64,000 nucleotides of DNA. Origin: Myxococcales bacterium SG8_38 (GTDB taxonomy: Bacteria; Myxococcota_A; Polyangia; Polyangiales; Houyiibacteriaceae). Below the pieces are notes generated by a model. The model did no database searches and had not been told where the DNA came from. It was given only the letters and a program-made list of their open reading frames with translations. Positions 1 through 64,000 of the stretch are shown here, in pieces (the stretch's first letter is position 1; the number at the start of each line of letters is the position of its first letter). Location of the stretch: positions 83,759 through 147,758 of the forward strand of contig LJTN01000006.1 in the NCBI GenBank assembly GCA_001303415.1, in the 5' to 3' direction. The position numbers and the translations under genes were made by a program.

Positions 1-179
1 CGCCTGCAGGCGCTCCGCGCTCGTGTGGCCAAGCCCAAAAAAGCGCGGTCGTCCAGATGCTTCGCCCGCAGTTGCACCATTGCGCAACGCGCTGATAGAG
101 CCGCCTCCGTCAGGGCCAGCGGGTCCTCGGCCGCTCCAGCGTCGATGATCGCGTAGAGCGAATCAGCCCAGCGGCTCAT
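1..179 (-). CDS. thiE: Thiamine-phosphate synthase-like protein, N-terminal part (cut by window edge)
   Basis: Translating the minus strand from the ATG at 179 gives about 59 residues that run off the left edge without a stop. The protein starts MSRWADSLYAIIDAG and contains the block MVQLRAKHLDD. The 'L(Y)xIxD...VQLRxKxL' pattern is the first and second strand of the TIM barrel of thiamine-phosphate synthase (ThiE), which joins the thiazole and pyrimidine halves of thiamine phosphate. The Gln-Leu-Arg-x-Lys block lies in the pyrimidine-diphosphate site of this family. The start lies inside the 3' end of the amidase gene (17-bp overlap), so the two are probably co-transcribed. TenI, a ThiE relative, would look the same over this short stretch. 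Only about a quarter of the gene is visible. Confidence 0.72.
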   Translation of the reverse strand, partial: MSRWADSLYAIIDAGAAEDPLALTEAALSARCAMVQLRAKHLDDRAFLGLATRARSACR

Positions 180-1026
180 CGCTCGTCAGCCTGCCGTAGA
201 GCTCGGGACGGCGATCGCGAAAGAAGCCCCAGTTGGCGCGATAGCGCCGCAGCGCTTCGAGATCGAACGTGGTGGTGGCGACGCCCTCTTCGTCGCGGCC
301 GAGCTCGACCTGGACGTCACCCCGGTGATTGCAGATGAAGGAGCTGCCGTAAAAGAGCATTTGTGCTTCGCGCCCGATGCGGTTGCTCGCCGCCACGGGC
401 ATCGCATTGGCGACCGCGTGGCCTATCATGACGCGCTGCCACGGCGCCTTGGTGTCTTCTGCGGGCGCGCTCGGCTCGCTCCCGATTGCGGTCGGGTAGA
501 GCAAAACCTCCGCGCCTTGCAGCGCCATGCAGCGGGCCGCTTCGGGAAACCACTGGTCCCAGCAGATGCCGACGCCGATGCGTCCATGCCGGGTGGTCCA
601 CACGCGAAATCCGGTGGCGCCAGGTCGAAAGTAGAACTTCTCCTCGTAACCTGGGCCGTCAGGGATGTGGCTCTTGCGATAGAGGCCCAACTGCTCCCCG
701 TCGGCATCGATCATGACCAAGCTGTTGTAATACGATTGGCCGGCCCGCTCGAAGAAGGACACCGGCAGCACCACGCCGAGCTCGGCTGCAAGCGACTGCA
801 TCCGTGCAATGGTGGGGTGGTCCTCGAGGGGCGCTGCGAGGTCGAACGCCCCCTCGTCCTCTCGCTGCGGGAAGTACGGGCCTTCGAACAGCTCGGGGGT
901 GAGCACCACCTGGGCGCCGTCCGCAGCTGCTTTTCGAATCAGCGCCTCGATTCGCGCGATGTTGGCTTCGCGCGCGTCATCCAAGCGGCACTGTACGGTC
1001 GAAATCGAAAGCGTGGAGGCGGTCAT
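163..1026 (-). CDS. aguB: N-carbamoylputrescine amidase
   Basis: A 287-residue nitrilase-superfamily enzyme that hydrolyses N-carbamoylputrescine to putrescine, CO2 and ammonia, the last step of the agmatine route to polyamines. The Glu-Lys-Cys catalytic triad is visible: Glu in LTPELFEGPYF, Lys in LYRKSHIPDGPGY, Cys in GVGICWDQWFPE. The RKSHIPDGPGYEEKFYF block is typical of the AguB branch rather than of beta-ureidopropionase. I place the start at the ATG at 1026 (MTASTLSIS), which overlaps the stop of the agmatine deiminase gene as ATGA. The open frame extends further upstream, but that part is a shadow of aguA. The adjacent aguA supports the assignment strongly. Confidence 0.93.
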   Translation of the reverse strand: MTASTLSISTVQCRLDDAREANIARIEALIRKAAADGAQVVLTPELFEGPYFPQREDEGAFDLAAPLEDHPTIARMQSLAAELGVVLPVSFFERAGQSYYNSLVMIDADGEQLGLYRKSHIPDGPGYEEKFYFRPGATGFRVWTTRHGRIGVGICWDQWFPEAARCMALQGAEVLLYPTAIGSEPSAPAEDTKAPWQRVMIGHAVANAMPVAASNRIGREAQMLFYGSSFICNHRGDVQVELGRDEEGVATTTFDLEALRRYRANWGFFRDRRPELYGRLTSDEPLG

Positions 1027-2021
1027 GGCTCGGAGGGCTGCGGTTGCGTGACGCAGTGAAAAGCTCCTCCTCCCCATAGCAGGTCTCGAGCCGGAACGCC
1101 GATGACCTCGCGCCCCGCGAATGCGTTCGCGATCTCGGCGAGCGCGGCTCGATCCTCGGGGATGCCGTAGGTCGGGACGACGACGGCTTCGTTTGCGACG
1201 TAGAAATTGCAGTAGCTCGCAGGCAACGGAGAGCCGTCGGGCGCCGATATCGCGCGTGGCGCGGGGAGCTCGAGAACGATGAGACCATTCGCTCGGAGCT
1301 CGGATCGGATTGCCTCGAGCACCGCTCCATTGGGCGCGTTTTCGTCGGGTCGCATGCAGATCGCCGCATCGACTGCGACGAATCGCGCGATCATGTCTAC
1401 GTGGCCGTCGGTGTGGTCGTGCTCGAGGCCGCGATCGAACCAAATCAGCCTCTTGATCGAGACTCGCGCATCCAACTCGCGTTCGAAGGCTTCGCGGGTC
1501 AATCGCGGGTTTCGGTTCGGATTCAGCACGCAGGAATCGGTGGTCAGGAACGTCCCTTCGCCGTTCGACTCGAGCGCGCCGCCCTCGAGAACCACCGGGC
1601 ACTCGAATCGCTCGGCATCGAGCCGGTCGGTGAGCCATCGGCTCACGCGATCATCGAAAGGCATCGGGTACTTGCCGCCCCATCCGTTGAACTCGAAGCA
1701 CAAGGCGCCGAGCGCCCCCGAAGGCATGTGTCCGAGTAGCGGCGCTGTGTCGCGCATCCAGCAGTCTCCGTAGTCGGCGCGCAGGTAGTCGACTCGAGCC
1801 GAGTCGCCGATCGCGGCGCGGGCCCGCTCTTCGAGAGCCTCGTCTTTGACAAGCAAACGGACGCGCTCATCGCCCGGTCCTGCGATGGCACGGCACAGCT
1901 CGGCAACCGCAGCTTGGGCGCTCCCGAGATTTCCGAGCCATTCGTCCTCCAAGTACGGAAACGCGATCCAACAGGCTTCGTGCCGCTCCCATTCCCCTGG
2001 GATCCGAAGTCTTCGTTGCAC
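1023..2021 (-). CDS. aguA: Agmatine deiminase
   Basis: A 332-residue enzyme of the guanidino-group modifying (peptidylarginine deiminase-type) superfamily that converts agmatine to N-carbamoylputrescine. Family hallmarks are the DYGDCWMRDTAPLL and EFNGWGGKY blocks, the DHTDGHVDM motif and the C-terminal GGGAFHCVTQPQP block holding the catalytic Cys. It is slightly shorter than most homologues (about 340-370 residues). The start is a GTG at 2021, nine bases downstream of the previous stop; no strong Shine-Dalgarno is seen, so coupling to the upstream gene is likely. It ends with an ATGA overlap with aguB. With aguB it gives a complete agmatine-to-putrescine pathway. No arginine decarboxylase is in the window. 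Confidence 0.95.
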   Translation of the reverse strand: MQRRLRIPGEWERHEACWIAFPYLEDEWLGNLGSAQAAVAELCRAIAGPGDERVRLLVKDEALEERARAAIGDSARVDYLRADYGDCWMRDTAPLLGHMPSGALGALCFEFNGWGGKYPMPFDDRVSRWLTDRLDAERFECPVVLEGGALESNGEGTFLTTDSCVLNPNRNPRLTREAFERELDARVSIKRLIWFDRGLEHDHTDGHVDMIARFVAVDAAICMRPDENAPNGAVLEAIRSELRANGLIVLELPAPRAISAPDGSPLPASYCNFYVANEAVVVPTYGIPEDRAALAEIANAFAGREVIGVPARDLLWGGGAFHCVTQPQPSEP

Positions 2022-2030
2022 CGGCGAAAT

Positions 2031-3041
2031 CTACCATGGCAGCACTTCGGATTCACCGAATCGCGCGATCATCGCGTTCACGTGCCCGAGCACGGCGGCG
2101 CGTCTCTGAGCGAGGCCTTCGAGCTGCTTCCGGTTCAACACCGGCGCCAATGGATCGGTTTCGAGCTGAGCGCCGAATCGGTCGATGTCGAGACGGCGGA
2201 CCGAATCCACCGTCGATCGGCGAAAGCGCTGCAACGCCTTCAGGCGCGCCTCCATCAGGCCGAGTTGCTGCTGACCGAGCCAAAAGCCGGCGCCATTGTC
2301 GAGATAGACGAGGGGCCCGCCCGGGCCGTGCGTCCTCACGTTGGTGAAGTCTCCGCCCCAGCGGTCGACGTTTTGCGTGAGGTAGTCGAATACGATCATG
2401 TCCGAAAGCTCCGCAGGCCGGCCCTCGGTGTCCGGAACACCTGCTTCGGGGCGACTGGGGTCGGTCGCCTCCCGAACGCCCGGCCGTCCGTTGAGGTCCG
2501 CGCGGTAGTCGACCGGCCGTTGATAGGGGGTAATCGGCAACGTCTTTTGCACCCGAACCCAACGTTCCCAGTGCCGACCCATCCGCAGTCGTTCGAGCCG
2601 CTCGGGAACCCACCAGATGAATGCGCCCGCGATCGACCCGTCCTGTTCGATGCCGAGCTCGGACACTCTCCGATCTCCGTCTGCTGCGCTCTTGAGCTGT
2701 GCCCACGAGAGCCTTCGGCCGGTCGTCGGTGGAACTCGGCCGAGACCGAGCTCTCGATCCAAGTAATAGGCCGCGACCTCCGAATACCAATGCGCGGCGG
2801 AAAAGGTTTGCTTGGGCTTGAAGTATCCACGCGTGCCGTCGGCCAGCGTGATCAGAAACGCCAAGCTCCGGCCGCCCCGGCCTTTGCGGACCTCGGTGAC
2901 GGCTTCGCTTCGAAGCGCCGTGATCCGCGGCTGGTCAGGCTGGCCCAGAAAGGATGGCTTCGCCTCCTGCGTCGAGCCGAGCAGAGGCCAGCATGCCGCG
3001 AAGGCCACCGCGATGAGCGAGATACGCCGCACGGCGCTCAC
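2031..3041 (-). CDS. Secreted four-jointed/FAM20-like predicted kinase
   Basis: A 336-residue protein with an N-terminal signal-peptide-like segment (about residues 5-24) and then a domain resembling the four-jointed/FAM20C secretory kinases. Visible elements are the nucleotide-binding Lys region RGYFKPKQ (K75), an acidic helix residue in WYSEVAAYYLD (E88), a catalytic-loop-like DYLTQNVDRW (D219, N224, D226), FTN (N234) and a metal-binding-like YLDNGAGF (D248). These match the FDYLTxNxDR and DN signatures of the eukaryotic Golgi kinases; bacterial relatives are poorly characterised. The start is a GTG at 3041, one base after the stop of the cyclodeaminase-like gene. It sits inside a polyamine gene run, which is unexpected for an exported kinase. 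Substrate unknown; kinase activity is inferred, and a pseudokinase role is possible. Confidence 0.7.
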   Translation of the reverse strand: MSAVRRISLIAVAFAACWPLLGSTQEAKPSFLGQPDQPRITALRSEAVTEVRKGRGGRSLAFLITLADGTRGYFKPKQTFSAAHWYSEVAAYYLDRELGLGRVPPTTGRRLSWAQLKSAADGDRRVSELGIEQDGSIAGAFIWWVPERLERLRMGRHWERWVRVQKTLPITPYQRPVDYRADLNGRPGVREATDPSRPEAGVPDTEGRPAELSDMIVFDYLTQNVDRWGGDFTNVRTHGPGGPLVYLDNGAGFWLGQQQLGLMEARLKALQRFRRSTVDSVRRLDIDRFGAQLETDPLAPVLNRKQLEGLAQRRAAVLGHVNAMIARFGESEVLPW

Positions 3042-3042
3042 C

Positions 3043-4008
3043 CTAGTCGCCGAGGCCGATGAGGTCGATCTCTTGGCCGAGCGACTGGGCCTTGGCGAGG
3101 TCGTAGATGGCGCGGGCGAGCGCGACGTCCTGGATCGCGAGACCCGTGGAGTCGAACACCGTGGTGGTCCCCGCGGTTGGCCTTGGAAGGAGGCCTGCGG
3201 CCACCTCGCCTAAGGTGCCGGCGATGTCACTCTCGGAGAACTCGCCCTTGGCGAGCGGAACGTTGATCTCGCCGCTGCCAGTCGCCTGGTGGATGTCGTC
3301 GATGTAGACCGACGCCTTTTTCAGGATCTGGCTCTCGAGCTCCTGCTTGCCGGGCGCGTCGGCGCCCATCGCGTTGATGTGGGCACCGGGTCGGACCCAC
3401 TCGGCTCGTACGAATGGCGTCCGGGACGGCGTCGCCGTGCATACGATGTCGGCGGCAGAGGCTTCCTCCAAGCTCACCACGCGTCCGCCGACTTCCTCGA
3501 CAAACCGTTGCGCATTCTCTCGATTGCGGTCGTATGCGAGGGTCTCGAAGCCCTGGAAGACGACAGCATGGGCGCCATGCAAGGTTCTCGCTTGCACGCC
3601 GCAGCCGATGAAGGCGATCGTCGAGGGCGGTTTCGACACGAGGTGCTTGGATGCAACGGCCCCGGCGGCGCCGGTTCGCAGTGCGGTGAGCGAGGTGCCG
3701 TCCATGACGGCGAGAGGGAACGCGTTCGATACATCGTTCAAGACGTACACGGCCATGACGGTTGGCAGGCCGTACCGCTTGCGGTTCTGCGCATGCACGT
3801 TGACCCACTTGATGCCCGCGGAGTCGCCCAAACGTGACGGCATTGCGCGGAAATCGCCCTCGTGATCTTCGATTGGCAGATAGACCTTGGGCGGCATCGT
3901 GGCCTCTCCGCGTCCGAACGCGGCGAAAGCGCCGTCCACGGCCCGCACGGCGAGCTCCATGGTGGCGATTCTTTCGACCTCGGACCGCGTCAACAGCAGC
4001 GTTTTCAT
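3043..4008 (-). CDS. Ornithine cyclodeaminase/mu-crystallin family protein
   Basis: A 321-residue NAD(P)-dependent enzyme of the ornithine cyclodeaminase/mu-crystallin family. Members deaminate ornithine to proline or reduce imino acids (alanine dehydrogenase, ketimine reductase, lysine cyclodeaminase). Seen: IKWVNVHAQN and MDGTSLTALRTGAAG in the substrate domain, a Rossmann loop FIGCGVQARTLHGA, and IHQATGSGEINVPLA near the C-terminus. The start is set at the ATG at 4008, with AGGAGG about eight bases upstream; the frame continues upstream to 4122 without a better start. It heads the run leading to aguA/aguB, suggesting a role in arginine or ornithine turnover. The exact substrate cannot be read from the sequence. 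Confidence 0.88.
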   Translation of the reverse strand: MKTLLLTRSEVERIATMELAVRAVDGAFAAFGRGEATMPPKVYLPIEDHEGDFRAMPSRLGDSAGIKWVNVHAQNRKRYGLPTVMAVYVLNDVSNAFPLAVMDGTSLTALRTGAAGAVASKHLVSKPPSTIAFIGCGVQARTLHGAHAVVFQGFETLAYDRNRENAQRFVEEVGGRVVSLEEASAADIVCTATPSRTPFVRAEWVRPGAHINAMGADAPGKQELESQILKKASVYIDDIHQATGSGEINVPLAKGEFSESDIAGTLGEVAAGLLPRPTAGTTTVFDSTGLAIQDVALARAIYDLAKAQSLGQEIDLIGLGD

Positions 4009-4100
4009 CGATTCGTCCTCCTCGCAAAAACTCTTCGGCCGTGGTTCGCCGGGTGCAGTATAGTCCGCCGCGAGCTCGGGACTGCAAATCGAGGTAAACG

Positions 4101-4517
4101 ATGTCGCCCTCAGCACTCGCACTGGTTGGCTATGCAGCGTGGACTCTGCTGCTTGCGATCATTCTCCTCAGTTATCGAACGGCGCTCGTTCTCGCCAAGA
4201 GGCGCGCTGCGAATTCCTTCAGTCCGAGCGGCGAGGACGTGTCGCCGTTTTCCGCCAGGCTCTGCCGTGCGCATGCGAACTGCTACGAGAACCTCCCGGT
4301 TTTCGCTGCGCTGATCTTGCTCGCGCTGGTCACCAACCATGCCGCGATCACCGATCCGCTCGCGCGGTGGGTCTTGGTGGCCCGCGTTGCGCAGTCCTCG
4401 GTGCACCTGATTTCGACCAGCGAGATCGCCGTCACCGTTCGGGGCTCGCTCTACTGGCTGCAGCTCTTGGCACAGGCATATTGGGTGGTGCGGCTAGGCC
4501 TGCTCGGCTTCGGATGA
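4101..4517 (+). CDS. MAPEG family membrane protein
   Basis: A 138-residue protein with four hydrophobic segments, the size and layout of the MAPEG family (membrane-associated proteins in eicosanoid and glutathione metabolism). The RLCRAHANCYENLPVFAAL block between helices 1 and 2 carries the conserved Arg-Ala-x-x-Asn-x-x-E-N-x-P pattern that lines the glutathione site in this family. ATG at 4101 is preceded by GAGG at suitable spacing. It is convergent with dnaE2, with only five bases between the stops. Glutathione genes occur elsewhere in the window (gshB, ggt). Whether it is a transferase or a non-enzymatic member is not decidable. Confidence 0.85.
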   Translation: MSPSALALVGYAAWTLLLAIILLSYRTALVLAKRRAANSFSPSGEDVSPFSARLCRAHANCYENLPVFAALILLALVTNHAAITDPLARWVLVARVAQSSVHLISTSEIAVTVRGSLYWLQLLAQAYWVVRLGLLGFG

Positions 4518-4522
4518 TGAGA

Positions 4523-7500
4523 TCAGTGGAAGTCGCGGGAACGCGAGGTTTGTTCCGCGAGGGCGACATCCGGCATCCAGAGTGACCGCGCGACCAAGTG
4601 AGTGACGCCATCGGCTTTCTGAATCTCGCCGGTCACGCCGAGTAGGGCGGCCGTCTTGGCAACGATGGCGTGACGGTCGAACACTCGTTTCCAAACGACC
4701 ACGTTGACGAAGCCGGTTTCGTCTTCGAGGGTGAAAAAGGTGACGCCGGACGCCGTGCCCGGGCGCTGGCGGCAGATCACCATACCGACGTAGTCGAGCT
4801 CTTCGCCATGGGCTCGCCGATGAACGGCCGTAGCATTGGGAATGCCTCGTGCTTCCAAGGCGTGCCGAAGCCCGCGCATCGGATGTCCGCGAGTGCTGTG
4901 GTCACTTGCCCGATAGTCCCAAATCACCTGGTCGTCGTTTGCCAAGGACGAAAAGGAAATCTGGCTGGAAGCCGGCTCGAGGGGCAAGGGATCTCGGACA
5001 AAGCGCGAAAGTCCGCGCACCTGCCAGATCGCATCGCGCCGGTTGAGACCAAAGCATTCGAACGCGCCGGCCTCTGCGAGCGCATGGAGCGCTTTCTTGT
5101 TGAGCCCCGTTTGGCGAACGAAGGTAGCAAGGTTCGGATATGGCGCTTGCCCGGGTTCGATCCGTTGCCGCTCGAGCACACCTAGACCTTTGACGTAACG
5201 AAGCCCCATTCTCACGGCAAGCGAAGAGGCGTCACGCTCTTCCAGAGTGCAATCCCAGCGGCTCTTGTTGATGTCGATCGGTCTCACCTCGACCCCATGC
5301 CGCTTTGCATCTTCTACCAGTGTTGCTGGCGTGTAGAACCCCATGGGTTGGGAGTTCAAAATCGCACAAGTGAACGCCTCGTGATGATGGCAGCGGAGCC
5401 ACGCGGTGACGTAGGCGAGCAAGGCAAATGACGCAGCATGACTTTCCGGGAATCCGTACTCGCCGAAGCCACGAATTTGGGAAAACACCCGATCGGCAAA
5501 CTCTTCGGGAATTCCTTGGGCGATCATTCGGGGGATCATGCGTGTTCGGTGCTTTTCGATTCGTCCTGACCTTCGCCATGCCGCCATGTCCCGACGAAGC
5601 TGATCCGCTTCACCTGGCGTATAGCCTGCAGCTTCGACTGCCAGCTTCATGACCTGCTCTTGGAAGATCGGAACGCCCAGGGTTTTCCTCAAGATTCGCT
5701 CGAGCTTGGGATGAGGATAGAGAATTTCTTCTTCTCCTTTTCGACGCCGGAGGTACGGGTGCACCATGTCACCTTGAATCGGACCTGGGCGCACGATGGC
5801 AACCTCGATTACCAAGTCATAGAAGGTGCGCGGTCGGAGCCGTGGAAGCATGGCCATTTGCGCGCGGCTCTCGATTTGGAAGACGCCGACGGTGTCACCT
5901 TTCGACACCATGTCGTAGGTGGCTTCGTCTTCGGCCGGAACGGTTGCGATCTCGAGTGAGAGACTCTTGTGCTGCTCCAAGAGATCGAACGCACGATGAA
6001 TGCAAGTGAGCGCGCCAAGACCGAGTAGATCGACCTTGAACAACGCGAGATTGTCGACGTCGTACTTGTCCCACTGGATGACCGTACGGGCCTCCATGGT
6101 GGCCGGCTCGATCGGCACGATCTCGTCGACCGGCCGGTGGCCCAACAAGAACCCGCCCGGATGTATCGATAAATGTCTGGGAAAATCGAGAACTTGCGAA
6201 GCCAGTGACCAAAGGTGGCGAGTAGCCGGGGCGTCCTTTTCGAGCCCTGCTTCTTGCAGGAGCTCCGGATTGAGCACGTCATCCCGATGCCGGAGCAAGC
6301 GAGTGGCCGTTTCCAGATCCGTTCGGGACAAGCCAAGCGCTTTCCCGACGTCGCGCACTGCCGAACGAATGCGGTAACGAATGATGTTTGCAACCATCGC
6401 TGCGTACCGGCGTCCGTATTTTTCATAGACGTGCTGGATGACCTCTTCGCGGCGCTCGTGCTCGATGTCGAGATCGATGTCGGGAGGCTCGGCACGCTCG
6501 ACGCTCAGGAACCGCTCGAACAACAGATCCATTCGAACCGGATCGATCGACGTGATGCCCAAGCAAAAACACACGGCGCTGTTGGCGGCGCTTCCTCGCC
6601 CTTGGCACAAGATGCCGTTCTGTCGGCAGTATTGGACGATCTCATACATCGTCAGGAAGTAGCCGCCGTAGTCGAGCTCGCGGATGATCTGAAGCTCTCG
6701 CTCGATCTGAGCACGAACGTCGGTGGGAACCTTGCCGCGATAACGTTCCAAAGCGCCTCGAAAAGTCAGCTCACGAAGCCATCCTTGCTCGGTTCGTCCG
6801 GAGGGCAGATGCTCCTCCGGATATCGATAACGAATGTCGTCGAGGTTGAAGGAGCACTGTTCCGCGATATCCAGGGTTCGCCGCAGGCACTCGGGATCGT
6901 CGGCAAAGAGATGGGAGACCTCGTCGAACGATTTGAGGTAGTGCTCTGCATTTGGACGGGTCATGCGCCCTGCCTCGGAAAGCGCTTTTCCAGCGCGAAT
7001 ACAGGCCAAAATGTCTTGTAGAGAACGGCGAGCCTTGTCGTGATAGAGGACCTCGTTGGCGCCGACCACGTGAATGCCGAGCTCTCGAGCCGCGGCTCGT
7101 AGTAATTTCTCCCTAGGCCTTTCGTGCTCGGTGAGATGGCGGGTGCAAAGCGCAAAGAGCGCCGAAGGCCCTCGAGCCGAGCACAGGGCTCGCAGCGGTT
7201 CCGGCGTCGGGCAGAGGAAGAACAAGTCTTGTGCTTCCTGGAGATCGGCTAGCTCGACGAGCGAGATGCCTTTTTCACAACGCGCATGTCCGAGCGAAAG
7301 CGCTCTGCACAGGTCTGCGTATCCACGTCGCGTCTTTGCCAGTGCGATGACGTGATGTGCTCGGCCTTCGACGTCGATCGAGAGCTGAGCTCCGGTCACG
7401 ATACGAATGCCGAGATCCTTCGCACGCATGTGCGCCCGAACCAATCCATACACACCATCGCGATCGGTGATTGCAATGCTGGAAAGCCCGAGCGCATTCG

Positions 7501-7585
7501 CGCGTTCCACCAGCTCTTCAGGAAACGAGGCGCCTTCCAGAAAGCTGTGATTGCTCTTGACCCACAACGGAACGTAAGCGCTCAT
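4523..7585 (-). CDS. dnaE2: Error-prone DNA polymerase III alpha subunit DnaE2
   Basis: A 1020-residue C-family polymerase, the catalytic component of the ImuA-ImuB-DnaE2 damage-induced mutagenesis system. An N-terminal PHP domain (LKSNHSF-like start at about residues 4-200) is followed by the polymerase core with GRGSAANSAVCF and the metal-binding PDIDLD at about residues 368-373, the tandem helix-hairpin-helix region and an OB-fold near the C-terminus (YVGMVICRQRPGTASGVTFF). The protein ends RSRDFH, typical of DnaE2, and is shorter than replicative DnaE (about 1160). The ATG directly follows the imuB stop, so the two genes are translationally coupled. It acts with the beta clamp in translesion synthesis. 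Confidence 0.96.
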   Translation of the reverse strand: MSAYVPLWVKSNHSFLEGASFPEELVERANALGLSSIAITDRDGVYGLVRAHMRAKDLGIRIVTGAQLSIDVEGRAHHVIALAKTRRGYADLCRALSLGHARCEKGISLVELADLQEAQDLFFLCPTPEPLRALCSARGPSALFALCTRHLTEHERPREKLLRAAARELGIHVVGANEVLYHDKARRSLQDILACIRAGKALSEAGRMTRPNAEHYLKSFDEVSHLFADDPECLRRTLDIAEQCSFNLDDIRYRYPEEHLPSGRTEQGWLRELTFRGALERYRGKVPTDVRAQIERELQIIRELDYGGYFLTMYEIVQYCRQNGILCQGRGSAANSAVCFCLGITSIDPVRMDLLFERFLSVERAEPPDIDLDIEHERREEVIQHVYEKYGRRYAAMVANIIRYRIRSAVRDVGKALGLSRTDLETATRLLRHRDDVLNPELLQEAGLEKDAPATRHLWSLASQVLDFPRHLSIHPGGFLLGHRPVDEIVPIEPATMEARTVIQWDKYDVDNLALFKVDLLGLGALTCIHRAFDLLEQHKSLSLEIATVPAEDEATYDMVSKGDTVGVFQIESRAQMAMLPRLRPRTFYDLVIEVAIVRPGPIQGDMVHPYLRRRKGEEEILYPHPKLERILRKTLGVPIFQEQVMKLAVEAAGYTPGEADQLRRDMAAWRRSGRIEKHRTRMIPRMIAQGIPEEFADRVFSQIRGFGEYGFPESHAASFALLAYVTAWLRCHHHEAFTCAILNSQPMGFYTPATLVEDAKRHGVEVRPIDINKSRWDCTLEERDASSLAVRMGLRYVKGLGVLERQRIEPGQAPYPNLATFVRQTGLNKKALHALAEAGAFECFGLNRRDAIWQVRGLSRFVRDPLPLEPASSQISFSSLANDDQVIWDYRASDHSTRGHPMRGLRHALEARGIPNATAVHRRAHGEELDYVGMVICRQRPGTASGVTFFTLEDETGFVNVVVWKRVFDRHAIVAKTAALLGVTGEIQKADGVTHLVARSLWMPDVALAEQTSRSRDFH

Positions 7586-9067
7586 TCAATCGAGCACTCC
7601 GTGCAAGAACCATCGTTTCCGAGGGCGGTCGTAGAAAAGCCACAGCAAATCTCCGTGATCGGTTTCGGCGTAGTAGTAGTCGCGTTCGACCAAGCGTTTC
7701 CACCAACCGCCGCTGACACGGTACGGGCCGTACATGTGCTCGATCGCATGGTCCTTGCTGAGCGAGGGACCGGCCTCGGGCTCATTGGGCTCGCGTGGAG
7801 GCAGCGGTTTGGGCTTCGCATAAACGCGCCGGATCATTGAAGAAACAGATGAAGACGCCGCCCGTTCACTGGCACGCGCATGCTGGGTGGGCTCCCATCG
7901 GAAGGAGGCTTCCGGCAAGTGCGCTTCGCGTATTCGAGCCATCGTGACGGAGCGCTCGCCGTATGCAGCGCGTATTCGGGCCAGCGCGCGCTGTGCGGCG
8001 CTCATGTCTCGATGAGGCTGATGACCGGGTAGAGAGACCTGCTCCGCGCGTGCGTGCGCCGTGGTGGCGAGAATCTCCACTTCTTCGACTGCTCCCCGGA
8101 GGGTCGTTTCACCGAGACGCAAACGAGCTAGCTCGAGCAACAGCATCAAATCCAAGGTCGGTGAAGCCGGCTCGAGATGCTCTCGGTGAGTCGGAGCTCG
8201 TTCCAGGTGAAGGGATAGATCCAACGATTGAATGGCTTCGCCGCGTGCACGCACCTGATGCAACAAAGAGTGAAGAGCGCCCTTCATCGCAAAAAGCAAA
8301 CGATGTTGATCTTCATCGGGAGGATCGATTTGAAAAGAGATTCGAGCCGGCTCATCGAAGGCATGCGGTTGAATGGGAAGCTGAAGCTCCTCCGCGAATG
8401 CGTCGTGCAATGCGCTCGCCTCGACTCCGAAACGGCTATGAAGCTCTCCCGAAGGCACCGCCAGAAAGTCACCTAGAGTCTCGATGCCCAATGCGCGCAG
8501 GCTTTCACAAAGCGTACCGGATAAGCCGAACATGCGAAGGGGTGTTTCGTTTGATTGCTCGCGTTCTTCTTCGGGGCTCTCTAGAATGGTCACACCACGA
8601 TGCGTCATCGCGACTGCGAGTGCGCGGTGACGATGAAAGCCCACTGTCACGGCACTGCGCCATTGGCGAGCCCGCAAATATCGGTGAATACAGGTGGCCC
8701 AGTTTCGATACCCGCCGTAGAGGCCGCGTAGACCTTCTGGATCGACGTGGAATGCGCCGGGGTGATCGATTGCCTCGACTCGAGGCGAGAATGTTTGAAG
8801 CGAGGTGATCAACTCTGCGCTGATCTCCGAGATTTCTTCGTTGGATACGATGGCGGTACGCAGCGTTGGAAGGAGATCGCGCGCGACGGTTTGGCGCATT
8901 CCGATGCGCAGCCGACTCTTCTTTGCGAGCACGTCGAGATGAATGATGCGGCCATGCGGACCTTCGTCATCGATGATGGCGATGGGTGAGCCCTGCCAGC
9001 ACGGTTTTCTTCGCAGCAGGATTTGCAAGGGAAGCATCGGCAATAGAACGCAGCTGATTCGCTTCAC
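7586..9067 (-). CDS. imuB: ImuB, inactive Y-family polymerase homologue
   Basis: A 493-residue Y-family polymerase-like protein. The first catalytic motif (normally D-x-N-x-F/Y) is replaced by LLPMLPLQILLRR, with no acidic residue, as expected for ImuB, which acts as an adaptor bringing DnaE2 to the beta clamp rather than as a polymerase. The central little-finger and helix-hairpin-helix region (LSGTLCESLRALGIETLGD) is present. The C-terminal part ends in a beta-strand-rich segment (VSGGWWKRLVERDYYYAE) typical of ImuB. It starts at GTG 9067, overlapping the imuA stop as GTGA, and stops one base before the dnaE2 ATG. Confidence 0.93.
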   Translation of the reverse strand: MKRISCVLLPMLPLQILLRRKPCWQGSPIAIIDDEGPHGRIIHLDVLAKKSRLRIGMRQTVARDLLPTLRTAIVSNEEISEISAELITSLQTFSPRVEAIDHPGAFHVDPEGLRGLYGGYRNWATCIHRYLRARQWRSAVTVGFHRHRALAVAMTHRGVTILESPEEEREQSNETPLRMFGLSGTLCESLRALGIETLGDFLAVPSGELHSRFGVEASALHDAFAEELQLPIQPHAFDEPARISFQIDPPDEDQHRLLFAMKGALHSLLHQVRARGEAIQSLDLSLHLERAPTHREHLEPASPTLDLMLLLELARLRLGETTLRGAVEEVEILATTAHARAEQVSLPGHQPHRDMSAAQRALARIRAAYGERSVTMARIREAHLPEASFRWEPTQHARASERAASSSVSSMIRRVYAKPKPLPPREPNEPEAGPSLSKDHAIEHMYGPYRVSGGWWKRLVERDYYYAETDHGDLLWLFYDRPRKRWFLHGVLD

Positions 9068-9696
9068 GGCGTTCCTCGCAATCCCGCCGGAGCAACGGAT
9101 TGTGTCGGCGACAGTCCGGTGTTGAGACCGACTTTGTCTTTCAGGATTCGTGTATGAACCCGGAACTGATCGGCATGAAGAGAGCCGCGCCTCGGTTCGA
9201 TGCGCAGGCCGATCAACGGGCCCGAGGAAGGATCTTCCTGTGCATTCGAAGTGAGCAGGAGAATGCGACCGTCGTATTGGCGCAACAGACCTTGAAGGCG
9301 GCCTTGCCAGTTGACCGAGGATCCGGGTGGGACCGCATCAGTGAGGTCGATCACCGTCAATCCAAAGGCGCGAGAGCGCGCGAGCCACTCGGCTGCACGA
9401 ACCAACGCAAACGGACCTGCAGAGCGCGGCACCTGAATCGCAATGAAACAATCGAGGTCGACTCCTGCGGCGTCGAGATCGGGAGGAAACAAAGAACCGT
9501 CCTCGGGCTGTACCCACGCGACGAGCTCACCGCGAGCCTGCGCATGGATCACGCAAGAGACGGCGGTGGTCGTGCGGGCGCATGCATGCCTCCCCGACAC
9601 CTCGACCAAGCGTGCGCGCGGCAGCAGCTCCGGAAGCGGCAAAGCCTCGACCGCGACCTGTGGTTCCTCGAGCTCGATGACAGTCCCAAACGCCAT
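9064..9696 (-). CDS. imuA: ImuA-type RecA-like protein of the mutagenesis cassette
   Basis: A 210-residue protein at the position of imuA. It is weakly RecA/SulA-like: a first block VEVSGRHACARTTTA sits where RecA has its Walker A loop but lacks the GxxxxGK[ST] signature, followed by LLRQYDGRILLLTSN and a C-terminal half with GLRIEPRR. The start is set at the ATG at 9696 (MAFGTVIEL) rather than an upstream in-frame codon at 9762, because the LexA box and promoter at 9707-9734 lie inside the longer version. Only about ten bases separate the -10 box from this ATG, so the mRNA may have almost no leader. ImuA works with ImuB and DnaE2 in induced mutagenesis. Confidence 0.85.
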   Translation of the reverse strand: MAFGTVIELEEPQVAVEALPLPELLPRARLVEVSGRHACARTTTAVSCVIHAQARGELVAWVQPEDGSLFPPDLDAAGVDLDCFIAIQVPRSAGPFALVRAAEWLARSRAFGLTVIDLTDAVPPGSSVNWQGRLQGLLRQYDGRILLLTSNAQEDPSSGPLIGLRIEPRRGSLHADQFRVHTRILKDKVGLNTGLSPTQSVAPAGLRGTP

Positions 9697-9706
9697 GGGA
9701 CCATCC

Positions 9707-9734
9707 AATATACTGAACAAAAAAACAGTAGCAA
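9707..9734 (-). promoter_or_regulatory. Predicted sigma-70 promoter of imuA-imuB-dnaE2
   Basis: On the minus strand, TTGCTA (9734-9729) and TATATT (9712-9707) are separated by exactly 16 bases. The spacer is T-rich and contains the core of the LexA box. Transcription would begin within a few bases of the ATG at 9696. Confidence 0.75.
9711..9730. promoter_or_regulatory. LexA (SOS) box controlling imuA-imuB-dnaE2
   Basis: The 20-bp plus-strand sequence TACTGAACAAAAAAACAGTA has the CTG-N10-CAG form with TA flanks on both sides, the same consensus as the E. coli LexA box. It lies between the -35 and -10 elements, where LexA would block RNA polymerase. The match in both sequence and position makes SOS control of the cassette very likely. 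No lexA or recA gene is in the window. Confidence 0.9.
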
Positions 9735-9838
9735 GAGGGACACGCTCCCCCCACCCAACCACCTGAAATCACAGAGAAAATAAAAGAAAAATCGCAGCGC
9801 CAAATCATTGAGAAAATCGGATGTGCAACCCGAAATGC

Positions 9839-11611
9839 TCAAAATGAGTCGCTGCGATCTTTGCCTGGGGAATGGAGTGGTTCTGCGGAGTTACGAAGGG
9901 GGAGAGTGTCCCTCATGGCGTCGCGTGCCTCTTGGTAGGAGATCGGGCGGGTGGTGGCGCCGAGCGCGGTGGAGGCGATGCGGGCACGCCTTGCCGCCGG
10001 GTCGCCATCGTCGACGATCGCGAGAATCGCTTCGCGGACCGGACCCGTGAGCGAGGCTTCGAGCACCTCTGCGCTGGCGGCCTGCAGTCGCGGGTCGCCG
10101 CTGCACAGCCCTCGCCAAACCAACACGAAGTTCTCGCCCGGTTGCTGACGAGCCATCAGCGAGAACGTTTGCTCTAACGCCGCTCGTTCCTTGTGTCGCA
10201 GCGCCTCGCGCAACAGCTCGACGTCCGTGGTTTCGACGGCTCCATTGCCTTCGATTGCCGCGCGCCACTGAAGAAGCTGAACGACGCGCAATAGGCTCGA
10301 CCTCAGCTGATGCTCCAATGCTGCATCGTCGAGAACGAGCGCGGTGTCAGGCTCAGTGGATTGCCAACGGCTCAGCGCTCTCACGTGAAGCCGCGATCGA
10401 AATTGATCGACGTACCTCCAGCGAGTCGACGCGATAGCAGCCAACCAACCGCACGACAGAAGCAGCAGAACGAGCCCGAGCTGTCGAGCCGAAAGCCCCA
10501 GAGCAATGGCGCCGATGATCAGCAACGAGGCGAGCGCTTGCCCAACACGGTGACCGAGTACTTCGATTATGCCCTTGGCTCGCTCGCGCCGGCGGCTTTC
10601 GAGCGGCAGGAAAAGAATCTCGACCGCGCTTCGGTAGAGCGTGTGACGCAAGCCGCCATCGACCGCTTTGAGAGCCACTGCGAATGGCAGAACCGGTCCC
10701 AATACTAGGCCTGCAGCGCATCCGAAGATCAGAAGCGGCAGCAGACCGGAGCTTTGATGCGCCCCGAAGCTACGGAGGAGCCACGCAGCGCCCACGAGTT
10801 GCACCACGAGGGCCACGGTATTGAGACCCAAGTAAAAGCGAGCGAAGAAGGGCCCGAGATGCGTGACGGGAATGTTCTGCGCAACGGTGCTCTTGAACAC
10901 GAAGTCGACCAGGGTGACCGCAATCGTTCCGAGGAGCACGAGCGTCCACAGTCGCGACAAGTAGCCGTCACGCAAGAGCCAAGCCAGGGAGGGGCGCCGA
11001 TCCATGCTCGAATGATCGAGATCGACCCTTCTATCGTCCTCCACCTTCCACAGGAAGGCGGTCGCGGCCGCAAGCGCGAGGGTGGCTGCAGCAACCGGGA
11101 CCAAGCCGGCCGGCGAGACAAGTCGAAGAAGGCCTTCGGAAAGAAGCGACCCGAGCACGGCGCCACTCACGCCTCCAGCTGCAACGGCAGGGAAGACTCG
11201 CTTGGCCTGGGTGACTGTCAGCGTGTCGCCGAGGAGAAGCCAGAATTCGATGAGCACCACCGTGATCAGCAATCCCGTCCAGACGTAAAACCCGAAAGGC
11301 GCCCAGGGTCCCAGCTCCTCGAGTAATGCCCAGCAGGCCAACGTCACCAAGGAGCCAAAGACCAAAGAGGCTGCCAGCAACGATCGACGGTCGGGAACGC
11401 GCGCCAGCACGCGGCGGTGCACCGTGAGCTCCGCGATGGCTAGCAATGCGATCGTCAAGTAGGCACGAGGCAGCTCGGCGGCCGGCAGGCTGGACAAAAA
11501 CAGCGTGTCGCGCGCCGTTTCCATCACCGAATGGGCCGTCATGATGGCCATCAGGCTCACGAAGCCGACCGCAACGTTCCTGCGATCCTCTCGACGAGCC
11601 GAAAAACGCAT
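9839..11611 (-). CDS. Npt1/Npt2 (NTT)-family nucleotide transporter-like membrane protein
   Basis: About 590 residues: a multi-helix membrane domain (roughly residues 15-395) followed by a soluble alpha-helical tail of about 190 residues. The helices resemble ATP/ADP translocases of the NTT family (TARDTLFLSSL, RVFPAVAAGGVSGAVLGSLL, GLRHTLYRSAVEILFLPL, RERAKGIIEVLGHRVGQA). The tail looks HEAT-like (ASAEVLEASLTGPVREAIL). Classical NTT proteins import ATP in intracellular parasites and plastids, but related proteins with HEAT or cNMP tails occur in free-living bacteria with unknown cargo. The ATG at 11611 is preferred over a TTG at 11635. The transport function is inferred. Confidence 0.72.
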   Translation of the reverse strand: MRFSARREDRRNVAVGFVSLMAIMTAHSVMETARDTLFLSSLPAAELPRAYLTIALLAIAELTVHRRVLARVPDRRSLLAASLVFGSLVTLACWALLEELGPWAPFGFYVWTGLLITVVLIEFWLLLGDTLTVTQAKRVFPAVAAGGVSGAVLGSLLSEGLLRLVSPAGLVPVAAATLALAAATAFLWKVEDDRRVDLDHSSMDRRPSLAWLLRDGYLSRLWTLVLLGTIAVTLVDFVFKSTVAQNIPVTHLGPFFARFYLGLNTVALVVQLVGAAWLLRSFGAHQSSGLLPLLIFGCAAGLVLGPVLPFAVALKAVDGGLRHTLYRSAVEILFLPLESRRRERAKGIIEVLGHRVGQALASLLIIGAIALGLSARQLGLVLLLLSCGWLAAIASTRWRYVDQFRSRLHVRALSRWQSTEPDTALVLDDAALEHQLRSSLLRVVQLLQWRAAIEGNGAVETTDVELLREALRHKERAALEQTFSLMARQQPGENFVLVWRGLCSGDPRLQAASAEVLEASLTGPVREAILAIVDDGDPAARRARIASTALGATTRPISYQEARDAMRDTLPLRNSAEPLHSPGKDRSDSF

Positions 11612-11715
11612 GGGTACTCGGCACGGTACCGTCAAAACGCGTGCGGGTCATTTCTCGTGCATAAGGGGGGCCCGCGCCATGTCTCCACCTTCGGACCTCT
11701 ACCCTCGACTTCCGA

Positions 11716-12615
11716 TCAGCTCCGACGGAGCGCTTCCAACTCTTCGAGGGACCGCGGCCAGTCTCCCTTGAGAAGGCGGGAGAGCGACCGATCGGCGAGC
11801 AGCTTGCCGCCGGTCTGACAAGTTGCGCAGTAGTTGGTCTCGCGATCCGCAAACACGATTCGCTGGATGGGGTCCCCGCACACCGGACACGGCCGGCCGT
11901 ACTTGCCGTGCGCCGCCATTTCCGGGCGAAACGCGGAAACCTTCTCTGGAAAATCCGCGCCATGCTGCTCGATCAGCCGCGCGACCCACTCGGTCAACAC
12001 CTCCGAGGTCGCCTCGTGCAGGTGACGAAGCTGCGCCTCGGTCAGCCTTTGTGTCCAGACGAGCGGCGAGAGCCTGGCACGATGCAGAATTTCATCCGAG
12101 TAGGCATTGCCGATGCCGCTGAGGATGCGCGGGTCCGTCAGCGCGCGCTTCACGGTATGATTTTTCGCGGTGAGGGCGTCTCGAAAGGCGGCGTAGTCGA
12201 TCTGCAGCGGCTCGGCTCCGCCTGGGTCGTGGTCCGCCAGCGCGCTTTCACCTCGGCACACGTGCAGCGAGGCCCGCTTCTTCTTGCTGGCCTCGGTGAG
12301 CAAGAGCGCGCCGTCATCGAAATCAAGCGCCGCCAGACCGATTCGTCCAGGGATCTTCTCCGCTGGCTTTCTCCATTGGAGACGGCCGGCGATCATGAGG
12401 TGGACGACCAGGAACAATTCCTCGTCCAGCTCGAGCACCACCCGCTTTCCGAGGCGGCGCACGGCGAGCACATCTTTGCCCGCCACCGCTTCGATCGGCG
12501 GCTCCACACTCCGGAGCACGAAAGGCGACGCCAGCCGTACCCCCCGCAGGGCTCGTCCAAGGATGCGCGGCCGCAGCGCGTGAAGGTAGAGCTCGACGTC
12601 GGGAAGCTCGGGCAT
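11716..12615 (-). CDS. mutM: Formamidopyrimidine-DNA glycosylase
   Basis: A 299-residue Fpg/Nei-family glycosylase that removes oxidised purines such as 8-oxoguanine. The N-terminal MPELPDVE supplies the catalytic Pro and Glu after Met removal. The beta-hairpin Lys lies in RRLGKRVVLEL, the H2TH region includes RILSGIGNAYSDEILHRARLSP, and a C-terminal zinc finger has CPVC near residue 246 and CATCQTGGK near residue 269. The start is the ATG at 12615, two bases after the upstream permease stop. Slightly longer than E. coli Fpg (269). A mutY gene at 41.5 kb completes most of the GO oxidised-guanine repair system. Confidence 0.92.
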   Translation of the reverse strand: MPELPDVELYLHALRPRILGRALRGVRLASPFVLRSVEPPIEAVAGKDVLAVRRLGKRVVLELDEELFLVVHLMIAGRLQWRKPAEKIPGRIGLAALDFDDGALLLTEASKKKRASLHVCRGESALADHDPGGAEPLQIDYAAFRDALTAKNHTVKRALTDPRILSGIGNAYSDEILHRARLSPLVWTQRLTEAQLRHLHEATSEVLTEWVARLIEQHGADFPEKVSAFRPEMAAHGKYGRPCPVCGDPIQRIVFADRETNYCATCQTGGKLLADRSLSRLLKGDWPRSLEELEALRRS

Positions 12616-12617
12616 CG

Positions 12618-13436
12618 CTATCGAAGATGCGGGTCGAGCCAGTCCCGCAACCAGTCGCCCGTGAGATTGAAACCGAGCACGGTCAGCGCGATCGCGCCCC
12701 CGGAGAACAGCGCGACGTGCGGAAACCGAAGAAGCACGCCCGTGCCTTGGTCGAGCAACGCGCCCCACGACACTGCTTTGCCCGGTCCTAGACCGAGAAA
12801 AGAGAGCGTCGACTCTGCCAAGACCACCACGCCGAGCCCCGTGGTCGCTTGAATCACGAGCGGGCCGAGTAGGTTCGGAATGACGTGGCGGCGCATCACC
12901 TGAGGCGCGGGGACACCCAAGGCGCGCGCGGCCTCCACGAACTCCCGTTCTCGAAGTGACAGGGTTTCGGCGCGCGCCAGCCTCGCATACAAAACCCATC
13001 CGTTGACCAAGAGCGCCACGATGAGGTGGACCAAGCCGGGCTTCGCGACGAGCGCGAGCACCGCGATGTTCAACACGATGGCTGGGAATGCCTGCACCAA
13101 GTCGGCCACGCCGGTCACGAAGTGATCGGCGAGGCGGCCGTAGTAGCCGGCCCACGTGCCGATCAGCGTTCCGAGCACGACCGAGATACCCACGACTACC
13201 AGGCCGACGACGGCGGCGAGACGGGCGCCGTGCAGCAAAGCGCTCAAGATGTCGATGCCGTTGTCTCCCGTGCCGAGCCAGTGCGCCCGAGAGGGCGGCT
13301 CGTATTCGTGAAGCAAGTCGATCGAAAGAGGGTCATACGGCGCAATCCAGGGTCCGATCAGCCCGATCACGAAGAAGCCCACCACGATCAACAAGCCGAT
13401 CGGCGTTCCTCTCAAGAGATCGCGGGCCCTCGTCAT
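12618..13436 (-). CDS. ABC transporter permease, DppC/OppC family
   Basis: A 272-residue inner-membrane permease of the peptide/nickel ABC importer class. An N-terminal helix is followed by the extracytoplasmic block APYDPLSIDLLHEYEPPSRAHWLGTG (shortened: APYDPLS...HWLGTG), diagnostic for DppC-type subunits, then five helices and the coupling loop EAARALGVPAPQVMRRHVIPN. Start ATG at 13436 overlaps the dppB-like stop as ATGA. It would pair with the upstream permease. No ATP-binding or solute-binding subunit lies nearby, so the cargo is unknown. Confidence 0.9.
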   Translation of the reverse strand: MTRARDLLRGTPIGLLIVVGFFVIGLIGPWIAPYDPLSIDLLHEYEPPSRAHWLGTGDNGIDILSALLHGARLAAVVGLVVVGISVVLGTLIGTWAGYYGRLADHFVTGVADLVQAFPAIVLNIAVLALVAKPGLVHLIVALLVNGWVLYARLARAETLSLREREFVEAARALGVPAPQVMRRHVIPNLLGPLVIQATTGLGVVVLAESTLSFLGLGPGKAVSWGALLDQGTGVLLRFPHVALFSGGAIALTVLGFNLTGDWLRDWLDPHLR

Positions 13437-14386
13437 GACAGCCTGACCCTCGGGTCCACGATGCCGTAGGCCAAGTCCACGGCGAGGTTGACGCCCACGT
13501 AGATCACGGCGATCAACAGCACGCAACCTTGCACGACGGGGATGTCGCGAGCAAAGAACGCATCTAAGAAGAGCGTTCCGAGCCCCGGCCGTTCGAAGAT
13601 CTTCTCGGTGACGACCGTGCCGGAGAGCAAAGCCCCGAGCTGTGCGGCTCCGATGGTCATGACGGGGAGCAAGGCGTTGCGAAGTGCATGACGCAGGAGC
13701 AGCGGAATCGAGGGCACGCCCCTCGCGCGCGCGGCGGTGATGTACTGCTGCGAGAGGATCTCGATCATCGCCGCCCGGGTCTGACGTGTCAGCACCGCGG
13801 CCAGCGCGGTGCCGATGGTGATGGCTGGCAGGATCAATGCTTCGGGGCCCGCGAGGTCATCACCCGGCAAAGGCAGCCAACGGAGCTTCACCCCGAATGC
13901 CAAGATCAACAACGGGCCGAGCCAAATGTTGGGAATCGCCAAGCCGGCGACGGCAGCTGTCGATGCCAGCTTGTCCCAACCGCGTCCGGCGCGGGCAGCA
14001 GCCAGCGTCCCGAGCGGGATCGCCACGAGCCACGCCACCAGCCATGCGGCGAGCGCGAGAATGATCGTGTCGGGCAGCACCTCGTGCATCATCGACCAGA
14101 CCGAGCGATCCGGCCGGCGAAAGGACGTTCCGAGGCTTCCATCGACGACGTCCCCTAGGAAGGAAACGTATTGTGCGCCGATCGGTCGATCGAGCTGCAG
14201 GGCCTGCCGAAGCTCCGCTTTTTCCTCGGGGCCCGCTTGGTCTCCTAGGATCGCCTCGACGGGGTCGCCCGGAATCAGGCGCACCAGCAGGAACACGATC
14301 GTCACCAGTCCCGCGACCGTCAGCAAGGCCCTCGCGAGCCGGCCCGCCAAGTATCCCAAGAGGCCCGGAGACATCACCGGGACCAT
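13433..14386 (-). CDS. ABC transporter permease, DppB/OppB family
   Basis: A 317-residue permease with the DppB hallmarks: a first helix followed by [13 protein letters not shown], the [21 protein letters not shown] block, six hydrophobic segments in total and the coupling motif [21 protein letters not shown]. It partners the DppC-type gene that overlaps its 3' end. The ATG at 14386 is used; a second in-frame ATG at 14374 is also possible, and neither has a good ribosome site. The pair is an incomplete importer within this window. Confidence 0.9.
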
Positions 14387-14439
14387 ACTACGCGCAAGCC
14401 GTTCACCACGCCGGCTTCCCGGCGCGAGACGCGACGCTG

Positions 14440-14895
14440 CTAGAGGCCGGCATCGGCCCCGAAAGCCTCCGCGGGTGTGGAGGGCGGGGTCAGAGCCACG
14501 CAGATCTTCGAGTCGGTGCGGTCGCCTTCGAGGTCGATGATGCGCGCCACCCGCTCATCGTCCGGCAGATTTGGGTCGAATTGACCGTTCATGTCGATCT
14601 CGCTCGGAAACACGCACGAGTATTCCGAGCGGCAGTTCCCGTCGTCGTTGCAGGTCTTCATGCACCACGTTTCTGCGGTTCGACTCGGGATGAAGCGCCA
14701 CTCGACACACGCCCCTTGCGGACACGTGTCGGGATCACACGAAAAGACCGTGCAATACCCGCCGGGCTGGGCGAGATCACACTGGCGGTCGCCCGTGAGA
14801 GAGCAATCGGTCGAGCCGTTGCAGGAGTCCCCAATGTTCTGCTCGCATCCCATCAAGGCAGCGCCCGCGAGCAATAAAACAACCGTACGTCGCAT
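14440..14895 (-). CDS. Cysteine-rich secreted lipoprotein
   Basis: A 151-residue protein with a signal peptide ending in the lipobox LMGC (lipidation Cys about residue 17). The mature part has twelve further Cys residues in a dense pattern (SCNGSTDCSL, GYCTVFSCDPDTCPQGAC, WCMKTCNDDGNCRSEYSC), implying about six disulfides. This pattern recurs in lipoproteins of myxobacteria, but no function is known. The start is the ATG at 14895; the frame upstream of it overlaps the divergent transglycosylase gene. It lies 53 bp upstream of the permease pair on the same strand and could be in the same transcript. Confidence 0.78.
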   Translation of the reverse strand: MRRTVVLLLAGAALMGCEQNIGDSCNGSTDCSLTGDRQCDLAQPGGYCTVFSCDPDTCPQGACVEWRFIPSRTAETWCMKTCNDDGNCRSEYSCVFPSEIDMNGQFDPNLPDDERVARIIDLEGDRTDSKICVALTPPSTPAEAFGADAGL

Positions 14896-14977
14896 CGTCA
14901 GCGGCGGAGCATACGGGACAGCCGCAGCAACCGCCAATCGCGCTGCGTTCGGGCGAAACGGTGATAGATTTGAGGTA

Positions 14978-17089
14978 TTGCGAGTTTTTCTGCTGGGGGC
15001 ATGGGTCGCGTGGCTCGCTTGCGCCTGGGCGTTGGCGCAGGGTGGGCTCGACCGCGTAGCCTCGCTCGTTCGTGCGGGGGACGCCCGGGGAGCGCTCGAG
15101 GAGGTTGCGCGCCTGCCGGAAAAAGCTCGAGACGAAGACGCGGTTCGGTATCTGCAGGGGCGCCTCATGCTCGAAGTGGGGCGGCCGTGCGATGCCATGG
15201 AAACGCTTGCCCAGACGCCCTCCACTCTGCCCGAGGCGATGCGAGAAGACTCGATGCGCCGATGGGCCATGGCCGCCGCACGATGCGGTCACTGTGCGGA
15301 GGCTCGTCCCGTGTTGCTGCGCGCATCTTCGAGTGACAGCGAGGTCACGCGGCACGATCGCGCCCTTGCAGCCGATTGCGCAGTGCAGCTCGGTGAGCTC
15401 GAAACCGCTGCTGAGGAGCTGGCCGCCCTCACTCGTCGGCGCGATACCTCGAATCGCGTCGGGCTGCTGGTGCTGCTGTCGGAGGTGAACGTCGATCTGG
15501 GCCGGTCGGACGAAGCGCGCGAGGCCGCCCTCGAGGCTTGGAAGTCCGCGGTCCATCCCCGGGAGCAAGGCAACGCACGCATGCTCGAGAAGCGCGCCCT
15601 GCCCAGCACCGACGATCGCATCGATCGAGCGGAGCGATTGTTGAGCGCACTCCATTTTGCCCAGGCGGTGCAAGAGCTTGAAGCGATCGAAACCCGAGAT
15701 CGGGCTGCCGTCGCCGAACGATGGCATCACGTGTACGGCATGGCGCTGTTCCGCATGCGCACTCGCTACCTCGACGCAGCTCAGGTGTTGCGTGAATCGG
15801 CCGGGCTCGGTGGAGAGCACGAAGTCGAAGATGCATTTCACGCGGCCCGCGCGCTTTCGCGGGCCGACCGGGATGCGCAAGCGATTCGGGCCTACCGGCA
15901 GTTCGCCCGGCGTTACCCGCGGAGCAGGCGTGCTGCAGAGGCGCGGTTTCTCGCCGCTTGGCTGGAGATTCGCCTCGGTCGCCCGAATGGCGAAAAGCAG
16001 ATGCATCGGCTCGTGCGCGGGAGCACACAGGTTCGCGGCCGGTGGCGCAGGGCCGCGCTGTGGGAGCTCGGGTTTCGGGCATTCGAAAAGAAGCGCTACG
16101 CCGCCGCTGCGCAGTACCTCTCGCAATACACCGCTTTGGCTACCAACACCATGGACGAAGCGCGCGGGCACTACTGGCAGGGACGCTCCTACCGGCGCGG
16201 CGCAATGGCGATCGATGCCTATCGCAAAGCCATTGCCGTCGAGCCCTTGCATTGGTACGCCATCCTCGCTGCGCAACGGCTTCGGCAGCTCGGCGTCGAT
16301 CCTCCGAGTCCGTTCGAAGGCCTCACGTCGAATGCATCTGTCGAGCTTCCCGAAAGAGGCTTGCCAATCCCCGGGGAGCTCCGAGCCTACCAACGCCTCG
16401 GTCTCGATTCGGATGGCGTGAGGTGGCTGAGCGCCAACGAGAGCATCGTGGTGGAGGATTTTCCACAGGATCAGCGCATTCCGCTCCTTGCCCGCCTGTA
16501 TCGCGACATCGGGGCTCACGAGGAGGCCCTTCGCACGGCGCGGCGACGCGCAAGCTATCTTCGGAGCGATCCGAGCGAGCATCGTTGGTGGTGGGAAGCG
16601 GCGTATCCGATGCCCTGGCGAACGATCGTCGACCAGCACCGCGGCGAGCTTCCACGCGCGCTGATCTACGCGACCATGCGTCAGGAGAGTGGTTTTCGTC
16701 CCGAGGTGGTGAGCAGAGCTGGCGCCGTCGGATTGATGCAGGTCATGCCGGAGGTGGCCTCGAAGCTCGCCGGTCAGCCCGTGACGCGCCAGATGCTAAA
16801 GTCCCCCGAGATGAACATCGAGCTCGGTCTTCGGGAGATGGCCGAGCTCGCAGACGCGTTCGAGCACGTCTATCCGTTGAGCATCGCGGCTTACAATGCG
16901 GGCAAGAGCCGAGTGAGGCGTTGGCTTACGGAAAGCGGCCGGATCGAGCTCGACCGGTTCGTGGAGCGAATCCCCTTCAACGAAACCCGCAACTACGTTC
17001 GCCGGGTGAGCACACACTACGCGCGGTATGCGTATTTGGACGACCCCGAGTCTCCGTGGCTCCCATTGCCGCGAACGGTGAGCCCCTGA
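14978..17089 (+). CDS. slt: Soluble lytic murein transglycosylase (Slt70-like)
   Basis: About 703 residues. An N-terminal signal-peptide-like helix is followed by a long TPR-like helical ring domain (about residues 25-520) and a C-terminal SLT domain. The catalytic Glu lies in ATMRQESGF, followed by RAGAVGLMQVMP and the AYNAGKSRVRRW block. It cleaves peptidoglycan glycan strands to 1,6-anhydro-muropeptides in the periplasm. The start is uncertain: the frame is open far upstream, but that part overlaps the divergent lipoprotein gene. I propose the TTG at 14978 just before the signal sequence, although GAGG there is only two bases away. Domain order matches E. coli Slt70. Confidence 0.87.
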   Translation: MRVFLLGAWVAWLACAWALAQGGLDRVASLVRAGDARGALEEVARLPEKARDEDAVRYLQGRLMLEVGRPCDAMETLAQTPSTLPEAMREDSMRRWAMAAARCGHCAEARPVLLRASSSDSEVTRHDRALAADCAVQLGELETAAEELAALTRRRDTSNRVGLLVLLSEVNVDLGRSDEAREAALEAWKSAVHPREQGNARMLEKRALPSTDDRIDRAERLLSALHFAQAVQELEAIETRDRAAVAERWHHVYGMALFRMRTRYLDAAQVLRESAGLGGEHEVEDAFHAARALSRADRDAQAIRAYRQFARRYPRSRRAAEARFLAAWLEIRLGRPNGEKQMHRLVRGSTQVRGRWRRAALWELGFRAFEKKRYAAAAQYLSQYTALATNTMDEARGHYWQGRSYRRGAMAIDAYRKAIAVEPLHWYAILAAQRLRQLGVDPPSPFEGLTSNASVELPERGLPIPGELRAYQRLGLDSDGVRWLSANESIVVEDFPQDQRIPLLARLYRDIGAHEEALRTARRRASYLRSDPSEHRWWWEAAYPMPWRTIVDQHRGELPRALIYATMRQESGFRPEVVSRAGAVGLMQVMPEVASKLAGQPVTRQMLKSPEMNIELGLREMAELADAFEHVYPLSIAAYNAGKSRVRRWLTESGRIELDRFVERIPFNETRNYVRRVSTHYARYAYLDDPESPWLPLPRTVSP

Positions 17090-17198
17090 TTTGCCCGGCA
17101 CGGAGGGTCCGATACACTGTCGGGGCGATTTGGGTTGCCGACGGTGAGATGCAAGGCCAATAGATTGGCGGCTTCACTTGCTGGGCGTGTGAACACTG

Positions 17199-17969
17199 AT
17201 GAATTTCATTGCAGCAGGGCTCTCCGACGTCGGACTTCAACGAGAGCACAACGAGGACAGCTACTGCATCCTGTCGAAGCATCGGTTGTTCATCGTGGCC
17301 GATGGCATGGGAGGCCATCGCGCGGGCGACCTGGCGAGCCGCCTGGCCATCGCCGAGATGGGCGCCTTCTTCGATGCAACCAGCAACGATGATGGGGGCG
17401 ATTGGCTGGCAGACGACGACTCGCGGCTCACCGCCGGTCAGAGCCGGCTCGTGTCGGCAGTGAAGGTCGCGAATCGCCGGATCTTTCAGACTTCGGTGCA
17501 GAACCGCTCCGTGCAGGGGATGGGCACGACGATCGTCGGCGCTCTGTTCGAGCGGGAAGAGCGCAAGATCCAAATCGTGCACGTGGGCGACAGCCGCGCG
17601 TATCGGGTGCGCTCCGGCGCAATTACCCAGCTCACGCGCGATCACTCGCTGCTGAACGACTACCTCTTGGTCATGCCCAATTTGACCGATGCCCAGAAGC
17701 AGCGTCTCCCGAGCAACGTGATCACGCGGGCGCTCGGTATGCACGACGCCGTGGCAGTCGATCTATACGCGGAAGGCGTCGAGCCGGGGGACGTCTACGT
17801 GCTCTGCTCGGATGGTTTGAGCGGGATGGTGAGCGACGACCGGATTCTGGACATCGTCCATCGCGCTGGCGAGGACGTAGAGACAGCCGCAAAGGGCCTC
17901 GTCGCCGAGGCCAATCGAAATGGCGGCGAGGACAACATCACCGCCGTCCTCATACGCATTACCGAATAG
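17199..17969 (+). CDS. PP2C-family serine/threonine protein phosphatase
   Basis: A 256-residue metal-dependent phosphatase. All main PP2C motifs are present: QREHNEDSYC, VADGMGGHRAGD, GMGTTIVGAL, VHVGDSRAYR, LCSDGLSGMV and GGEDNITAVLI, including the Asp residues that bind the two metals. It has no membrane segment, so it is cytoplasmic, and would reverse phosphorylation by Pkn-type kinases such as the one at 62868-63848. It is followed after two bases by the START-like gene, probably in the same transcript. Confidence 0.94.
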   Translation: MNFIAAGLSDVGLQREHNEDSYCILSKHRLFIVADGMGGHRAGDLASRLAIAEMGAFFDATSNDDGGDWLADDDSRLTAGQSRLVSAVKVANRRIFQTSVQNRSVQGMGTTIVGALFEREERKIQIVHVGDSRAYRVRSGAITQLTRDHSLLNDYLLVMPNLTDAQKQRLPSNVITRALGMHDAVAVDLYAEGVEPGDVYVLCSDGLSGMVSDDRILDIVHRAGEDVETAAKGLVAEANRNGGEDNITAVLIRITE

Positions 17970-17971
17970 AA

Positions 17972-18469
17972 ATGCCGAAGCAACTCGTGATCCGGCAGTT
18001 GTTGGACTGTTCCGAAGAGGAATTCTGGGCTCGAATCTTCGCCAGCGAGGAGTTCAACCTCTACCTGTATGAGGGCCTCGGCTTCGAGTATGAGCTTCAA
18101 GAGTGGAACCCGGAGACCGGCTACCGTCGCGCCAAGGTGTCGCCGACGCACCCGGTTCCAAGAGCGGTCGCGAGGGTCTTCGGCGATCGGTTGAGCTATG
18201 TCGAAGAAGGCAGTTTCGATCCGATCCTGCGGAGATACGAGTTCCGCGTGATTCCATCGGCCTTTCCGGACCGAATCCGGGCAAGAGGTGCGGTGGAGGT
18301 CCAGCCCGTGTCCGACAGGCAATGCGAGCGGCTCGTGACACTCGAGATCGGCGCGGAGGTCATGGGGCTCGGGCGGCTCATCGAAGCGCATTTCATCGCC
18401 ACGACGCGAGAGCAGTACGCCAAGAACGCAGCGCTCGTGAACGAGTATCTCGCCGGCTTCCGTCAGTGA
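17972..18469 (+). CDS. START/SRPBCC-like protein (DUF2505-type)
   Basis: A 165-residue soluble protein beginning MPKQLVIRQLLDCSEEEFW. The pattern of a short N-terminal strand, two helices, a run of strands (YRRAKVSPTHPVP, RYEFRVIPSAF, AVEVQPVSD) and a long C-terminal helix (GRLIEAHFIATTREQYAKN) fits the helix-grip fold of START-domain proteins, and resembles the DUF2505 family. Such domains usually bind a hydrophobic ligand. No function is known. It follows the PP2C gene by two bases and overlaps the convergent ggt gene by seven. Confidence 0.6.
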   Translation: MPKQLVIRQLLDCSEEEFWARIFASEEFNLYLYEGLGFEYELQEWNPETGYRRAKVSPTHPVPRAVARVFGDRLSYVEEGSFDPILRRYEFRVIPSAFPDRIRARGAVEVQPVSDRQCERLVTLEIGAEVMGLGRLIEAHFIATTREQYAKNAALVNEYLAGFRQ

Positions 18470-20172
18470 CCAGCGGGACGCCCGCCCTTTCTCGGGTCGC
18501 TCACGGCGTGAAGCATGCGCGTAGGGGCGTGCTCGATTTCGATGGCTTGCACGTTCGCCACGTTGTGAATCGGGGCAATATCGTGGCCCCGCTCGCGAAG
18601 CGCGTCCAGCAACGCGGAGCTCAGCGGGGCCAGCGTCTCCACACGAAGTGTTTCGGGAAACCCCTGGTGGTGAATGCGGGGCGCAGTCACGGCTTCATCG
18701 GCTTGCATGTCGTGCAACAAGATGTTCATGGCCACCTGCTGGGTCGCCGTCACGATCCGGCTTCCACCAGACGCGCCTATGCACAACACGGGCTTCTCAC
18801 CGGAGAGCACGATCGTGGGCGACATGGTCGAAACCGGCCGCTTCCACGGCCCGGGCAGATTCCGCGCGCCGCCTACCAATTCGAAGGCATTGGCCGCCCC
18901 CACGGCGCTTGCAAAGTCGTCCATCTCGTCGTTCAACACGATGCCTCCGCCCGTGAACCGAGCGCCAAACGGCAAATTGACGGTCGTGGTCACCGAAGCG
19001 ACGTTCCCCTCGCCGTCGACGACGCAGAGGTGAGACGTGCCGGCATCGTCCGGCGTCGCTAGCTGATTGCGGGTCCACTCGATTGGCATGTCGTAGTCAC
19101 TGGCCGGATGGGCCCGGTCATCGTCGACGAGATCGGCACGCCTACGGATGCGAGAAGCTTCGAGCATTCGAGCGATGGGGAGGATCACTTGATCGGGATC
19201 GCCGAAATAGCGCTGCCGATCGAGGAAAGGTCCCTTCCAGGACTCGACCATCGCATGGAGCAGGGAAGGCCCGTACGAGGGATCCTCTCCCACAGCTTCT
19301 TGCAAGATGAGCAGGCTTTGGACCATCGTGAACCCGCCGGCGCTGGGGGGCGGCGCGGTGACCCACCGATGACCGAAGGCGGTGGCTTCTAGCGGTTTTC
19401 GAGTCCGCACACGGTAGGCGCGCAGATCGTCGAGCGTCATGATGCCGCCGTGGCGTTGGACCGCTGCGACCATCTCCTGGCCGATGACGCCTCCGTAGAT
19501 GACCGCCGCTCCTTTTTGGGCAAATGCACGCAGCACTCGCGCGAGGCTCGACCGTTTCAGCGTAGCCCCCTCCTCCAGATTCCACGTGGACATGACGGGA
19601 TCTTCGCGAAGCTGCGCCTCGAACACATTGCCCATCGCAGCAAGGGCCTCGCTCACCACGAAGCCCTGCTCTGCCAGTCGCAACGCGGGTGCGACGACCT
19701 TGTCCAAGGAAAGCCGCCCGAACCGCTGAACCAGCGCCTCGATTCCTGCAGGCTCGCCAGGAACCCCCACCGCAAGCCCGCCTAGCTGCGAAAGGGCATT
19801 GGCCGGACCAGGAGGCCGCGGCCCTTCGCGATCGAACATGGTCCGTGTGGATGCGCGCGGCGCTCGTTCCCGAAAATCCAAAAACGTGAGCGAGGCGTCT
19901 TCGGCGGAATAGTAGAGCGCAAATCCACCGCCACCGAGACCGCTGCTGGCCGGGTTGACGACTCCGAGCGCCAGCATCGTCGCGGCCGCCGCATCGGCCG
20001 CATTGCCGCCAGCAGCGAGAATTTCCGCCCCAGCCTGGGAAGCAGCCGCATGATCCGAAGCGACGGCATCCCGGGTGAACACCGCTGCATGATCGGGCGC
20101 GGAGCCGACGGTGAGCCCCGCAATGAGAACAGCCCAAATGCACCAAATCACGATCGAAACAGAGCGAGTCAT
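18463..20172 (-). CDS. ggt: Gamma-glutamyltransferase
   Basis: A 569-residue Ntn-hydrolase that is exported and self-cleaves into large and small subunits; it hydrolyses glutathione or transfers its gamma-glutamyl group. A signal peptide covers about residues 5-25. GNAADAAAATMLALGVVNPASSGLGGG is the family's N-terminal block (here split: GNAADAAAA and SSGLGGGGF). The autocleavage and nucleophile Thr lies in DDAGTSHLCVVD, and GASGGSRIVTATQQ is near the C-terminus. I use the ATG at 20172 with GGTGGAG upstream; a GTG at 20181 is also in frame. It is divergent from glutathione synthetase, 48 bp apart, so synthesis and breakdown genes share a control region. Confidence 0.94.
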   Translation of the reverse strand: MTRSVSIVIWCIWAVLIAGLTVGSAPDHAAVFTRDAVASDHAAASQAGAEILAAGGNAADAAAATMLALGVVNPASSGLGGGGFALYYSAEDASLTFLDFRERAPRASTRTMFDREGPRPPGPANALSQLGGLAVGVPGEPAGIEALVQRFGRLSLDKVVAPALRLAEQGFVVSEALAAMGNVFEAQLREDPVMSTWNLEEGATLKRSSLARVLRAFAQKGAAVIYGGVIGQEMVAAVQRHGGIMTLDDLRAYRVRTRKPLEATAFGHRWVTAPPPSAGGFTMVQSLLILQEAVGEDPSYGPSLLHAMVESWKGPFLDRQRYFGDPDQVILPIARMLEASRIRRRADLVDDDRAHPASDYDMPIEWTRNQLATPDDAGTSHLCVVDGEGNVASVTTTVNLPFGARFTGGGIVLNDEMDDFASAVGAANAFELVGGARNLPGPWKRPVSTMSPTIVLSGEKPVLCIGASGGSRIVTATQQVAMNILLHDMQADEAVTAPRIHHQGFPETLRVETLAPLSSALLDALRERGHDIAPIHNVANVQAIEIEHAPTRMLHAVSDPRKGGRPAGH

Positions 20173-20220
20173 CGACTCCACCTTGCCTTCAAACCAGGCA
20201 TGATGCTACCGGAGAGGCGC

Positions 20221-21174
20221 ATGCGTTTCGTATTCGTGATGGATCCGGTGTCGACGGTGATCGTCGACGAGGACACGAGCTTCGCTCTCATGCTTGAAGC
20301 GCAATCGCGCGGCCATCGCGTCGATCACTGCCTGGCGAGCGATGTGGGGCTTCGAGGACAGCAAGTCATCGCGCGAGTCCGCCGCGCCACCATGCAGCGC
20401 CACCCCGCGGAGCCCATCACGCTGGGTCAGGCCGAGGACATCGATCTGGCCGATGTCGATGCGGTGTTCATTCGGAAGGACCCGCCGTTCACCGATGCGT
20501 ACTTGTGGTTGACGTTGGTGCTCGATCATCTGGAGGGAAGCACACTGGTGGTGAACAGCCCCCGGGGGCTGCGTGAAGCCAACGAAAAGCTCTACGCCCA
20601 TCATTTTCCAGACATCGTCCCGCCGACGATCATGACCAGTCACAAGGACGAAATACTGCGATTCTTGAAAGACGTGGGCGGAAGGGGCGTGATCAAACCA
20701 ATCGACGGCCATGGAGGCGAGGGGGTGTTCGTGCTTGCCGCGGGGGATAGCAACCTCAACGGTCTCATCGAAGCCGTGACCCACCTGGGAAGGCGGAACG
20801 CCATCGTGCAGGCGCTGATCGAGCAGATCTACGAGGAGGGCGACAAGCGCATCCTGCTCGTCGATGGCGAGCTCTTGGGCGTCGTCGGGCGGGTCCCGAG
20901 CAAGGGCGACATCCGAAGCAACGTGCACGTCGGAGGCTCGGCCAAGCCTGCCACGCTCAACGACGCCGACCGCCGAATCGTGGCGACGATCGGCCCGCGG
21001 CTCGTGGCAGATGGGCTCTTTTTCGTGGGTCTCGACGTCATCGGCGGCCGACTGATCGAGGTGAACGTGACCAGCCCCACCTTGATCCAGCAGATGTCTC
21101 GCCTGACCGGACAGAATCTCTCCGCCACGGTCATCGACCGGCTCGAGGACAAGGTCCGGATCTACGATGCGTAG
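20221..21174 (+). CDS. gshB: Glutathione synthetase (ATP-grasp)
   Basis: A 317-residue ATP-grasp enzyme that joins gamma-glutamylcysteine and glycine. Landmarks are FVMDPVSTVIVDEDTSF at the N-terminus, VNSPRGLREANEKLYA, the glycine-rich loop KPIDGHGGEGVF, GDKRILLVDGEL and a metal-binding LIEVNVTSPT near the C-terminus. The ATG at 20221 has GGAG six bases upstream. The length equals E. coli GshB (316). No gshA is in the window. Confidence 0.96.
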   Translation: MRFVFVMDPVSTVIVDEDTSFALMLEAQSRGHRVDHCLASDVGLRGQQVIARVRRATMQRHPAEPITLGQAEDIDLADVDAVFIRKDPPFTDAYLWLTLVLDHLEGSTLVVNSPRGLREANEKLYAHHFPDIVPPTIMTSHKDEILRFLKDVGGRGVIKPIDGHGGEGVFVLAAGDSNLNGLIEAVTHLGRRNAIVQALIEQIYEEGDKRILLVDGELLGVVGRVPSKGDIRSNVHVGGSAKPATLNDADRRIVATIGPRLVADGLFFVGLDVIGGRLIEVNVTSPTLIQQMSRLTGQNLSATVIDRLEDKVRIYDA

Positions 21175-21183
21175 GCGCCTTGC

Positions 21184-21537
21184 TCAGCTCGAGGCAATGC
21201 GGACGGCGGCCGAGATCCCGGCTCCGGAGATGGCACCCACGGCCACGGCCACGATGAAAGTCACCGGCGCGCTCATCAGGTCCAACCCGTCGAGCACCAA
21301 GCCGGTCATTCCGAAGAAGCAGATGAAGAACGTCCAAAACCGCCTCGACCGGACAGTGCGGCCAAAGAAGTTGCCACCGCCGACGCCATCGAGCTGACCG
21401 ACTTGGCTCGGCTCGGCCGCATCCTTTGCGGCCCCCGCTTCGTCGTCGGCATCGACGGGCTTATCGCTCAAGAAGAGCGATGCGGTGAGAAGCACGGCTC
21501 CGAGGACGAGCGACAGGATGTAGAGATTGATGAGCAT
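21184..21537 (-). CDS. Small membrane protein of unknown function
   Basis: A 117-residue protein with an N-terminal hydrophobic helix (NLYILSLVLGAVLLTASLF), an acidic, glycine-rich middle (about residues 26-60) and two further hydrophobic segments (FWTFFICFFGMTGLVLD and VTFIVAVAVGAISGAGISA). The ATG at 21537 has a strong GGAGGAGG site seven bases upstream, which decides the start. The layout recalls the N-terminal part of YqiJ/NfeD-associated membrane proteins, but the match is not close enough to name it. It lies 16 bp downstream of the phosphomevalonate kinase gene and may be the last gene of that operon. Confidence 0.7.
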   Translation of the reverse strand: MLINLYILSLVLGAVLLTASLFLSDKPVDADDEAGAAKDAAEPSQVGQLDGVGGGNFFGRTVRSRRFWTFFICFFGMTGLVLDGLDLMSAPVTFIVAVAVGAISGAGISAAVRIASS

Positions 21538-21553
21538 CAGGTGCCTCCTCCCG

Positions 21554-22486
21554 TCAGCAGGGGCGCACGCCGGTGGCACCCCAAGCCACGTCGATAGGAT
21601 GAAGCCTCTGGTCTTTGCAAGCCATTTCGAACGCCTCTGCCGCTCCGAGGTCGACGAAGAAGGCCACGGCGACATCGCCTCCGCCCGCCCCGGACGGCTT
21701 GGCGCTGCCCGAAAAGCGCGCTGCGATCTCCGCGACGCGCGATAGCCGCGCCTCGACGATCGGGGCGCCTGCCGATTCGCCGAGGACGCGCATCGCGTCG
21801 GCGTACGATGCGGCGCTGGCGATCACGTCGGCCGCCCGGCCCATCTCGAAGGCATCTGCAAACCGCGTGCAGAGGGTGGAGAGCCTGTCTATTTCGCGGC
21901 GGTATCCCTTCGGGTCCCGACCACGGAATTGGCGTACTTTGCGCACGAGGTCGCTCGTTCTAGCCGCCTGGCCGGTCCATACGAGGCGAATGAGGAGCTC
22001 CTTTGGAGGCTCGATGACGCGCCATTCGACTCGTTCGCCGGTGCGGACGAAACGGATAAATCCGCCGAACGTCGATGCGACCACGTCGACCCCACTGCCC
22101 TCGGGCGCAATCGATGCGTGTCCCTTCGATGCGCATTGAAAGACCCGTTGCCGCGACGCGGGCTCATCGAGATCATGCCCATTCGACGCGAATACGGCTC
22201 CCGCAGCCGCGGTGGCAGCGGCTGCCGACGACCCCAAGCCGAGCTTGACGCGGTCGAGCTGAAGCGCGCTGACGTCGAGCCTCAGTGATCGCCGCACGGG
22301 GCCGCATTCCCTCTGCGCCAGCTCGAGCGTTGCGGCCACTTCGGGTGGCATCGGCAAGTCCTGATCGGACCAAGCAACCGAAACCCTGCGGTCGACCGCG
22401 CTCACGACCGCCGGCGCACCTTCGAGCACCGCGTACTCTCCGCATAGAAGCGCCTTTCCGGGAGCGCTCGCGCCGATCGGAGTCAA
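21554..22486 (-). CDS. mvaK2: Phosphomevalonate kinase (GHMP family)
   Basis: A 310-residue GHMP kinase placed directly after mvaD and the mevalonate kinase gene. It has SAPGKALLCGEYAVLEGAP at the N-terminus, the phosphate-binding KLGLGSSAAAATAA motif, and a C-terminal KPSGAGGGDVAVAF block. It should phosphorylate 5-phosphomevalonate. The start is a TTG at 22486 overlapping the mvaD stop as TTGA, with GAGG seven bases upstream, so coupling is likely. A second GHMP gene 1 kb upstream fits mevalonate kinase better by order and sequence; the assignment of which kinase is which rests on that. Confidence 0.85.
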   Translation of the reverse strand: MTPIGASAPGKALLCGEYAVLEGAPAVVSAVDRRVSVAWSDQDLPMPPEVAATLELAQRECGPVRRSLRLDVSALQLDRVKLGLGSSAAAATAAAGAVFASNGHDLDEPASRQRVFQCASKGHASIAPEGSGVDVVASTFGGFIRFVRTGERVEWRVIEPPKELLIRLVWTGQAARTSDLVRKVRQFRGRDPKGYRREIDRLSTLCTRFADAFEMGRAADVIASAASYADAMRVLGESAGAPIVEARLSRVAEIAARFSGSAKPSGAGGGDVAVAFFVDLGAAEAFEMACKDQRLHPIDVAWGATGVRPC

Positions 22487-23472
22487 CGGATTACCTCGAC
22501 ATCAGGTCCGGGCTCCGCAATCCAGGTTCGAGTCACACCGGGTGTGCGGTCGAGGGCCTGACGCACGCGGTACGCATCCCCCATCCGGCAAAGCGTCTTG
22601 ACGTGTGGTCCTGCATCCATCGTGGCCCATGCAGAGACGCCACGCTCGCGAAGCCCTCGAACGGTGGCGAGCGCGGCCAACGTCGCTGGCGCCCAGTACA
22701 GGATCGGAGGATCGGAGGTGATGGCGCAACAATGAAAGGCAAGCGTGCTTCGCTCCATCGCCGCGCCGAGCACGTCCAGATCGCGGTCCCTGATGGCGCG
22801 CTTGATCGTCCTGGCCCACCCAGGCGCGGCCTCCAACCAAGCCTGATAATAGGGGGACGTCTTGCGCGATCGCTCCATGCCTTCGGTGGAGCCGACCTTT
22901 TTCTTTCCTGGCTCCGTCAACGCGACGATCAATCGCAGGTTCCAATGGTCGGCCGGCGCGAGCTGTCGCGCCGACAAGTCGCTTTCGCCGCGACGTCCCG
23001 CGGGTAGCTCGACGAAGCCGCCGAAAATCGAGCGGGCCGCCGAGGCGCTCGATACCCGCGCCAAGGCGCTGAGGCGGCGAGGGTCGTGCTTGAGCCCTGC
23101 AGCTGCGCACGCTGCAGCCGCAAGCGCTGCAAATCCCGATGCGCTCGAGGCGAGGCCGGCGGCCGTCGGGAAATGATTGTGGCTGGTGACCTTCGCGCTC
23201 GAGCGGAGGCGCGCTTCGCGTCGAATGCGCTCGAGCATGGCGATCACGCGGGCGGCTTCGGCCGCGGAGGCGCGCCGACCGTCGAGGCGCACCTCGTCAG
23301 TCGAAAGAGAGGGGTCGAACCGCACCCGCGTCTCGGTGACCAACTGGCTCAACGTCAAAGAGATACTCGGCACGGCAGGTACGTTCCACTTTGGATCTGC
23401 CTTTCCCCAGTACTTCGCGAGCGCGATGTTCGCGCATGCCTTCGCGCTCGCCTCCATGGGACGATCATTCAC
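22483..23472 (-). CDS. mvaD: Diphosphomevalonate decarboxylase
   Basis: A 329-residue GHMP-type enzyme that makes isopentenyl diphosphate from mevalonate diphosphate. Diagnostic blocks are the N-terminal ANIALAKYWGK, PAVPSISLTLS, HNHFPTAAGLASSASGFAAL, the GKKKVGSTEGM loop and the catalytic Asp in WATMDAGPHVKTLC. Starts at GTG 23472 with GAGG seven bases upstream, overlapping the mevalonate kinase stop as GTGA. The assignment is secure. Confidence 0.96.
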   Translation of the reverse strand: MNDRPMEASAKACANIALAKYWGKADPKWNVPAVPSISLTLSQLVTETRVRFDPSLSTDEVRLDGRRASAAEAARVIAMLERIRREARLRSSAKVTSHNHFPTAAGLASSASGFAALAAAACAAAGLKHDPRRLSALARVSSASAARSIFGGFVELPAGRRGESDLSARQLAPADHWNLRLIVALTEPGKKKVGSTEGMERSRKTSPYYQAWLEAAPGWARTIKRAIRDRDLDVLGAAMERSTLAFHCCAITSDPPILYWAPATLAALATVRGLRERGVSAWATMDAGPHVKTLCRMGDAYRVRQALDRTPGVTRTWIAEPGPDVEVIR

Positions 23473-24365
23473 GGGCTCACCTCGGCGATGAAGGCCCCCT
23501 GCCCCAGAACGTCACGAATGCGACGTGCTTCTTCGGGTTTGGGCGCAAGCGCGAACATGCATCCCCCTCCCCCTGCGCCGGTCATCTTGGCGCCGAGGGC
23601 TCCCGCCGCGCGCGCGGCCCGGCACATCGCGTCCAGCTTGGTGGTGCAGAGCATCAATGAGCTGAGAATCGTGTGGTTGAGGTCTAGCAACTGCCCGAGC
23701 CCGACGTGATCGCCCGTTTCGATTGCAACCTTGGCATTGCGAACCAACGATTCGATCGCTTCGAATGCTCCTTCGACTCGCTTTGGCTCCTCGCGCAACT
23801 GCCGTGCGACCGAAGCGACCATTTCCTTGGTGCTCGATGGCTCTTCGGTGCAGCCAATGACGAGGTGCAGCGGCTTGTTCGAATAGAGAGGCTCGAGCGG
23901 CTGTCCCCTTCGGAAGAGCGCGACGCCTCCCACGGCCGACATGGTGTTGTCGACTCCGGATGGGTTGCCGTGGAAGACCTGCTCCCAAACGAGGGCGGCT
24001 GCGCCGAGCGCCTCGCGCGAGCGTTGCACACCGAGCGCCGCGTCGATGGCGTCGAGCACTGCGACCCCAATCGCCGCCGAGCATCCGAGTCCGGCTCCCG
24101 CAGGAAGCTCGACCTGAGCGTCGATCCTGAGCGGCGGGCGCTCGGGATAGGTCGCGAGCACGGCCGCGAATGCACGTTCCAGAGGCTCGCTCCCGTGCGG
24201 GTCCGGCTGAATCGTAAGCCCCCAAGGAGCGAGGCGGAGCAGATCGGCTCGCCCAATGGTTGCTTCGGCCGTGACGCCTCGGTCGATGCCCACTGCGATT
24301 GCCGGAAAGCCATGCACCACGGCGTGCTCGCCGAGAAGGATGACCTTTCCCCTACCGAACCCCAT
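23469..24365 (-). CDS. mvaK1: Mevalonate kinase
   Basis: A 298-residue GHMP kinase with GKVILLGEHAVVHGFPAIA, the HAVVHG form typical of mevalonate kinases, then a phosphate-binding GAGLGCSAAIGVAV (Cys where Ser is usual), FHGNPSGVDNT and KMTGAGGGGCMFALA. It phosphorylates mevalonate at C5. The ATG at 24365 overlaps the prenyl synthase stop by one base (TGATG). The pathway in this window runs from mevalonate to IPP, DMAPP and a prenyl chain; HMG-CoA synthase and reductase are absent here. Confidence 0.94.
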   Translation of the reverse strand: MGFGRGKVILLGEHAVVHGFPAIAVGIDRGVTAEATIGRADLLRLAPWGLTIQPDPHGSEPLERAFAAVLATYPERPPLRIDAQVELPAGAGLGCSAAIGVAVLDAIDAALGVQRSREALGAAALVWEQVFHGNPSGVDNTMSAVGGVALFRRGQPLEPLYSNKPLHLVIGCTEEPSSTKEMVASVARQLREEPKRVEGAFEAIESLVRNAKVAIETGDHVGLGQLLDLNHTILSSLMLCTTKLDAMCRAARAAGALGAKMTGAGGGGCMFALAPKPEEARRIRDVLGQGAFIAEVSP

Positions 24366-25369
24366 CAGCTCCCTCGTTCCGTCAGCCGGAGCGTGACCTC
24401 TTCGAGCATCTGCTTGGCGTCATCGTCGAAGGGGCTCGCGGTGACCGCATCTCGCGCTTCGTCGGCCAGCAAAGCCAATCGCGCTTCGACCTCGGTCTTC
24501 GCCTCCGAAAGGACGTCCCACGCGGCTTGCAATGCGTGGTCGCTCGCGTCCGCGCGCCCCCACACCGCCTCGAGCGCCGCGCGCGCCGCAGCGCTTGGCT
24601 CGAGCCTGCGAAACGCCGCCACCACCGCGTTGTGCTTCCCATGACGCAAGTCGTCTCCGGGCTTGCCGATCTCCTGGACGCTTCCGAAGGTGCCGAGCAA
24701 GTCGTCGCGGAGCTGGAACGCGACACCCAATGGTGCGGACCAACGCCGAAGCGCGTCCATGGACGCAGCGTCCGCCCCTGCCAGGATGCCTCCGAGCTCG
24801 GCGGGGCCCCGAGTCGTGTAGCTGCCGGTCTTCAAGTCGTGCATTCGTTCGACGTCCGCGTCCGTCATGAGGTCGAGCTGCTGCCCGGCAAACACCTCTT
24901 TTTGCATTTCGACGAAGAGGGTCAGCCCGTCGTCGCGCCGGCCGGGAGGGAACTGGCCGCGCAAGAGGAGCTCCCAACTGAACGTCGACGCCAAATCGCC
25001 CGCCAGAATACCGAGGCTCGCGCCGAGGTGCTGCGCGCCGTGCTTGCATTGGAAGGCGTAGTGAACCGCCGGTCCACCTCGCCGCTCACGATCCTGGTCC
25101 ATCCAGTCGTCGTGAATGAGCAGGTACGTTTGAAGCAGCTCGAGCGCCGCGCCCACCTCAACCGTGGCGCTCGGCTCTCCATCGTGGCTGGCCGCCCGAT
25201 GCGCCGCGGCCGTCACGATGGGGCGGAGCCTCTTTCCGCCACGCATGGTGAGGTTCTGCACCTCGACGACCAGCTCGATTGCACGTGGCGACAGTCGTGC
25301 CGCCTCCTCGCACTTCGCCTCGAAAAACGCTTCCAAGACGGCGTCGAGCTGCCGCCGGATTCCATTCAT
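24365..25369 (-). CDS. Polyprenyl synthetase (short-chain, FPP/GGPP type)
   Basis: About 334 residues of trans-prenyltransferase fold. GGKRLRPIV binds the IPP diphosphate. The first Asp-rich motif is LLIHDDWMDQD (DDxxD), the second is FQLRDDLLGTFG (DDxxx), with KTGSYTTRGPAELG between them. It condenses IPP with allylic diphosphates; the bulky residues before the first motif suggest a short product, but length cannot be predicted safely. I use the ATG at 25369 (MNGIRRQLD). The frame is open to 25546, but that part overlaps fni. First gene of the mevalonate operon, divergent from fni. Confidence 0.9.
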   Translation of the reverse strand: MNGIRRQLDAVLEAFFEAKCEEAARLSPRAIELVVEVQNLTMRGGKRLRPIVTAAAHRAASHDGEPSATVEVGAALELLQTYLLIHDDWMDQDRERRGGPAVHYAFQCKHGAQHLGASLGILAGDLASTFSWELLLRGQFPPGRRDDGLTLFVEMQKEVFAGQQLDLMTDADVERMHDLKTGSYTTRGPAELGGILAGADAASMDALRRWSAPLGVAFQLRDDLLGTFGSVQEIGKPGDDLRHGKHNAVVAAFRRLEPSAAARAALEAVWGRADASDHALQAAWDVLSEAKTEVEARLALLADEARDAVTASPFDDDAKQMLEEVTLRLTERGS

Positions 25370-25463
25370 CCAAGAATCGAGAGTCGATAGACCTTGCGCC
25401 ACGGTGTCAGTGTCCTTATTCCGAGCTACGTACACGGCGTTACGCCGCCGGGCAAGCATCGCG

Positions 25464-26507
25464 ATGAGCGAAGACATCGGGAACAGAAAGGCAGACCACC
25501 TCGATCTGTGTGCGACAGACCAGGTCGCGTTTCGGCAACGCACCACGCTGCTCGAATGCGTGCGACTGATGCACCAGTCTCTGCCCGAGGTAGACTACGA
25601 TTCCGTCGACACGCGGGTCCGCTTGCTCGGCAAAGAGCTTCGCGTGCCTTTATTGATTGCAGCAATGACCGGCGGGCACGAGCGCGCTGCCGAGATCAAT
25701 CAATCGCTCGCCTCCATCGCCAACGACCTCGGCTATGCGTTCGGTCTCGGAAGCCAGCGTGCGATGCAGAAGCGACCAGAGACGAGCTGGACCTATCAGG
25801 TCCGGGAGCGTGCGCCAGACGTATTGCTTCTGGGCAACGTCGGCATGGTGCAGGCGCGCGATCTGCCCACCACGACGATCGCGCAAATGCTCGCCGACGT
25901 CGGGGCGGACGCGCTTTGTGTGCACATGAATCCCGCGATGGAGTTGGTTCAGCCCGAAGGCGACCGCGACTTCCGTGGCGGCCTCGCGACGTTTCAGCGC
26001 TTGTGGGCCGAGCTCGACGTTCCCGTCATCGCCAAGGAAACCGGAAATGGAATCAGCCCCCAGGTCGCCGAGAGGTTGCGAGCCGTCGGAGTCAGGTACG
26101 CGGACACATCAGGCGCGGGCGGCACGTCGTGGGTCGGCGTGGAGACCCTACGCGCCGAAGGCGACGGCCGCGCTCTAGGAGAAGCGCTCTGGGATTGGGG
26201 CATCCCAACGGCTGCGTCCGTCCGCTACTGTGTGGATGCGGGCATGACTACCATCGCGACGGGCGGAATTCGCACCGGGATGGACGTCGCTCGCGCCATT
26301 GCCCTCGGCGCCGACTGTGCAGGCATTGCCCGCAACGTCTATCAGGCGTTCCTCGAGGGTGGCATCGACGGTGCGCGCGCGTTCCTGCTCAGAGTCGAGC
26401 GGGAGCTTCGTTCCATCATGCTCTTGTGTGGAGCCCGAACCATCGAGGATCTTCAGAAGGTGCCCTACGTGGTGACCGGAGAGCTGCGTCACTGGATCGC
26501 CCCCTAG
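25464..26507 (+). CDS. fni: Type 2 isopentenyl-diphosphate delta-isomerase (FMN-dependent)
   Basis: A 347-residue FMN- and NADPH-dependent TIM barrel enzyme converting IPP to DMAPP. Seen: NRKADHLDLC at the N-terminus, IAAMTGGHERAAEINQSLA, FGLGSQRAMQ, the HMNPAMELVQPEGDRDFRG block, KETGNGIS, DTSGAGGTSWVGVE and ATGGIRTGMDVARAIALGA for FMN phosphate binding. Its divergent position next to the mevalonate operon completes the route to prenyl diphosphates. It converges on mscS: the two stop codons share a single CTAG (26504-26507). Confidence 0.95.
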   Translation: MSEDIGNRKADHLDLCATDQVAFRQRTTLLECVRLMHQSLPEVDYDSVDTRVRLLGKELRVPLLIAAMTGGHERAAEINQSLASIANDLGYAFGLGSQRAMQKRPETSWTYQVRERAPDVLLLGNVGMVQARDLPTTTIAQMLADVGADALCVHMNPAMELVQPEGDRDFRGGLATFQRLWAELDVPVIAKETGNGISPQVAERLRAVGVRYADTSGAGGTSWVGVETLRAEGDGRALGEALWDWGIPTAASVRYCVDAGMTTIATGGIRTGMDVARAIALGADCAGIARNVYQAFLEGGIDGARAFLLRVERELRSIMLLCGARTIEDLQKVPYVVTGELRHWIAP

Positions 26508-27493
26508 GTTTCTCCGGGAACGGTTTCGCGCTCGTCTGCTGGGGGTTGGTAGCGGAGCAGGTCTTCGACCCGTTCGAGCAGTTCCCCCTCGAAGTGGACC
26601 GAAAACCTCGGCTCGAGGAGCTTGGTGCGAACGCGCCAAACCACTGGGTCGGCCGGATCCCGCAGCACCACGGGCGTTGCGCCTGCGAGAACCCAAGGGG
26701 AGCTCAGAATCGCATCGGTGAGCGCCATTCGAACTTTGCTCGCGTCCTCGTAGCCTTCGAGCCGGACGACCACCTCGTGCTCCGCGTCTGCGCCTAGATC
26801 GTACACCATCGGTGCGCCCACCATCGCGCGGTTGGGAACGGTGAGCCGGTGGCCTTGTCCGTCGCGCAGCCACGTCGCGCGCAACGATCGCCCCTCCACC
26901 GTTCCTTGAAAGCCTTCACCCGAAATCCAAACGCCCTTTTTCACGCGGCGCTCCGCCGCCAGCACGATGCCCGCCACGAGATCGGCAAACAGGTCGCGGA
27001 CCGACCAGCCGACCACCACGGCGAGTACCAGCAGCGTCCACAGAATCCAATCCTGCGCGCCCGGAATCAGCTTCAGGACGATGGCCAGGATGATGGCGAG
27101 GCCGCCCAGGCGCAGAAGCATCACCAGCACGGTCAGGACCCCGCGCAGCGCGATGTTGGTCCGGATCCAGCTTCGAGCGCGTTCGGCGACGAACAACACG
27201 ATCCCGAGACCGAGAAGCGCCAAGAACAGAAGCAACAGAGGTCTGCTTTTCTCTTGCGCAGGAGCCCGGGCAGCCGGGGGCTCTGCGCGAAGGGGCATCT
27301 TGGCGATGCTTTCGGGTGGCTCCGGGATCTCGATCCGCGCCTTCCCGGTTCGCTCATGCGGTGCCTCGGGCGCCGGCTCCGACGTCGATGGCGGCGCTTG
27401 CGCATCGTCGAAATCGAGCAGCTGCGCGGAGGACGGCTGAGCCACCAAGGAGGCCAACCACAAGCACCACCATCCTCGCCCTAGTCTCGCCAT
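26504..27493 (-). CDS. MscS-family mechanosensitive channel
   Basis: A 329-residue protein with a signal-peptide-like start (about residues 1-25), a Pro-rich acidic linker, then three hydrophobic segments and the MscS core: a pore-helix region ending FADLVAGIVLAAERRVKKGVWIS, and the beta domain with GFQGTVEGRSLRATWLRDG and HRLTVPNRAMVGAPM. Released ions on hypo-osmotic shock are the known role of the family. It is the last gene of the cation-transport run: its ATG (27493) shares one base with the stop of the antiporter-ATPase gene. An ATG at 27505 is an alternative start. Confidence 0.87.
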   Translation of the reverse strand: MARLGRGWWCLWLASLVAQPSSAQLLDFDDAQAPPSTSEPAPEAPHERTGKARIEIPEPPESIAKMPLRAEPPAARAPAQEKSRPLLLLFLALLGLGIVLFVAERARSWIRTNIALRGVLTVLVMLLRLGGLAIILAIVLKLIPGAQDWILWTLLVLAVVVGWSVRDLFADLVAGIVLAAERRVKKGVWISGEGFQGTVEGRSLRATWLRDGQGHRLTVPNRAMVGAPMVYDLGADAEHEVVVRLEGYEDASKVRMALTDAILSSPWVLAGATPVVLRDPADPVVWRVRTKLLEPRFSVHFEGELLERVEDLLRYQPPADERETVPGET

Positions 27494-30400
27494 CACAACA
27501 CCCATTGCCGCTCCGCAAAGATTCGACCGAGCACACCGCGCAGGTGAACGGCGATCACGAAGGCCCCTTCGCGCTCCTCGAGAAGGCCAAGGTGCGCCAG
27601 GCGGCTCAACTGAGCCTGTGCGGTATTCACGTCGAGCCGGAACAATCGGGCCTGACCCGCCGCGTCGATCCAACCCTGTCGTGCAATCTGGTACAGGTTA
27701 ACCAGAATGTCGTCGGGGAGCCTCTTGATCCGGGTGTACGCCGACGCAGGAATCGGCCCGACGTGCACGATGTCGTCTTGAATGCCGCGAATCGAGGCCA
27801 ACCAGAGTCGGAGCGCGTCCCGTACGAGACCTCCGGTCGCCTGGTGAAGCTCGTGGAAGTACTGATCGTAGGGCCGTCGGATGCGGCTTGCGCTTCGCGC
27901 GAATAGGCCTTCGATTGGGGACCCCTCGCCCCGATCGAACGAATGCTCGTAGCCACTCAGCCGGTGGCGCGCGATGACCGCCGCCTGAAGCTCCTCCTCG
28001 GTCAAGGTCTCTAGGTGAATCACTTCGGGGAACGCGTCTCGCAGGGGCGCAACCGTCGACGCGAAATTCCAGAAGAGCACCGCACCATGGGCGAGCCAGC
28101 GACGGCGGCCGCCTTCTTCGATGATTCCTTTCACGAACCGGCGAAGGGGCTCGAAGCCGCCAGGCGCCATGGACAACATCCAGTGAAGCCCGTCGACGAC
28201 GACGAGCTGACCTTCGGGTGCGTCCTGGAAGATCGCTTCGACGTCCTGGACGGTGACCGGTCCCGTGAAGACGACGCGCCTAACGTTCTTCCATCTTCGC
28301 GACCGCACGATCGCGCTCGACACGGCTGCTTTTCCGACGCCGTCGACGCCGACCAGTGCAACGGAGCGCAAACGCCCCTTCACTTCGCTCGACAGAACGG
28401 CTTCGGCCCGCCGGATTTCCTCATCGCGGCCGGTGAGCACGTCTCCAGCCTCCATGGTGTCCGCGGCGAACAAGCGTCGGTAGACTAGCGGCAGGTCGGC
28501 TGAAACCTCGGGCGCCGCGAAGGCACCGGCGGTGAGCTGCTCAGTAGGCACGCCGCCGACTAGTCCGATGCGTTCGCTCCACCGTTCGAGCCTCTCCTCG
28601 CCGAACAGAGCTCGCAACCCGTTTCGGAGCTGTGTTTTGAGGCGCTTGACTCGTGGGGGCTTCTCGGCTTTCTCGATCATGCGCAGCCCGCTGGCGGCGC
28701 GGCGCATCGCATCGAGCCGAGACTTGCTGAACTCGCCCTCCGCAAGCTCCAGGCGGAGCGTTTCGAGCGTGCCAAATGCAGCCTCGTGCATCTCATCGTG
28801 CACGATCTCGGGCCATCGCTTGGACTCGATCCGAATCTCTTCGAGCGAGTTGTAGCTGCGCTCGAGCTGGCCGTAGACCATGTCTCGCAGAAGCGTGTGC
28901 ATTTCTTCGGGGATCGCTTCGTCGTGCACGATCTCGAGCTCGGCGGTGGCGAGCTCGACGTTGAATGCCACGACTCGCTCTAGCTCCTGCAGCAGATTCG
29001 CAAGTGGCTGCACGCGTTCGGCGAGCTCTCTCCGGCTTGCGAGAAGCTTCGGAGCGACTTGGCTGTCGATGTACGTGAGCACGGCCTCTCGAAACGGAAT
29101 CTCGACTTCGGGCAGTGCGCTCGGAAGCCGCCATTCGCCGGTTTGCCGCTGCCCCACGGCGACTCGGTATCGCGGCGTGAGGCCGCGGCAGGCGTCCACC
29201 AGCGCGTCCAGTAGGGGTGCGATCTTCGTGTCGTCACTCAGATCTTGGTAGAGCTCGTTGGTGACGCGAGCCGCCTCGCCAGTGACCTTGCTGGTCGCCT
29301 CGGTGGCTTTGCGAAGCGCGGCGGCCAGCTCCTCACCGGAATAGTCGCTTTCGAGCTCCACGTTGAGCTCCGCAAGGGCCGTTTCGAGCGTGTCGCTCAC
29401 GCGCTCTACCTGAGAAATCGCCCGCCGTTTCACCGTGTTGGTCAGCCTGAGCACGTACTCGGCGACGTTGTCTCTGACGCGAGCCTCCAGCCCCAGGAGC
29501 TCGAGCTCCATGGCGAGCGACGAGTACTCCGCCGAGCTCGCCCTTCGAAGGTTGGAAACGTCTTTGGTCAGCGTCTCCATGGCCCGCATGCGCGTCGCAA
29601 ACCGGCGGCTCGTACGACGCTCGCTCGCAGGCAGGTCGAGCGTGCAAAAGGTGGGAAGGTCCTCTTTCATGCGGACGAAGCCGGTTGCCAATGCGCTCGC
29701 TGCACGCTGGGTTCCCTCGCTGGTGATGCGAAGCACCTCGTCGAGCGCCAATGCGAGCTCCTCTTCCACCTCATGGCGAAGCCGCACGAGCTGGTGCTCC
29801 AGATCCGCTTCCGGATCGGCACAGATATCGACAACGTCCTCGTAGCCTGCGATCACGGCATCGAACAGGCTCCTCGTGCGAGCCGCCAGATGACGATCGG
29901 CCTCGACGAACAACGCTGCGAGCCCCTCGAGCCTGGCGGGGGCATCGAACGACAAGTGAAAGCGACCCAAGGCTCTGAGCCGAACCTCGCGGTTTGGTGG
30001 AGATTGGCCGAAGGCCTTGCGCCAGCCGCGTTGGAAGCGCAAGAGCTGACGCCTGAGCCCTTTCCAGACGGAATCGCCTTCCTGAGTCTGGTACGAGCGT
30101 TCCTCGTAGGGCGCGTCGACGATTTCCGGCAGGTCGTCGACGATCGCATCGACGCCGCCGAGAATCGTTTCCGGAGTCCAAGTCTGCTTGGAGAGCGTCA
30201 CCGATCGGCCGAGCACGATTCCGCGCCAGTGCGCGGCAAGCTCGGACTGCGCCGATCGCAACATCGTCAGGAGCTCGTCGCGGTCCGCTTGATCCTCTGC
30301 ACGGGCCTGGACGGTCAATCTTCGGTGTTGACGGAGGAACTCGCGGCGTAGGTCACGCAGGTACTTGCTGGATTCGACCTGAAATTCGCGAAGGGGCCCG

Positions 30401-32007
30401 GTCGATACCTCGCGGACGATGTTTTGAAGCTCTCCAGCGAGGTCTTGCATCCTGGCATTGAGCTCGTCGCTGTTGGTCTGCAGCGGTTCGCCCCACAGGT
30501 CCTTTTCGCCCACGTGCTCGGGCCAAGGCTCGAGCTTTTTCGGTGGGCCGCCTTCGGCCTCCGGCCGAAGCGCCGGGGGCTTCACCGACAAGTGATGGGC
30601 GGGGGCGACCGGCTTCCGGCTCGAGCTCGTCTCACCTGCCAGGCTCAGGCCGAGCTTGAACAAGACGGGCCCGACCAGCTCGTTGATTGCGACCCCACCG
30701 ATGATGAGCGTTTCGATGGAGCGCCCGAGTTCGCCAAACGTGTTACCGACGATTGCGGCCAGCAGAATCGAGACCCCGGCCTGGGAGACGAACCCCATCC
30801 ATCCAAACGTTCGAGTCGCTTCGTCGGCTTTGCTGAGACGCGCCCCCATGTTGGTCCCTGCGTAGATCGCGAAGGCTCGGACGCCCACCAAGGCCACTGC
30901 AAAGAGGGCGACCTGGCGAAGTTGATCCAAGTGCAGCTTCGCGCCCGCGAGCGTGAAGAAGACCACATACACGGGAAGTGACAGTCGCTCGACGATTTCG
31001 ATGAGGCGATGCCCCGTCTTCGAGAAGTTCGAGACTCCGAAGCCCGCCGCGAGGAAGACCAGCACCGGATCCCAACCCAGCTGACTGGTGATGAATGCCA
31101 CCAGGTACACCACGCCGACCACGAAGATCAGGAGCTCCTGATTGACGAAGCGGATGTAGAGCGCCATCAATCCGCCGACGACCACCGCCCCAAAGACGAT
31201 CGAAACCAGGATGTGTCGCACCAGATAGGCGCCGATCCCACCCTCCATCGCGGTGACGCCGATTTGTTGGGCGACGAATACTTGGGCCACGGCGAAAGCC
31301 ATGACCACCACCACGTCCTTGAGGACCACGACCGAAAGGACGGTCCGGGTCACGGGCCCTGCAGCCCGGGACTCCATGATGACCGCGATCGTCGCCGCCG
31401 GAGAGGTCGCGAGCGCGACGGAGGCCACCATCGCACCCACGGCCAGCGCCGCTGCCATCGGAAGCCCCTCCAATCCTGGAAGGCCGATGTACGGAACGAC
31501 CCCAGAGATCAGCCACATCAACCCGGTGACCAACACGCCGATGGAAACGATCTGCGCTGCGAGCACGGAGGCGATGACGCGCAGGCCTTTTCGAAGCCCT
31601 TCCAGCTTCAGCTCGCCGCCAGCGGTGATGGCGATCAGAGCAACCGCCAAGGTGTCGAACAGACTGAGCTGCTCGATGACCTCGTCGTTTAGAATTCCCT
31701 TGTCGAATGGCGGGGGCAGGCCGAGCCCGGACACGGCCTTTGCGAGAGACGGCCCGAACACGAGCCCCGCGATCAGGTAACCGGTGATGTGGGGGAGCCG
31801 TATCTGGCTGACCAGCCCGCCAATCGTGTAGCTGGCCAACACGACGAACCCGAGGGCAAGCATCCCGGTCGGGTCGAAGTCGTTCTTGGTGAATTGCTCG
31901 AATTGATAGAGCGCCACCATGCCGAAAAGCAGCAGCACGATGACGGTGATCTGACGGCGCGCGTGGGTCTCCTCGCCCGGCGGCGGCATGCTGTACGAGC
32001 CGGTCAT
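27493..32007 (-). CDS. CPA2 antiporter fused to a long helical stalk and a P-loop ATPase with winged-helix-like C-terminus
   Basis: A 1504-residue single chain. Residues about 20-455 form a CPA2 (Kef/NapA-like) antiporter with roughly 12-13 helices: VSQIRLPHITGYLIAGLVFGP is the family's second-helix block (positions 67-87), and the ion-site helix reads VVVLKDVVVV, a Lys-Asp pair where others have Asn-Asp, Asp-Asp or Gln-Asp. Residues about 510-1150 are almost entirely charged amphipathic helix, probably coiled coil. Residues about 1190-1400 are a P-loop NTPase: GVDGVGKAA (1220-1228) and LVVVDGLHW (1268-1276). The Walker A lacks the usual Thr/Ser after Lys. Residues about 1425-1504 look like a winged helix (NTAQAQLSRLAHLGLLEER). 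Overlaps trkH and mscS by one base each. Role inferred: ATP-gated or regulated monovalent cation/H+ exchange. Confidence 0.85.
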   Translation of the reverse strand: MTGSYSMPPPGEETHARRQITVIVLLLFGMVALYQFEQFTKNDFDPTGMLALGFVVLASYTIGGLVSQIRLPHITGYLIAGLVFGPSLAKAVSGLGLPPPFDKGILNDEVIEQLSLFDTLAVALIAITAGGELKLEGLRKGLRVIASVLAAQIVSIGVLVTGLMWLISGVVPYIGLPGLEGLPMAAALAVGAMVASVALATSPAATIAVIMESRAAGPVTRTVLSVVVLKDVVVVMAFAVAQVFVAQQIGVTAMEGGIGAYLVRHILVSIVFGAVVVGGLMALYIRFVNQELLIFVVGVVYLVAFITSQLGWDPVLVFLAAGFGVSNFSKTGHRLIEIVERLSLPVYVVFFTLAGAKLHLDQLRQVALFAVALVGVRAFAIYAGTNMGARLSKADEATRTFGWMGFVSQAGVSILLAAIVGNTFGELGRSIETLIIGGVAINELVGPVLFKLGLSLAGETSSSRKPVAPAHHLSVKPPALRPEAEGGPPKKLEPWPEHVGEKDLWGEPLQTNSDELNARMQDLAGELQNIVREVSTGPLREFQVESSKYLRDLRREFLRQHRRLTVQARAEDQADRDELLTMLRSAQSELAAHWRGIVLGRSVTLSKQTWTPETILGGVDAIVDDLPEIVDAPYEERSYQTQEGDSVWKGLRRQLLRFQRGWRKAFGQSPPNREVRLRALGRFHLSFDAPARLEGLAALFVEADRHLAARTRSLFDAVIAGYEDVVDICADPEADLEHQLVRLRHEVEEELALALDEVLRITSEGTQRAASALATGFVRMKEDLPTFCTLDLPASERRTSRRFATRMRAMETLTKDVSNLRRASSAEYSSLAMELELLGLEARVRDNVAEYVLRLTNTVKRRAISQVERVSDTLETALAELNVELESDYSGEELAAALRKATEATSKVTGEAARVTNELYQDLSDDTKIAPLLDALVDACRGLTPRYRVAVGQRQTGEWRLPSALPEVEIPFREAVLTYIDSQVAPKLLASRRELAERVQPLANLLQELERVVAFNVELATAELEIVHDEAIPEEMHTLLRDMVYGQLERSYNSLEEIRIESKRWPEIVHDEMHEAAFGTLETLRLELAEGEFSKSRLDAMRRAASGLRMIEKAEKPPRVKRLKTQLRNGLRALFGEERLERWSERIGLVGGVPTEQLTAGAFAAPEVSADLPLVYRRLFAADTMEAGDVLTGRDEEIRRAEAVLSSEVKGRLRSVALVGVDGVGKAAVSSAIVRSRRWKNVRRVVFTGPVTVQDVEAIFQDAPEGQLVVVDGLHWMLSMAPGGFEPLRRFVKGIIEEGGRRRWLAHGAVLFWNFASTVAPLRDAFPEVIHLETLTEEELQAAVIARHRLSGYEHSFDRGEGSPIEGLFARSASRIRRPYDQYFHELHQATGGLVRDALRLWLASIRGIQDDIVHVGPIPASAYTRIKRLPDDILVNLYQIARQGWIDAAGQARLFRLDVNTAQAQLSRLAHLGLLEEREGAFVIAVHLRGVLGRIFAERQWVL

Positions 32008-33497
32008 CAGCGCCTCCAGAACCCCGGCAGGACCAGCGCGAACAAGGTGAAGAACTCGAGCCGTCCTAGCAGCATCGCAAGCGCGAAGAACAACTTGCTA
32101 GCCGCGGAGTAGCCCGCGAAGTTGTCTGGGCCCACGTGGAACGGAGCGGGGCCCATGTTCGACAGACAGGTCAGCATGGCGCCGAAGGCGGTGGGCATCG
32201 GAACGCCCTCGACCAGTGTCACGTACAGCAGCCCAAAGGCGATGCAGCCCATGTAGATGAGGAAGAACGATGCGACGTCGGCAAGCACCTGACTGCTGAT
32301 GGTGGCTTTGCCCATTCGGACGAGCTGCACCGTGGCGGGCCGGAAGCTCTTCTGAATCTGGGCGACGGCTTGCTTGCCCATCAGCACGGCGCGCTCGACC
32401 TTGATTCCGCCGGCAGTCGAGCCCGAGCACCCTCCGACGAACATGAGCAGGATGACGATGGTGAGCGCCGCTGAGCCGTAGGCGCTGTAATCGTCCGTGC
32501 CGTATCCGGTCGACGAAATCGTCGTCGCGACCATGAAAAACGAGTATCGAAACGAGGTCAGCAGCTCGCGATGCACTTCGAGATTGAGAAGCGTGAGCAG
32601 GAACACGGAGACCAACACGATGGCGACGTACGATCGAAACTCGATGTTGCGCACCAGATGCTTCCAGCTCCCCGTGCGCAACAAGCCGTAGTAGAGGCCG
32701 TAGTTGACGCTTCCGATGAGCATGAAGCAGGCGACCACATACTCGACCGCTGGACGGTTGAATCCTCCGATCGAGCTATCAAGCGTGGAGAAACCGCCCG
32801 TCGACATGGTGGTGAACGCATGGCAAACGGCGTCGAAGAGGTCGAGCCCAAGAAGCTTGAGCAACGCGATCTCGATCAGCGTCAACGCGGCATAGAGCTT
32901 CCAGAGGGTGAACGACGTTTCGGCGATGCGCGGGCGCAGCCCTTCGGCAGAGATGCCCGGAACCTCTCCGCGAAAGAGGTGCTTGCCCCCGGCTCCCAAA
33001 TTCGGAAACACAGCGACGAAGAGCACGACGATACCCATCCCGCCGAGCCACTGGATCAACGACCGCCAGAGCAGAAGAGGCCGCGACAGCCGTCCCTCGA
33101 TGTCGGTGACGACCGTGGCGCCGGTGGTCGTCAACCCGCTGACCGCCTCGAAGAACGAATCGGCGACGGGCATGTCGGCCCCCAAAATGAAAGGAATGGC
33201 CCCGCAGGCGCCTGCCGCGAACCAGATCAAGCTGACCGCGAGCAGCGCTTCGCGACGCGAAATACGCTCGGACACGAATCGCCTGCCATAGAGGAATGCG
33301 GTCATGCCGATGGCCGAAACGATGATGGCAGACAGCGCGAGCGCCGCGGCGCCGCCCTGAGGGCGCGTGGGATTGGGAGCGAAGCGATCCCAGAGCATTC
33401 CGACGCCGGCGCACAGCGCCATCATGACGCCGATGCCTAATACGACGGCGCCTACCGGCCGTATCACGCCGCGGAGGTCTCTGGACTTCGAGCTCAC
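32007..33497 (-). CDS. trkH: Trk-type potassium uptake channel subunit
   Basis: A 496-residue membrane protein with the four-fold repeat of the TrkH/KtrB family. The pore loops are visible as EAVSGLTTTGATV, HAFTTMSTGGFST, ATTISSTGYGTDDY and ACLSNMGPAPF, giving the four selectivity-filter glycines. It forms the K+ pathway and is gated by a cytoplasmic TrkA ring. Starts at GTG 33497, overlapping the trkA stop as GTGA, and ends with TGATG into the antiporter-ATPase gene. The tight linkage suggests a common stoichiometry or control. Confidence 0.95.
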   Translation of the reverse strand: MSSKSRDLRGVIRPVGAVVLGIGVMMALCAGVGMLWDRFAPNPTRPQGGAAALALSAIIVSAIGMTAFLYGRRFVSERISRREALLAVSLIWFAAGACGAIPFILGADMPVADSFFEAVSGLTTTGATVVTDIEGRLSRPLLLWRSLIQWLGGMGIVVLFVAVFPNLGAGGKHLFRGEVPGISAEGLRPRIAETSFTLWKLYAALTLIEIALLKLLGLDLFDAVCHAFTTMSTGGFSTLDSSIGGFNRPAVEYVVACFMLIGSVNYGLYYGLLRTGSWKHLVRNIEFRSYVAIVLVSVFLLTLLNLEVHRELLTSFRYSFFMVATTISSTGYGTDDYSAYGSAALTIVILLMFVGGCSGSTAGGIKVERAVLMGKQAVAQIQKSFRPATVQLVRMGKATISSQVLADVASFFLIYMGCIAFGLLYVTLVEGVPMPTAFGAMLTCLSNMGPAPFHVGPDNFAGYSAASKLFFALAMLLGRLEFFTLFALVLPGFWRR

Positions 33498-34834
33498 TCA
33501 CCCCTCGGTCGAAAGAGCCGTTCGACGGTGGCACGCGCGTCCTTGGTGGTCATGAGGATGACCCGATCGCCCGGATGCACGACATCCTTGCCACGGGGAA
33601 TGATCACGTCGTCGCCGTGCACGATGGCGGCAAGGAGGGAGCCTCGGGGTAGATTCATTCGGTGCAACGGCTTGTTGACGGCGCGGCACTTGGCGCTCGC
33701 CGTCAGCTCGACCACCTCCGCCTGCCCGTCCTCGAGGACCGTTAGGCTGTGGAGGCCGCCGCCACGCGAGAAGCGCAAGATCTGGTCGGATGCCACAGTC
33801 CGGGGCGACAAGACGATGTCGACTCCGAGTTGGCGGTAGATCGTCGCATAGTCTGCTCGCTGAACGATGGTCGCAGTCCGTTTGCAGCCGGCGCGCTGTG
33901 CGAGCAGGGCAGCCATCAGATTGATCTCGTCCTGCCGGGTGACCGCTGCAAACAAGTCGTAGGACCCCACCTCTTGCTCCTCGAGCAGGTTGCCGTCGGT
34001 GCCGTCTCCGTGGACGACCTCGATTGCTTGGAACTCCGCGCTGATCTCTTCGGCGGTTTGGAGATCGCTCTCGATCAGCAGGACGGTGGCTCCTTGTTGA
34101 AGAAGCTCCCGAGCGAGCGCCTTTCCGACCACGCCTCCACCCACGATGCACACCCGCCGCGCTTCGCGCTCCTTGCTGAAGAGGCGCTCGGCTGCCAGCA
34201 CGCCTTCGGGCCGACCGATCAAGTAGACGCGATCGCCCTTGACCAACACGTCCGCACCGCCGGGCACGAAGAGCTCTCCGTCGCGCACCACGGCGCTCAC
34301 CAAGGTGTGGGGCGGCATCTCGATCGAGGACAGAGGCTTGTTCAGCACGCGGGACTCCTCGAGATCGATCTGCACGAGCTCGACGCGGTCTTGAGCCAGA
34401 TCGACTACGTCGGATGCACCGTACGAACGCGCAATCCGGCTGAGCTCTTGGGCGACCAGCACGCGGGGATTGATGACCACGTCTACGCCGAGCAGGCCGT
34501 ATCGAATACCCTCGGTCCATTCCGACCAAGCCGTGCCCTGAACACGCGCAACCACGTGCTTGGCGCCGAGCTGCTTCGAAGCAAGCGCGGCAATGAGGTT
34601 CATCTCGTCATGGTTGGTCACCGCCGCGACCAGATCGGCCCGCGCCACGCCGGCAACCTTGAGCAGGGTCTCGCTCGCGCCGTAGCCGACCATCGAAGCT
34701 ACGTCGAAATGCTCCTCCGCGTACTGCACCGCCTTGGCGCTCGTATCGACGGCCACGATGTCGTGCCCCTCTTTGTCGAGAACGCTCAGCAGGTGGCGGC
34801 CCACCTCTCCCAAACCTATGACGACGATGTTCAT
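33494..34834 (-). CDS. trkA: Trk potassium system NAD-binding regulatory subunit
   Basis: A 446-residue peripheral protein with two tandem RCK units. The first begins MNIVVIGLGEVGRHLL, the second VCIVGGGVVGKALARELL; both are Rossmann loops binding NAD(H) or ATP. Each is followed by a TrkA-C domain (ending near VYLIGRPEGV and RVILMTTKDA). It assembles as a ring that gates TrkH. ATG at 34834 overlaps the upstream antiporter stop as ATGA. It may also serve the neighbouring CPA2 proteins, since RCK domains gate Kef-type exchangers; that is inference. Confidence 0.95.
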   Translation of the reverse strand: MNIVVIGLGEVGRHLLSVLDKEGHDIVAVDTSAKAVQYAEEHFDVASMVGYGASETLLKVAGVARADLVAAVTNHDEMNLIAALASKQLGAKHVVARVQGTAWSEWTEGIRYGLLGVDVVINPRVLVAQELSRIARSYGASDVVDLAQDRVELVQIDLEESRVLNKPLSSIEMPPHTLVSAVVRDGELFVPGGADVLVKGDRVYLIGRPEGVLAAERLFSKEREARRVCIVGGGVVGKALARELLQQGATVLLIESDLQTAEEISAEFQAIEVVHGDGTDGNLLEEQEVGSYDLFAAVTRQDEINLMAALLAQRAGCKRTATIVQRADYATIYRQLGVDIVLSPRTVASDQILRFSRGGGLHSLTVLEDGQAEVVELTASAKCRAVNKPLHRMNLPRGSLLAAIVHGDDVIIPRGKDVVHPGDRVILMTTKDARATVERLFRPRGE

Positions 34835-36171
34835 CTAGCCTTGACCTCGATCGATGTGCGAGAGTCGGTCTCGTTCAGCTCGCGTTGAATCCCGCCTTCG
34901 TCGGCAAGCAGCCCTCTCAGCAACCGCGGGGCGAGTAGGTCGTTCAGAATGACCGAGCCCAAGACGACCGAGTAAGCGATGTCGGCGGCTCCACCCTTGT
35001 AGACGAGTCGGAAGGACACCGCCATGGCCAGGGTGACGTCGCCGTGCGCCAAGAGCCCTCGGAACAAGTCTTTACGCAGAGTCGTGCCCCATGCCGCAAC
35101 GATGCTGGCAATCCATTTGGCGGTGGTTCGAACGACGAGAAAGCCGCCGAGCGCGAGCAAGGTGGACCAGAGCGGGGTCGGGACCCAGAGGGCACCGGCG
35201 AAGATCAACAAGACGATCGCCATCGGCCGTTCCGTCGACTCGAGGGTCGTGTGCAGAAGCTGCCCGCCGCGCGCGAAGTTCACCAGCACGAAGCCCATCG
35301 CGAGATTCACTGCAAGCGGCGAAAGCTGAAGGAAAAAGGCCCCGCCCGAGGCGAAAGCGATGATTCCTACCAGTGCGAGGAACCGGGAGTTGTCCGATTC
35401 GTCGCCCGCCAAAAAGAGCGAGAAGAGAAAGCCTAGCGCACCGCCGAGCAGCACCGTGACCCAGGCCCAGAGCGCAGGGGAGTAGACTCGAGCGGCAGGG
35501 TCGTTCTCGTGGAATACGCAGAAGATCAAGCCGAACGCCAATATCACGGCGATGTCTCCGAGGCGCGTTCCGTTCCTCAGCAGGGGTGCCAGCCGCCCGC
35601 TGATCTCATAGCGTCTGGCGAGAAGGTCGAACGGCTCTGCCGAATCTGCAGCGGCGAAGCACGCAAGCGCCGAAGCACTGAGCGCCGCCGTTCGAGCCGT
35701 GGTCTCGACGTACCCGGAGGCAGTGAAGAAGTAGTACGCGCCGAACCCGACCGCGGCGCCTGGCAGCAGATGATGAAGAAACACGATCCGCCAAGTCGCC
35801 GGATCGAGCCTTTGTAGGCTGGTGAAGTCGAAGTCGGTTCCGCGCAAGAGCCCGACCCACCCCGCGGCGAGCGCGATGATTGGAAGCAGACCGGTGAGAT
35901 TGTCGAATGCGCCGATGGCAGGGAAGGTGGGTCCGAGCAGCACGCCGAGCAGAAGGTACTCCGCCCCGCTCACCACCAGGAAGCGACGTTGAAGGCGCTC
36001 AACGACGTTGTGGGCCAGCACGTATGCCACCCCAATCACCACGACGAGCAACACCACGGTGCCGAGCTCTCCCGCTCCACCCGCAGGACCTCCCTGCTGG
36101 CCAGCCGCGTATGCGACTCCCGGCAGTGCTGCCAAAGCCAGCACCGCGGTCCCCATCAGCCTCCGCGCCAT
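34831..36171 (-). CDS. CPA2-family cation/proton antiporter
   Basis: A 446-residue membrane protein with a signal-like first helix (residues 4-22) and about 12 further helices. GAEYLLLGVLLGPTFPAIG resembles the second-helix block of CPA2 exchangers. The ion-site helix reads TRLGDIAVILAFG, with Gly-Asp rather than the common Asn-Asp or Gln-Asp pair. LLAHGDVTLAMAVSFRLVYKGG near the C-terminus is also family-like. The start is the ATG at 36171; the open frame upstream to 36369 runs into the tetR gene. First of five overlapping genes. It lacks the ATPase extension seen in the second antiporter at 27493-32007. Confidence 0.82.
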   Translation of the reverse strand: MARRLMGTAVLALAALPGVAYAAGQQGGPAGGAGELGTVVLLVVVIGVAYVLAHNVVERLQRRFLVVSGAEYLLLGVLLGPTFPAIGAFDNLTGLLPIIALAAGWVGLLRGTDFDFTSLQRLDPATWRIVFLHHLLPGAAVGFGAYYFFTASGYVETTARTAALSASALACFAAADSAEPFDLLARRYEISGRLAPLLRNGTRLGDIAVILAFGLIFCVFHENDPAARVYSPALWAWVTVLLGGALGFLFSLFLAGDESDNSRFLALVGIIAFASGGAFFLQLSPLAVNLAMGFVLVNFARGGQLLHTTLESTERPMAIVLLIFAGALWVPTPLWSTLLALGGFLVVRTTAKWIASIVAAWGTTLRKDLFRGLLAHGDVTLAMAVSFRLVYKGGAADIAYSVVLGSVILNDLLAPRLLRGLLADEGGIQRELNETDSRTSIEVKAR

Positions 36172-36247
36172 AGCCGCCCAATTGTGAAGAAGAAGCTGCC
36201 GGAGCGGTAGTTTCAAGCTGGACAAGTGTTTAGCCCAGCTCGACCGG

Positions 36248-36913
36248 TCAGCTGCGGAGCCCCTCCAGCACGATGGAGATGAGCCGTTTGGTGGTTTCCA
36301 CTGGGTCCATCTGGATCTGATTTCGCACGGCCGCCAGTGCCAAGGCCTCGACGGCTCCCAACACCGCAAGCGCGCTGACCCTCGGATCGGAAACGGTGAC
36401 GAAGCCCCGGTCGACGGCGGCCTGGCTCAGAGCGATGGCGCTCTCGTCGAGATCGCGCGCCAGATCGGAAATGGCCTGGCGGGCGGGAGTGGCCGGGGCT
36501 CGGCGTTCCTGAAGATACAGGCACATGGCGTCGGCGTGGGTCGCCAGCGCGCCTGCGAGCCGGTTTCCGAGATGCGCGTACGCCGCGATTGCCTCGTCGC
36601 GGCCGTTGGCGCCGCGAAGCCGCCAATGACACTCATCGAGGGCGGATCGCGTCGCGTGCGCCACCGGCTCGACGACCGCTTCCACCAAGTCGGGTTTGTC
36701 CCGGAAATAGCGATAGAAATTCCCTTTCGCCATGCCGGCTTCTCGGGCGACCTCGTCGATCGTGACCGCCTCGACGCCTCGGGCAAGAAATAGCGAAAGC
36801 CCGGCCTCGACGAGATCCTGGACGCGTCGGCGTCGATTCAGATCCCTCTTGCCTCCAACGGCTCCCGGTCGCTCTATCGGCCCGGCCCTTCTGGGCCGCC
36901 TTTCCTCGTCCAT
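36248..36913 (-). CDS. TetR-family transcriptional regulator
   Basis: A 221-residue regulator. The DNA-binding domain has VQDLVEAGLSLFLARGVEAV, then TIDEVAREAGMAKGNFYRYF, the turn-helix typical of TetR. The rest is an all-helical ligand-binding domain. The ATG at 36913 has AGGAG seven bases upstream. It lies 76 bp upstream of the cation-transport run on the same strand and 207 bp from divergent lipA, so it could control either. A perfect palindrome in that gap is a candidate operator. Confidence 0.9.
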   Translation of the reverse strand: MDEERRPRRAGPIERPGAVGGKRDLNRRRRVQDLVEAGLSLFLARGVEAVTIDEVAREAGMAKGNFYRYFRDKPDLVEAVVEPVAHATRSALDECHWRLRGANGRDEAIAAYAHLGNRLAGALATHADAMCLYLQERRAPATPARQAISDLARDLDESAIALSQAAVDRGFVTVSDPRVSALAVLGAVEALALAAVRNQIQMDPVETTKRLISIVLEGLRS

Positions 36914-36986
36914 CGAGATGCTCCTAGCGGGAAGATGAAGCGTTGTGCCGGAGGAGTATGGGGCGCGAGCCTCCCGCGTAAAGACA

Positions 36987-36996
36987 TTTCGCGAAA
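36987..36996. promoter_or_regulatory. Candidate TetR operator palindrome
   Basis: TTTCGCGAAA is a perfect 10-bp palindrome about 74 bp upstream of the tetR ATG, in the divergent tetR-lipA spacer, flanked by A/T-rich bases. TetR regulators often bind such sites in their own divergent promoter. Support is position and symmetry only. Confidence 0.35.
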
Positions 36997-37077
36997 ATAT
37001 TGCGTCCGGGCAGGCGGATTTTCAAAAGCGTTGCGCCAAACCCCAGAAACCACCACAATTCGAAGTGTTAGGCGCGT

Positions 37078-37105
37078 TTGACACGGGGGATGCAGACCCT
37101 ACGCG
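37078..37105 (+). promoter_or_regulatory. Possible promoter of the lipA-bkd operon
   Basis: TTGACA (37078-37083), a perfect -35 hexamer, is followed after 16 bases by TACGCG (37100-37105), a poor -10. Transcription would begin about nine bases before the lipA ATG, which has no clear ribosome site. Weak evidence because of the -10. Confidence 0.35.
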
Positions 37106-37120
37106 CTGGGCTCGGGCACC

Positions 37121-38077
37121 ATGACCTTACCGGCTCGCAAACCTGATTGGCTTCGTGTGCGACTCCCCGCAGGACCGCAGCACGACGAGTTCCAGGGCTT
37201 GAAGCTCCGCTTGCGCAGCCGCGGGCTCTACACGGTTTGCGAGGAAGCCCGCTGTCCCAACATCTTCGAGTGCTGGGGGCAAGGCACGGCAACCGTGATG
37301 ATCCTCGGGGAGACCTGCACCCGGGGATGCCGATTCTGCTCGGTTCATACCGGAAAGCCCGGCGGCGTGGTGGATGCGAACGAGCCCGAGAACACCGCGC
37401 TCGCGCTTTCGGAGATGGGTCTCGCCTACGTGGTCCTCACCATGGTGGACCGCGATGACCTCGCCGACGGCGGTGCCGCGCACGTGGCGCGCACCGTGCA
37501 ACGGATCAAGCACTACACGCCGGGGCTTCGCGTCGAGACGCTGGTCGGCGACTTTCTCGGGGAGCGTGCCGACATCGAAACCGTCGTGCGCGATGGGCGG
37601 CCCGACGTGTTTGCGCACAACGTGGAGGTCGTGCCGCGGTTACAGCGCCCCATTCGAGACGCGCGCTGCTCGTGGGATCGCTCCATTGGCGTTCTGATCG
37701 CCGCCAAAGAGCTCGGCGCCGCGATCACCAAGTCGTCGTTGATGGTGGGACTCGGAGAAAGCCACGCAGAGGTGTTGGAGGCGATGCAGCGCCTGCGCGA
37801 TGCCGACGTCGACGTGCTCACCATCGGGCAGTATTTGCGGCCCACCAAGCGCCATGCGTCTGTCGAGCGATATGTCGAGCCCGCGGAGTTCGCCGACTAC
37901 GAGCAAGCCGGGCTCGACATGGGCTTCCGGTTCGTCGCATCGGGACCGCTGGTTCGGTCGAGCTATCGTGCGGCCGAGGCTTTTCTCTCGGAGGCGCTTG
38001 CCGCAGACGCCCACGGGCAGCCCTCCCCTTGGATGGATCGATACGGCAAGAAACGAAAGTTGGAAGTGCTGACCTAG
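37121..38077 (+). CDS. lipA: Lipoyl synthase
   Basis: A 318-residue radical-SAM enzyme that inserts two sulfurs into octanoyl groups on carrier proteins. The auxiliary cluster motif CEEARCPNIFEC (CX4CX5C) and the radical-SAM motif CTRGCRFC (CX3CX2C) are both intact, with MILGETCTRGC preceding, and the C-terminal Ser is in RSSYRA. It modifies the lipoyl domain of E2 proteins, and the E2 of a 2-oxoacid dehydrogenase lies 2 kb downstream in the same run. No lipB is present in the window. Confidence 0.97.
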   Translation: MTLPARKPDWLRVRLPAGPQHDEFQGLKLRLRSRGLYTVCEEARCPNIFECWGQGTATVMILGETCTRGCRFCSVHTGKPGGVVDANEPENTALALSEMGLAYVVLTMVDRDDLADGGAAHVARTVQRIKHYTPGLRVETLVGDFLGERADIETVVRDGRPDVFAHNVEVVPRLQRPIRDARCSWDRSIGVLIAAKELGAAITKSSLMVGLGESHAEVLEAMQRLRDADVDVLTIGQYLRPTKRHASVERYVEPAEFADYEQAGLDMGFRFVASGPLVRSSYRAAEAFLSEALAADAHGQPSPWMDRYGKKRKLEVLT

Positions 38078-38086
38078 AGGGAGGGC

Positions 38087-39169
38087 ATGCACATCAATCG
38101 CGCGGATGGAACCCTGGACCCGAGCCTCGACCCAGGCTTGTCGATCGACCAGCTGGTCAGCTTGTACAAGGCGATGGTTCGAACCCGCGTCGTCGACGAC
38201 AGGCTGGAGAGGTTGCAGCGCCAGGGACGCATCGCGTTTCACGTCGGCTCGATGGGCGAAGAAGCGGCCATCATCGGCGCCGCGGCGGCGCTTCGGGACC
38301 ACGATTGGATCGTGCCCTGCTACCGCGAGGTTGGTGCGCTCCTATGGCGTGGCTATCCCCTCCAGCGATACATCGACCACATGTACGGCAACGCCGGTGA
38401 TCCCGTTCGGGGCCGGCAGATGCCCGACCATACCTTCAGCCGCGAGCATCGGTACCTCGCGGTGAGCGCCCCCATCGGTACGCAGATTCCGCATGCGGTC
38501 GGGATGGCCATGGCTGCCAAGAAGCGCGGACTCGACGAGTGCGTCGGCGTGTTTTTTGGCGACGGCGCCACGAGCTCGAACGACTTTCACGCTGCGATGA
38601 ACTTCGCCGCCGTGTACCAAGCGCCGGTTCTATTCCTCTGCCGAAACAACGGATATGCGATCAGCCTGCCGGCCGAGCGGCAAACGGCTGTCCCTCGGCT
38701 GTCCGAAAAAGGCGCCGCGTATGGTGTGCCCGCGCTTCGGGTCGACGGCAATGACGTGCTGGCGGTGTGGAAATCCGTCCGTGAAGGCGTTCGGCGTGCC
38801 ACGGAAGGAGATGGTCCCACCTTCGTCGAGCTCGCGACCTATCGGCTCGGAGGACATTCGACATCCGATGATCCGCGCGCTTATCGGGGCGACGACGAAG
38901 TCGAACGCTGGCGAAAGGCCGATCCCCTCCGAAGGCTCCGTGCGCACATCGAGAGGCGCGATGCGTGGAGCGAAGCGATGGATGCGGATTGGCGGGCTGC
39001 CTGTGAGTCCGAGGTTCGCGAGTGCGTACAGCGCGCCGAAGAGACGCCCGCAGCCGAGCTCGGAGACCTGTTCACCGACGTGTACGCGGAGCCGCCCTGG
39101 CATCTGCGCGAGCAACGAGCGCAATGCCTCGATGGCCCCCGCGCCGAAGGCGAGGAGCACGAGCCGTGA
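38087..39169 (+). CDS. bkdA: Branched-chain 2-oxoacid dehydrogenase E1 alpha subunit
   Basis: A 360-residue thiamine-diphosphate enzyme subunit. The ThDP fold shows as GDGATSSNDFHAAMNFA with NNGYAIS following. Several features favour the branched-chain type over pyruvate dehydrogenase: GRQMPDHT, and YRLGGHSTSDDPRAYR, which matches the phosphorylation-loop region of BCKDH E1alpha. ATG at 38087 has GAGGGAGG upstream, ten bases after the lipA stop. It forms an alpha2beta2 heterotetramer with the next gene product. Pyruvate as substrate is not excluded. Confidence 0.9.
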   Translation: MHINRADGTLDPSLDPGLSIDQLVSLYKAMVRTRVVDDRLERLQRQGRIAFHVGSMGEEAAIIGAAAALRDHDWIVPCYREVGALLWRGYPLQRYIDHMYGNAGDPVRGRQMPDHTFSREHRYLAVSAPIGTQIPHAVGMAMAAKKRGLDECVGVFFGDGATSSNDFHAAMNFAAVYQAPVLFLCRNNGYAISLPAERQTAVPRLSEKGAAYGVPALRVDGNDVLAVWKSVREGVRRATEGDGPTFVELATYRLGGHSTSDDPRAYRGDDEVERWRKADPLRRLRAHIERRDAWSEAMDADWRAACESEVRECVQRAEETPAAELGDLFTDVYAEPPWHLREQRAQCLDGPRAEGEEHEP

Positions 39170-40140
39170 CTTCGATGAATCTCGTCCAGGCCATCCGCAG
39201 CGGGCTGCGCGAAGCGATGCGTCAGGATGACGACGTGATGCTGCTCGGCGAGGACATCGGAAAGCTCGGCGGCGTCTTTCGCGTGACGCAGGGGCTAGAG
39301 GAAGAGTTCGGCGCCGACCGGGTTCTCGATACGCCTCTGTCCGAGACGGGGATCATCGGAACGGCGATCGGCATGGCGCTTCACGGCCTGCGCCCCGTTT
39401 CCGAGATTCAGTTTGCGGATTTCATCTACCCCGGCTTCGACCAGCTGGTGAACGAAGCGGCAAAGTACCGCTATCGCACGGCCGGAGAGCTTCACGTCCC
39501 GATGGTGGTGCGAACGCCGTATGGGGGAGGCATCCGAGGTGGGCAGTATCATTCTCAGTCGCCTGAGGCCTTGTTCATTCACACGCCGGGCCTCAAGGTC
39601 GTCTGTCCTTCCAATCCATACGATGCGAAGGGCTTGTTGATGGAGGCCATTCGCGATGAAGATCCGGTGATCTTCTTCGAGCCGAAACGCGTGTACCGCG
39701 CGGTCAAGATGGACGTGCCGGACGAGCCGTACGCGGTGCCTCTGGGACAGGCCAAGGTGGTTCGCAGTGGCGCGCAGGTCACCTGCGTCGCCTGGGGCGC
39801 GATGCTGTACGAGGCGTTTTCCGCAGCCGAGACGGCCGCAGGCCAGGGAGTCGACGTCGAGGTGATCGACCTCAGGACGCTCTGGCCCCTGGACATCGAC
39901 ACGCTCGTGTCGAGCGTCGAAAAGACCGGGCGCTTCGTGATCGTCCATGAAGCACCCCGCACCTGCGGTTTCGGAAGCGAGCTAGTCGCGCTTTTGACCG
40001 AGAGAGCGTTTCTTCATCTCGAAGCGCCTCCGGTTCGTGTCACTGGTTGGGACACACCGTTTCCCTTGACCCATGAACGGGAATACCTTCCGCTCGCACA
40101 CCGGATCGTGCCCGCCCTGCTCGAGACGGCGAGGTACTGA
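39166..40140 (+). CDS. bkdB: Branched-chain 2-oxoacid dehydrogenase E1 beta subunit
   Basis: A 324-residue transketolase-like subunit. Seen: LLGEDIGKLGGVFRVTQGL, DTPLSETGIIGTAIGMA, EIQFADFIYPGFDQLVNEA and a C-terminal domain with HEAPRTCGFGSELVA. I start it at GTG 39166, which overlaps the E1alpha stop as GTGA and has GAGGAG eight bases upstream; an ATG nine bases later is too far from that site. It shares its last base with the E2 start (TGATG). Confidence 0.93.
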   Translation: MTSMNLVQAIRSGLREAMRQDDDVMLLGEDIGKLGGVFRVTQGLEEEFGADRVLDTPLSETGIIGTAIGMALHGLRPVSEIQFADFIYPGFDQLVNEAAKYRYRTAGELHVPMVVRTPYGGGIRGGQYHSQSPEALFIHTPGLKVVCPSNPYDAKGLLMEAIRDEDPVIFFEPKRVYRAVKMDVPDEPYAVPLGQAKVVRSGAQVTCVAWGAMLYEAFSAAETAAGQGVDVEVIDLRTLWPLDIDTLVSSVEKTGRFVIVHEAPRTCGFGSELVALLTERAFLHLEAPPVRVTGWDTPFPLTHEREYLPLAHRIVPALLETARY

Positions 40141-41459
40141 TGGCGCGCTTGGAGCTCAAGCTTCCGGACATCGGCGAGGGCGTCACAGAGGGCGAGATCG
40201 TAGAATGGTTCATCCGGGCGGGCGACCGCGTTCGCGAGGACGATCCCATGGTCGAGGTCATGACCGACAAAGCCACGGTCACCATCGGGGCGCCCTGCGA
40301 TGCCCTCGTCGAGCGGGTGCATTTCGAGGTTGGCAGCGTGGCCAAGGTAGGCCAGGTGATCGTCACACTCGATTCTCGGGCCGCCTCCCACGTGGGCTCC
40401 GCGCAAGGCTCGTCGGGGCCGCCTGCGAGCGCCGTCGGCGACATTCAAGATCGGTTGCCGGGGGCGGGGCTCTTTGCGGCGACCGAGCCAGGCAACGGTG
40501 GAAGCGCGCGCCGAGGGTCCGTCCGTCCGGCCGCGGCAGCCCAGCGCCGATCGCTTCGTACGTCGGCCGAGTCCGTTCGCGACATCGAGTACTTCGAGTC
40601 GAAGCCGCTGGCCACGCCGGCCACGCGGCGTCTCGCCAAGGACATCGGCGTCGACATCCGGCGGGTCCGCCCGAGCGGCGAAGGAGGACGCGTGACCCGA
40701 GATGACGTTCGCGCGGCGCTCCGGGGGGAAATGGCCGAGGACCGGCCTCACGCCCCGCTCGAGGAACGAGAGCCGATCGTCGGGATCCGACGCAAGATCG
40801 CGGAGCGCATGCATCATGCGAAGACGACGGCGGCGCACTTCACGTTCGTCGAGGAGTGCGACGCCTCGCGCCTCGTCGATCTGAAAGAGCGTTTGTCTGC
40901 AGAGGCAAGGAGGCGCGGTCTGCGACTCACGTACCTGCCGTTCATCGTGAAGGCGGTCACCGACGCGCTTCGCAGGCATCCCGTGCTGAACAGCGCAGTC
41001 GATGAGAGAGCCCACGAGATCGTCTACAAGAGGTACTACAACATCGGCGTGGCCACCGCGACCGATGCAGGGCTCGTGGTTCCGGTGGTCCATGGTGCCG
41101 ACCGTCTCCGTCTCTTCGAGCTGGCGAGCGAAATCGAGCGCCTCGCGGAGTCTGCGCGCAAAGGCACGCTTGCCCCACAGGATCTCCGCAACTCCACGTT
41201 CACCGTGACATCGCTCGGCAAGCAAAGCGGCCTGCTCGCCACGCCGATCCTGAATCACCCCGAGGTGGGGATTCTCGGGGTTCACCGCATCAAGGATCGA
41301 CCCGTGGTCCGCGACGGGCAGATCGCTGTTGGCAAGGTGATGCTGCTCTCGCTTTCGTTCGATCACCGGGTCGTCGACGGGCATGTGGGCGCGGCGTTCG
41401 CGTATGACGTCATCGATACGCTGGAGAACCCCGAGCGCTCGCTCTACGAGCACCTCTGA
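40140..41459 (+). CDS. bkdC: Dihydrolipoamide acyltransferase E2 (branched-chain type)
   Basis: A 439-residue E2 subunit with one lipoyl domain (residues about 3-78; lipoyl Lys in VMTDKATV), a Pro/Ala/Arg-rich linker, a peripheral-subunit-binding domain (ATPATRRLAKDIGVDI...GRVTRDDV) and a catalytic domain of about 230 residues ending with the active-site LSFDHRVVDGHVGA. The start DIGEGVTEGEIVEWF resembles BCKDH E2. No E3 (lipoamide dehydrogenase) gene follows, so it must be shared from elsewhere. It ends with TGATG into mutY. Confidence 0.94.
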   Translation: MARLELKLPDIGEGVTEGEIVEWFIRAGDRVREDDPMVEVMTDKATVTIGAPCDALVERVHFEVGSVAKVGQVIVTLDSRAASHVGSAQGSSGPPASAVGDIQDRLPGAGLFAATEPGNGGSARRGSVRPAAAAQRRSLRTSAESVRDIEYFESKPLATPATRRLAKDIGVDIRRVRPSGEGGRVTRDDVRAALRGEMAEDRPHAPLEEREPIVGIRRKIAERMHHAKTTAAHFTFVEECDASRLVDLKERLSAEARRRGLRLTYLPFIVKAVTDALRRHPVLNSAVDERAHEIVYKRYYNIGVATATDAGLVVPVVHGADRLRLFELASEIERLAESARKGTLAPQDLRNSTFTVTSLGKQSGLLATPILNHPEVGILGVHRIKDRPVVRDGQIAVGKVMLLSLSFDHRVVDGHVGAAFAYDVIDTLENPERSLYEHL

Positions 41460-42517
41460 TGGCTGGCCTGCGGCACGAGCTCTTGCGCTGGTACGACCAA
41501 GCGGCCCGCGACCTTCCCTGGCGCCGGACGCGTGATCCATATGCGATCTGGGTCTCGGAGGTGATGCTCCAGCAAACGCGGGTGGAGACGGTCATTCCGT
41601 ACTACGAGCGATTCTTGAAGCGCTTTCCCACCCCGGCCACGCTTGCCGCAGCCGATGAGGATGCGGTTCTCTCGCACTGGAGCGGGCTTGGATACTATCG
41701 CCGCGCCCGGCTCTTGCATGCAGGGGTCCGGGAGGTGGTCGAACGCTACGGAGGACGGGTCCCCGAGAGCGCCGAGGATCGCCGGGCGCTTCCCGGCGTC
41801 GGGCGGTATACGGCGGGCGCGATTGGGAGCATCGCGTTCGACAAGCCGGAGCCGGTGGTCGACGGGAATGTCACGCGGGTGCTGGCGCGGCTCTTTGGCA
41901 TCGACACGCCCGTCGGCACTGCGGCCACGACCCAGCGCTTGTGGGACGAGGCGGCGCGCCTCGTCCCTGGCGAGCGGCCCGGCGCCTTGAACCAGGCCCT
42001 CATGGAGCTCGGCGCCACGGTGTGCACCGCGCAGAGCCCCCGGTGCGGGGCCTGTCCGGTCGCTGCGGACTGCGTGGCGCATCGCCGCGGCGTTGTCGAC
42101 GCCCTGCCCGTGGCCCGCGCACGCAAGGCGCCGGGCGCGATCGCGCTGGTTGCCGTGGTGGCGACGAGCGGTAAGGGGCGTCACCGCAGCGTCTGGCTCG
42201 TTCGCAGCGAGGCGCGTCTGTTTGGAGGGCTGTGGGGTGTGCCCATGGTGCAGCGGAATGGCTGCGGCGGCGATGCGCGCGCCGCTCTTCGCGAGGCCGG
42301 GATTTCGGCGCGGCTCGCTCCCGAGCCCGCTGCCCGGGTCGAGCACGTCCTCACCCATCGCCGTCTTCGGCTCGAGGTCTTTCGGGCGACCGCGGCCCGC
42401 GCCGAAGAGTCGGATACCCGGCGCTGCTTCACCGATGCCGCCCTCGAAGAGGTGGGCGTCTCCACCTTGACGCGGAGGCTTCTCGCCGCCGCCTCGCCCA
42501 GCCGATACACTGCGTGA
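41459..42517 (+). CDS. mutY: A/G-specific adenine glycosylase
   Basis: A 352-residue helix-hairpin-helix glycosylase that removes adenine opposite 8-oxoguanine. EVMLQQTRVETVIPYY contains the catalytic Glu, ALPGVGRYTAGAI is the hairpin with VVDGNVTRVLARLFG carrying the catalytic Asp, and a 4Fe-4S cluster is bound by C-x6-C-x2-C-x5-C (CTAQSPRCGACPVAADC). A C-terminal NUDIX-like 8-oxoG recognition domain follows. Its ATG overlaps the E2 stop by one base, an odd operon partner for a metabolic complex. Confidence 0.95.
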   Translation: MAGLRHELLRWYDQAARDLPWRRTRDPYAIWVSEVMLQQTRVETVIPYYERFLKRFPTPATLAAADEDAVLSHWSGLGYYRRARLLHAGVREVVERYGGRVPESAEDRRALPGVGRYTAGAIGSIAFDKPEPVVDGNVTRVLARLFGIDTPVGTAATTQRLWDEAARLVPGERPGALNQALMELGATVCTAQSPRCGACPVAADCVAHRRGVVDALPVARARKAPGAIALVAVVATSGKGRHRSVWLVRSEARLFGGLWGVPMVQRNGCGGDARAALREAGISARLAPEPAARVEHVLTHRRLRLEVFRATAARAEESDTRRCFTDAALEEVGVSTLTRRLLAAASPSRYTA

Positions 42518-42518
42518 C

Positions 42519-43409
42519 GTGGGGATTCTTGCGTATCGCGGCGTGTCGAAGCGTTTCGGACCACGCGCGGCGCTCGAGGACGTGTCACTCGAGGTCGTGC
42601 CCGGAGAGGTGTTCGGGCTTCTCGGGCCCAACGGGGCTGGCAAGACGACGCTGATCCGAATCGGTCTCGACATCCTTCGTGCCGACGAGGGAGAGGTGCG
42701 CTTGTTCGGAACCCAGCCGAGCCGCAAAGCCCTCGATCGAGCCTCCTATCTCCCCGAAGAGCGCGGTGTCTACCGACGCGCCAAGGTGCGCGAGCTGCTC
42801 GAGTACCTTGGAGCCCTCAAGGGCTTGAAGCGCGTGGAAGCCCGCCGGGCCGCGGGCCATTGGCTCGAACGCGTAGGACTCAGCCAGGTGGCCGACCAGC
42901 GCGTGGAGAGCCTTTCGAAGGGAATGACGCAGAAGGTCCAGATCGCCGGCTGCCTCATGACCGAGCCGGAGCTCTGCATCTTGGACGAGCCGTTTTCCGG
43001 GCTCGATCCGGTCAACGTCGCGCTGGTGACCGAGCTGATCGAGGAACGCCGCGCCCGGGGACGAACGACGGTGCTGTCCACGCACATGATGCACCAGGTC
43101 GAGGCGCTCTGCGATCGTGTGGCGCTCGTGCATCGAGGGCGCTTGGTGGTCTACGGCCAGCTCGACGAGATCCGCCGGCGCTACTCGCCCCACGAGGTCG
43201 TCATCTGGACGACCATGGACCTCTTGGCGCTCGGCATGCCGGCGACCCAACACAAAGCCGGCGGGTGGCGTGTGGCGCTCCCGCCCACCGCGACGCCCGC
43301 GGGATACCTCAGTGAGCTCGTACGGAGCGGCGTGCTGGTCGAGCGCTACGAGCCGCTCGTCGCGCGCATGGACGAGATCTTCGTCAACCTGGTGAGCGAG
43401 GGGCGCTGA
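42519..43409 (+). CDS. ABC transporter ATP-binding protein (NatA-like)
   Basis: A 296-residue ATPase. Walker A is GPNGAGKTT, the signature is ESLSKGMTQKV (LSKGM, a variant of LSGGQ common in exporters of this class), and Walker B is LCILDEPFSGLD. A C-terminal extension of about 70 residues resembles NatA-type ATPases with a DUF4162-like end. It starts at GTG 42519, one base after the mutY stop. It pairs with the permease gene that follows after three bases. Cargo could be Na+ or a small molecule. Confidence 0.9.
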   Translation: MGILAYRGVSKRFGPRAALEDVSLEVVPGEVFGLLGPNGAGKTTLIRIGLDILRADEGEVRLFGTQPSRKALDRASYLPEERGVYRRAKVRELLEYLGALKGLKRVEARRAAGHWLERVGLSQVADQRVESLSKGMTQKVQIAGCLMTEPELCILDEPFSGLDPVNVALVTELIEERRARGRTTVLSTHMMHQVEALCDRVALVHRGRLVVYGQLDEIRRRYSPHEVVIWTTMDLLALGMPATQHKAGGWRVALPPTATPAGYLSELVRSGVLVERYEPLVARMDEIFVNLVSEGR

Positions 43410-43412
43410 GCC

Positions 43413-44681
43413 ATGCGAATCCGACGCATCGGCGCCGTGGCGCGATTCGAGCTCCTGTCGGTGATCAAGCGCTGGTCCTATTTGATCGCGACGTTCGGGC
43501 TGCCGCTGTTCCTGGCGGGCGTGTCGGGGACGGTCCTCGGCATCCAGACCTATTTCTTGAGCCAACGCGCTGCGCAAAGCTCCCAATTCGGCCTCATCGA
43601 CGATGCGGGCGTCGTCGACCGCTCGGAATTCTCGTCACGCGACGGCCAACGGGTGTGGAGCGCCAATGGAAGCGATGTCGTCCTCTACGAGGATCGGGAC
43701 CTGGCAAACCGGGATCTCGCGTCGGGCCGTCTTCGCGCACTCTACATCGTGCAGGAAGACTACCTACGGAGCGGCGAGGTTCGGGCCGTCCAGTCTGAGA
43801 AGACGCCGCTCTTGAGCATGCGAGGGACGACCATCGAGCCCATGCTTCGCTCGCTCTTGCGCAAGTCGCTATTGGAGGGACGTCTCGAGGCAGACGTGCA
43901 AGAGCGCGTATTGGCGCCGGCTCATTTCGTGCGCGCGCGGCTCGGACCCGACGGCGATCAAACGACCGACTTGAGCGAGGCGCTCGACCTTCTGGTACGC
44001 ACGACGATCCCGCTCTTTCTCGGCGTTTTGCTGCTCACGGCGCTATTGAGCGCTTCGGGCTACTTGGTGCAGACGGTTGCGACGGATAAGGAAAGCAAGA
44101 TCGTCGAGGTGCTGCTCTCGTCGGTGTCCCCCGAGGAGATCCTCGCGGGCAAGCTTCTCGGCCTCGGAGCCGCAGGCCTCTTGCAGTTCGCAGTCTGGTC
44201 CTCGATGGTGGTGCTCGTGGCGATCACCGCATCCACGGCGCTCGCAGCCGTGGTTGCCGTTCCTTGGCAGGCGATCTCAGTCGCCCCCGTCCTGTTCGTG
44301 CTCGGCTACCTTTTTCTCGGAAGCTTGATGCTCGCCACGGCCGCGCTTGGCGCCAACGCGGCCGAAAGCCAGAAGCTGACCATGGGCTGGGCCTTGCTGG
44401 CAATCGTGCCTTTGATGGTGCTCGTGGTCTTGCTCGAGGAGCCTCACGGGATCGCCGGACAGGTATTGACCTGGATCCCATTCACCTCGCCGCTGACGGT
44501 CATCATCCGCCTTGCCGTCGATCCGTCCGGCATCGCTTGGTGGGAAGTCGCCGGGGCGATCGTGGCTTTGCTGATCTCGACCTGGCTCTCGATTCGGATC
44601 GGCGCGCGCCTCTTCCGCGTCGGATTTCTACTCACCGGCTCCCGCCCTTCCTTCGCCGAGCTCTGGCGCCAAGCGAAGTGA
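43413..44681 (+). CDS. ABC-2 type permease (NatB-like)
   Basis: A 422-residue membrane subunit: a first helix at about residues 25-50, a large extracytoplasmic loop of about 150 residues, then five helices (LGVLLLTALLSASGYLVQTV onward). The block VATDKESKIVEVLLSSVSP is the signature of ABC-2 NatB-type permeases. It is the last gene of the lipA-bkd-mutY run. The 460-bp repeat-rich region begins right after its stop. Confidence 0.9.
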   Translation: MRIRRIGAVARFELLSVIKRWSYLIATFGLPLFLAGVSGTVLGIQTYFLSQRAAQSSQFGLIDDAGVVDRSEFSSRDGQRVWSANGSDVVLYEDRDLANRDLASGRLRALYIVQEDYLRSGEVRAVQSEKTPLLSMRGTTIEPMLRSLLRKSLLEGRLEADVQERVLAPAHFVRARLGPDGDQTTDLSEALDLLVRTTIPLFLGVLLLTALLSASGYLVQTVATDKESKIVEVLLSSVSPEEILAGKLLGLGAAGLLQFAVWSSMVVLVAITASTALAAVVAVPWQAISVAPVLFVLGYLFLGSLMLATAALGANAAESQKLTMGWALLAIVPLMVLVVLLEEPHGIAGQVLTWIPFTSPLTVIIRLAVDPSGIAWWEVAGAIVALLISTWLSIRIGARLFRVGFLLTGSRPSFAELWRQAK

Positions 44682-44734
44682 CGCCCCGGGCGGCTCGTCA
44701 ACTCGACCGCAGGAGGACGCGCTGACGTAAGACC

Positions 44735-44919
44735 GGGCTCGGAAAAACACGACACGGGCTTCCACGGAACGGGACGGCTTGCAAAGGTGGCCCGGTTCAC
44801 TTGGGAGCTTCGGCCACGCAAGCCGTCCCTCGGGCGGCGCGCCAATCGGAGGTGGTTGCATCCATGCCGATTGGCACTTCGCACGTCCGCTCCAGCCCAT
44901 GTCGCGTTTTTCCGAGCCC
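44735..44919. repeat. 185-bp element with 26-bp inverted termini (copy 1)
   Basis: The left end (44735-44760) and the reverse complement of the right end (44919-44894) match at 24 of 26 positions, sharing GGGCTCGGAAAAAC and CGACA. Each end is followed inward by its own hairpin: GGGACGGCTTGC (44771-44782) with GCAAGCCGTCCC (44818-44829) on the left, and GCCAATCGG with CCGATTGGC (within 44838-44880) on the right. A 91-bp copy of the left half occurs at 63910-64000. It resembles a MITE or a paired REP/BIME-type repeat. No transposase is present and I see no clear target duplication directly at the ends. Confidence 0.8.
44771..44829 (+). repeat. Two-part hairpin inside repeat copy 1
   Basis: Outer stem: 44771-44782 pairs perfectly with 44818-44829 (12 bp). 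Inner stem: GTGGCC (44787-44792) pairs with GGCCAC (44812-44817). Between them is a one-sided AAAG bulge, and the loop is 19 bases. The same fold with altered but still paired bases occurs in the second copy. Confidence 0.8.
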
Positions 44920-44941
44920 TTCGTCCATCGACTTCTACGTA

Positions 44942-45093
44942 GGAGGACGGGTCGGGATGGGCAGCACAGCGAGGGGGCGGGAGCCTAGTGGTGTGGTGAC
45001 TTGAGGAGTCGGGCGAGCGGGTCCCGCTCGCGAGCTTGAGGAGTCGGGCGAGCGGGTCCCGCTCGCGAGCACGCCCGTCGCGACCCGTCCTCC
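44942..45093. repeat. 13-bp inverted repeat enclosing the tandem duplication
   Basis: GGAGGACGGGTCG at 44942-44954 and its exact reverse complement at 45081-45093 enclose 126 bp, which contain both copies of the 35-bp tandem repeat. A nine-base piece, AGGAGGACG, also occurs directly at 44711-44719 just left of the 185-bp element. Function unknown; the pair could be another terminus of a decayed mobile element. Confidence 0.65.
45001..45070. repeat. 35-bp tandem duplication with internal palindrome
   Basis: 45001-45035 and 45036-45070 are identical over all 35 bases. Each copy contains GCGAGCGGGTCCCGCTCGC, a 9-bp inverted repeat around one central base, which could fold as a GC-rich hairpin in DNA or RNA and may serve as a bidirectional terminator between the convergent genes. 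Confidence 0.9.
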
Positions 45094-45141
45094 GGGGATC
45101 GAGGTTGTGAGGTTCGGGCATCCGAGTCCGGTGTTGACGGC

Positions 45142-45795
45142 CTACTCGACCGGATCCGGCATGGGAAGCGCCGTGGCCTCGATGAGCTTGCCGGTCGTGG
45201 GCTCGGCTGCGGAGTAGACTTCGACGCGCATCGCCGTGAAGTCGACGAGGGTGAACGTTTGCTCGTTTTCACGGCAGATCGTCCCGGCGTTGATGACGGT
45301 CAGACCTGGAAACACTCGCACCATGCGTTCGTGCGTGTGGCCGCCGATCATGAACCGAACGTCGTCGTCCAGCATGAGCTCGCGAAGCGTGGGAATGTCT
45401 TGCAGCGCATAGCCCCGCGTGTCGGGAAGCAACCAGGCTTCATCGTCCGTGCCTACTCCATGGCACAGCAATGCCTTGCCGGCAGGAGTGACATAACGGC
45501 GTTCTCTCGGCAGGCTCTTTAGGAATGCGCGAGACGCCTCGTTGACCGTCTGGGTCGCCCTCTCGAGATTGCGGTGCTCGCCAGTCAACAACCAGCGCTC
45601 GTGGTTGCCGGCGACGCACTGCACGTTGCGGGCCTCGAGCATTGCTAGGGTCGCGTCCGCATCGCCCGGGCCGTCGACCAAATCGCCGACGCAAAGCACC
45701 GCATCGATGCCCATCGTTTCGAACGCATCGAGCACCCGGCCGAGTGTTTCGGACTCGCAGTGTACATCACCGACGACCCCTGCTCGTGCGAGCAT
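45142..45795 (-). CDS. YfcE-like metallophosphoesterase
   Basis: A 217-residue calcineurin-like phosphoesterase of the small YfcE/MJ0936 group. Metal ligands lie in VVGDVHCESE (D, H), CVGDLVDGPGD (GDxxD), VAGNHERWLL (GNHE), LLCHGVG and IGGHTHERM (GHTH). It is likely to hydrolyse phosphodiesters or phosphoprotein; the true substrate is unknown. I use ATG 45795; a GTG at 45810 is in frame. Divergent from serS. Confidence 0.85.
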   Translation of the reverse strand: MLARAGVVGDVHCESETLGRVLDAFETMGIDAVLCVGDLVDGPGDADATLAMLEARNVQCVAGNHERWLLTGEHRNLERATQTVNEASRAFLKSLPRERRYVTPAGKALLCHGVGTDDEAWLLPDTRGYALQDIPTLRELMLDDDVRFMIGGHTHERMVRVFPGLTVINAGTICRENEQTFTLVDFTAMRVEVYSAAEPTTGKLIEATALPMPDPVE

Positions 45796-45894
45796 GCCCG
45801 TGTGGCTCACGACTTCAACTTAGGCGTTTTCCAGGGGCAAGCCAAGAACCCGCGCGACTGGTGCATCAACGGCGGGTGTTGTAGACCCCGGCTC

Positions 45895-47220
45895 ATGCTC
45901 GATCTGCGCTACGTGAGCGAGAACCTGCCCGAGGTGAAGGCGGCCCTATTGCGCCGTGGGTTCACCGATGCCGAGCTCCTCGACCGGCTCGGCAGGCTTT
46001 CCGAGGAGCGGCGCAACCTGATTGCCAGCGTGGAGAGCCTGCGACAGGAGCGCAATGAGGCCAGCCAGGCGATGGCCAAGATCTCCGACAAGACGTCAGA
46101 AACGTTTCAAGCGAAGCGGGACAGGCTGCGCGCGCTCGGTGACGAGATCAAGCGTGGTGAGACGAAGCAAGTCGAGCTCGAAGGCGAGCTCGAAACCATA
46201 CTCCTCAACCTGCCGAACCTTCCGCGCCCCGACGTGCCGGACGGGCGTAGTGAACGAGACAACGTCGAGGTTCGCGTATGGGGCGACCAGCCGTCCTTCG
46301 GTTTCCAACCCCGCGATCACGTCGAGATCGGTTCCCAGCTCGGGATTCTCGACTTCGAGCGGGCCGCGAAGATCAGCGGCTCGAGATTCGTGATCCTCAA
46401 AGGGCTCGGCTCACGGCTCAATCGGGCGCTCATGCAATTCATGCTCGACGTGCACACCTCCGAGCACGGCTACGAAGAGGTGTGGCCTCCCGTCTTGGTC
46501 AAGGACAGTGCAATGCGAGGCACCAGCCAGCTGCCGAAGTTTGCCAAAGACGCGTTTCGCATCGCCAAGGACGAGGAGTGGGAGGCCCAGGCCGATGCGC
46601 GGGGACACGATCTCTATCTCGTACCCACGGCCGAGGTCCCGATCACCAATTTGCACGCGGACGAGATCGTCGCCGGGTCGGATTTGCCCCTTGCATACAC
46701 AGGGTACACCGCCTGTTTCAGGAGCGAGGCCGGGAGCTACGGCAAGGACACGCGAGGGATGATTCGCGTTCACCAGTTCGACAAGGTCGAGCTGGTCCGT
46801 TTCTGCCGTCCCGAACAAGGCGAGACGCAGCTCGAAATTCTGACGGGACACGCCGAGGCGATTCTCCAGAAGCTCGGCCTACATCATCGCGTCGTGGAGC
46901 TTTGTGCAGGCGACATGGGATTCGCCGCACAGAAGTCCTATGATCTCGAGGTCTGGCTGCCCGCGCAAAACGCGTACCGCGAGATCTCGAGCTGCTCATG
47001 GTTCGGAGACTTCCAGGCTCGCCGCATGAAGGCTCGATTTCGGCCCGATCCAAAGGCCAAACCGCAGCTACTGCACACGTTGAACGGGTCGGGTCTGGCG
47101 ATTGGGCGAACCGTGGTCGCCATCCTCGAGCAGAACCAGCAAGCGGACGGAGCCGTGACCATACCCGAGGTGCTGGTGCCCTACATGGGCGGCGTCGAGC
47201 GCATCCCGCCCGTCTCATGA
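45895..47220 (+). CDS. serS: Seryl-tRNA synthetase
   Basis: A 441-residue class II synthetase charging tRNA-Ser. An N-terminal coiled-coil arm (about residues 25-100) is followed by the catalytic domain with GTSQLPKFAKDAFRI, the motif 2 region YTACFRSEAGSYGKDTRGMIR and the motif 3 region LNGSGLAIGRTVVAILE. Start at ATG 45895 (MLDLRYV); upstream in-frame codons overlap the divergent phosphoesterase. Length is normal. It ends with an ATGA overlap with murB. Confidence 0.97.
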   Translation: MLDLRYVSENLPEVKAALLRRGFTDAELLDRLGRLSEERRNLIASVESLRQERNEASQAMAKISDKTSETFQAKRDRLRALGDEIKRGETKQVELEGELETILLNLPNLPRPDVPDGRSERDNVEVRVWGDQPSFGFQPRDHVEIGSQLGILDFERAAKISGSRFVILKGLGSRLNRALMQFMLDVHTSEHGYEEVWPPVLVKDSAMRGTSQLPKFAKDAFRIAKDEEWEAQADARGHDLYLVPTAEVPITNLHADEIVAGSDLPLAYTGYTACFRSEAGSYGKDTRGMIRVHQFDKVELVRFCRPEQGETQLEILTGHAEAILQKLGLHHRVVELCAGDMGFAAQKSYDLEVWLPAQNAYREISSCSWFGDFQARRMKARFRPDPKAKPQLLHTLNGSGLAIGRTVVAILEQNQQADGAVTIPEVLVPYMGGVERIPPVS

Positions 47221-48263
47221 CTGCCCTCGCGATTCAGCGCGAGGTTCCGCTCGCTCCGCTCACGACCTTGGAGCTGGGGGGGCCCGCGAAGCATTTCATT
47301 AGGGCGGAGGACGAGCAGACCTTGGTCGCAGCGCTTCGCTGGGCTGCCGAGCGGGAGCTTCGTTCGACGATCTTGGCGGGCGGCTCCAACGTGATCGTGC
47401 CTGACCGAGGCTACGACGGCCTCGTGATCCACATGAAAATCGGTGGGCTCGATTTCTACGAGGGCGGCGCGGTGCAAGTCGGGGCCGGGGTGCCTTGGGA
47501 AGCCGTGGTCGATGGCGCCGTGTCGCGTGGTTGGGCTGGGCTCGAGTGCTTGACCGGGATTCCCGGCTCGACGGGCGCGACGCCGATTCAAAACGTCGGT
47601 GCGTACGGGCAAGAGGTGGCCGAGGTCATCGAGCACGTGCGCGTCCTGCACCGCGACACGCTTTCGTTCGACACATGGAAGCCCGAGGAATGCGGGTTTT
47701 CGTATCGCGGCAGCCGGTTCAAGCGCGACCCCGATCGCTTCGTCGTGTGCGCCGTTTGCTTCGCGCTTCGGCCCGGAGGACCCGGGACGGTTCGATACGC
47801 GGAGCTCGAAAACGCCCTACCCCCCGGGGCCTCCCTCACGGAGATACGGCGCGCCGTGCTCGAGCTGCGCCGCCGTAAGTCGATGGTCCTCGACCCAAAC
47901 GATCCCAATCGACGCTCCGCCGGCTCCTTCTTCTTGAACCCCGTGGTGCCGGTCGCAGTCGCCGATCGAATTGCGGAGCAGGCCGCTCGGGAGGGTCTCG
48001 TGGCCCGACCCGCCGACTGTCCGCGATTTGCCGCCGAGCCGGGACTCGTAAAGCTTGCGGCCGGCTGGCTCATCGAAAAGGCGGGCATTGCCAAGGGGAC
48101 CCGCCGCGGGGCGGTCGGCGTTTCGAGCAATCATGCGCTCTGCCTCGTCCACCACGGCGGAGGCACGACCGCCGAGCTGCTCGCTTTTGCAGAGGAGATT
48201 CAGGCGCGTGTCGAGGCGCGCTTTGGCGTCATTCTCGAGCGCGAGCCCCAGTTCTTGGCCTGA
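47217..48263 (+). CDS. murB: UDP-N-acetylenolpyruvoylglucosamine reductase
   Basis: A 348-residue FAD enzyme reducing UDP-GlcNAc-enolpyruvate to UDP-MurNAc in peptidoglycan synthesis. FAD contacts appear in LAGGSNVIVPDRGYDGLVI and GIPGSTGATPIQNVGAYGQE; the proton-donor Ser is in RRSAGSFFLNPVV, where GSFFxNP is the family hallmark, and the C-terminal acidic residue is in LEREPQ. The long loop and Tyr region suggest type I MurB. ATG at 47217 overlaps the serS stop as ATGA. Confidence 0.95.
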   Translation: MTALAIQREVPLAPLTTLELGGPAKHFIRAEDEQTLVAALRWAAERELRSTILAGGSNVIVPDRGYDGLVIHMKIGGLDFYEGGAVQVGAGVPWEAVVDGAVSRGWAGLECLTGIPGSTGATPIQNVGAYGQEVAEVIEHVRVLHRDTLSFDTWKPEECGFSYRGSRFKRDPDRFVVCAVCFALRPGGPGTVRYAELENALPPGASLTEIRRAVLELRRRKSMVLDPNDPNRRSAGSFFLNPVVPVAVADRIAEQAAREGLVARPADCPRFAAEPGLVKLAAGWLIEKAGIAKGTRRGAVGVSSNHALCLVHHGGGTTAELLAFAEEIQARVEARFGVILEREPQFLA

Positions 48264-48277
48264 ACGCGACCGCTTGC

Positions 48278-49432
48278 TCACTGCTCTTCGAAGGGATCGC
48301 TGAATGCGGGATTGGTGCGCAGCGCTTCGTCAGTGAGCGCCCGCAAGAATGCGATCAAGTCTTGCTTCTCTTGTTCGGTGATGGCGAAGCCGTTCAAGAG
48401 CGCGCTCTTGTTGGGGTTGTCCCTGCCGTCGCCTGCATAGGGGCCGCTTTCGATGTGCCGCCCGCCGCGCGCGTAGTGGTCAATGACCTCCTCGAGCGTT
48501 TCGATCGAGCCGTCATGCATGTACGGCGCGGTGAGCGCGATGTTGCGAAGGCTCGGCGGCTTGAAACGGCCCTTGTCGGCTGGGTCACCCGTGGTGTCGA
48601 AGAGGCCTTCGTTTCCCGGGGGGTAGCTTCCCTGCTCGTCCAGATTGTAGAGCCCGTTGTTCATGAAGAACTTTTGATCGAACACTTGCCCGGCGTCGTC
48701 GGAAGACTGCGAAAACAAGAAACCGCCATGGCAATGAAAGCACTCGAAGGCATCGGCGACGCCGGCCTCGTTGGTGCCGCCGAAGAACAAGGCCATACCG
48801 CGCTGCTCCGATTCGTTCAGCGCAGTGCTATCGCCTTGCTGCCACCGATCGACCTTCGAGTTGAAGCTGGTGATCGAGCGCTGGAACGCGCCAAGCGCCT
48901 TGGTGATGCTGTCGAGATTGATCGAATCTCGCTCATCGGGAAAGGCAGCCGCGAACATCTCCAGATATCGCGCGTCATTGCGCAGGCGCTCGAGCAACTC
49001 GTCTTCGCGATTGGCCATACCGAGCTCGACGGGATCCTCGCCGAACATCGGCACGAGCGCTTGCCGTTCCAGCCTCACCAGGGTTTCGTTCGCCCACGTC
49101 AACGAGGCGGCGTAGCCGGCATTGGCGATGCTCATCGAGCCGCGCGGATGCATCTGTCCGGTCGACCCCACCGCCTGGGGAAGCCCGTCGGTGAAAGCGA
49201 GCTCCTGCATGTGGCAGGTCCCACAGCTTTGGGTTTGATTGCCGGAGAGCCTCTTGTCGTAAAACAAGAATCTTCCGAGCTCGACCTTTTCGACGCTCAT
49301 CGGGTTGTCATCGGGGACCCGTGGCTCGGGAACGGTGTCCGGGAGGTCCCAGACCCATTTCTCGGCGGCATCGCTGCCGCCGCAGCCCACCGCGAGCAGC
49401 ACGAAGACAAAAACGGAAGTGAAGCGTCTCAT
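48278..49432 (-). CDS. mbnH: MbnH-like di-haem peroxidase-family enzyme (lipoprotein)
   Basis: A 384-residue periplasmic protein with a lipobox (LAVGC, residue about 17) and two c-type haem motifs, CGTCH (about residue 70) and CFHCH (about residue 233), as in the MauG/cytochrome c peroxidase family. The C-terminal PPSLRNIALTAPYMHDGSIETLEEVIDHY is family-typical (given here as PPSLRNIA and PYMHDGSIETLEEVI). Its neighbour is an MbnP-like protein, which fits the di-haem member of the metallo-mystery pair; in the Methylosinus system MbnH oxidises a Trp of MbnP to kynurenine. The role here is inferred from that pairing. Confidence 0.88.
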   Translation of the reverse strand: MRRFTSVFVFVLLAVGCGGSDAAEKWVWDLPDTVPEPRVPDDNPMSVEKVELGRFLFYDKRLSGNQTQSCGTCHMQELAFTDGLPQAVGSTGQMHPRGSMSIANAGYAASLTWANETLVRLERQALVPMFGEDPVELGMANREDELLERLRNDARYLEMFAAAFPDERDSINLDSITKALGAFQRSITSFNSKVDRWQQGDSTALNESEQRGMALFFGGTNEAGVADAFECFHCHGGFLFSQSSDDAGQVFDQKFFMNNGLYNLDEQGSYPPGNEGLFDTTGDPADKGRFKPPSLRNIALTAPYMHDGSIETLEEVIDHYARGGRHIESGPYAGDGRDNPNKSALLNGFAITEQEKQDLIAFLRALTDEALRTNPAFSDPFEEQ

Positions 49433-49463
49433 CGACCCAAGGCTATAAGGCTATAGGCTCAGC

Positions 49464-50285
49464 TCACTCCGCGGAGAAGAAGGACTGGGTTCCGGCAGTG
49501 GAGCCGCCAAAAGGCAAACCTAGGTTCTCGAACAGCGGTCCGCAATCGCTGTCCATGGGGCCCGCCATGCAACCAACGGGCGTATCCGCCTGATTTTCCT
49601 GGATAGCTGCGCCGTCGACGAGTGCCGCAAAATCCGCCACGACGGTGTCCACCGCCGGATCGAACGCCGCGAGCTCGACATCCACCCGGTTGGGGGTGCT
49701 GCACGACGTGGTGCCGCCGGCCACGGGGTCGCCATCACAACCGGTGCTTCCGAGGTGCATGCGCCAATCGGTCATGCTGAAGGTCCCCGAGTCGATCCGC
49801 AGGAACTTGTAGCCGCCCTGCCAGTCCCATTGCATGGGGGTGAGATTCAGCGGGCTTGGGGCGGTGGCGGGGTTTTCGTGATTGAGCTCGAAGGGCACGC
49901 CCATCTTGAAGCGAAGGCCGTCATAGACGCCGGCTGGTACGGTGCCGGTCACCATCTCGTTCATCGGCTCGTTTCCGAGATCGGTGCACCCATCCTCGAA
50001 GTCGAGCAGCGCCACGTTGCTGGTCTGCCACTCGTTGCTATCGAGCGTGACGGCCACGTACTCGCCATCGGCGTTCCTCAGCTCCACGTCTTGCACGTAG
50101 AACCGGAAGTCGCTGAGCTGAAGCGAGCTGTCATCCGACCCGAGGTTGTCATAGGTCTCGTTGCAGACGAAGTCTTGCGCCCCGACCTTGGCGGCGAACT
50201 CGATCGCTACTGCCTCGCTGTCGCTGTCACCACATCCAGCGCCTGCCCAGGCAAACGCAATCAAGAGAATCGTCGTCTTTCTCAT
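49464..50285 (-). CDS. mbnP: MbnP-family metal-binding lipoprotein
   Basis: A 273-residue lipoprotein (lipobox GAGC near residue 18). It has the four-Cys pattern of the metallo-mystery pair family, with cysteines in DFVCNETYDN, FEDGCTDLG, GSTGCDGDP and TSCSTPNRVDV. The block PMQWDWQGGYKFLRID, rich in Trp, is the likely site of the partner enzyme's oxidation, and ELNHENPATAP lies before it. The known relative binds copper using a Trp-derived kynurenine. It is 31 bp upstream of mbnH and shares its strand, so co-expression is likely. Confidence 0.87.
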   Translation of the reverse strand: MRKTTILLIAFAWAGAGCGDSDSEAVAIEFAAKVGAQDFVCNETYDNLGSDDSSLQLSDFRFYVQDVELRNADGEYVAVTLDSNEWQTSNVALLDFEDGCTDLGNEPMNEMVTGTVPAGVYDGLRFKMGVPFELNHENPATAPSPLNLTPMQWDWQGGYKFLRIDSGTFSMTDWRMHLGSTGCDGDPVAGGTTSCSTPNRVDVELAAFDPAVDTVVADFAALVDGAAIQENQADTPVGCMAGPMDSDCGPLFENLGLPFGGSTAGTQSFFSAE

Positions 50286-50303
50286 GCTCTCATGTCTCCG
50301 GTC

Positions 50304-51032
50304 TCAAAGCCCGGACGTCCCGTAGGAACGCAGGGCGGTCAATGAAGATCGTATGTTGTCGGTTATCTGTCGTTGCACCGTGCCGGCGTCTCCCTCGGCG
50401 AAATCGATGCCGTCGAACCACGCCGTATGGTCGATCGCGATCGAGACGCCCTCGAGGACCGGACGGTCGAAGACCAACGGCTCATCGAACGGCAATTCGC
50501 ATGGCAGCGTTTCCGAAATGCCCACGGTGACCGGCCATGCCTCCGCGCTGACCCCGTCTTCGATGCGCGCGACGATCAGGACGCTATGGCGCATCATGTC
50601 GAGGCTCTCCTCGGTCAGGCCTTCCGCATCTTCGTCCGCGGGCATGCCGGTGAAGCGGATGCCGCAATAGCTTCCAGGGGGCGGTCGCAGCGTCCCTGCG
50701 AAGACGGGCATTCCTGCGCTTTCCATCAGATCGAGGACCAGCGGCACGCCGAGGCTCGTCGGCGTGCTCAGCTCGTGGGCGCGGGCGCGCGCGGGTCCGA
50801 TGAGCTCCCAAAAATGCGACGCGAGGCTCTCGCATGGGACGAGCTTCACCTGGCCGACCGCGATCAAAGCGCGCTCCAAGCGCACGCGGTAGCCCATGTC
50901 CGTGCGAATCTCCGCAGGGGTTGCCTCGGGCTGATAGGCGATGTCGAGCTCGATCCCGTCGCTCACGTGCATGCAATGCGGCAACGACGACGCGCAACAA
51001 AGGGCGATCACCCACGGCAGCTTAGATCTCAT
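50304..51032 (-). CDS. Secreted protein, possibly lipoprotein, in the mbn cluster
   Basis: A 242-residue protein with a signal peptide and a possible lipobox (SLPHC near residue 20). The mature part is beta-rich with no recognised motif; it contains RVRLERALIAVGQVKLVPC and GSYCGIRFTGMPAD, a layout similar to the first half of MbnP-like proteins. The ATG at 51032 overlaps the outer-membrane gene's 3' end by 11 bp. It may carry or bind the same metal as MbnP. Function unknown. Confidence 0.65.
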   Translation of the reverse strand: MRSKLPWVIALCCASSLPHCMHVSDGIELDIAYQPEATPAEIRTDMGYRVRLERALIAVGQVKLVPCESLASHFWELIGPARARAHELSTPTSLGVPLVLDLMESAGMPVFAGTLRPPPGSYCGIRFTGMPADEDAEGLTEESLDMMRHSVLIVARIEDGVSAEAWPVTVGISETLPCELPFDEPLVFDRPVLEGVSIAIDHTAWFDGIDFAEGDAGTVQRQITDNIRSSLTALRSYGTSGL

Positions 51033-51912
51033 AGACCAACCCTGCGGTGATCGCGAAGCCTTCGCGGTGATTGCCATCGAGCCTTTGGATCAGCGGCAAC
51101 GCTGCGGTGGCGTGCACGAGCACCTTTTCGTGGGGCAACCCGATGAGACCCAGCGTGCCGTAGGTGATGTGGCCACCCGTGTCTGGGTCACGGACCCCAC
51201 CGATGTATCCGGGCCGATCGATGCGAAACTCCATCCCGGCCTGAAACCCGAGGAACCGCCATGGCTGAAACTGGCTGAGCACCGTCTGGCGAACGCTGAT
51301 TCCGGTCAGTGTGTCTGCGGTGCCCTTCGTCGGAAAGATCCCGACCGAAGAAACGTAGACCGACCAAGGATCCAAGAACATCGTGTAGGAGAGACCCGCA
51401 ATCGGATCCCAAGAGCCGGTTCCAGCTTGAAACTCCAGGGGCAGCGCCACGCCCTCTGCATCGGTCTCTACGGCGCCGGTGGGAAACTCGAGACCCCCGA
51501 TGAGGCTCACCAAATGCCGCGGCGCGAACTTGCGATCCCGCCACACGACGCCCCGCAAGCGCATCTCCATATCGCCCGGCGCCCAGATGTCCGCCTCCGC
51601 GAGATTGACGGCCGTCACCAACCGGTGAACCAAAGGCATCATCAGCGAGATAGTCAATCGGTCGATCGGGGAGTATGCGCCCGCCAACTCCATGCGCTGC
51701 TCCGACAGGGAGAGCTCGTCGACACCGGGCTCGCCGAGTCGATCGTTTCGATGACGCACGGTGGCCGACGTGCGAAAGCGATTGGCCTGGGGCTGCTCAA
51801 AGCCAACGATCGTGAGCGTCGGATCTCCCACCGAGCAGGTTCCGCACGCGTAAGCATCCGCGGCGATCCCTGCCGGCAGCAGCAGAGCCGCGAGCATCCA
51901 GTAACCCTTCAC
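51022..51912 (-). CDS. Predicted outer-membrane beta-barrel protein in the mbn cluster
   Basis: A 296-residue exported protein with a signal peptide (residues 1-22), then YACGTCSVGDPTLTI, a Cys pair typical of the start of outer-membrane transporter-like proteins found near metal genes. The rest alternates short amphipathic strands with turns and ends GFAITAGLVYEI with a final hydrophobic residue, as expected of a barrel. It starts at GTG 51912 and is first of the four mbn-cluster genes. A role in metal passage across the outer membrane is inferred. Confidence 0.68.
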   Translation of the reverse strand: MKGYWMLAALLLPAGIAADAYACGTCSVGDPTLTIVGFEQPQANRFRTSATVRHRNDRLGEPGVDELSLSEQRMELAGAYSPIDRLTISLMMPLVHRLVTAVNLAEADIWAPGDMEMRLRGVVWRDRKFAPRHLVSLIGGLEFPTGAVETDAEGVALPLEFQAGTGSWDPIAGLSYTMFLDPWSVYVSSVGIFPTKGTADTLTGISVRQTVLSQFQPWRFLGFQAGMEFRIDRPGYIGGVRDPDTGGHITYGTLGLIGLPHEKVLVHATAALPLIQRLDGNHREGFAITAGLVYEI

Positions 51913-51969
51913 CCCGCGAGCTTAGGTGTGCGGGCCCCACCGTTGCATGCGGCAAATCGTCGCAGCGGC

Positions 51970-52542
51970 TCACCGAGGCGTCGGAAACTTCGAGAGCTTG
52001 CGCTGGAGGGAACGCCGGTGAATGCCCAATCTTTCCGCGGCCTTGGTGATGTTGCCATCGCAATCGGTCAGGACTCGCTGGATGTGCTCCCACTCGACCC
52101 GCGCGAGGGACGGCGTTTGCGGCGCCTCGCCTTGTCGGATCGCGTCTGGCACCTCGGGGCCTGGCGTCCGCTCGAACGCGGCGATGACCTCGTCGACGTC
52201 TGCAGGCTTGGTCAAATAGTGCGTGGCGCCGAGCCGCACCGCCTCGAGCGCAGTCGCGATGCTTCCGTAGCCGGTCAGCACGACGATCTTGGTGGATGGA
52301 TCGATGTGGTGCAGCTCCCGGACCACCTCCAGACCCGACTTGCCGGGCATGCGCAGATCGACGACCGCGTACTCGGTGCTGTCGCTGGCGGCGGTGCGCA
52401 TGGCAGCGTCGTAGCCGTCGGCTTGCTGCACCTCATATCCACGTTCCTCGAAGGCGCGCGCCATCCGCGAGCGAAACCGCGCGTCGTCATCGACCAGCAG
52501 GATCGACGGTTTGGGCGCGACGTTGTCGTTTGGGTGGGTCAT
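51970..52542 (-). CDS. regA: RegA/PrrA/ActR-type response regulator
   Basis: A 190-residue regulator: receiver domain with ILLVDDDARF, the phosphorylated Asp in AVVDLRMPGKSG, and LTKPADVDE; then a short linker and a Fis-type helix-turn-helix ending NITKAAERLGIHRRSLQRKL, as in RegA/PrrA. It controls redox-dependent genes in proteobacteria. Its ATG overlaps the sensor kinase stop as ATGA. Confidence 0.93.
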   Translation of the reverse strand: MTHPNDNVAPKPSILLVDDDARFRSRMARAFEERGYEVQQADGYDAAMRTAASDSTEYAVVDLRMPGKSGLEVVRELHHIDPSTKIVVLTGYGSIATALEAVRLGATHYLTKPADVDEVIAAFERTPGPEVPDAIRQGEAPQTPSLARVEWEHIQRVLTDCDGNITKAAERLGIHRRSLQRKLSKFPTPR

Positions 52543-53780
52543 GAGCGCTGCGGCAGCGCGATCCGGATCTTCGTGCCTCGTCCGATTGCCGACTCGATCA
52601 CGAAATCGCCACCCAGCGAGTCTACGAGCGTCCGTGCCAAGAACAACCCCAGGCCCATTCGATCGGCTTCCCTCTTGGTCGTGAAGAAGGGATCGGTCGC
52701 GCGCTTCAACGTGTCTTCGCTCATCCCAAGGCCTTCGTCCGTGAAAACCAGCTCCACCCCTCCGTCACGATCTGCGATGTGCAACGAGACACGTCCCGTC
52801 TCACACTCATCGAAGCCGTTGCGCGCGATGTTCTCGACCATCTGCACGAATGCTTCCTCGGGCACCTCCAGGCTCGCCACTTCGCTATGTGTTTCCCATC
52901 GGCGTGCCTGCTCGTCGCTTAGCCGCCTTCGCACCTCCTCGAACAGCGTCTCCACCGGCAAGGACCGCAGTGTCTCGCCCACGTGCTGGCCGCCGGCGGC
53001 GGACATCCGGTCTAGGACGGCCCGGCATCGTTCGAGCTCCTCCCGAATTAGCTCCGCGTCTTGCGCGAGCGCTTCGCCGTCGGGCACCGTGCCGGCCCGG
53101 CGCTCGATTTCTTTGGCTGCCACCGCGATGGTTCCGAGAGGGGTCCCCAGCTCATGTGCCGCTCCCGCCGCGAGCGTCGCAATCGAGGCGAGCTTGCCCC
53201 ACCGATGAGTTCGCTCCTCGGCCTCGGCGAGCGCCCGTTCTCTTTTTCGAAGCTCGAGCGAGAGCTGGCTCACGAAATACGTGATCAATGCGACGGCCAG
53301 CACGAAGGCGACGAACATGCCGTAGAGGTGCGTCTGAAAGCCTTCGGCATGGGCACCGTGGCCGAGACCGGTGCCCGGCCCACCAACGACGAAGAGGGCT
53401 GCGAAGGAGACGACGGAGAGGCCCGCGATGGCCCAGGTCCAACGCGGCGCGAGCATCACGGCGGACATGGCGATGTACACCACGTAGAACACGCTGAAGG
53501 GGTTGGTGGAACCGCCGGACAGATACAGCAGTCCCGTCAGCAACGCGATGTCGAGCACCAGGAACACACTCAAATGGCCGGCTCGGTCCTTGCGTGAAGC
53601 CAACCATGCGTTCGAGATCGCCCCGATCGCCACCAGGATCGTCATCGAGCCGAGTGGCAAGGGGACGCCCAATGCCTCCGTGGCGATGAGGATCGACGCC
53701 ACCTCGATGGCGAGCGCTCCCCAGCGCATCCGCGCCAGCCACTCGGCCCCAGCGGATTGCGCTCGATCTTCCACGTTCAC
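52539..53780 (-). CDS. regB: RegB/PrrB-type sensor histidine kinase
   Basis: A 413-residue kinase. Six hydrophobic segments fill about residues 20-180 (ALGVPLPLGSMTILVAIGAI onward). The H-box is AAGAAHELGTPLGTIAV, the RegB-specific form, and the ATP domain has NIARNGFDE, FTDEGLGMS and GLGLFLARTLVDSLGG. Start is uncertain: GTG 53780 is preferred, nine bases after the dnaK stop; the frame continues upstream into dnaK. RegB senses the redox state of the respiratory chain. Linkage to dnaK is unusual. Confidence 0.88.
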   Translation of the reverse strand: MNVEDRAQSAGAEWLARMRWGALAIEVASILIATEALGVPLPLGSMTILVAIGAISNAWLASRKDRAGHLSVFLVLDIALLTGLLYLSGGSTNPFSVFYVVYIAMSAVMLAPRWTWAIAGLSVVSFAALFVVGGPGTGLGHGAHAEGFQTHLYGMFVAFVLAVALITYFVSQLSLELRKRERALAEAEERTHRWGKLASIATLAAGAAHELGTPLGTIAVAAKEIERRAGTVPDGEALAQDAELIREELERCRAVLDRMSAAGGQHVGETLRSLPVETLFEEVRRRLSDEQARRWETHSEVASLEVPEEAFVQMVENIARNGFDECETGRVSLHIADRDGGVELVFTDEGLGMSEDTLKRATDPFFTTKREADRMGLGLFLARTLVDSLGGDFVIESAIGRGTKIRIALPQRS

Positions 53781-53788
53781 GAGTCGGT

Positions 53789-55624
53789 TTAGGCTTTGCC
53801 CGCAGGAGGCGATTCGAGGTCGACGCTTCCGTACATGGACTCGGCGATCTTGTACGCGCTCAGCTCGAGCGTTTCGAGCGCGTCTTTGATGGCGATGGCA
53901 TCGCCCTCCTGGATGCATCCCTGCAGCGCCTCGATGTCGGCTTCGACCCGCGCCACGATCTCTTCGGCGACCAGCTCCCGGCATTCGGCCACTGCCCGTT
54001 CGCTGGTGTAGAGCAGGGCCTCGGCGGCATTTCGAAGCTCGGCAAGCTCCCGGCGCTTCTGGTCGGTCGTCTTGTAGGCCTCTGCTTCGGCGATGATCCG
54101 CTCGATGTCGGCTTCGGTGAGCCCGCTCGAGGCGACCACGCGGATGTTCTGCTCGCGGCCCGTGCCGAGGTCCTTGGCGCTCACGTTCACCACCCCATCT
54201 GCGTCGATGTCGAACGTGACCTCGATCTCGGGAACCCCTCGCGGCGCCGGCAAGATCGGCGCGAGCTCGAACTTGGCGAGCGACTTGTTGTCCTCGGCCA
54301 TTTCGCGCTCACCCTGCAGCACGTGGATCGGAACGAACGTCTGGTTGTCCACGCTGGTCGTGAAGATCTCTTTGGCACGCGTGGGTACGGTGGTGTTGCG
54401 CGGGATCAGCTTGTGAAAGACGCCGCCTCCCGTTTCGACACCGAGGCTCAGCGGTGTCACGTCGAGTAGCAACACCTCTTCGACCTCGCCGGCGAGCGCC
54501 GCTCCCTGCAGCGCCGCTCCCATGGCCACGACCTCGTCCGGATTCACGCCCTTGTGCGGCTGCTTTCCAAAGAACTCCGATACCTTGGCTTGCACGAATG
54601 GCATCCGGGTTTGGCCGCCGACGAGCAACACCTCGTCGATGTCCTCGCGCTTGATCCCGGCATCCTCGAGGGCCTGTTGGCAGGGCCCGAGGGTTTGATC
54701 GATGATTTCCGAAACGAGAATCTCGAGCTCACTGCGCTTGAGCTTGGTTTCCAGGTGCTTCGGGCCCGATGCGTCCGAGGCGATGAACGGGAGATTGATC
54801 TCGGTTTCGAGCGCGGAGGACAGCTCGTGCTTGGCCTTTTCCGCCTGCTCCTTGAGTCGCTGCAATGCGATTCGATCGGTGCGCAGGTCGATCCCAGTTT
54901 GCTTTTCGAAGCGGCTTGCGAGCTCCTCGACCAACGCGTTGTCGAGGTCCTCTCCGCCGAGGTGGGTGTCCCCGGCCGTCGACTTCACGCTGAAGACGCC
55001 GCCGGCGATTTCCAAAATCGAAATGTCGAACGTGCCGCCGCCCAAATCGTAGACGGCGACTCGCTTTCCTTCCTTTTCTTCGAAGCCGTACGCCAACGCG
55101 GCAGCGGTCGGCTCGTTGATGATCCGCCGCACCTCGAGCCCGGCGATCTTTCCTGCGGCAATCGTCGCGGAGCGCTGCGCATCGTTGAAGTATGCGGGCA
55201 CCGTGATGATCGCCTCGGTGACGGTTTGGCCGAGATACGATTCCGCCACTTCCTTCATGCGCTGCAGCACCATCGCCGAGATTTCGGGCGGCGAGTACTT
55301 GTCATCACCGACTTGTATCCAGGCGTCACCGCGCTCGCTTTCGACGACGCGGTACGGGACCACGCGCCCATGCTTCTGCGCCTGCTCCGAGGCGAACGGA
55401 AGACCCATGAGGCGCTTTATGGCGAAGATCGTGCTTTCCGGGTGGGTCACGCCCTGGCGCTTCGCCACGCTGCCCACGCGGCGCTCGCCGTCTTTCGAGA
55501 AGGACACCACCGAAGGCGTGGTTCGGCTCCCCTCCGCGTTCGGGACGACCAACGGCTCCCCGTTGTCCACGAAAGCCACGCAGGAATTGGTGGTTCCAAG
55601 ATCGATCCCGATGATCTTCCCCAT
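53789..55624 (-). CDS. dnaK: Molecular chaperone DnaK (Hsp70)
   Basis: A 611-residue Hsp70. ATPase motifs are [35 protein letters not shown] and [13 protein letters not shown]; the substrate domain follows from [10 protein letters not shown]. The C-terminal lid is present but the usual EEVD-like or acidic tail is short. ATG at 55624 is used with GGGAG nine bases upstream; an upstream TTG adds three residues. grpE lies 55 bp upstream on the same strand. dnaJ is not adjacent. Confidence 0.97.
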
Positions 55625-55679
55625 CTCGCCCAACTCCCTTTATAGCCCGACCGGCGGGTTTGTCGCACCTCTCAGGCGA

Positions 55680-56309
55680 CTAGTCTGGGGTATCGCCGCC
55701 CGTGGCCGAGCCGTCGCCCTGATCATCCGTGCGGGAGGGCGGCTTTGCGACCACGACCATGGCAGGACGTAGCAGGCGGTCACCGAGGTAGTAGCCGGGG
55801 ACCACTTCGGCCACGATGGTGCCGGGGGCGTGCTGGTCGGTTTCCTGCTGCTGCATGGCGTCATGGCAGGTCGGGTCGAATTGCTCACCCACCGCCGGAA
55901 CGCGTTTCAGGCTCAGCCGGCTGGCGATGTCATCGAAGCTTCGCAGCACCATCTGAACGCCCTGCGCCACCGCCGCGACGTCGCTCGCCTCGGCCATGGC
56001 GCCGACGGCTCGCTCCAGGTTGTCGACCACCGGCAGTACCTCGCGGAGCGTGTCCTCGATGGCGCGCCGGCGGACCTCCTCGATTTCCTTGCGCGATCGC
56101 TTTCGGAAGTTGTCGAAATCAGCCGCGATGCGAAGCAGTTGGTCGCGCATGCGGTCGCGCTCGGCGCGAGCCTTTTCGAGGTCGCTCGGCTCGGCTTCCG
56201 GCTCGGCTTCCGATTCCGTGCCCGTCGCCGTCTGCTCTTCCGGAACAAAGAAATCTTCGTCCGTGCCCTCGTTCTGGCCCTCGGGCTTGTCACCCTGTTC
56301 TTCACTCAT
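55680..56309 (-). CDS. grpE: Nucleotide exchange factor GrpE
   Basis: A 209-residue DnaK partner: an acidic N-terminus (about residues 1-40), a long coiled coil (about 45-110, with RIAADFDNFRKRSRKEIEEV) and a C-terminal beta domain with RVPAVGEQFDPTCHDAM and EVVPGYYLGDRLLRPAMVVV. The FDP-x-x-H-x-A-M block is the family hallmark. The gene lies 17 bp downstream of hrcA. Confidence 0.95.
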   Translation of the reverse strand: MSEEQGDKPEGQNEGTDEDFFVPEEQTATGTESEAEPEAEPSDLEKARAERDRMRDQLLRIAADFDNFRKRSRKEIEEVRRRAIEDTLREVLPVVDNLERAVGAMAEASDVAAVAQGVQMVLRSFDDIASRLSLKRVPAVGEQFDPTCHDAMQQQETDQHAPGTIVAEVVPGYYLGDRLLRPAMVVVAKPPSRTDDQGDGSATGGDTPD

Positions 56310-56326
56310 GGGTCTTCAGTCCTTGT

Positions 56327-57385
56327 TTAGGAGCGCTTCGACGTGCCTGGAAGACGTCCGTCGAGGACGTCGCTGAGCAGGTTCGCCGCGAAGCCTACCA
56401 GCGGTACGTACTTGCGGTAGTCGATCCGAGTCGGACCGACGATGCCCAGGGAGCCGACGCTGGATCCGTCCCGTCTGTACGAGCTCGAGATCACGCTGAT
56501 GTCGCGCACGTCGTCGAGCGCTGCCTCGGATCCGATGAACACCTGCACTCCGTCGGCAGCGAGCGTCTGCTCGAGCAGCTCGAGGAGCTTTCGCTTTTCT
56601 TCGAATGCGTTCAAGAAGCCGCGAATTTTTTCCGCATCGCCAAATTCCGGGCGATGAAAGAGAGCGCCCTGCCCTTCGATCCAAACCTCCGCCTGCTCCA
56701 AACGTCCCTCGACCGTGGCCTCGACCATCTTCTGGGCGTGCCTTCGCAACACCTGGTACTGGCCTTCCTCGGTGGCGAGGCGCTCGGCCAGCAGATTGCG
56801 CACGGCGCGCAGCGTCTGTCCGCTCACCAGCTCTTCGAGGTAGTTGCTGACCCGCTCGAGGGCGCGATCATCTAGGTCGAGCTCCGTCACCACGATTCGG
56901 TTCTCCACGGCGCCGCCCCGGGTCACCAGCACGGCGAGGGTTCGTCCGCCGGAGAGGCGAATGAACCTGAGTTGCTCGAGCTGTGACTCCGAGACCGGTG
57001 GGCGTGCGATGATCGTGGCCGTGCCGGTCAGCCTGCTGAGGAGCTGCCCGGTCTCGCGCACTGCATCCTCCTCGGGCGCGAGATCTTGAAGCCGCTGGAT
57101 CAACGCCGTCCGATGGGCCGCAGAAATCTCTCCCGCGTTCGCCATCGCATCGACGAAGCATCGAAACCCAGCATCGGTGGGGACGCGCCCCGCGCTGGTG
57201 TGCGGTTGATGCAGCAGGTCCGCGTCCTCGAGATCGGCGAGCACGTTGCGAATGGAGGCGGGCGATAGATTGATCGCATAGCGCTTGGCGATGCGTCGCG
57301 ACCCAACGGGCTTACCCGTTGCGATGTACTCGGTCACCACGGCGAAGAGAATTCTCCGATGGCGCTCGTCCAAAGTCACCGTCAC
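56327..57385 (-). CDS. hrcA: Heat-inducible transcription repressor HrcA
   Basis: A 352-residue repressor. The N-terminal winged helix includes VVTEYIATGKPVGSRRIAKRY and LSPASIRNVLADLEDADLL; the rest is the dimerisation and inserted domain typical of HrcA, ending DYRKYVPLVGFAANLLSDVL. It represses groE and dnaK operons by binding the CIRCE element in other bacteria. The start is GTG 57385 with another GTG two codons later. I see no CIRCE element upstream. Confidence 0.94.
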   Translation of the reverse strand: MTVTLDERHRRILFAVVTEYIATGKPVGSRRIAKRYAINLSPASIRNVLADLEDADLLHQPHTSAGRVPTDAGFRCFVDAMANAGEISAAHRTALIQRLQDLAPEEDAVRETGQLLSRLTGTATIIARPPVSESQLEQLRFIRLSGGRTLAVLVTRGGAVENRIVVTELDLDDRALERVSNYLEELVSGQTLRAVRNLLAERLATEEGQYQVLRRHAQKMVEATVEGRLEQAEVWIEGQGALFHRPEFGDAEKIRGFLNAFEEKRKLLELLEQTLAADGVQVFIGSEAALDDVRDISVISSSYRRDGSSVGSLGIVGPTRIDYRKYVPLVGFAANLLSDVLDGRLPGTSKRS

Positions 57386-57394
57386 GCTGACAGC

Positions 57395-57422
57395 AAAGTA
57401 GAATCTTGCCGCGGTCTGTCAA
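57395..57422 (-). promoter_or_regulatory. Predicted promoter of hrcA-grpE-dnaK
   Basis: On the minus strand, TTGACA (57422-57417), a perfect -35, is followed after 16 bases by TACTTT (57400-57395). Transcription should begin within a few bases of the hrcA GTG at 57385, so the message would have little or no leader. Confidence 0.6.
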
Positions 57423-57481
57423 GCCCGCGAAAGCGCGCAGAAAATTGCACCCCGGCATCCGGCTGAGGCAGGCTGAGGCCC

Positions 57482-57766
57482 GTGCGACCCGCGGCGGCGC
57501 TGCTCCCATTCTCTTTGATGGTCATGGCGATCATGACCGTCCCGACGCTCGTGCTCGACGAGCAGGGCCTACCTCGGTATCGCCACCTGCAGGCGGAGCT
57601 CGCTGAGCTACGGGAGTCGAACGAGGAGCTAGTTCGCGAGATCGCGGCGCTCAAGCGTGAGATCGACGCCTTGCGCACGGACCCGACGTACGTGGAGCGA
57701 ATCGCGAGGGACGAGCTCGGGATGGTGCGCGACGAGGAGCTCGTCCTTCAGTTTCCACGGCGCTAG
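57482..57766 (+). CDS. ftsB: FtsB/DivIC-like septum formation protein
   Basis: A 94-residue bitopic protein: a short cytoplasmic start, one helix (ALLPFSLMVMAIMTVPTLVL), a heptad coiled coil (ELAELRESNEELVREIAALK) and the C-terminal DPTYVERIARDELGMVRDEE, the hallmark of FtsB/DivIC. It links divisome proteins FtsL and FtsQ. GTG start at 57482. Divergent from hrcA with about 96 bp between starts. Confidence 0.88.
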   Translation: MRPAAALLPFSLMVMAIMTVPTLVLDEQGLPRYRHLQAELAELRESNEELVREIAALKREIDALRTDPTYVERIARDELGMVRDEELVLQFPRR

Positions 57767-57838
57767 GGTAGGCGGGTGACGCACATCCGGGCGGTTTTCT
57801 TGCTGAAGAGACCGCGGCGAGCGTAACACCGCTCTCAT

Positions 57839-59926
57839 ATGACGGCCCTCGTCCAGGCGGCGCTCCGCGTGAGACGCACCGCGCGGTCCGCATGGGGATT
57901 GGCCGCCGGTTTCGTCCTCGCCGCGTTCTTGGTGGCGGGATTCTTCGTTCCGGGCAGCCGAGCCCTCGGCTGGGGGCATATCGCATGGCTCTGTGGCTGG
58001 ATGGCGCTCCTCGCGCACCGCGGTCGCCAGGCGCGCCTCTACGGCGCCGACCCAAAGGCTGCTTTCGAGCTCGGTGTGCTCCTCATCGTCGGCGCGCAGG
58101 CGCTGGTGCAGCTCCGGGGCGGCGTCGAAAGTGAGCTCCACCCTTTGATGTTCGTGGCCGTTGCCTTCGTCGCTTCGTTTGCAGAGGGGTGGGCCGGCAT
58201 CGGGGTCACTGCTTTTGCCGCCGTGCTCGCGTTGGGAGTGGGGCGGCTGGCCGAGCACATCGCCGACCCGCTCCGGCTGGGCGCGAACGCATTCTTCATC
58301 CTTTGTTTCGGCTTCTTGAGCCATGCGTTCACCCGTGCAGAGATCGCGCGCGTGCGACGCAAGTCCGAGCTCGAGCTTGCGGCCCAACAAGACAAGATCC
58401 GCAATGACATGCGTCTGTTTCGCCTGGTTGCGCCGTCGTCGGACGGCGTCCGGGACGAAGAGCGGCTCTATCAGACCAGTGTCCAGGAGGTTCGCCAGGC
58501 CCTCTACCATGCGCTGCAGCTCCTTCATCGAACCTTGGACCTCCATACGTGCGTCCTCTTGATGCCCACCGATGAGCCCGAGCGGTTGGAGATCGCCGAG
58601 CTGGTGACGAAGAGCGACGACATCGCGGACGGACCGCTTTGCCTCGGCGCCGGAGCCGTGGGCGCGGCGGTGCGGCGCAAGCTCACGACCAACCTCCAGC
58701 AGATCCGGCCTGGATATCAGGGTATTTGTTACTACCGGGGCCCCGCCATGGTTCGCTCGTTCATCGCGGTGCCGGTGCTCGATCGAGGGAACTTGCGAGC
58801 GGTGCTTTGTGCAGATCGCGTGGCTGACCGCCCATTCAGCCCCGAAGAGGAGGAGCTTCTGCGCGACAGTACCTCTCACATTCTTCGCGCTTTCGAGAAC
58901 GAGCGCGTGTTCATGGCGCTCGAGACCTCCAAACGAGAGCAGGAGATCCTATACCGCGCATCCCAGGCGCTCAGCACGGCGCGGACGCAGGACGCGGTCA
59001 TGGAGGTGGCGCTTGCGGCAGCGGAAGAGATCGCCCCTCACGACTTCGCCGCGATCACGGAGTATCAGCCCGAGGATCGGCGCCACATCGTGCGGCGCGC
59101 CGTCGGCGACCGTGCTCTCGAGCTCCAGGGGCTTCGCTTCCGCGACAATACCTCGCTCACCGCGATGGTCGTCAAGAATCGTCACTACCTCCCTTACCGG
59201 GGAGACTTCGATTCGAAGCAACAGGTGCTTTTCACCAAGAAGGCCAAGCTCAGGGGCATGGAGTCGTTGCTGGTGTTGCCGTTGGTCTCACGAGAGGAGC
59301 CCATCGGCACCCTGATCGTTGCAGCGAAGTCCCGCGGGGTGTTCGGAGCGTCCATACGCGAGACGCTGCGCGCATTGGCCAATCAGGTGGGTGTGGCTCT
59401 GGCCAGCGCGCGAGCGGTTCGGCAGCTCGAAGAGATGGCCACCACCGACGGTCTCACTGGCTGCCTGAACAAGCGCGCGTTCCTCGAGCAAATGGAGCAG
59501 AAGCTCATGGCCGCCCAGCGTTTCGGCCGAAAGCTCTCCCTCATCGTAACGGACCTCGACCACTTCAAGGCGGTCAACGACACCTACGGTCACGCGGCAG
59601 GGGATAGGGTCTTGCAGGAGCTCGGCCGGGTTCTCACGCGCGTGAAACGCGAGACCGACCTGGTGGCGCGTTTCGGCGGAGAGGAATTCTGCGTGCTTTG
59701 CGAGGAAACCGATGCGCGGGGCGCCCGTCTCCTGGCCGAAAGGGTACGGGAGGAGCTCGCCCATGCAGAGGTTCCAACCGATCTCGGCCCGCTGAAGGTC
59801 ACCGCCTCGCTCGGGGTGGCCACGTTCCCCGATCACGCGTCCAACGCAGAGCAGCTGTTCGCGCAGGGAGACAAGGCCCTCTACGAGGCGAAGCGTCGCG
59901 GCCGCAATCAGGTCTGCACCGCGTGA
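57839..59926 (+). CDS. Membrane-bound GAF-GAF-GGDEF diguanylate cyclase
   Basis: A 695-residue protein. About residues 20-165 hold four to six hydrophobic segments, then a coiled linker (ELAAQQDKIRND), two GAF-like domains (about 205-360 and 375-520) and a C-terminal GGDEF domain. The active site is GGEEF and the upstream RETD, five residues before it, matches the RxxD inhibitory site, so product feedback is expected. It makes cyclic di-GMP in response to an unknown ligand. ATG at 57839. Confidence 0.93.
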   Translation: MTALVQAALRVRRTARSAWGLAAGFVLAAFLVAGFFVPGSRALGWGHIAWLCGWMALLAHRGRQARLYGADPKAAFELGVLLIVGAQALVQLRGGVESELHPLMFVAVAFVASFAEGWAGIGVTAFAAVLALGVGRLAEHIADPLRLGANAFFILCFGFLSHAFTRAEIARVRRKSELELAAQQDKIRNDMRLFRLVAPSSDGVRDEERLYQTSVQEVRQALYHALQLLHRTLDLHTCVLLMPTDEPERLEIAELVTKSDDIADGPLCLGAGAVGAAVRRKLTTNLQQIRPGYQGICYYRGPAMVRSFIAVPVLDRGNLRAVLCADRVADRPFSPEEEELLRDSTSHILRAFENERVFMALETSKREQEILYRASQALSTARTQDAVMEVALAAAEEIAPHDFAAITEYQPEDRRHIVRRAVGDRALELQGLRFRDNTSLTAMVVKNRHYLPYRGDFDSKQQVLFTKKAKLRGMESLLVLPLVSREEPIGTLIVAAKSRGVFGASIRETLRALANQVGVALASARAVRQLEEMATTDGLTGCLNKRAFLEQMEQKLMAAQRFGRKLSLIVTDLDHFKAVNDTYGHAAGDRVLQELGRVLTRVKRETDLVARFGGEEFCVLCEETDARGARLLAERVREELAHAEVPTDLGPLKVTASLGVATFPDHASNAEQLFAQGDKALYEAKRRGRNQVCTA

Positions 59927-59929
59927 GCG

Positions 59930-60415
59930 CTAGCGGGCCCGCAGCCCGAGGCTGTCCGGATCGAGCATCCATTGAAACCGGCCGCGGCCGTCCTCGATTT
60001 CCACCAACCCAGCCGACGCCGTACGAAAGGCGGGTGCCGTGTCGAGGTCGGAGAGGTGGCCCGCAAGCACCCCGATTTTTGGCACGTGGGTGACCATCAC
60101 GATGAAGTCGTCCTCTTGCGCATGCGCGAGGGGCGCCAGGGCCTGCGCCGTGGTCCCCTCCTCACTCGATAGCGCGCGATGCACCTCGAGCGGCCCCTCG
60201 AAGTCGGGTTGCATTGCGGCCAAGATCTCCGCGGTCTGAACGGCGCGTACGAGCGGGCTCGTGTAGATGCACGAGTAGCGCAGGTCCAGTTTGGTGAGGG
60301 CCTTTCCGAGTCTAGTCACGGCCTGGCGGCCCGCGTTGGTCAGCCAGCGGTCGGTATCGGTGGGGGCCGACCTCGTGTCGACCGCCTCCCCGTGTCGCAC
60401 CAGAAGCACGTGCAT
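59930..60415 (-). CDS. SixA-like histidine phosphatase
   Basis: A 161-residue phosphatase of the phosphoglycerate-mutase fold. Catalytic LLVRHGEA at the start, TSPLVRAVQTAEIL and a second His in MVTHVPKIGVLAGHL. Like E. coli SixA it is small and lacks a cap domain. It removes phosphate from His-phosphorylated proteins or small phosphates. ATG at 60415 used; a TTG lies two codons upstream. It converges on the cyclase gene with three bases between stops. Confidence 0.85.
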   Translation of the reverse strand: MHVLLVRHGEAVDTRSAPTDTDRWLTNAGRQAVTRLGKALTKLDLRYSCIYTSPLVRAVQTAEILAAMQPDFEGPLEVHRALSSEEGTTAQALAPLAHAQEDDFIVMVTHVPKIGVLAGHLSDLDTAPAFRTASAGLVEIEDGRGRFQWMLDPDSLGLRAR

Positions 60416-60436
60416 GCGCAAAGCTTGGCACGCTTG

Positions 60437-61897
60437 CTATCCCACGTCGCGCGGACGCTGGGCCGACAGCGCAAACGACTCCTCGGGGGCGAGCACCAGC
60501 TTGCGGCGTGCGAAAAGGGCGAACCAGAGCAGTCCGAGGCCGTACCAAATGGCGGCGCCGACCACGACCTTCCGATAGACCGGGTCCGTGACGAAGAGCG
60601 TGACCAGCGTGATCAGGGCAATGAGCAACGCGGTGATCGCCCCCGGGATGCCAAGTGGGCTCCGGTAAGGGCGGTCGATGTCGGGGAGTCGCAGACGCAA
60701 CAGGACATAGCTGAGCATCTGAAGGGCGTACGCGATCACTGCGCCGAAGACGGCCATGTTGAGCAGCACCGCACCGACTGGGTGCTCCGGGCCGAGCGCG
60801 TGAATCCCGTAGGCGACTGCGTAACCGAGGATGGCGCCGACCAAGAGCGCGATGTGAGGCGTTTGACGCCGTCGGTCCGTACGAGACAGCCATCGGGGGA
60901 AGTAGCCCGCACGCGAAAGAGAGAAGATCTGACGGCCGTAGGCGAAGATGATGCTGTGAAAGCTCGCGATGAGCCCGGTGACGGCCACGAGCGCCAGCAG
61001 CTTGGCACCGAGGCCCTCGCCGAAGATGGTCTTGAAACCCTCGAACAGCGGCTCGGCCGAGGAGCCCAGGGTCGCGGAGCCGGGTGCGATTCCCGCGTTT
61101 AGAAACAACGTGAGAAATGCGGCCACCACGAGCGTCAGCAGGCCGTAGAGCAACCCGCGCGGCAGATCGCGGGTCGGCGTGTGCGCTTCTTCGGCGGCCA
61201 GAGGGAGTTGCTCGATCGCGAGAAAGAACCAGATCGCGAAAGGAAGCGCCGACAACACCCCGCTCGGTCCATGCGGCAACCAGCGGCTGCGGCCCGGATC
61301 GGGCTCGATGTCGAGCGCCCAGCTCAGATCGAAGTGCGGCAGCGCGAAGACCCAGAAGACCAACAGCACGCCAAGGGCCAAAACGGTGATCAGCACGGTG
61401 AATCGAAACGTCGCTTCCACCCCGGCGATGTTGAGCCCCACGAAGACGGCGTAGGCCGCGAGCCACCAGAGCGGCTCCGCGCTAGCGGGCGTGCCGAAGA
61501 TGGCGCCCAAGTAGCCGCCGATGCCGACGACGATCACGGCAGGCGTCAGAATGTACTCCATGTTCTCGGCAAGACCCGTGATGTACGCACCCCACGGACC
61601 CATTGCCGAGCGCGCAAATGAATAGGCGCCGCCGGTGTGCGGGAGAGCCGCGGTCATCTCCGCGATGCTGAAGCACAATCCTGCATACATCAGCGTGATG
61701 ATGACCGTCGCCAGCAGCAGCCCGCCGAACCCACCCGAAGCCAGACCGAAATTCCAACCGAAGAAGTCTCCCGAGATCACTGCGCCGACTCCGAGGGCCC
61801 AGAGCGACCAAACGCCCGCGTAGCGCCGCAAGACCCGCTCGCCGAAGTAGTGGTCGGCCACCGGCACATATTGAACGCCCCTCGGCTTCTTCTTCAT
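60437..61897 (-). CDS. APC-family permease, ethanolamine-permease-like
   Basis: A 486-residue transporter with twelve helices of the APC superfamily. The first helix region ALGVGAVISGDFFGWNFGLA is close to ethanolamine permeases (Eat), which have SGDFFGWN at this place. AEMTAALPHTGGAYSFAR and IAGVEATFRFTVLI also fit the group. Start ATG 61897; the frame upstream continues into fabI. No ethanolamine ammonia-lyase is near, so the substrate is a guess. Confidence 0.8.
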   Translation of the reverse strand: MKKKPRGVQYVPVADHYFGERVLRRYAGVWSLWALGVGAVISGDFFGWNFGLASGGFGGLLLATVIITLMYAGLCFSIAEMTAALPHTGGAYSFARSAMGPWGAYITGLAENMEYILTPAVIVVGIGGYLGAIFGTPASAEPLWWLAAYAVFVGLNIAGVEATFRFTVLITVLALGVLLVFWVFALPHFDLSWALDIEPDPGRSRWLPHGPSGVLSALPFAIWFFLAIEQLPLAAEEAHTPTRDLPRGLLYGLLTLVVAAFLTLFLNAGIAPGSATLGSSAEPLFEGFKTIFGEGLGAKLLALVAVTGLIASFHSIIFAYGRQIFSLSRAGYFPRWLSRTDRRRQTPHIALLVGAILGYAVAYGIHALGPEHPVGAVLLNMAVFGAVIAYALQMLSYVLLRLRLPDIDRPYRSPLGIPGAITALLIALITLVTLFVTDPVYRKVVVGAAIWYGLGLLWFALFARRKLVLAPEESFALSAQRPRDVG

Positions 61898-61944
61898 GGC
61901 GCGGAGTGTAGCGGTTTGGCGGCACAGGAGATAAGGTTCGGCGA

Positions 61945-62865
61945 ATGCTGTCGATCGACCTGTCGGGGAAACGAGCGTTCGTCGCGGGGGTGGCGGATGA
62001 TGCGGGGTTCGGTTTCGCGATCGCCAAGGCGCTCGCGCAAGCGGGAGCCTCGATCTGCGTGGGCACGTGGCCGCCCGCGCTTGGGATCTTCGAAACGCTC
62101 TTGCGGCGTGGAAAGCTCGATGCATCGCTCCAGCTCCCCGATGGCGGGAAGCTGGAGCTCGAAAGGATCTATCCGCTCGACGCCGAGTACGACACGCTGG
62201 ACGACGCGCCAGAAGAAATTCGCCGACAAAAGCGCTATCGCGATCGCGGCGACTTCAGCATCGATGGCGTCGCCCGTCGGCTTCGCGAGGACTTCGGCGA
62301 CGGCTGCTTGGACATCGTCGTGCACAGCTTGGCCAACGGACCCGAGGTGTCCAAGCCGCTGATGGAGACCAGCCGTGGGGGCTACCTGACCGCGGTTGGC
62401 GCGAGCGCCTATTCCTTCGTGTCTCTCGCCCAGCGACTGCAACCATTGATGCGGCCCGGGGGCGCCTTCCTGGCATTGTCCTACCTGGCGAGCCGGCGGG
62501 TGGTCGCCGACTACGGCGGCGGGATGGCTTCGGCAAAGGCTGCGCTCGAAACCGACGCCCGGATGCTGGCCTTCGAGCTCGGCCGTACGCGGGGCCACCG
62601 GGTCAACGTGATCTCCGCCGGACCGTTCGCCTCCCGCGCCGCGTCGGCGATCGGATTCATCCAAAGGATGATCCGATACTACGAGCTGAATGCGCCGCTG
62701 CCAGACGCCCTGCGGGCCGAAGAAGTCGGCGCTGCGGCGGCTTTTTTGTGCAGCCCGCTGGCCAGCGGCATCACCGGCACGATTCTCTACGTCGACAAGG
62801 GCTACCACGCGATGGCGGCGCCGGCGGACGTCGAGGGCCTGATGGACAGGCTCGAGGCCGACTAG
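61945..62865 (+). CDS. fabI: Enoyl-ACP reductase, plant-type FabI
   Basis: A 306-residue short-chain dehydrogenase of the FabI group, last step in fatty acid elongation. The active-site Tyr and Lys are in DYGGGMASAKAALE (Y-x6-M... K spacing). It has an extra loop of about 35 residues near residues 45-80 (LLRRGKLDASLQLPDGGK), as in plant and algal enoyl reductases rather than E. coli FabI (262 residues). ATG at 61945 with AGGAG upstream. NAD binding is seen in FVAGVADDAGFGFAIA. Confidence 0.92.
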   Translation: MLSIDLSGKRAFVAGVADDAGFGFAIAKALAQAGASICVGTWPPALGIFETLLRRGKLDASLQLPDGGKLELERIYPLDAEYDTLDDAPEEIRRQKRYRDRGDFSIDGVARRLREDFGDGCLDIVVHSLANGPEVSKPLMETSRGGYLTAVGASAYSFVSLAQRLQPLMRPGGAFLALSYLASRRVVADYGGGMASAKAALETDARMLAFELGRTRGHRVNVISAGPFASRAASAIGFIQRMIRYYELNAPLPDALRAEEVGAAAAFLCSPLASGITGTILYVDKGYHAMAAPADVEGLMDRLEAD

Positions 62866-62867
62866 CG

Positions 62868-63848
62868 TTAGGCGGCGACCATCTCGTGGGCAGCCGTCGG
62901 CCGAATGCTGCTCGCCTCCGAAGCGACCTCGAGCGTGGCGGCGAGCGCCCGCTCGGTACGGACCCGGTCTTGGAGCCAAGGACCAAGCGAGCGCATGAGC
63001 GCGCGCGCAGAAGGATGACGGCCGGCCGGCGCGCGGCTCAGCAGCTTGGCAACCAGCTCGTCCATCTCGTCGTCGACGTGGGGCGCGAACGACTGCGTGC
63101 GCGGCGCGTCCTGCCGGATGATCTGACGTAGCACCCCAGTCACGTCCGACCCCGTGAAAGGGAGCTTGCCAGTCAGCGCCTCGAACATCGTGACCCCCAC
63201 GCCGAACAAATCGGCGCGCGCGTCGACGAAGGGGTTGCCGCTGGCCTGTTCCGGCGAGGCGTAGCTCGGGGTTCCGTATACCCGGCCTCGCTCCCGGGCA
63301 CGCTCGTCGGCGGGCGCGGTCTCGGCCGCGCAAACCCCGAAGTCCAGCAGGTGGACATCGAGCTCGCCATACCCGCCCCGATTGAGAAGCACGTGCTCGG
63401 GCTTGATGTCGCGGTGGACATATCCATGCCGGTGGACGCTGTGCAGAATCGACGACAGCCGCGCCACGATCACCGATATCTCGTGCGCATGGAGGGGACC
63501 TCGGCGCTTCAGATACGAGGCGAGGCTTTCCGATCGCATGTGCTTCATCACGAGGTACGGCGAGCCGTCATAGAGCGTTCCATGATCGATGACCGGAACG
63601 ATCCCGGGGTGAAAGACCCGCCGGGCGACCTCGACCTCGCGGCGTACGCGGCTCATCAGATCCGGATTCCCCGCGTAGCTCGGGCGCAGCATTTTGATGA
63701 CTACCCGCTCGAGCGTCGCCAGGCGCTCCGCCTCGAAGACGATTCCGGTGCCGCCCGTTCCGATGGGACTCCCGATGCGATAGCGCCCGTCGAGAAGCTG
63801 TCCCCGAAGCTCATTGCGCTCGAACGACGCCTGCATCCCGCAAACCAT
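62868..63848 (-). CDS. Serine/threonine protein kinase (Pkn type)
   Basis: A 326-residue cytoplasmic kinase. The glycine loop is IGTGGTGIVFEA, the ATP Lys in VVIKMLRP, the catalytic loop HRDIKPEHVLL, the metal-binding LLDFGVC, and activation segment TPSYASPEQASG. No transmembrane helix follows the kinase domain; about 40 residues end the protein. ATG at 63848. It converges on fabI with two bases between. A PP2C phosphatase occurs at 17.2 kb. Confidence 0.94.
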   Translation of the reverse strand: MVCGMQASFERNELRGQLLDGRYRIGSPIGTGGTGIVFEAERLATLERVVIKMLRPSYAGNPDLMSRVRREVEVARRVFHPGIVPVIDHGTLYDGSPYLVMKHMRSESLASYLKRRGPLHAHEISVIVARLSSILHSVHRHGYVHRDIKPEHVLLNRGGYGELDVHLLDFGVCAAETAPADERARERGRVYGTPSYASPEQASGNPFVDARADLFGVGVTMFEALTGKLPFTGSDVTGVLRQIIRQDAPRTQSFAPHVDDEMDELVAKLLSRAPAGRHPSARALMRSLGPWLQDRVRTERALAATLEVASEASSIRPTAAHEMVAA

Positions 63849-63909
63849 CGTCCGGAGCCGGTCACCCCGTCAAAAAACCAGCAATTCCCGACTCGGAGCC
63901 CTGATCCAC

Positions 63910-64000
63910 GGGCTCGGAAAAACGCGACACGAGGCTCCACGGAACGGGGCGGCTTGCATAGGTGCCCCGATGCACTTGTGGGCTTGGGGCACGCAAGCCG
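63910..64000. repeat. Second copy of the dispersed repeat, left half (cut by window edge)
   Basis: 91 bp match 44735-44825 at 78 positions without a gap, starting GGGCTCGGAAAAACGCGACA. The hairpin is kept: CGGCTTGC (63950-63957) pairs with GCAAGCCG (63993-64000) and GTGCCCC (63962-63968) with GGGGCAC (63986-63992), with ATAG as the bulge. It lies 62 bp upstream of the kinase gene start. The right part is outside the window. Confidence 0.85.

Follow-up and report, generated by a model that had tools for sequence, protein, structure and literature searches.

What could a protein do that carries, in a single chain, a cation exchanger, a long helical stalk, an ATPase-like fold and a winged helix? 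The question is raised by a locus within the 64,000-nucleotide stretch of DNA analysed here (the window), and we sought its answer in the reading frame, the domains, the homologues and the gene neighbours of the protein concerned.

An uninterrupted and conserved fusion

The fusion protein (27493..32007, minus strand; 1504 aa) begins with an ATG and contains zero internal stops; read on the plus strand, the same interval holds several. A preliminary description had correctly given this uninterrupted chain and its coordinates, leaving out the strand, and its order of exchanger, stalk, P-loop fold and winged helix is upheld by Pfam, AlphaFold, Foldseek and profile searches as well as by homologues. 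The exchanger domain occupies residues about 48-455 (30643..31866, minus strand), as judged from hydropathy and from a match to Na_H_Exchanger (PF00999) at residues 58-447 (E 4.3e-22; 78.9 bits against a cut-off of 26.2). In an alignment of 30 rows, K230-D231 (31315..31320, minus strand) falls where we take the ion-binding pair motif of CPA proteins to lie. Residue 231, at the discontinuous helix, is D in 23 rows, as in the window protein, and E in 3, giving an ion-binding acid in 26 of 30; Asn replaces the Asp in the other 4 exchangers. R377 is R in 30/30 rows. We infer from the sequence that the fusion is a putative monovalent-cation/H+ exchanger, both its transport activity and its ion being predictions. 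In Pfam, TrkA_N (RCK) did not match the fusion at E<=1, and neither RCK nor Usp is among its Pfam matches; CPA2 exchangers usually carry one of these domains, as the preliminary description had noted.

Beyond the exchanger lies a linker (residues 463-488; 30544..30621, minus strand), the modelled part of which (470-488) has a pLDDT below 50. The AlphaFold model of residues 470-1504, built from an alignment of 35 rows (mean pLDDT 84.6, pTM 0.61), predicts long helices followed by a C-terminal head of mixed alpha/beta structure. The helical stalk (residues about 514-1114; 28666..30468, minus strand) has an internal two-fold repeat according to AlphaFold and repeat analysis, and in its own model (pLDDT 90.4, pTM 0.80) it is predicted to be an internally duplicated helical fold. 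Foldseek comparison of the stalk with the PDB returned no chain at E<=0.001, bacterial dynamins appearing only at E about 1, and sequence searches with it gave weak matches only. A weak Pfam match to MnmE_helical (E 0.013) was seen on the fusion.

An assembly join or a frameshift as the source of this chain is ruled out by conserved single frames across many genomes. Homologues were checked for being always split and for a frameshift in residues 460-1190, and the fusion withstood both checks. Of 377 genomes sampled from the phylum, 35 matched residues 470-1504 essentially whole, mostly within open frames of ~1500 aa or longer, and exchanger and AAA-like head share one frame in homologues as low as 21% identity to the window protein; the frame is broken at two loci (L057 and L060). 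All 7 same-genus genomes contain a match (identity 81-84%), and a full-length match is present in 7 of 9 genomes from other genera of the same family; among same-family genomes, G361 has no match and G027 only a weak one. For wider sampling we fetched and read 80 regions in Myxococcota (a subset of all places matched; L245 lies on the same contig as L123), 20 in Bacteroidota (from 48 genomes with a match) and 20 in Gemmatimonadota (from 29). CPA2-type ORFs number 47 in the Myxococcota loci read and 4 in Bacteroidota, so the layout, whose conservation the preliminary description had proposed to check, is kept in many Myxococcota genomes and occurs in Bacteroidota. That description knew of no characterised protein with this order; our literature search likewise found no described counterpart.

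The stalk and head also occur on other mounts. Across loci the head is found alone, with a helical arm, behind CPA2 or, in seven cases, behind an SLC12 domain; L232, the only one of the seven that was searched against the PDB, matched an SLC12A2/NKCC1 chain at E 1.8e-71. L209 has a membrane N-terminus without family assignment. In comparisons run without L056, L064, L157 and other short fragments, the stalks of CPA2 fusions, SLC12 fusions and stand-alone proteins of Bacteroidota and Gemmatimonadota proved homologous (hhalign 98.6-99.9%, against 0.3-0.6% for reversed-alignment controls). The pre-head region of 24 Myxococcota stand-alone proteins showed no detectable relation to the stalk (hhalign 0.1%), and among five subsets of these regions partial stalk similarity appeared for L063 only; L218-L220 of Bacteroidota have a head without a stalk.

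For a quick tree, ahead of which L034, L035, L056, L060, L070 and L071 were dropped, the 47 CPA2 rows comprised the window protein, Myxococcota and 4 Bacteroidota sequences, and are not the same set as the 47 Myxococcota ORFs of the adjacency count. SLC12 fusions formed one group (SH-aLRT 100, with long branches), and CPA2 rows did not form one group, with 4 changes even without fragments. An apparent rejection of a single origin of the CPA2 fusion (p 4e-78) was obtained with three contig-edge fragments labelled stand-alone, and with these left out a single origin was not rejected (p 0.206). Plasmid carriage was set aside, as each of the three plasmid records that matched the fusion did so inside the exchanger part.

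An eroded P-loop and a near-neutral winged helix

The head (residues about 1176-1410; 27778..28482, minus strand) was assigned an AAA-like or STAND-like P-loop fold by Pfam and Foldseek. AAA_16 matched residues 1190-1234 below its cut-off of 32.6 bits, with 18.0 bits on the whole protein and 20.6 on the head alone. The predicted model matched RuvB (best E 2.4e-6), Orc1 (4.8e-5) and Cdc6 (1.2e-4), as well as the plant NLR resistosomes Roq1 (2.8e-4) and Sr35 (4.6e-4), which places it in the AAA+/STAND fold, and nSTAND1 was matched in 8 of 26 head domains. The window protein retains a Walker A remnant, GVDGVGKA (residues 1220-1227; 28327..28350, minus strand), in which Ala stands in place of Ser/Thr, and one Walker B Asp, D1272 (28192..28194, minus strand); the intact pair of motifs is thus absent from it.

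Might the head hydrolyse ATP so as to drive or gate exchange, or gate it by ATP level? The P-loop fold would allow this, and all 7 SLC12 rows keep both GK[ST] and the Walker B acid. However, both motifs persist in only 4 of 47 CPA2 rows, the window protein has GKA, and the Walker A Lys is kept in 0 of 19 stand-alone rows from Gemmatimonadota. These counts rule out an intact ATPase for the window protein and most CPA2 fusions; with the motifs eroded, heads of this type cannot have ATP hydrolysis as their general role. An ATP-driven or ATP-gated exchanger is therefore unlikely, and the coupling to ATP level suggested in the preliminary description finds no backing here. By the alignments, hydrolysis is no conserved requirement, and members that keep the P-loop may bind nucleotide.

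The winged-helix tail (residues about 1424-1500; 27508..27738, minus strand) was delimited from the AlphaFold model, profile search and charge. The winged-helix-type chains that it matched include EutK (E 9e-7) and SmtB (0.0099), and the combination of an AAA+ fold with a winged helix recalls RuvB and Orc1/Cdc6, which act on DNA. Both likenesses would suit a membrane-tethered transcription regulator, with the winged helix on DNA and the exchanger as ion sensor. The charge of the tail argues otherwise: averaged over the 47 CPA2 rows, net charge is close to neutral for the winged helix (+1.1) and not basic for the putative recognition helix (+0.06), and group means for the latter range from +0.06 to -1.1 over 114 rows. 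Winged helices that do not bind DNA are also known from STAND proteins, which counts against such a regulator. We consider it improbable, and the coupling to DNA that had been offered as an option is correspondingly weak.

Genomic linkage to MscS and potassium transport

In the window, the fusion is the fourth of five overlapping genes on the minus strand. The cluster opens with CPAup (34831..36369), a second divergent CPA-like antiporter identified by profile comparison, and continues with a TrkA K+-uptake regulatory subunit (33494..34834; Pfam and NCBIfam), a TrkH-type K+ transporter subunit (32007..33497; PF02386 at E 1.9e-53, and NCBIfam), the fusion and an MscS-family channel (26504..27493; PF00924 with 43.1 bits against a cut-off of 20.2). 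CPAup and TrkA overlap by 4 nt, as do TrkA and TrkH; the TrkH stop overlaps the start of the fusion by 1 nt, and the fusion TGA overlaps by 1 nt the MscS ATG at 27493, a start of our choosing, the longest ORF beginning at 27673. Pfam and NCBIfam gave no match for CPAup; profile comparison relates it to the exchanger domain of the fusion (99.8%, E 1.5e-29), and the ion-pair position is not conserved in it. RNA families yielded no match at gathering score within the window.

The linkage to MscS extends over three phyla. We counted as adjacent an MscS-type ORF on the same strand that overlapped, or lay at most 400 bp from, an AAA ORF of at least 700 aa, with MscS sequence absent from every query. 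Among 78 Myxococcota ORFs, 5 of them at contig edges, 73 have flanks that could be read, and MscS adjoins 69 of these. By the same measure it adjoins all 16 Bacteroidota ORFs of that length (20/20 with four further loci whose AAA ORFs are shorter) and all 20 Gemmatimonadota loci read; split, non-fused forms adjoin MscS as well. The four Myxococcota ORFs without an adjacent MscS are L066, L132, L136 and L158, with an MscS lying ~2 kb downstream in L132 and ~3.5 kb downstream in L158. The MscS match of L216 has only 29 bits. Our profile for MscS had been built from 13 ORFs of these same loci, so a check with the PF00924 model of Pfam itself matters: at least one match adjoins an AAA gene in 20 of 20 genomes, which together hold 122 matches, or 6.1 per genome, and we estimate chance adjacency at ~0.3% (2 flanks x 6.1 / about 4500 genes). 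The genomic linkage of head and MscS is strong.

Two other explanations bear on this linkage. In one, the module regulates ion transport alone, and MscS, which it does not touch, is simply expressed alongside it for osmotic stress; operons often group related, non-interacting proteins, and Trk and two antiporters share the cluster. MscS nevertheless remains the neighbour in Gemmatimonadota and at many Bacteroidota loci that have no detected fused transporter, CPAup or Trk, and we consider mere co-expression improbable as well. In the other, a STAND-like head senses invasion and opens MscS, and the transporter, permeabilising the cell in defence or programmed death, as the nSTAND1 matches and the likeness to Roq1 and Sr35 might suggest. 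PADLOC gave 0 families for the fusion, CPAup and MscS, the three window proteins scanned, among which a known anti-phage defence system was thus rejected; it likewise found none for the stalk-AAA protein of the Gemmatimonadota locus L117 or for the partner MscS of L115 and L117, and the P-loop matches of the L115 stalk-AAA protein were weak throughout (E 1.8e-4 at best). Moreover, the fusion is present in 7/7 same-genus genomes and at full length in 7/9 from other genera of the family, and it lies in synteny with genes for K+ uptake. A role in defence is very unlikely.

A candidate regulator of osmotic balance and its known relatives

We favour, at a probability of roughly 60%, a tethered regulator in the cytosol, linking cation transport with MscS to control osmotic balance or cell volume. 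A flexible linker would carry a cytosolic regulatory module, the duplicated helical stalk and the AAA/STAND-like head with its winged helix, which lineages would mount on a volume-setting ion transporter (CPA2 exchanger or SLC12 cotransporter) or on none. Head and stalk may form a scaffold, or a switch between conformations, docked on both MscS and the transporter. As osmolarity changes, the module could then coordinate Trk-mediated K+ uptake with cation/H+ exchange by the two antiporters and emergency release through MscS. Adjacency is not contact, and physical contact with MscS, the direction of regulation and the signal sensed are all presumed; among the partners that the preliminary description left open, a protein is the one we prefer, and the neighbouring MscS the most likely. 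Its cytosolic cage is the most plausible docking site. One paper (PMC4440785) reports that the cytosolic domain of E. coli MscS binds FtsZ, so docking there would have precedent.

More tentatively, these proteins could form a one-complex bacterial cell-volume controller, in which an AAA-like and often nucleotide-dead scaffold sits on MscS cages and on the fused transporter and switches between salt accumulation and pressure release. With K+/H+ exchangers or NKCC/KCC relatives as mounts, it would parallel in prokaryotes the volume regulation of animal cells, and have a release channel built in. A dedicated partner for MscS in three phyla, joined in some lineages to cation/H+ exchangers or NKCC/KCC relatives, would imply that volume control is integrated in many bacteria. 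The module provides a testable candidate for coordinating ion accumulation with pressure release, a handle on bacterial SLC12 proteins, and a helical fold to which our search matched no solved structure.

Several known systems share parts of this arrangement. With Kef-type and other CPA2 exchangers the fusion has in common PF00999 above cut-off, the Asp at the ion-pair position and the invariant R377; unlike RCK-gated Kef systems, which have a C-terminal RCK (TrkA_N), it bears in that place a stalk, an AAA-like head and a winged helix that together span ~1000 residues. CPAup can be likened, by size alone, to the divergent myxobacterial CPA2 protein Q1D5P4 of M. xanthus, given in PMC3924187 as having 432 aa and 14 TMS (subfamily 2.A.37.6.1). 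The head shares its fold and winged helix with AAA+/STAND NTPases (AAA_16, nSTAND1; RuvB, Orc1/Cdc6) but differs from them in being joined to a transporter, linked to MscS and, in most CPA2 fusions, eroded at the P-loop. The NKCC and KCC cotransporters of the SLC12 family set animal cell volume under WNK-SPAK kinase control, and to our knowledge have neither an AAA-like head nor an MscS neighbour; a related domain precedes the module in seven homologues, whereas the window protein carries CPA2 instead. Finally, the usual teaching on MscS channels is that they are release valves acting on their own, and in E. coli the mscS gene is flanked by fbaA and argO; the partner gene described here, by PF00924 a clear member of the same family, adjoins a module that may serve both channel and transporter.

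Domain order and authenticity of the fusion protein

For the gene at 27493–32007 (minus strand; a 1504-residue frame), the preliminary description proposed a product that joins an exchanger, a stalk, a P-loop fold and a winged helix, and this order is borne out by Pfam, AlphaFold, Foldseek and matches to the tail. In particular, Pfam places a sodium/hydrogen exchanger domain at residues 58–447 (E 4.3e-22) and a below-threshold AAA_16 match at residues 1190–1234. The AlphaFold model of residues 470–1504 (mean pLDDT 84.6) shows long helices together with a head of mixed alpha/beta structure, with residues 470–488 at low confidence. Foldseek identified the modelled head as AAA+ (RuvB, E 2.4e-6; Orc1, E 4.8e-5), with the plant NLR Roq1 also matching (E 2.8e-4), and the tail resembles winged-helix-type chains (best E 9e-7). 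The stalk modelled alone (pLDDT 90.4, pTM 0.80) has two related halves (87.6%, E 3.5e-6; reversed control 2.8%), each predicted to form a short strand pair surrounded by long helices; no solved structure matched it at E ≤ 0.001. The linker between exchanger and stalk points to a tether, not to a stiff lever.

When residues 470–1504 were used to search 377 genomes drawn from the Myxococcota, 101 were matched, 35 of the 377 over a near-complete span (27–100% identity) and mostly within open frames at least about 1500 aa long. We fetched and inspected 80 places, a subset of these matches, and found exchanger and head sharing one frame in 47 ORFs; four Bacteroidota loci (L210, L211, L212 and L214) have the same CPA2–stalk–AAA layout in frames of 1504–1510 aa. 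These single frames answer the concern that an assembly join or frameshift lay behind the chain: the fusion is not an artefact. The frame is broken in the assembled genomes of two homologues (L057 and L060), and at L157 TrkA and TrkH are followed by an unfused 958-aa stalk–AAA frame and MscS. Neither the fusion architecture nor an MscS–AAA pair was described in the titles and abstract starts of the open-access matches listed; an earlier description in a subscription paper is possible. Passages from PMC3924187 and PMC10219603 do not mention the architecture, and the main text of PMC7159879 contains none of the terms looked for.

The head–winged helix unit and its mounts

Coupling of the exchanger to ATP, DNA or a protein partner had been suggested. 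The P-loop in the window reads GVDGVGKA, with one Walker B Asp. Taking as ATPase motifs a GK[ST] sequence together with an acidic residue at, or immediately after, the Walker B position, and dropping three edge fragments, we found them in 4 of 47 CPA2 rows, in all seven SLC12 rows and in L209; among stand-alone rows, which lack a transporter mount, they occur in 16 of 26 from Myxococcota, 5 of 12 from Bacteroidota and 0 of 19 from Gemmatimonadota. Judged by its motifs, the head is not an ATPase in most members. In the winged helix, charge is close to neutral (the putative recognition helix of CPA2 rows averages +0.06), an argument against binding of DNA by this domain.

The ion-binding position is acidic (D or E) in 26 of the 30 exchanger rows and Asn in four, and Arg377 is present in 30 of 30, so that ion exchange is plausible in most fusion members. 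Four CPA2 fusions (L050, L051, L053 and L055) have Asn-Asn at the ion-pair position; their exchanger domains are possibly non-transporting.

Seven homologues from all three phyla (frames of 1687–1836 aa) carry an N-terminal SLC12-type permease. Four of them (L140, L216, L217 and L232) match AA_permease in Pfam, one also matching SLC12 weakly, and L146, L162 and L215 were added by a profile built from those four. L232, the sole member searched against the PDB, matched SLC12A2/NKCC1 (E 1.8e-71) as well as KCC proteins. The seven are bacterial NKCC/KCC-like SLC12 transporters fused to the stalk–AAA head, with MscS adjacency counted for 7/7 (the L216 match being weak, at 29 bits). At L209 (6065–10462), a stalk–AAA protein lies behind CPAup, TrkA and TrkH, CPAup being a divergent CPA-like antiporter gene; the membrane N-terminus of the stalk–AAA protein is recognised by neither the CPA2 profile nor that for SLC12.

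Stalk homology extends across the CPA2 fusions, the SLC12 fusions and the stand-alones of Bacteroidota and Gemmatimonadota (98.6–99.9%; reversed-alignment controls <1%). The region preceding the head in 24 Myxococcota stand-alones has no demonstrable relation to the stalk, except for partial similarity in L063, and in three Bacteroidota loci (L218–L220) the head has no stalk at all; there its frame is about 450 aa long and overlaps an MscS gene. Because in some loci the stalk is absent or no relation to it could be demonstrated, the constant unit comprises the AAA-like head and its winged helix; a stalk is common without being universal. A quick head tree places the SLC12 fusions in a single group (SH-aLRT 100) but not the CPA2 rows; a single origin of the latter is not rejected (p 0.206). 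A contrary result, due to three contig-edge fragments labelled stand-alone, was discarded.

Linkage of the head to MscS

Besides Myxococcota fusions, a scan of named genomes returned ten distant loci of Bacteroidota type or from Gemmatimonadota (L115–L124). In nine the head lies within a separate frame of 999–1204 aa with no exchanger, L120 being cut by a contig edge. Six (L115–L118, L123 and L124) have an adjoining MscS gene by Pfam (PF00924); for L119 and L122 the neighbour was identified by its resemblance to the window's MscS, and for L121 by a custom profile trained on 13 MscS ORFs from these same loci. The head profile alone (E ≤ 1e-15) matched 48 of 247 Bacteroidota and 29 of 200 Gemmatimonadota genomes. 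For head ORFs 700 aa or longer, and with this custom profile in use, MscS adjoins 69 of the 73 from Myxococcota with readable flanks (78 in total, 5 at contig edges), 16/16 from Bacteroidota and 20/20 from Gemmatimonadota; four shorter Bacteroidota head ORFs likewise adjoin MscS. MscS sequence was absent from every query. Pfam's PF00924 model, in place of the custom profile, gave 122 matches in 20 of these genomes and, when we compared positions, at least one lay beside an AAA gene in each of the 20; given about six MscS genes per genome, we estimate chance adjacency at about 0.3%. In Myxococcota the MscS gene is downstream of the head, and in 18 of 20 Gemmatimonadota loci it is upstream, indicating that the linkage is retained though gene order differs.

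The gene cluster and a proposed working

The window cluster runs CPAup (34831–36369), TrkA (33494–34834), TrkH (32007–33497), fusion and MscS (26504–27493; start codon chosen by us), all on the minus strand, with successive overlaps of 4, 4, 1 and 1 nt. CPAup is recognised by no Pfam or NCBIfam model and aligns with the exchanger domain in profile comparison (99.8%, E 1.5e-29). Since its ion-pair position is not conserved, CPAup may act as a partner subunit and not itself carry out exchange. CPAup is the immediate 5′ neighbour of the fusion, no intervening Trk gene being detected, in 14 of 47 Myxococcota CPA2-type ORFs (L041, L049, L064, L066, L067, L126, L130, L131, L132, L135, L136, L137, L147 and L156), making MscS downstream more constant than Trk upstream.

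One of these loci, L064, holds two copies of the module, in the order stalk–AAA frame (cut by the contig edge), MscS, CPAup, CPA2 fusion and a second MscS-like frame. Beside the window's MscS gene, at 23469–26507, lie putative mevalonate/isoprenoid enzyme genes, which from inspection of their sequences we take to resemble GHMP kinase, polyprenyl synthase and type 2 IPP isomerase; the IPP-isomerase and polyprenyl-synthase genes are retained beside MscS in the same-genus loci L033, L034 and L035.

The ions transported by Trk, CPA2 and SLC12 proteins are K+, Na+ or Cl−, which determine cell volume. Because MscS is a near-constant neighbour, the channel is, on grounds of gene adjacency, the likeliest binding partner of the module. 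Taking this likely partner together with the volume-ion transporters, we propose that the module would serve as a scaffold or switch tying ion accumulation to pressure release. A precedent for a cytosolic protein as partner comes from E. coli, in which the MscS cytosolic domain is reported to bind FtsZ (PMC4440785).
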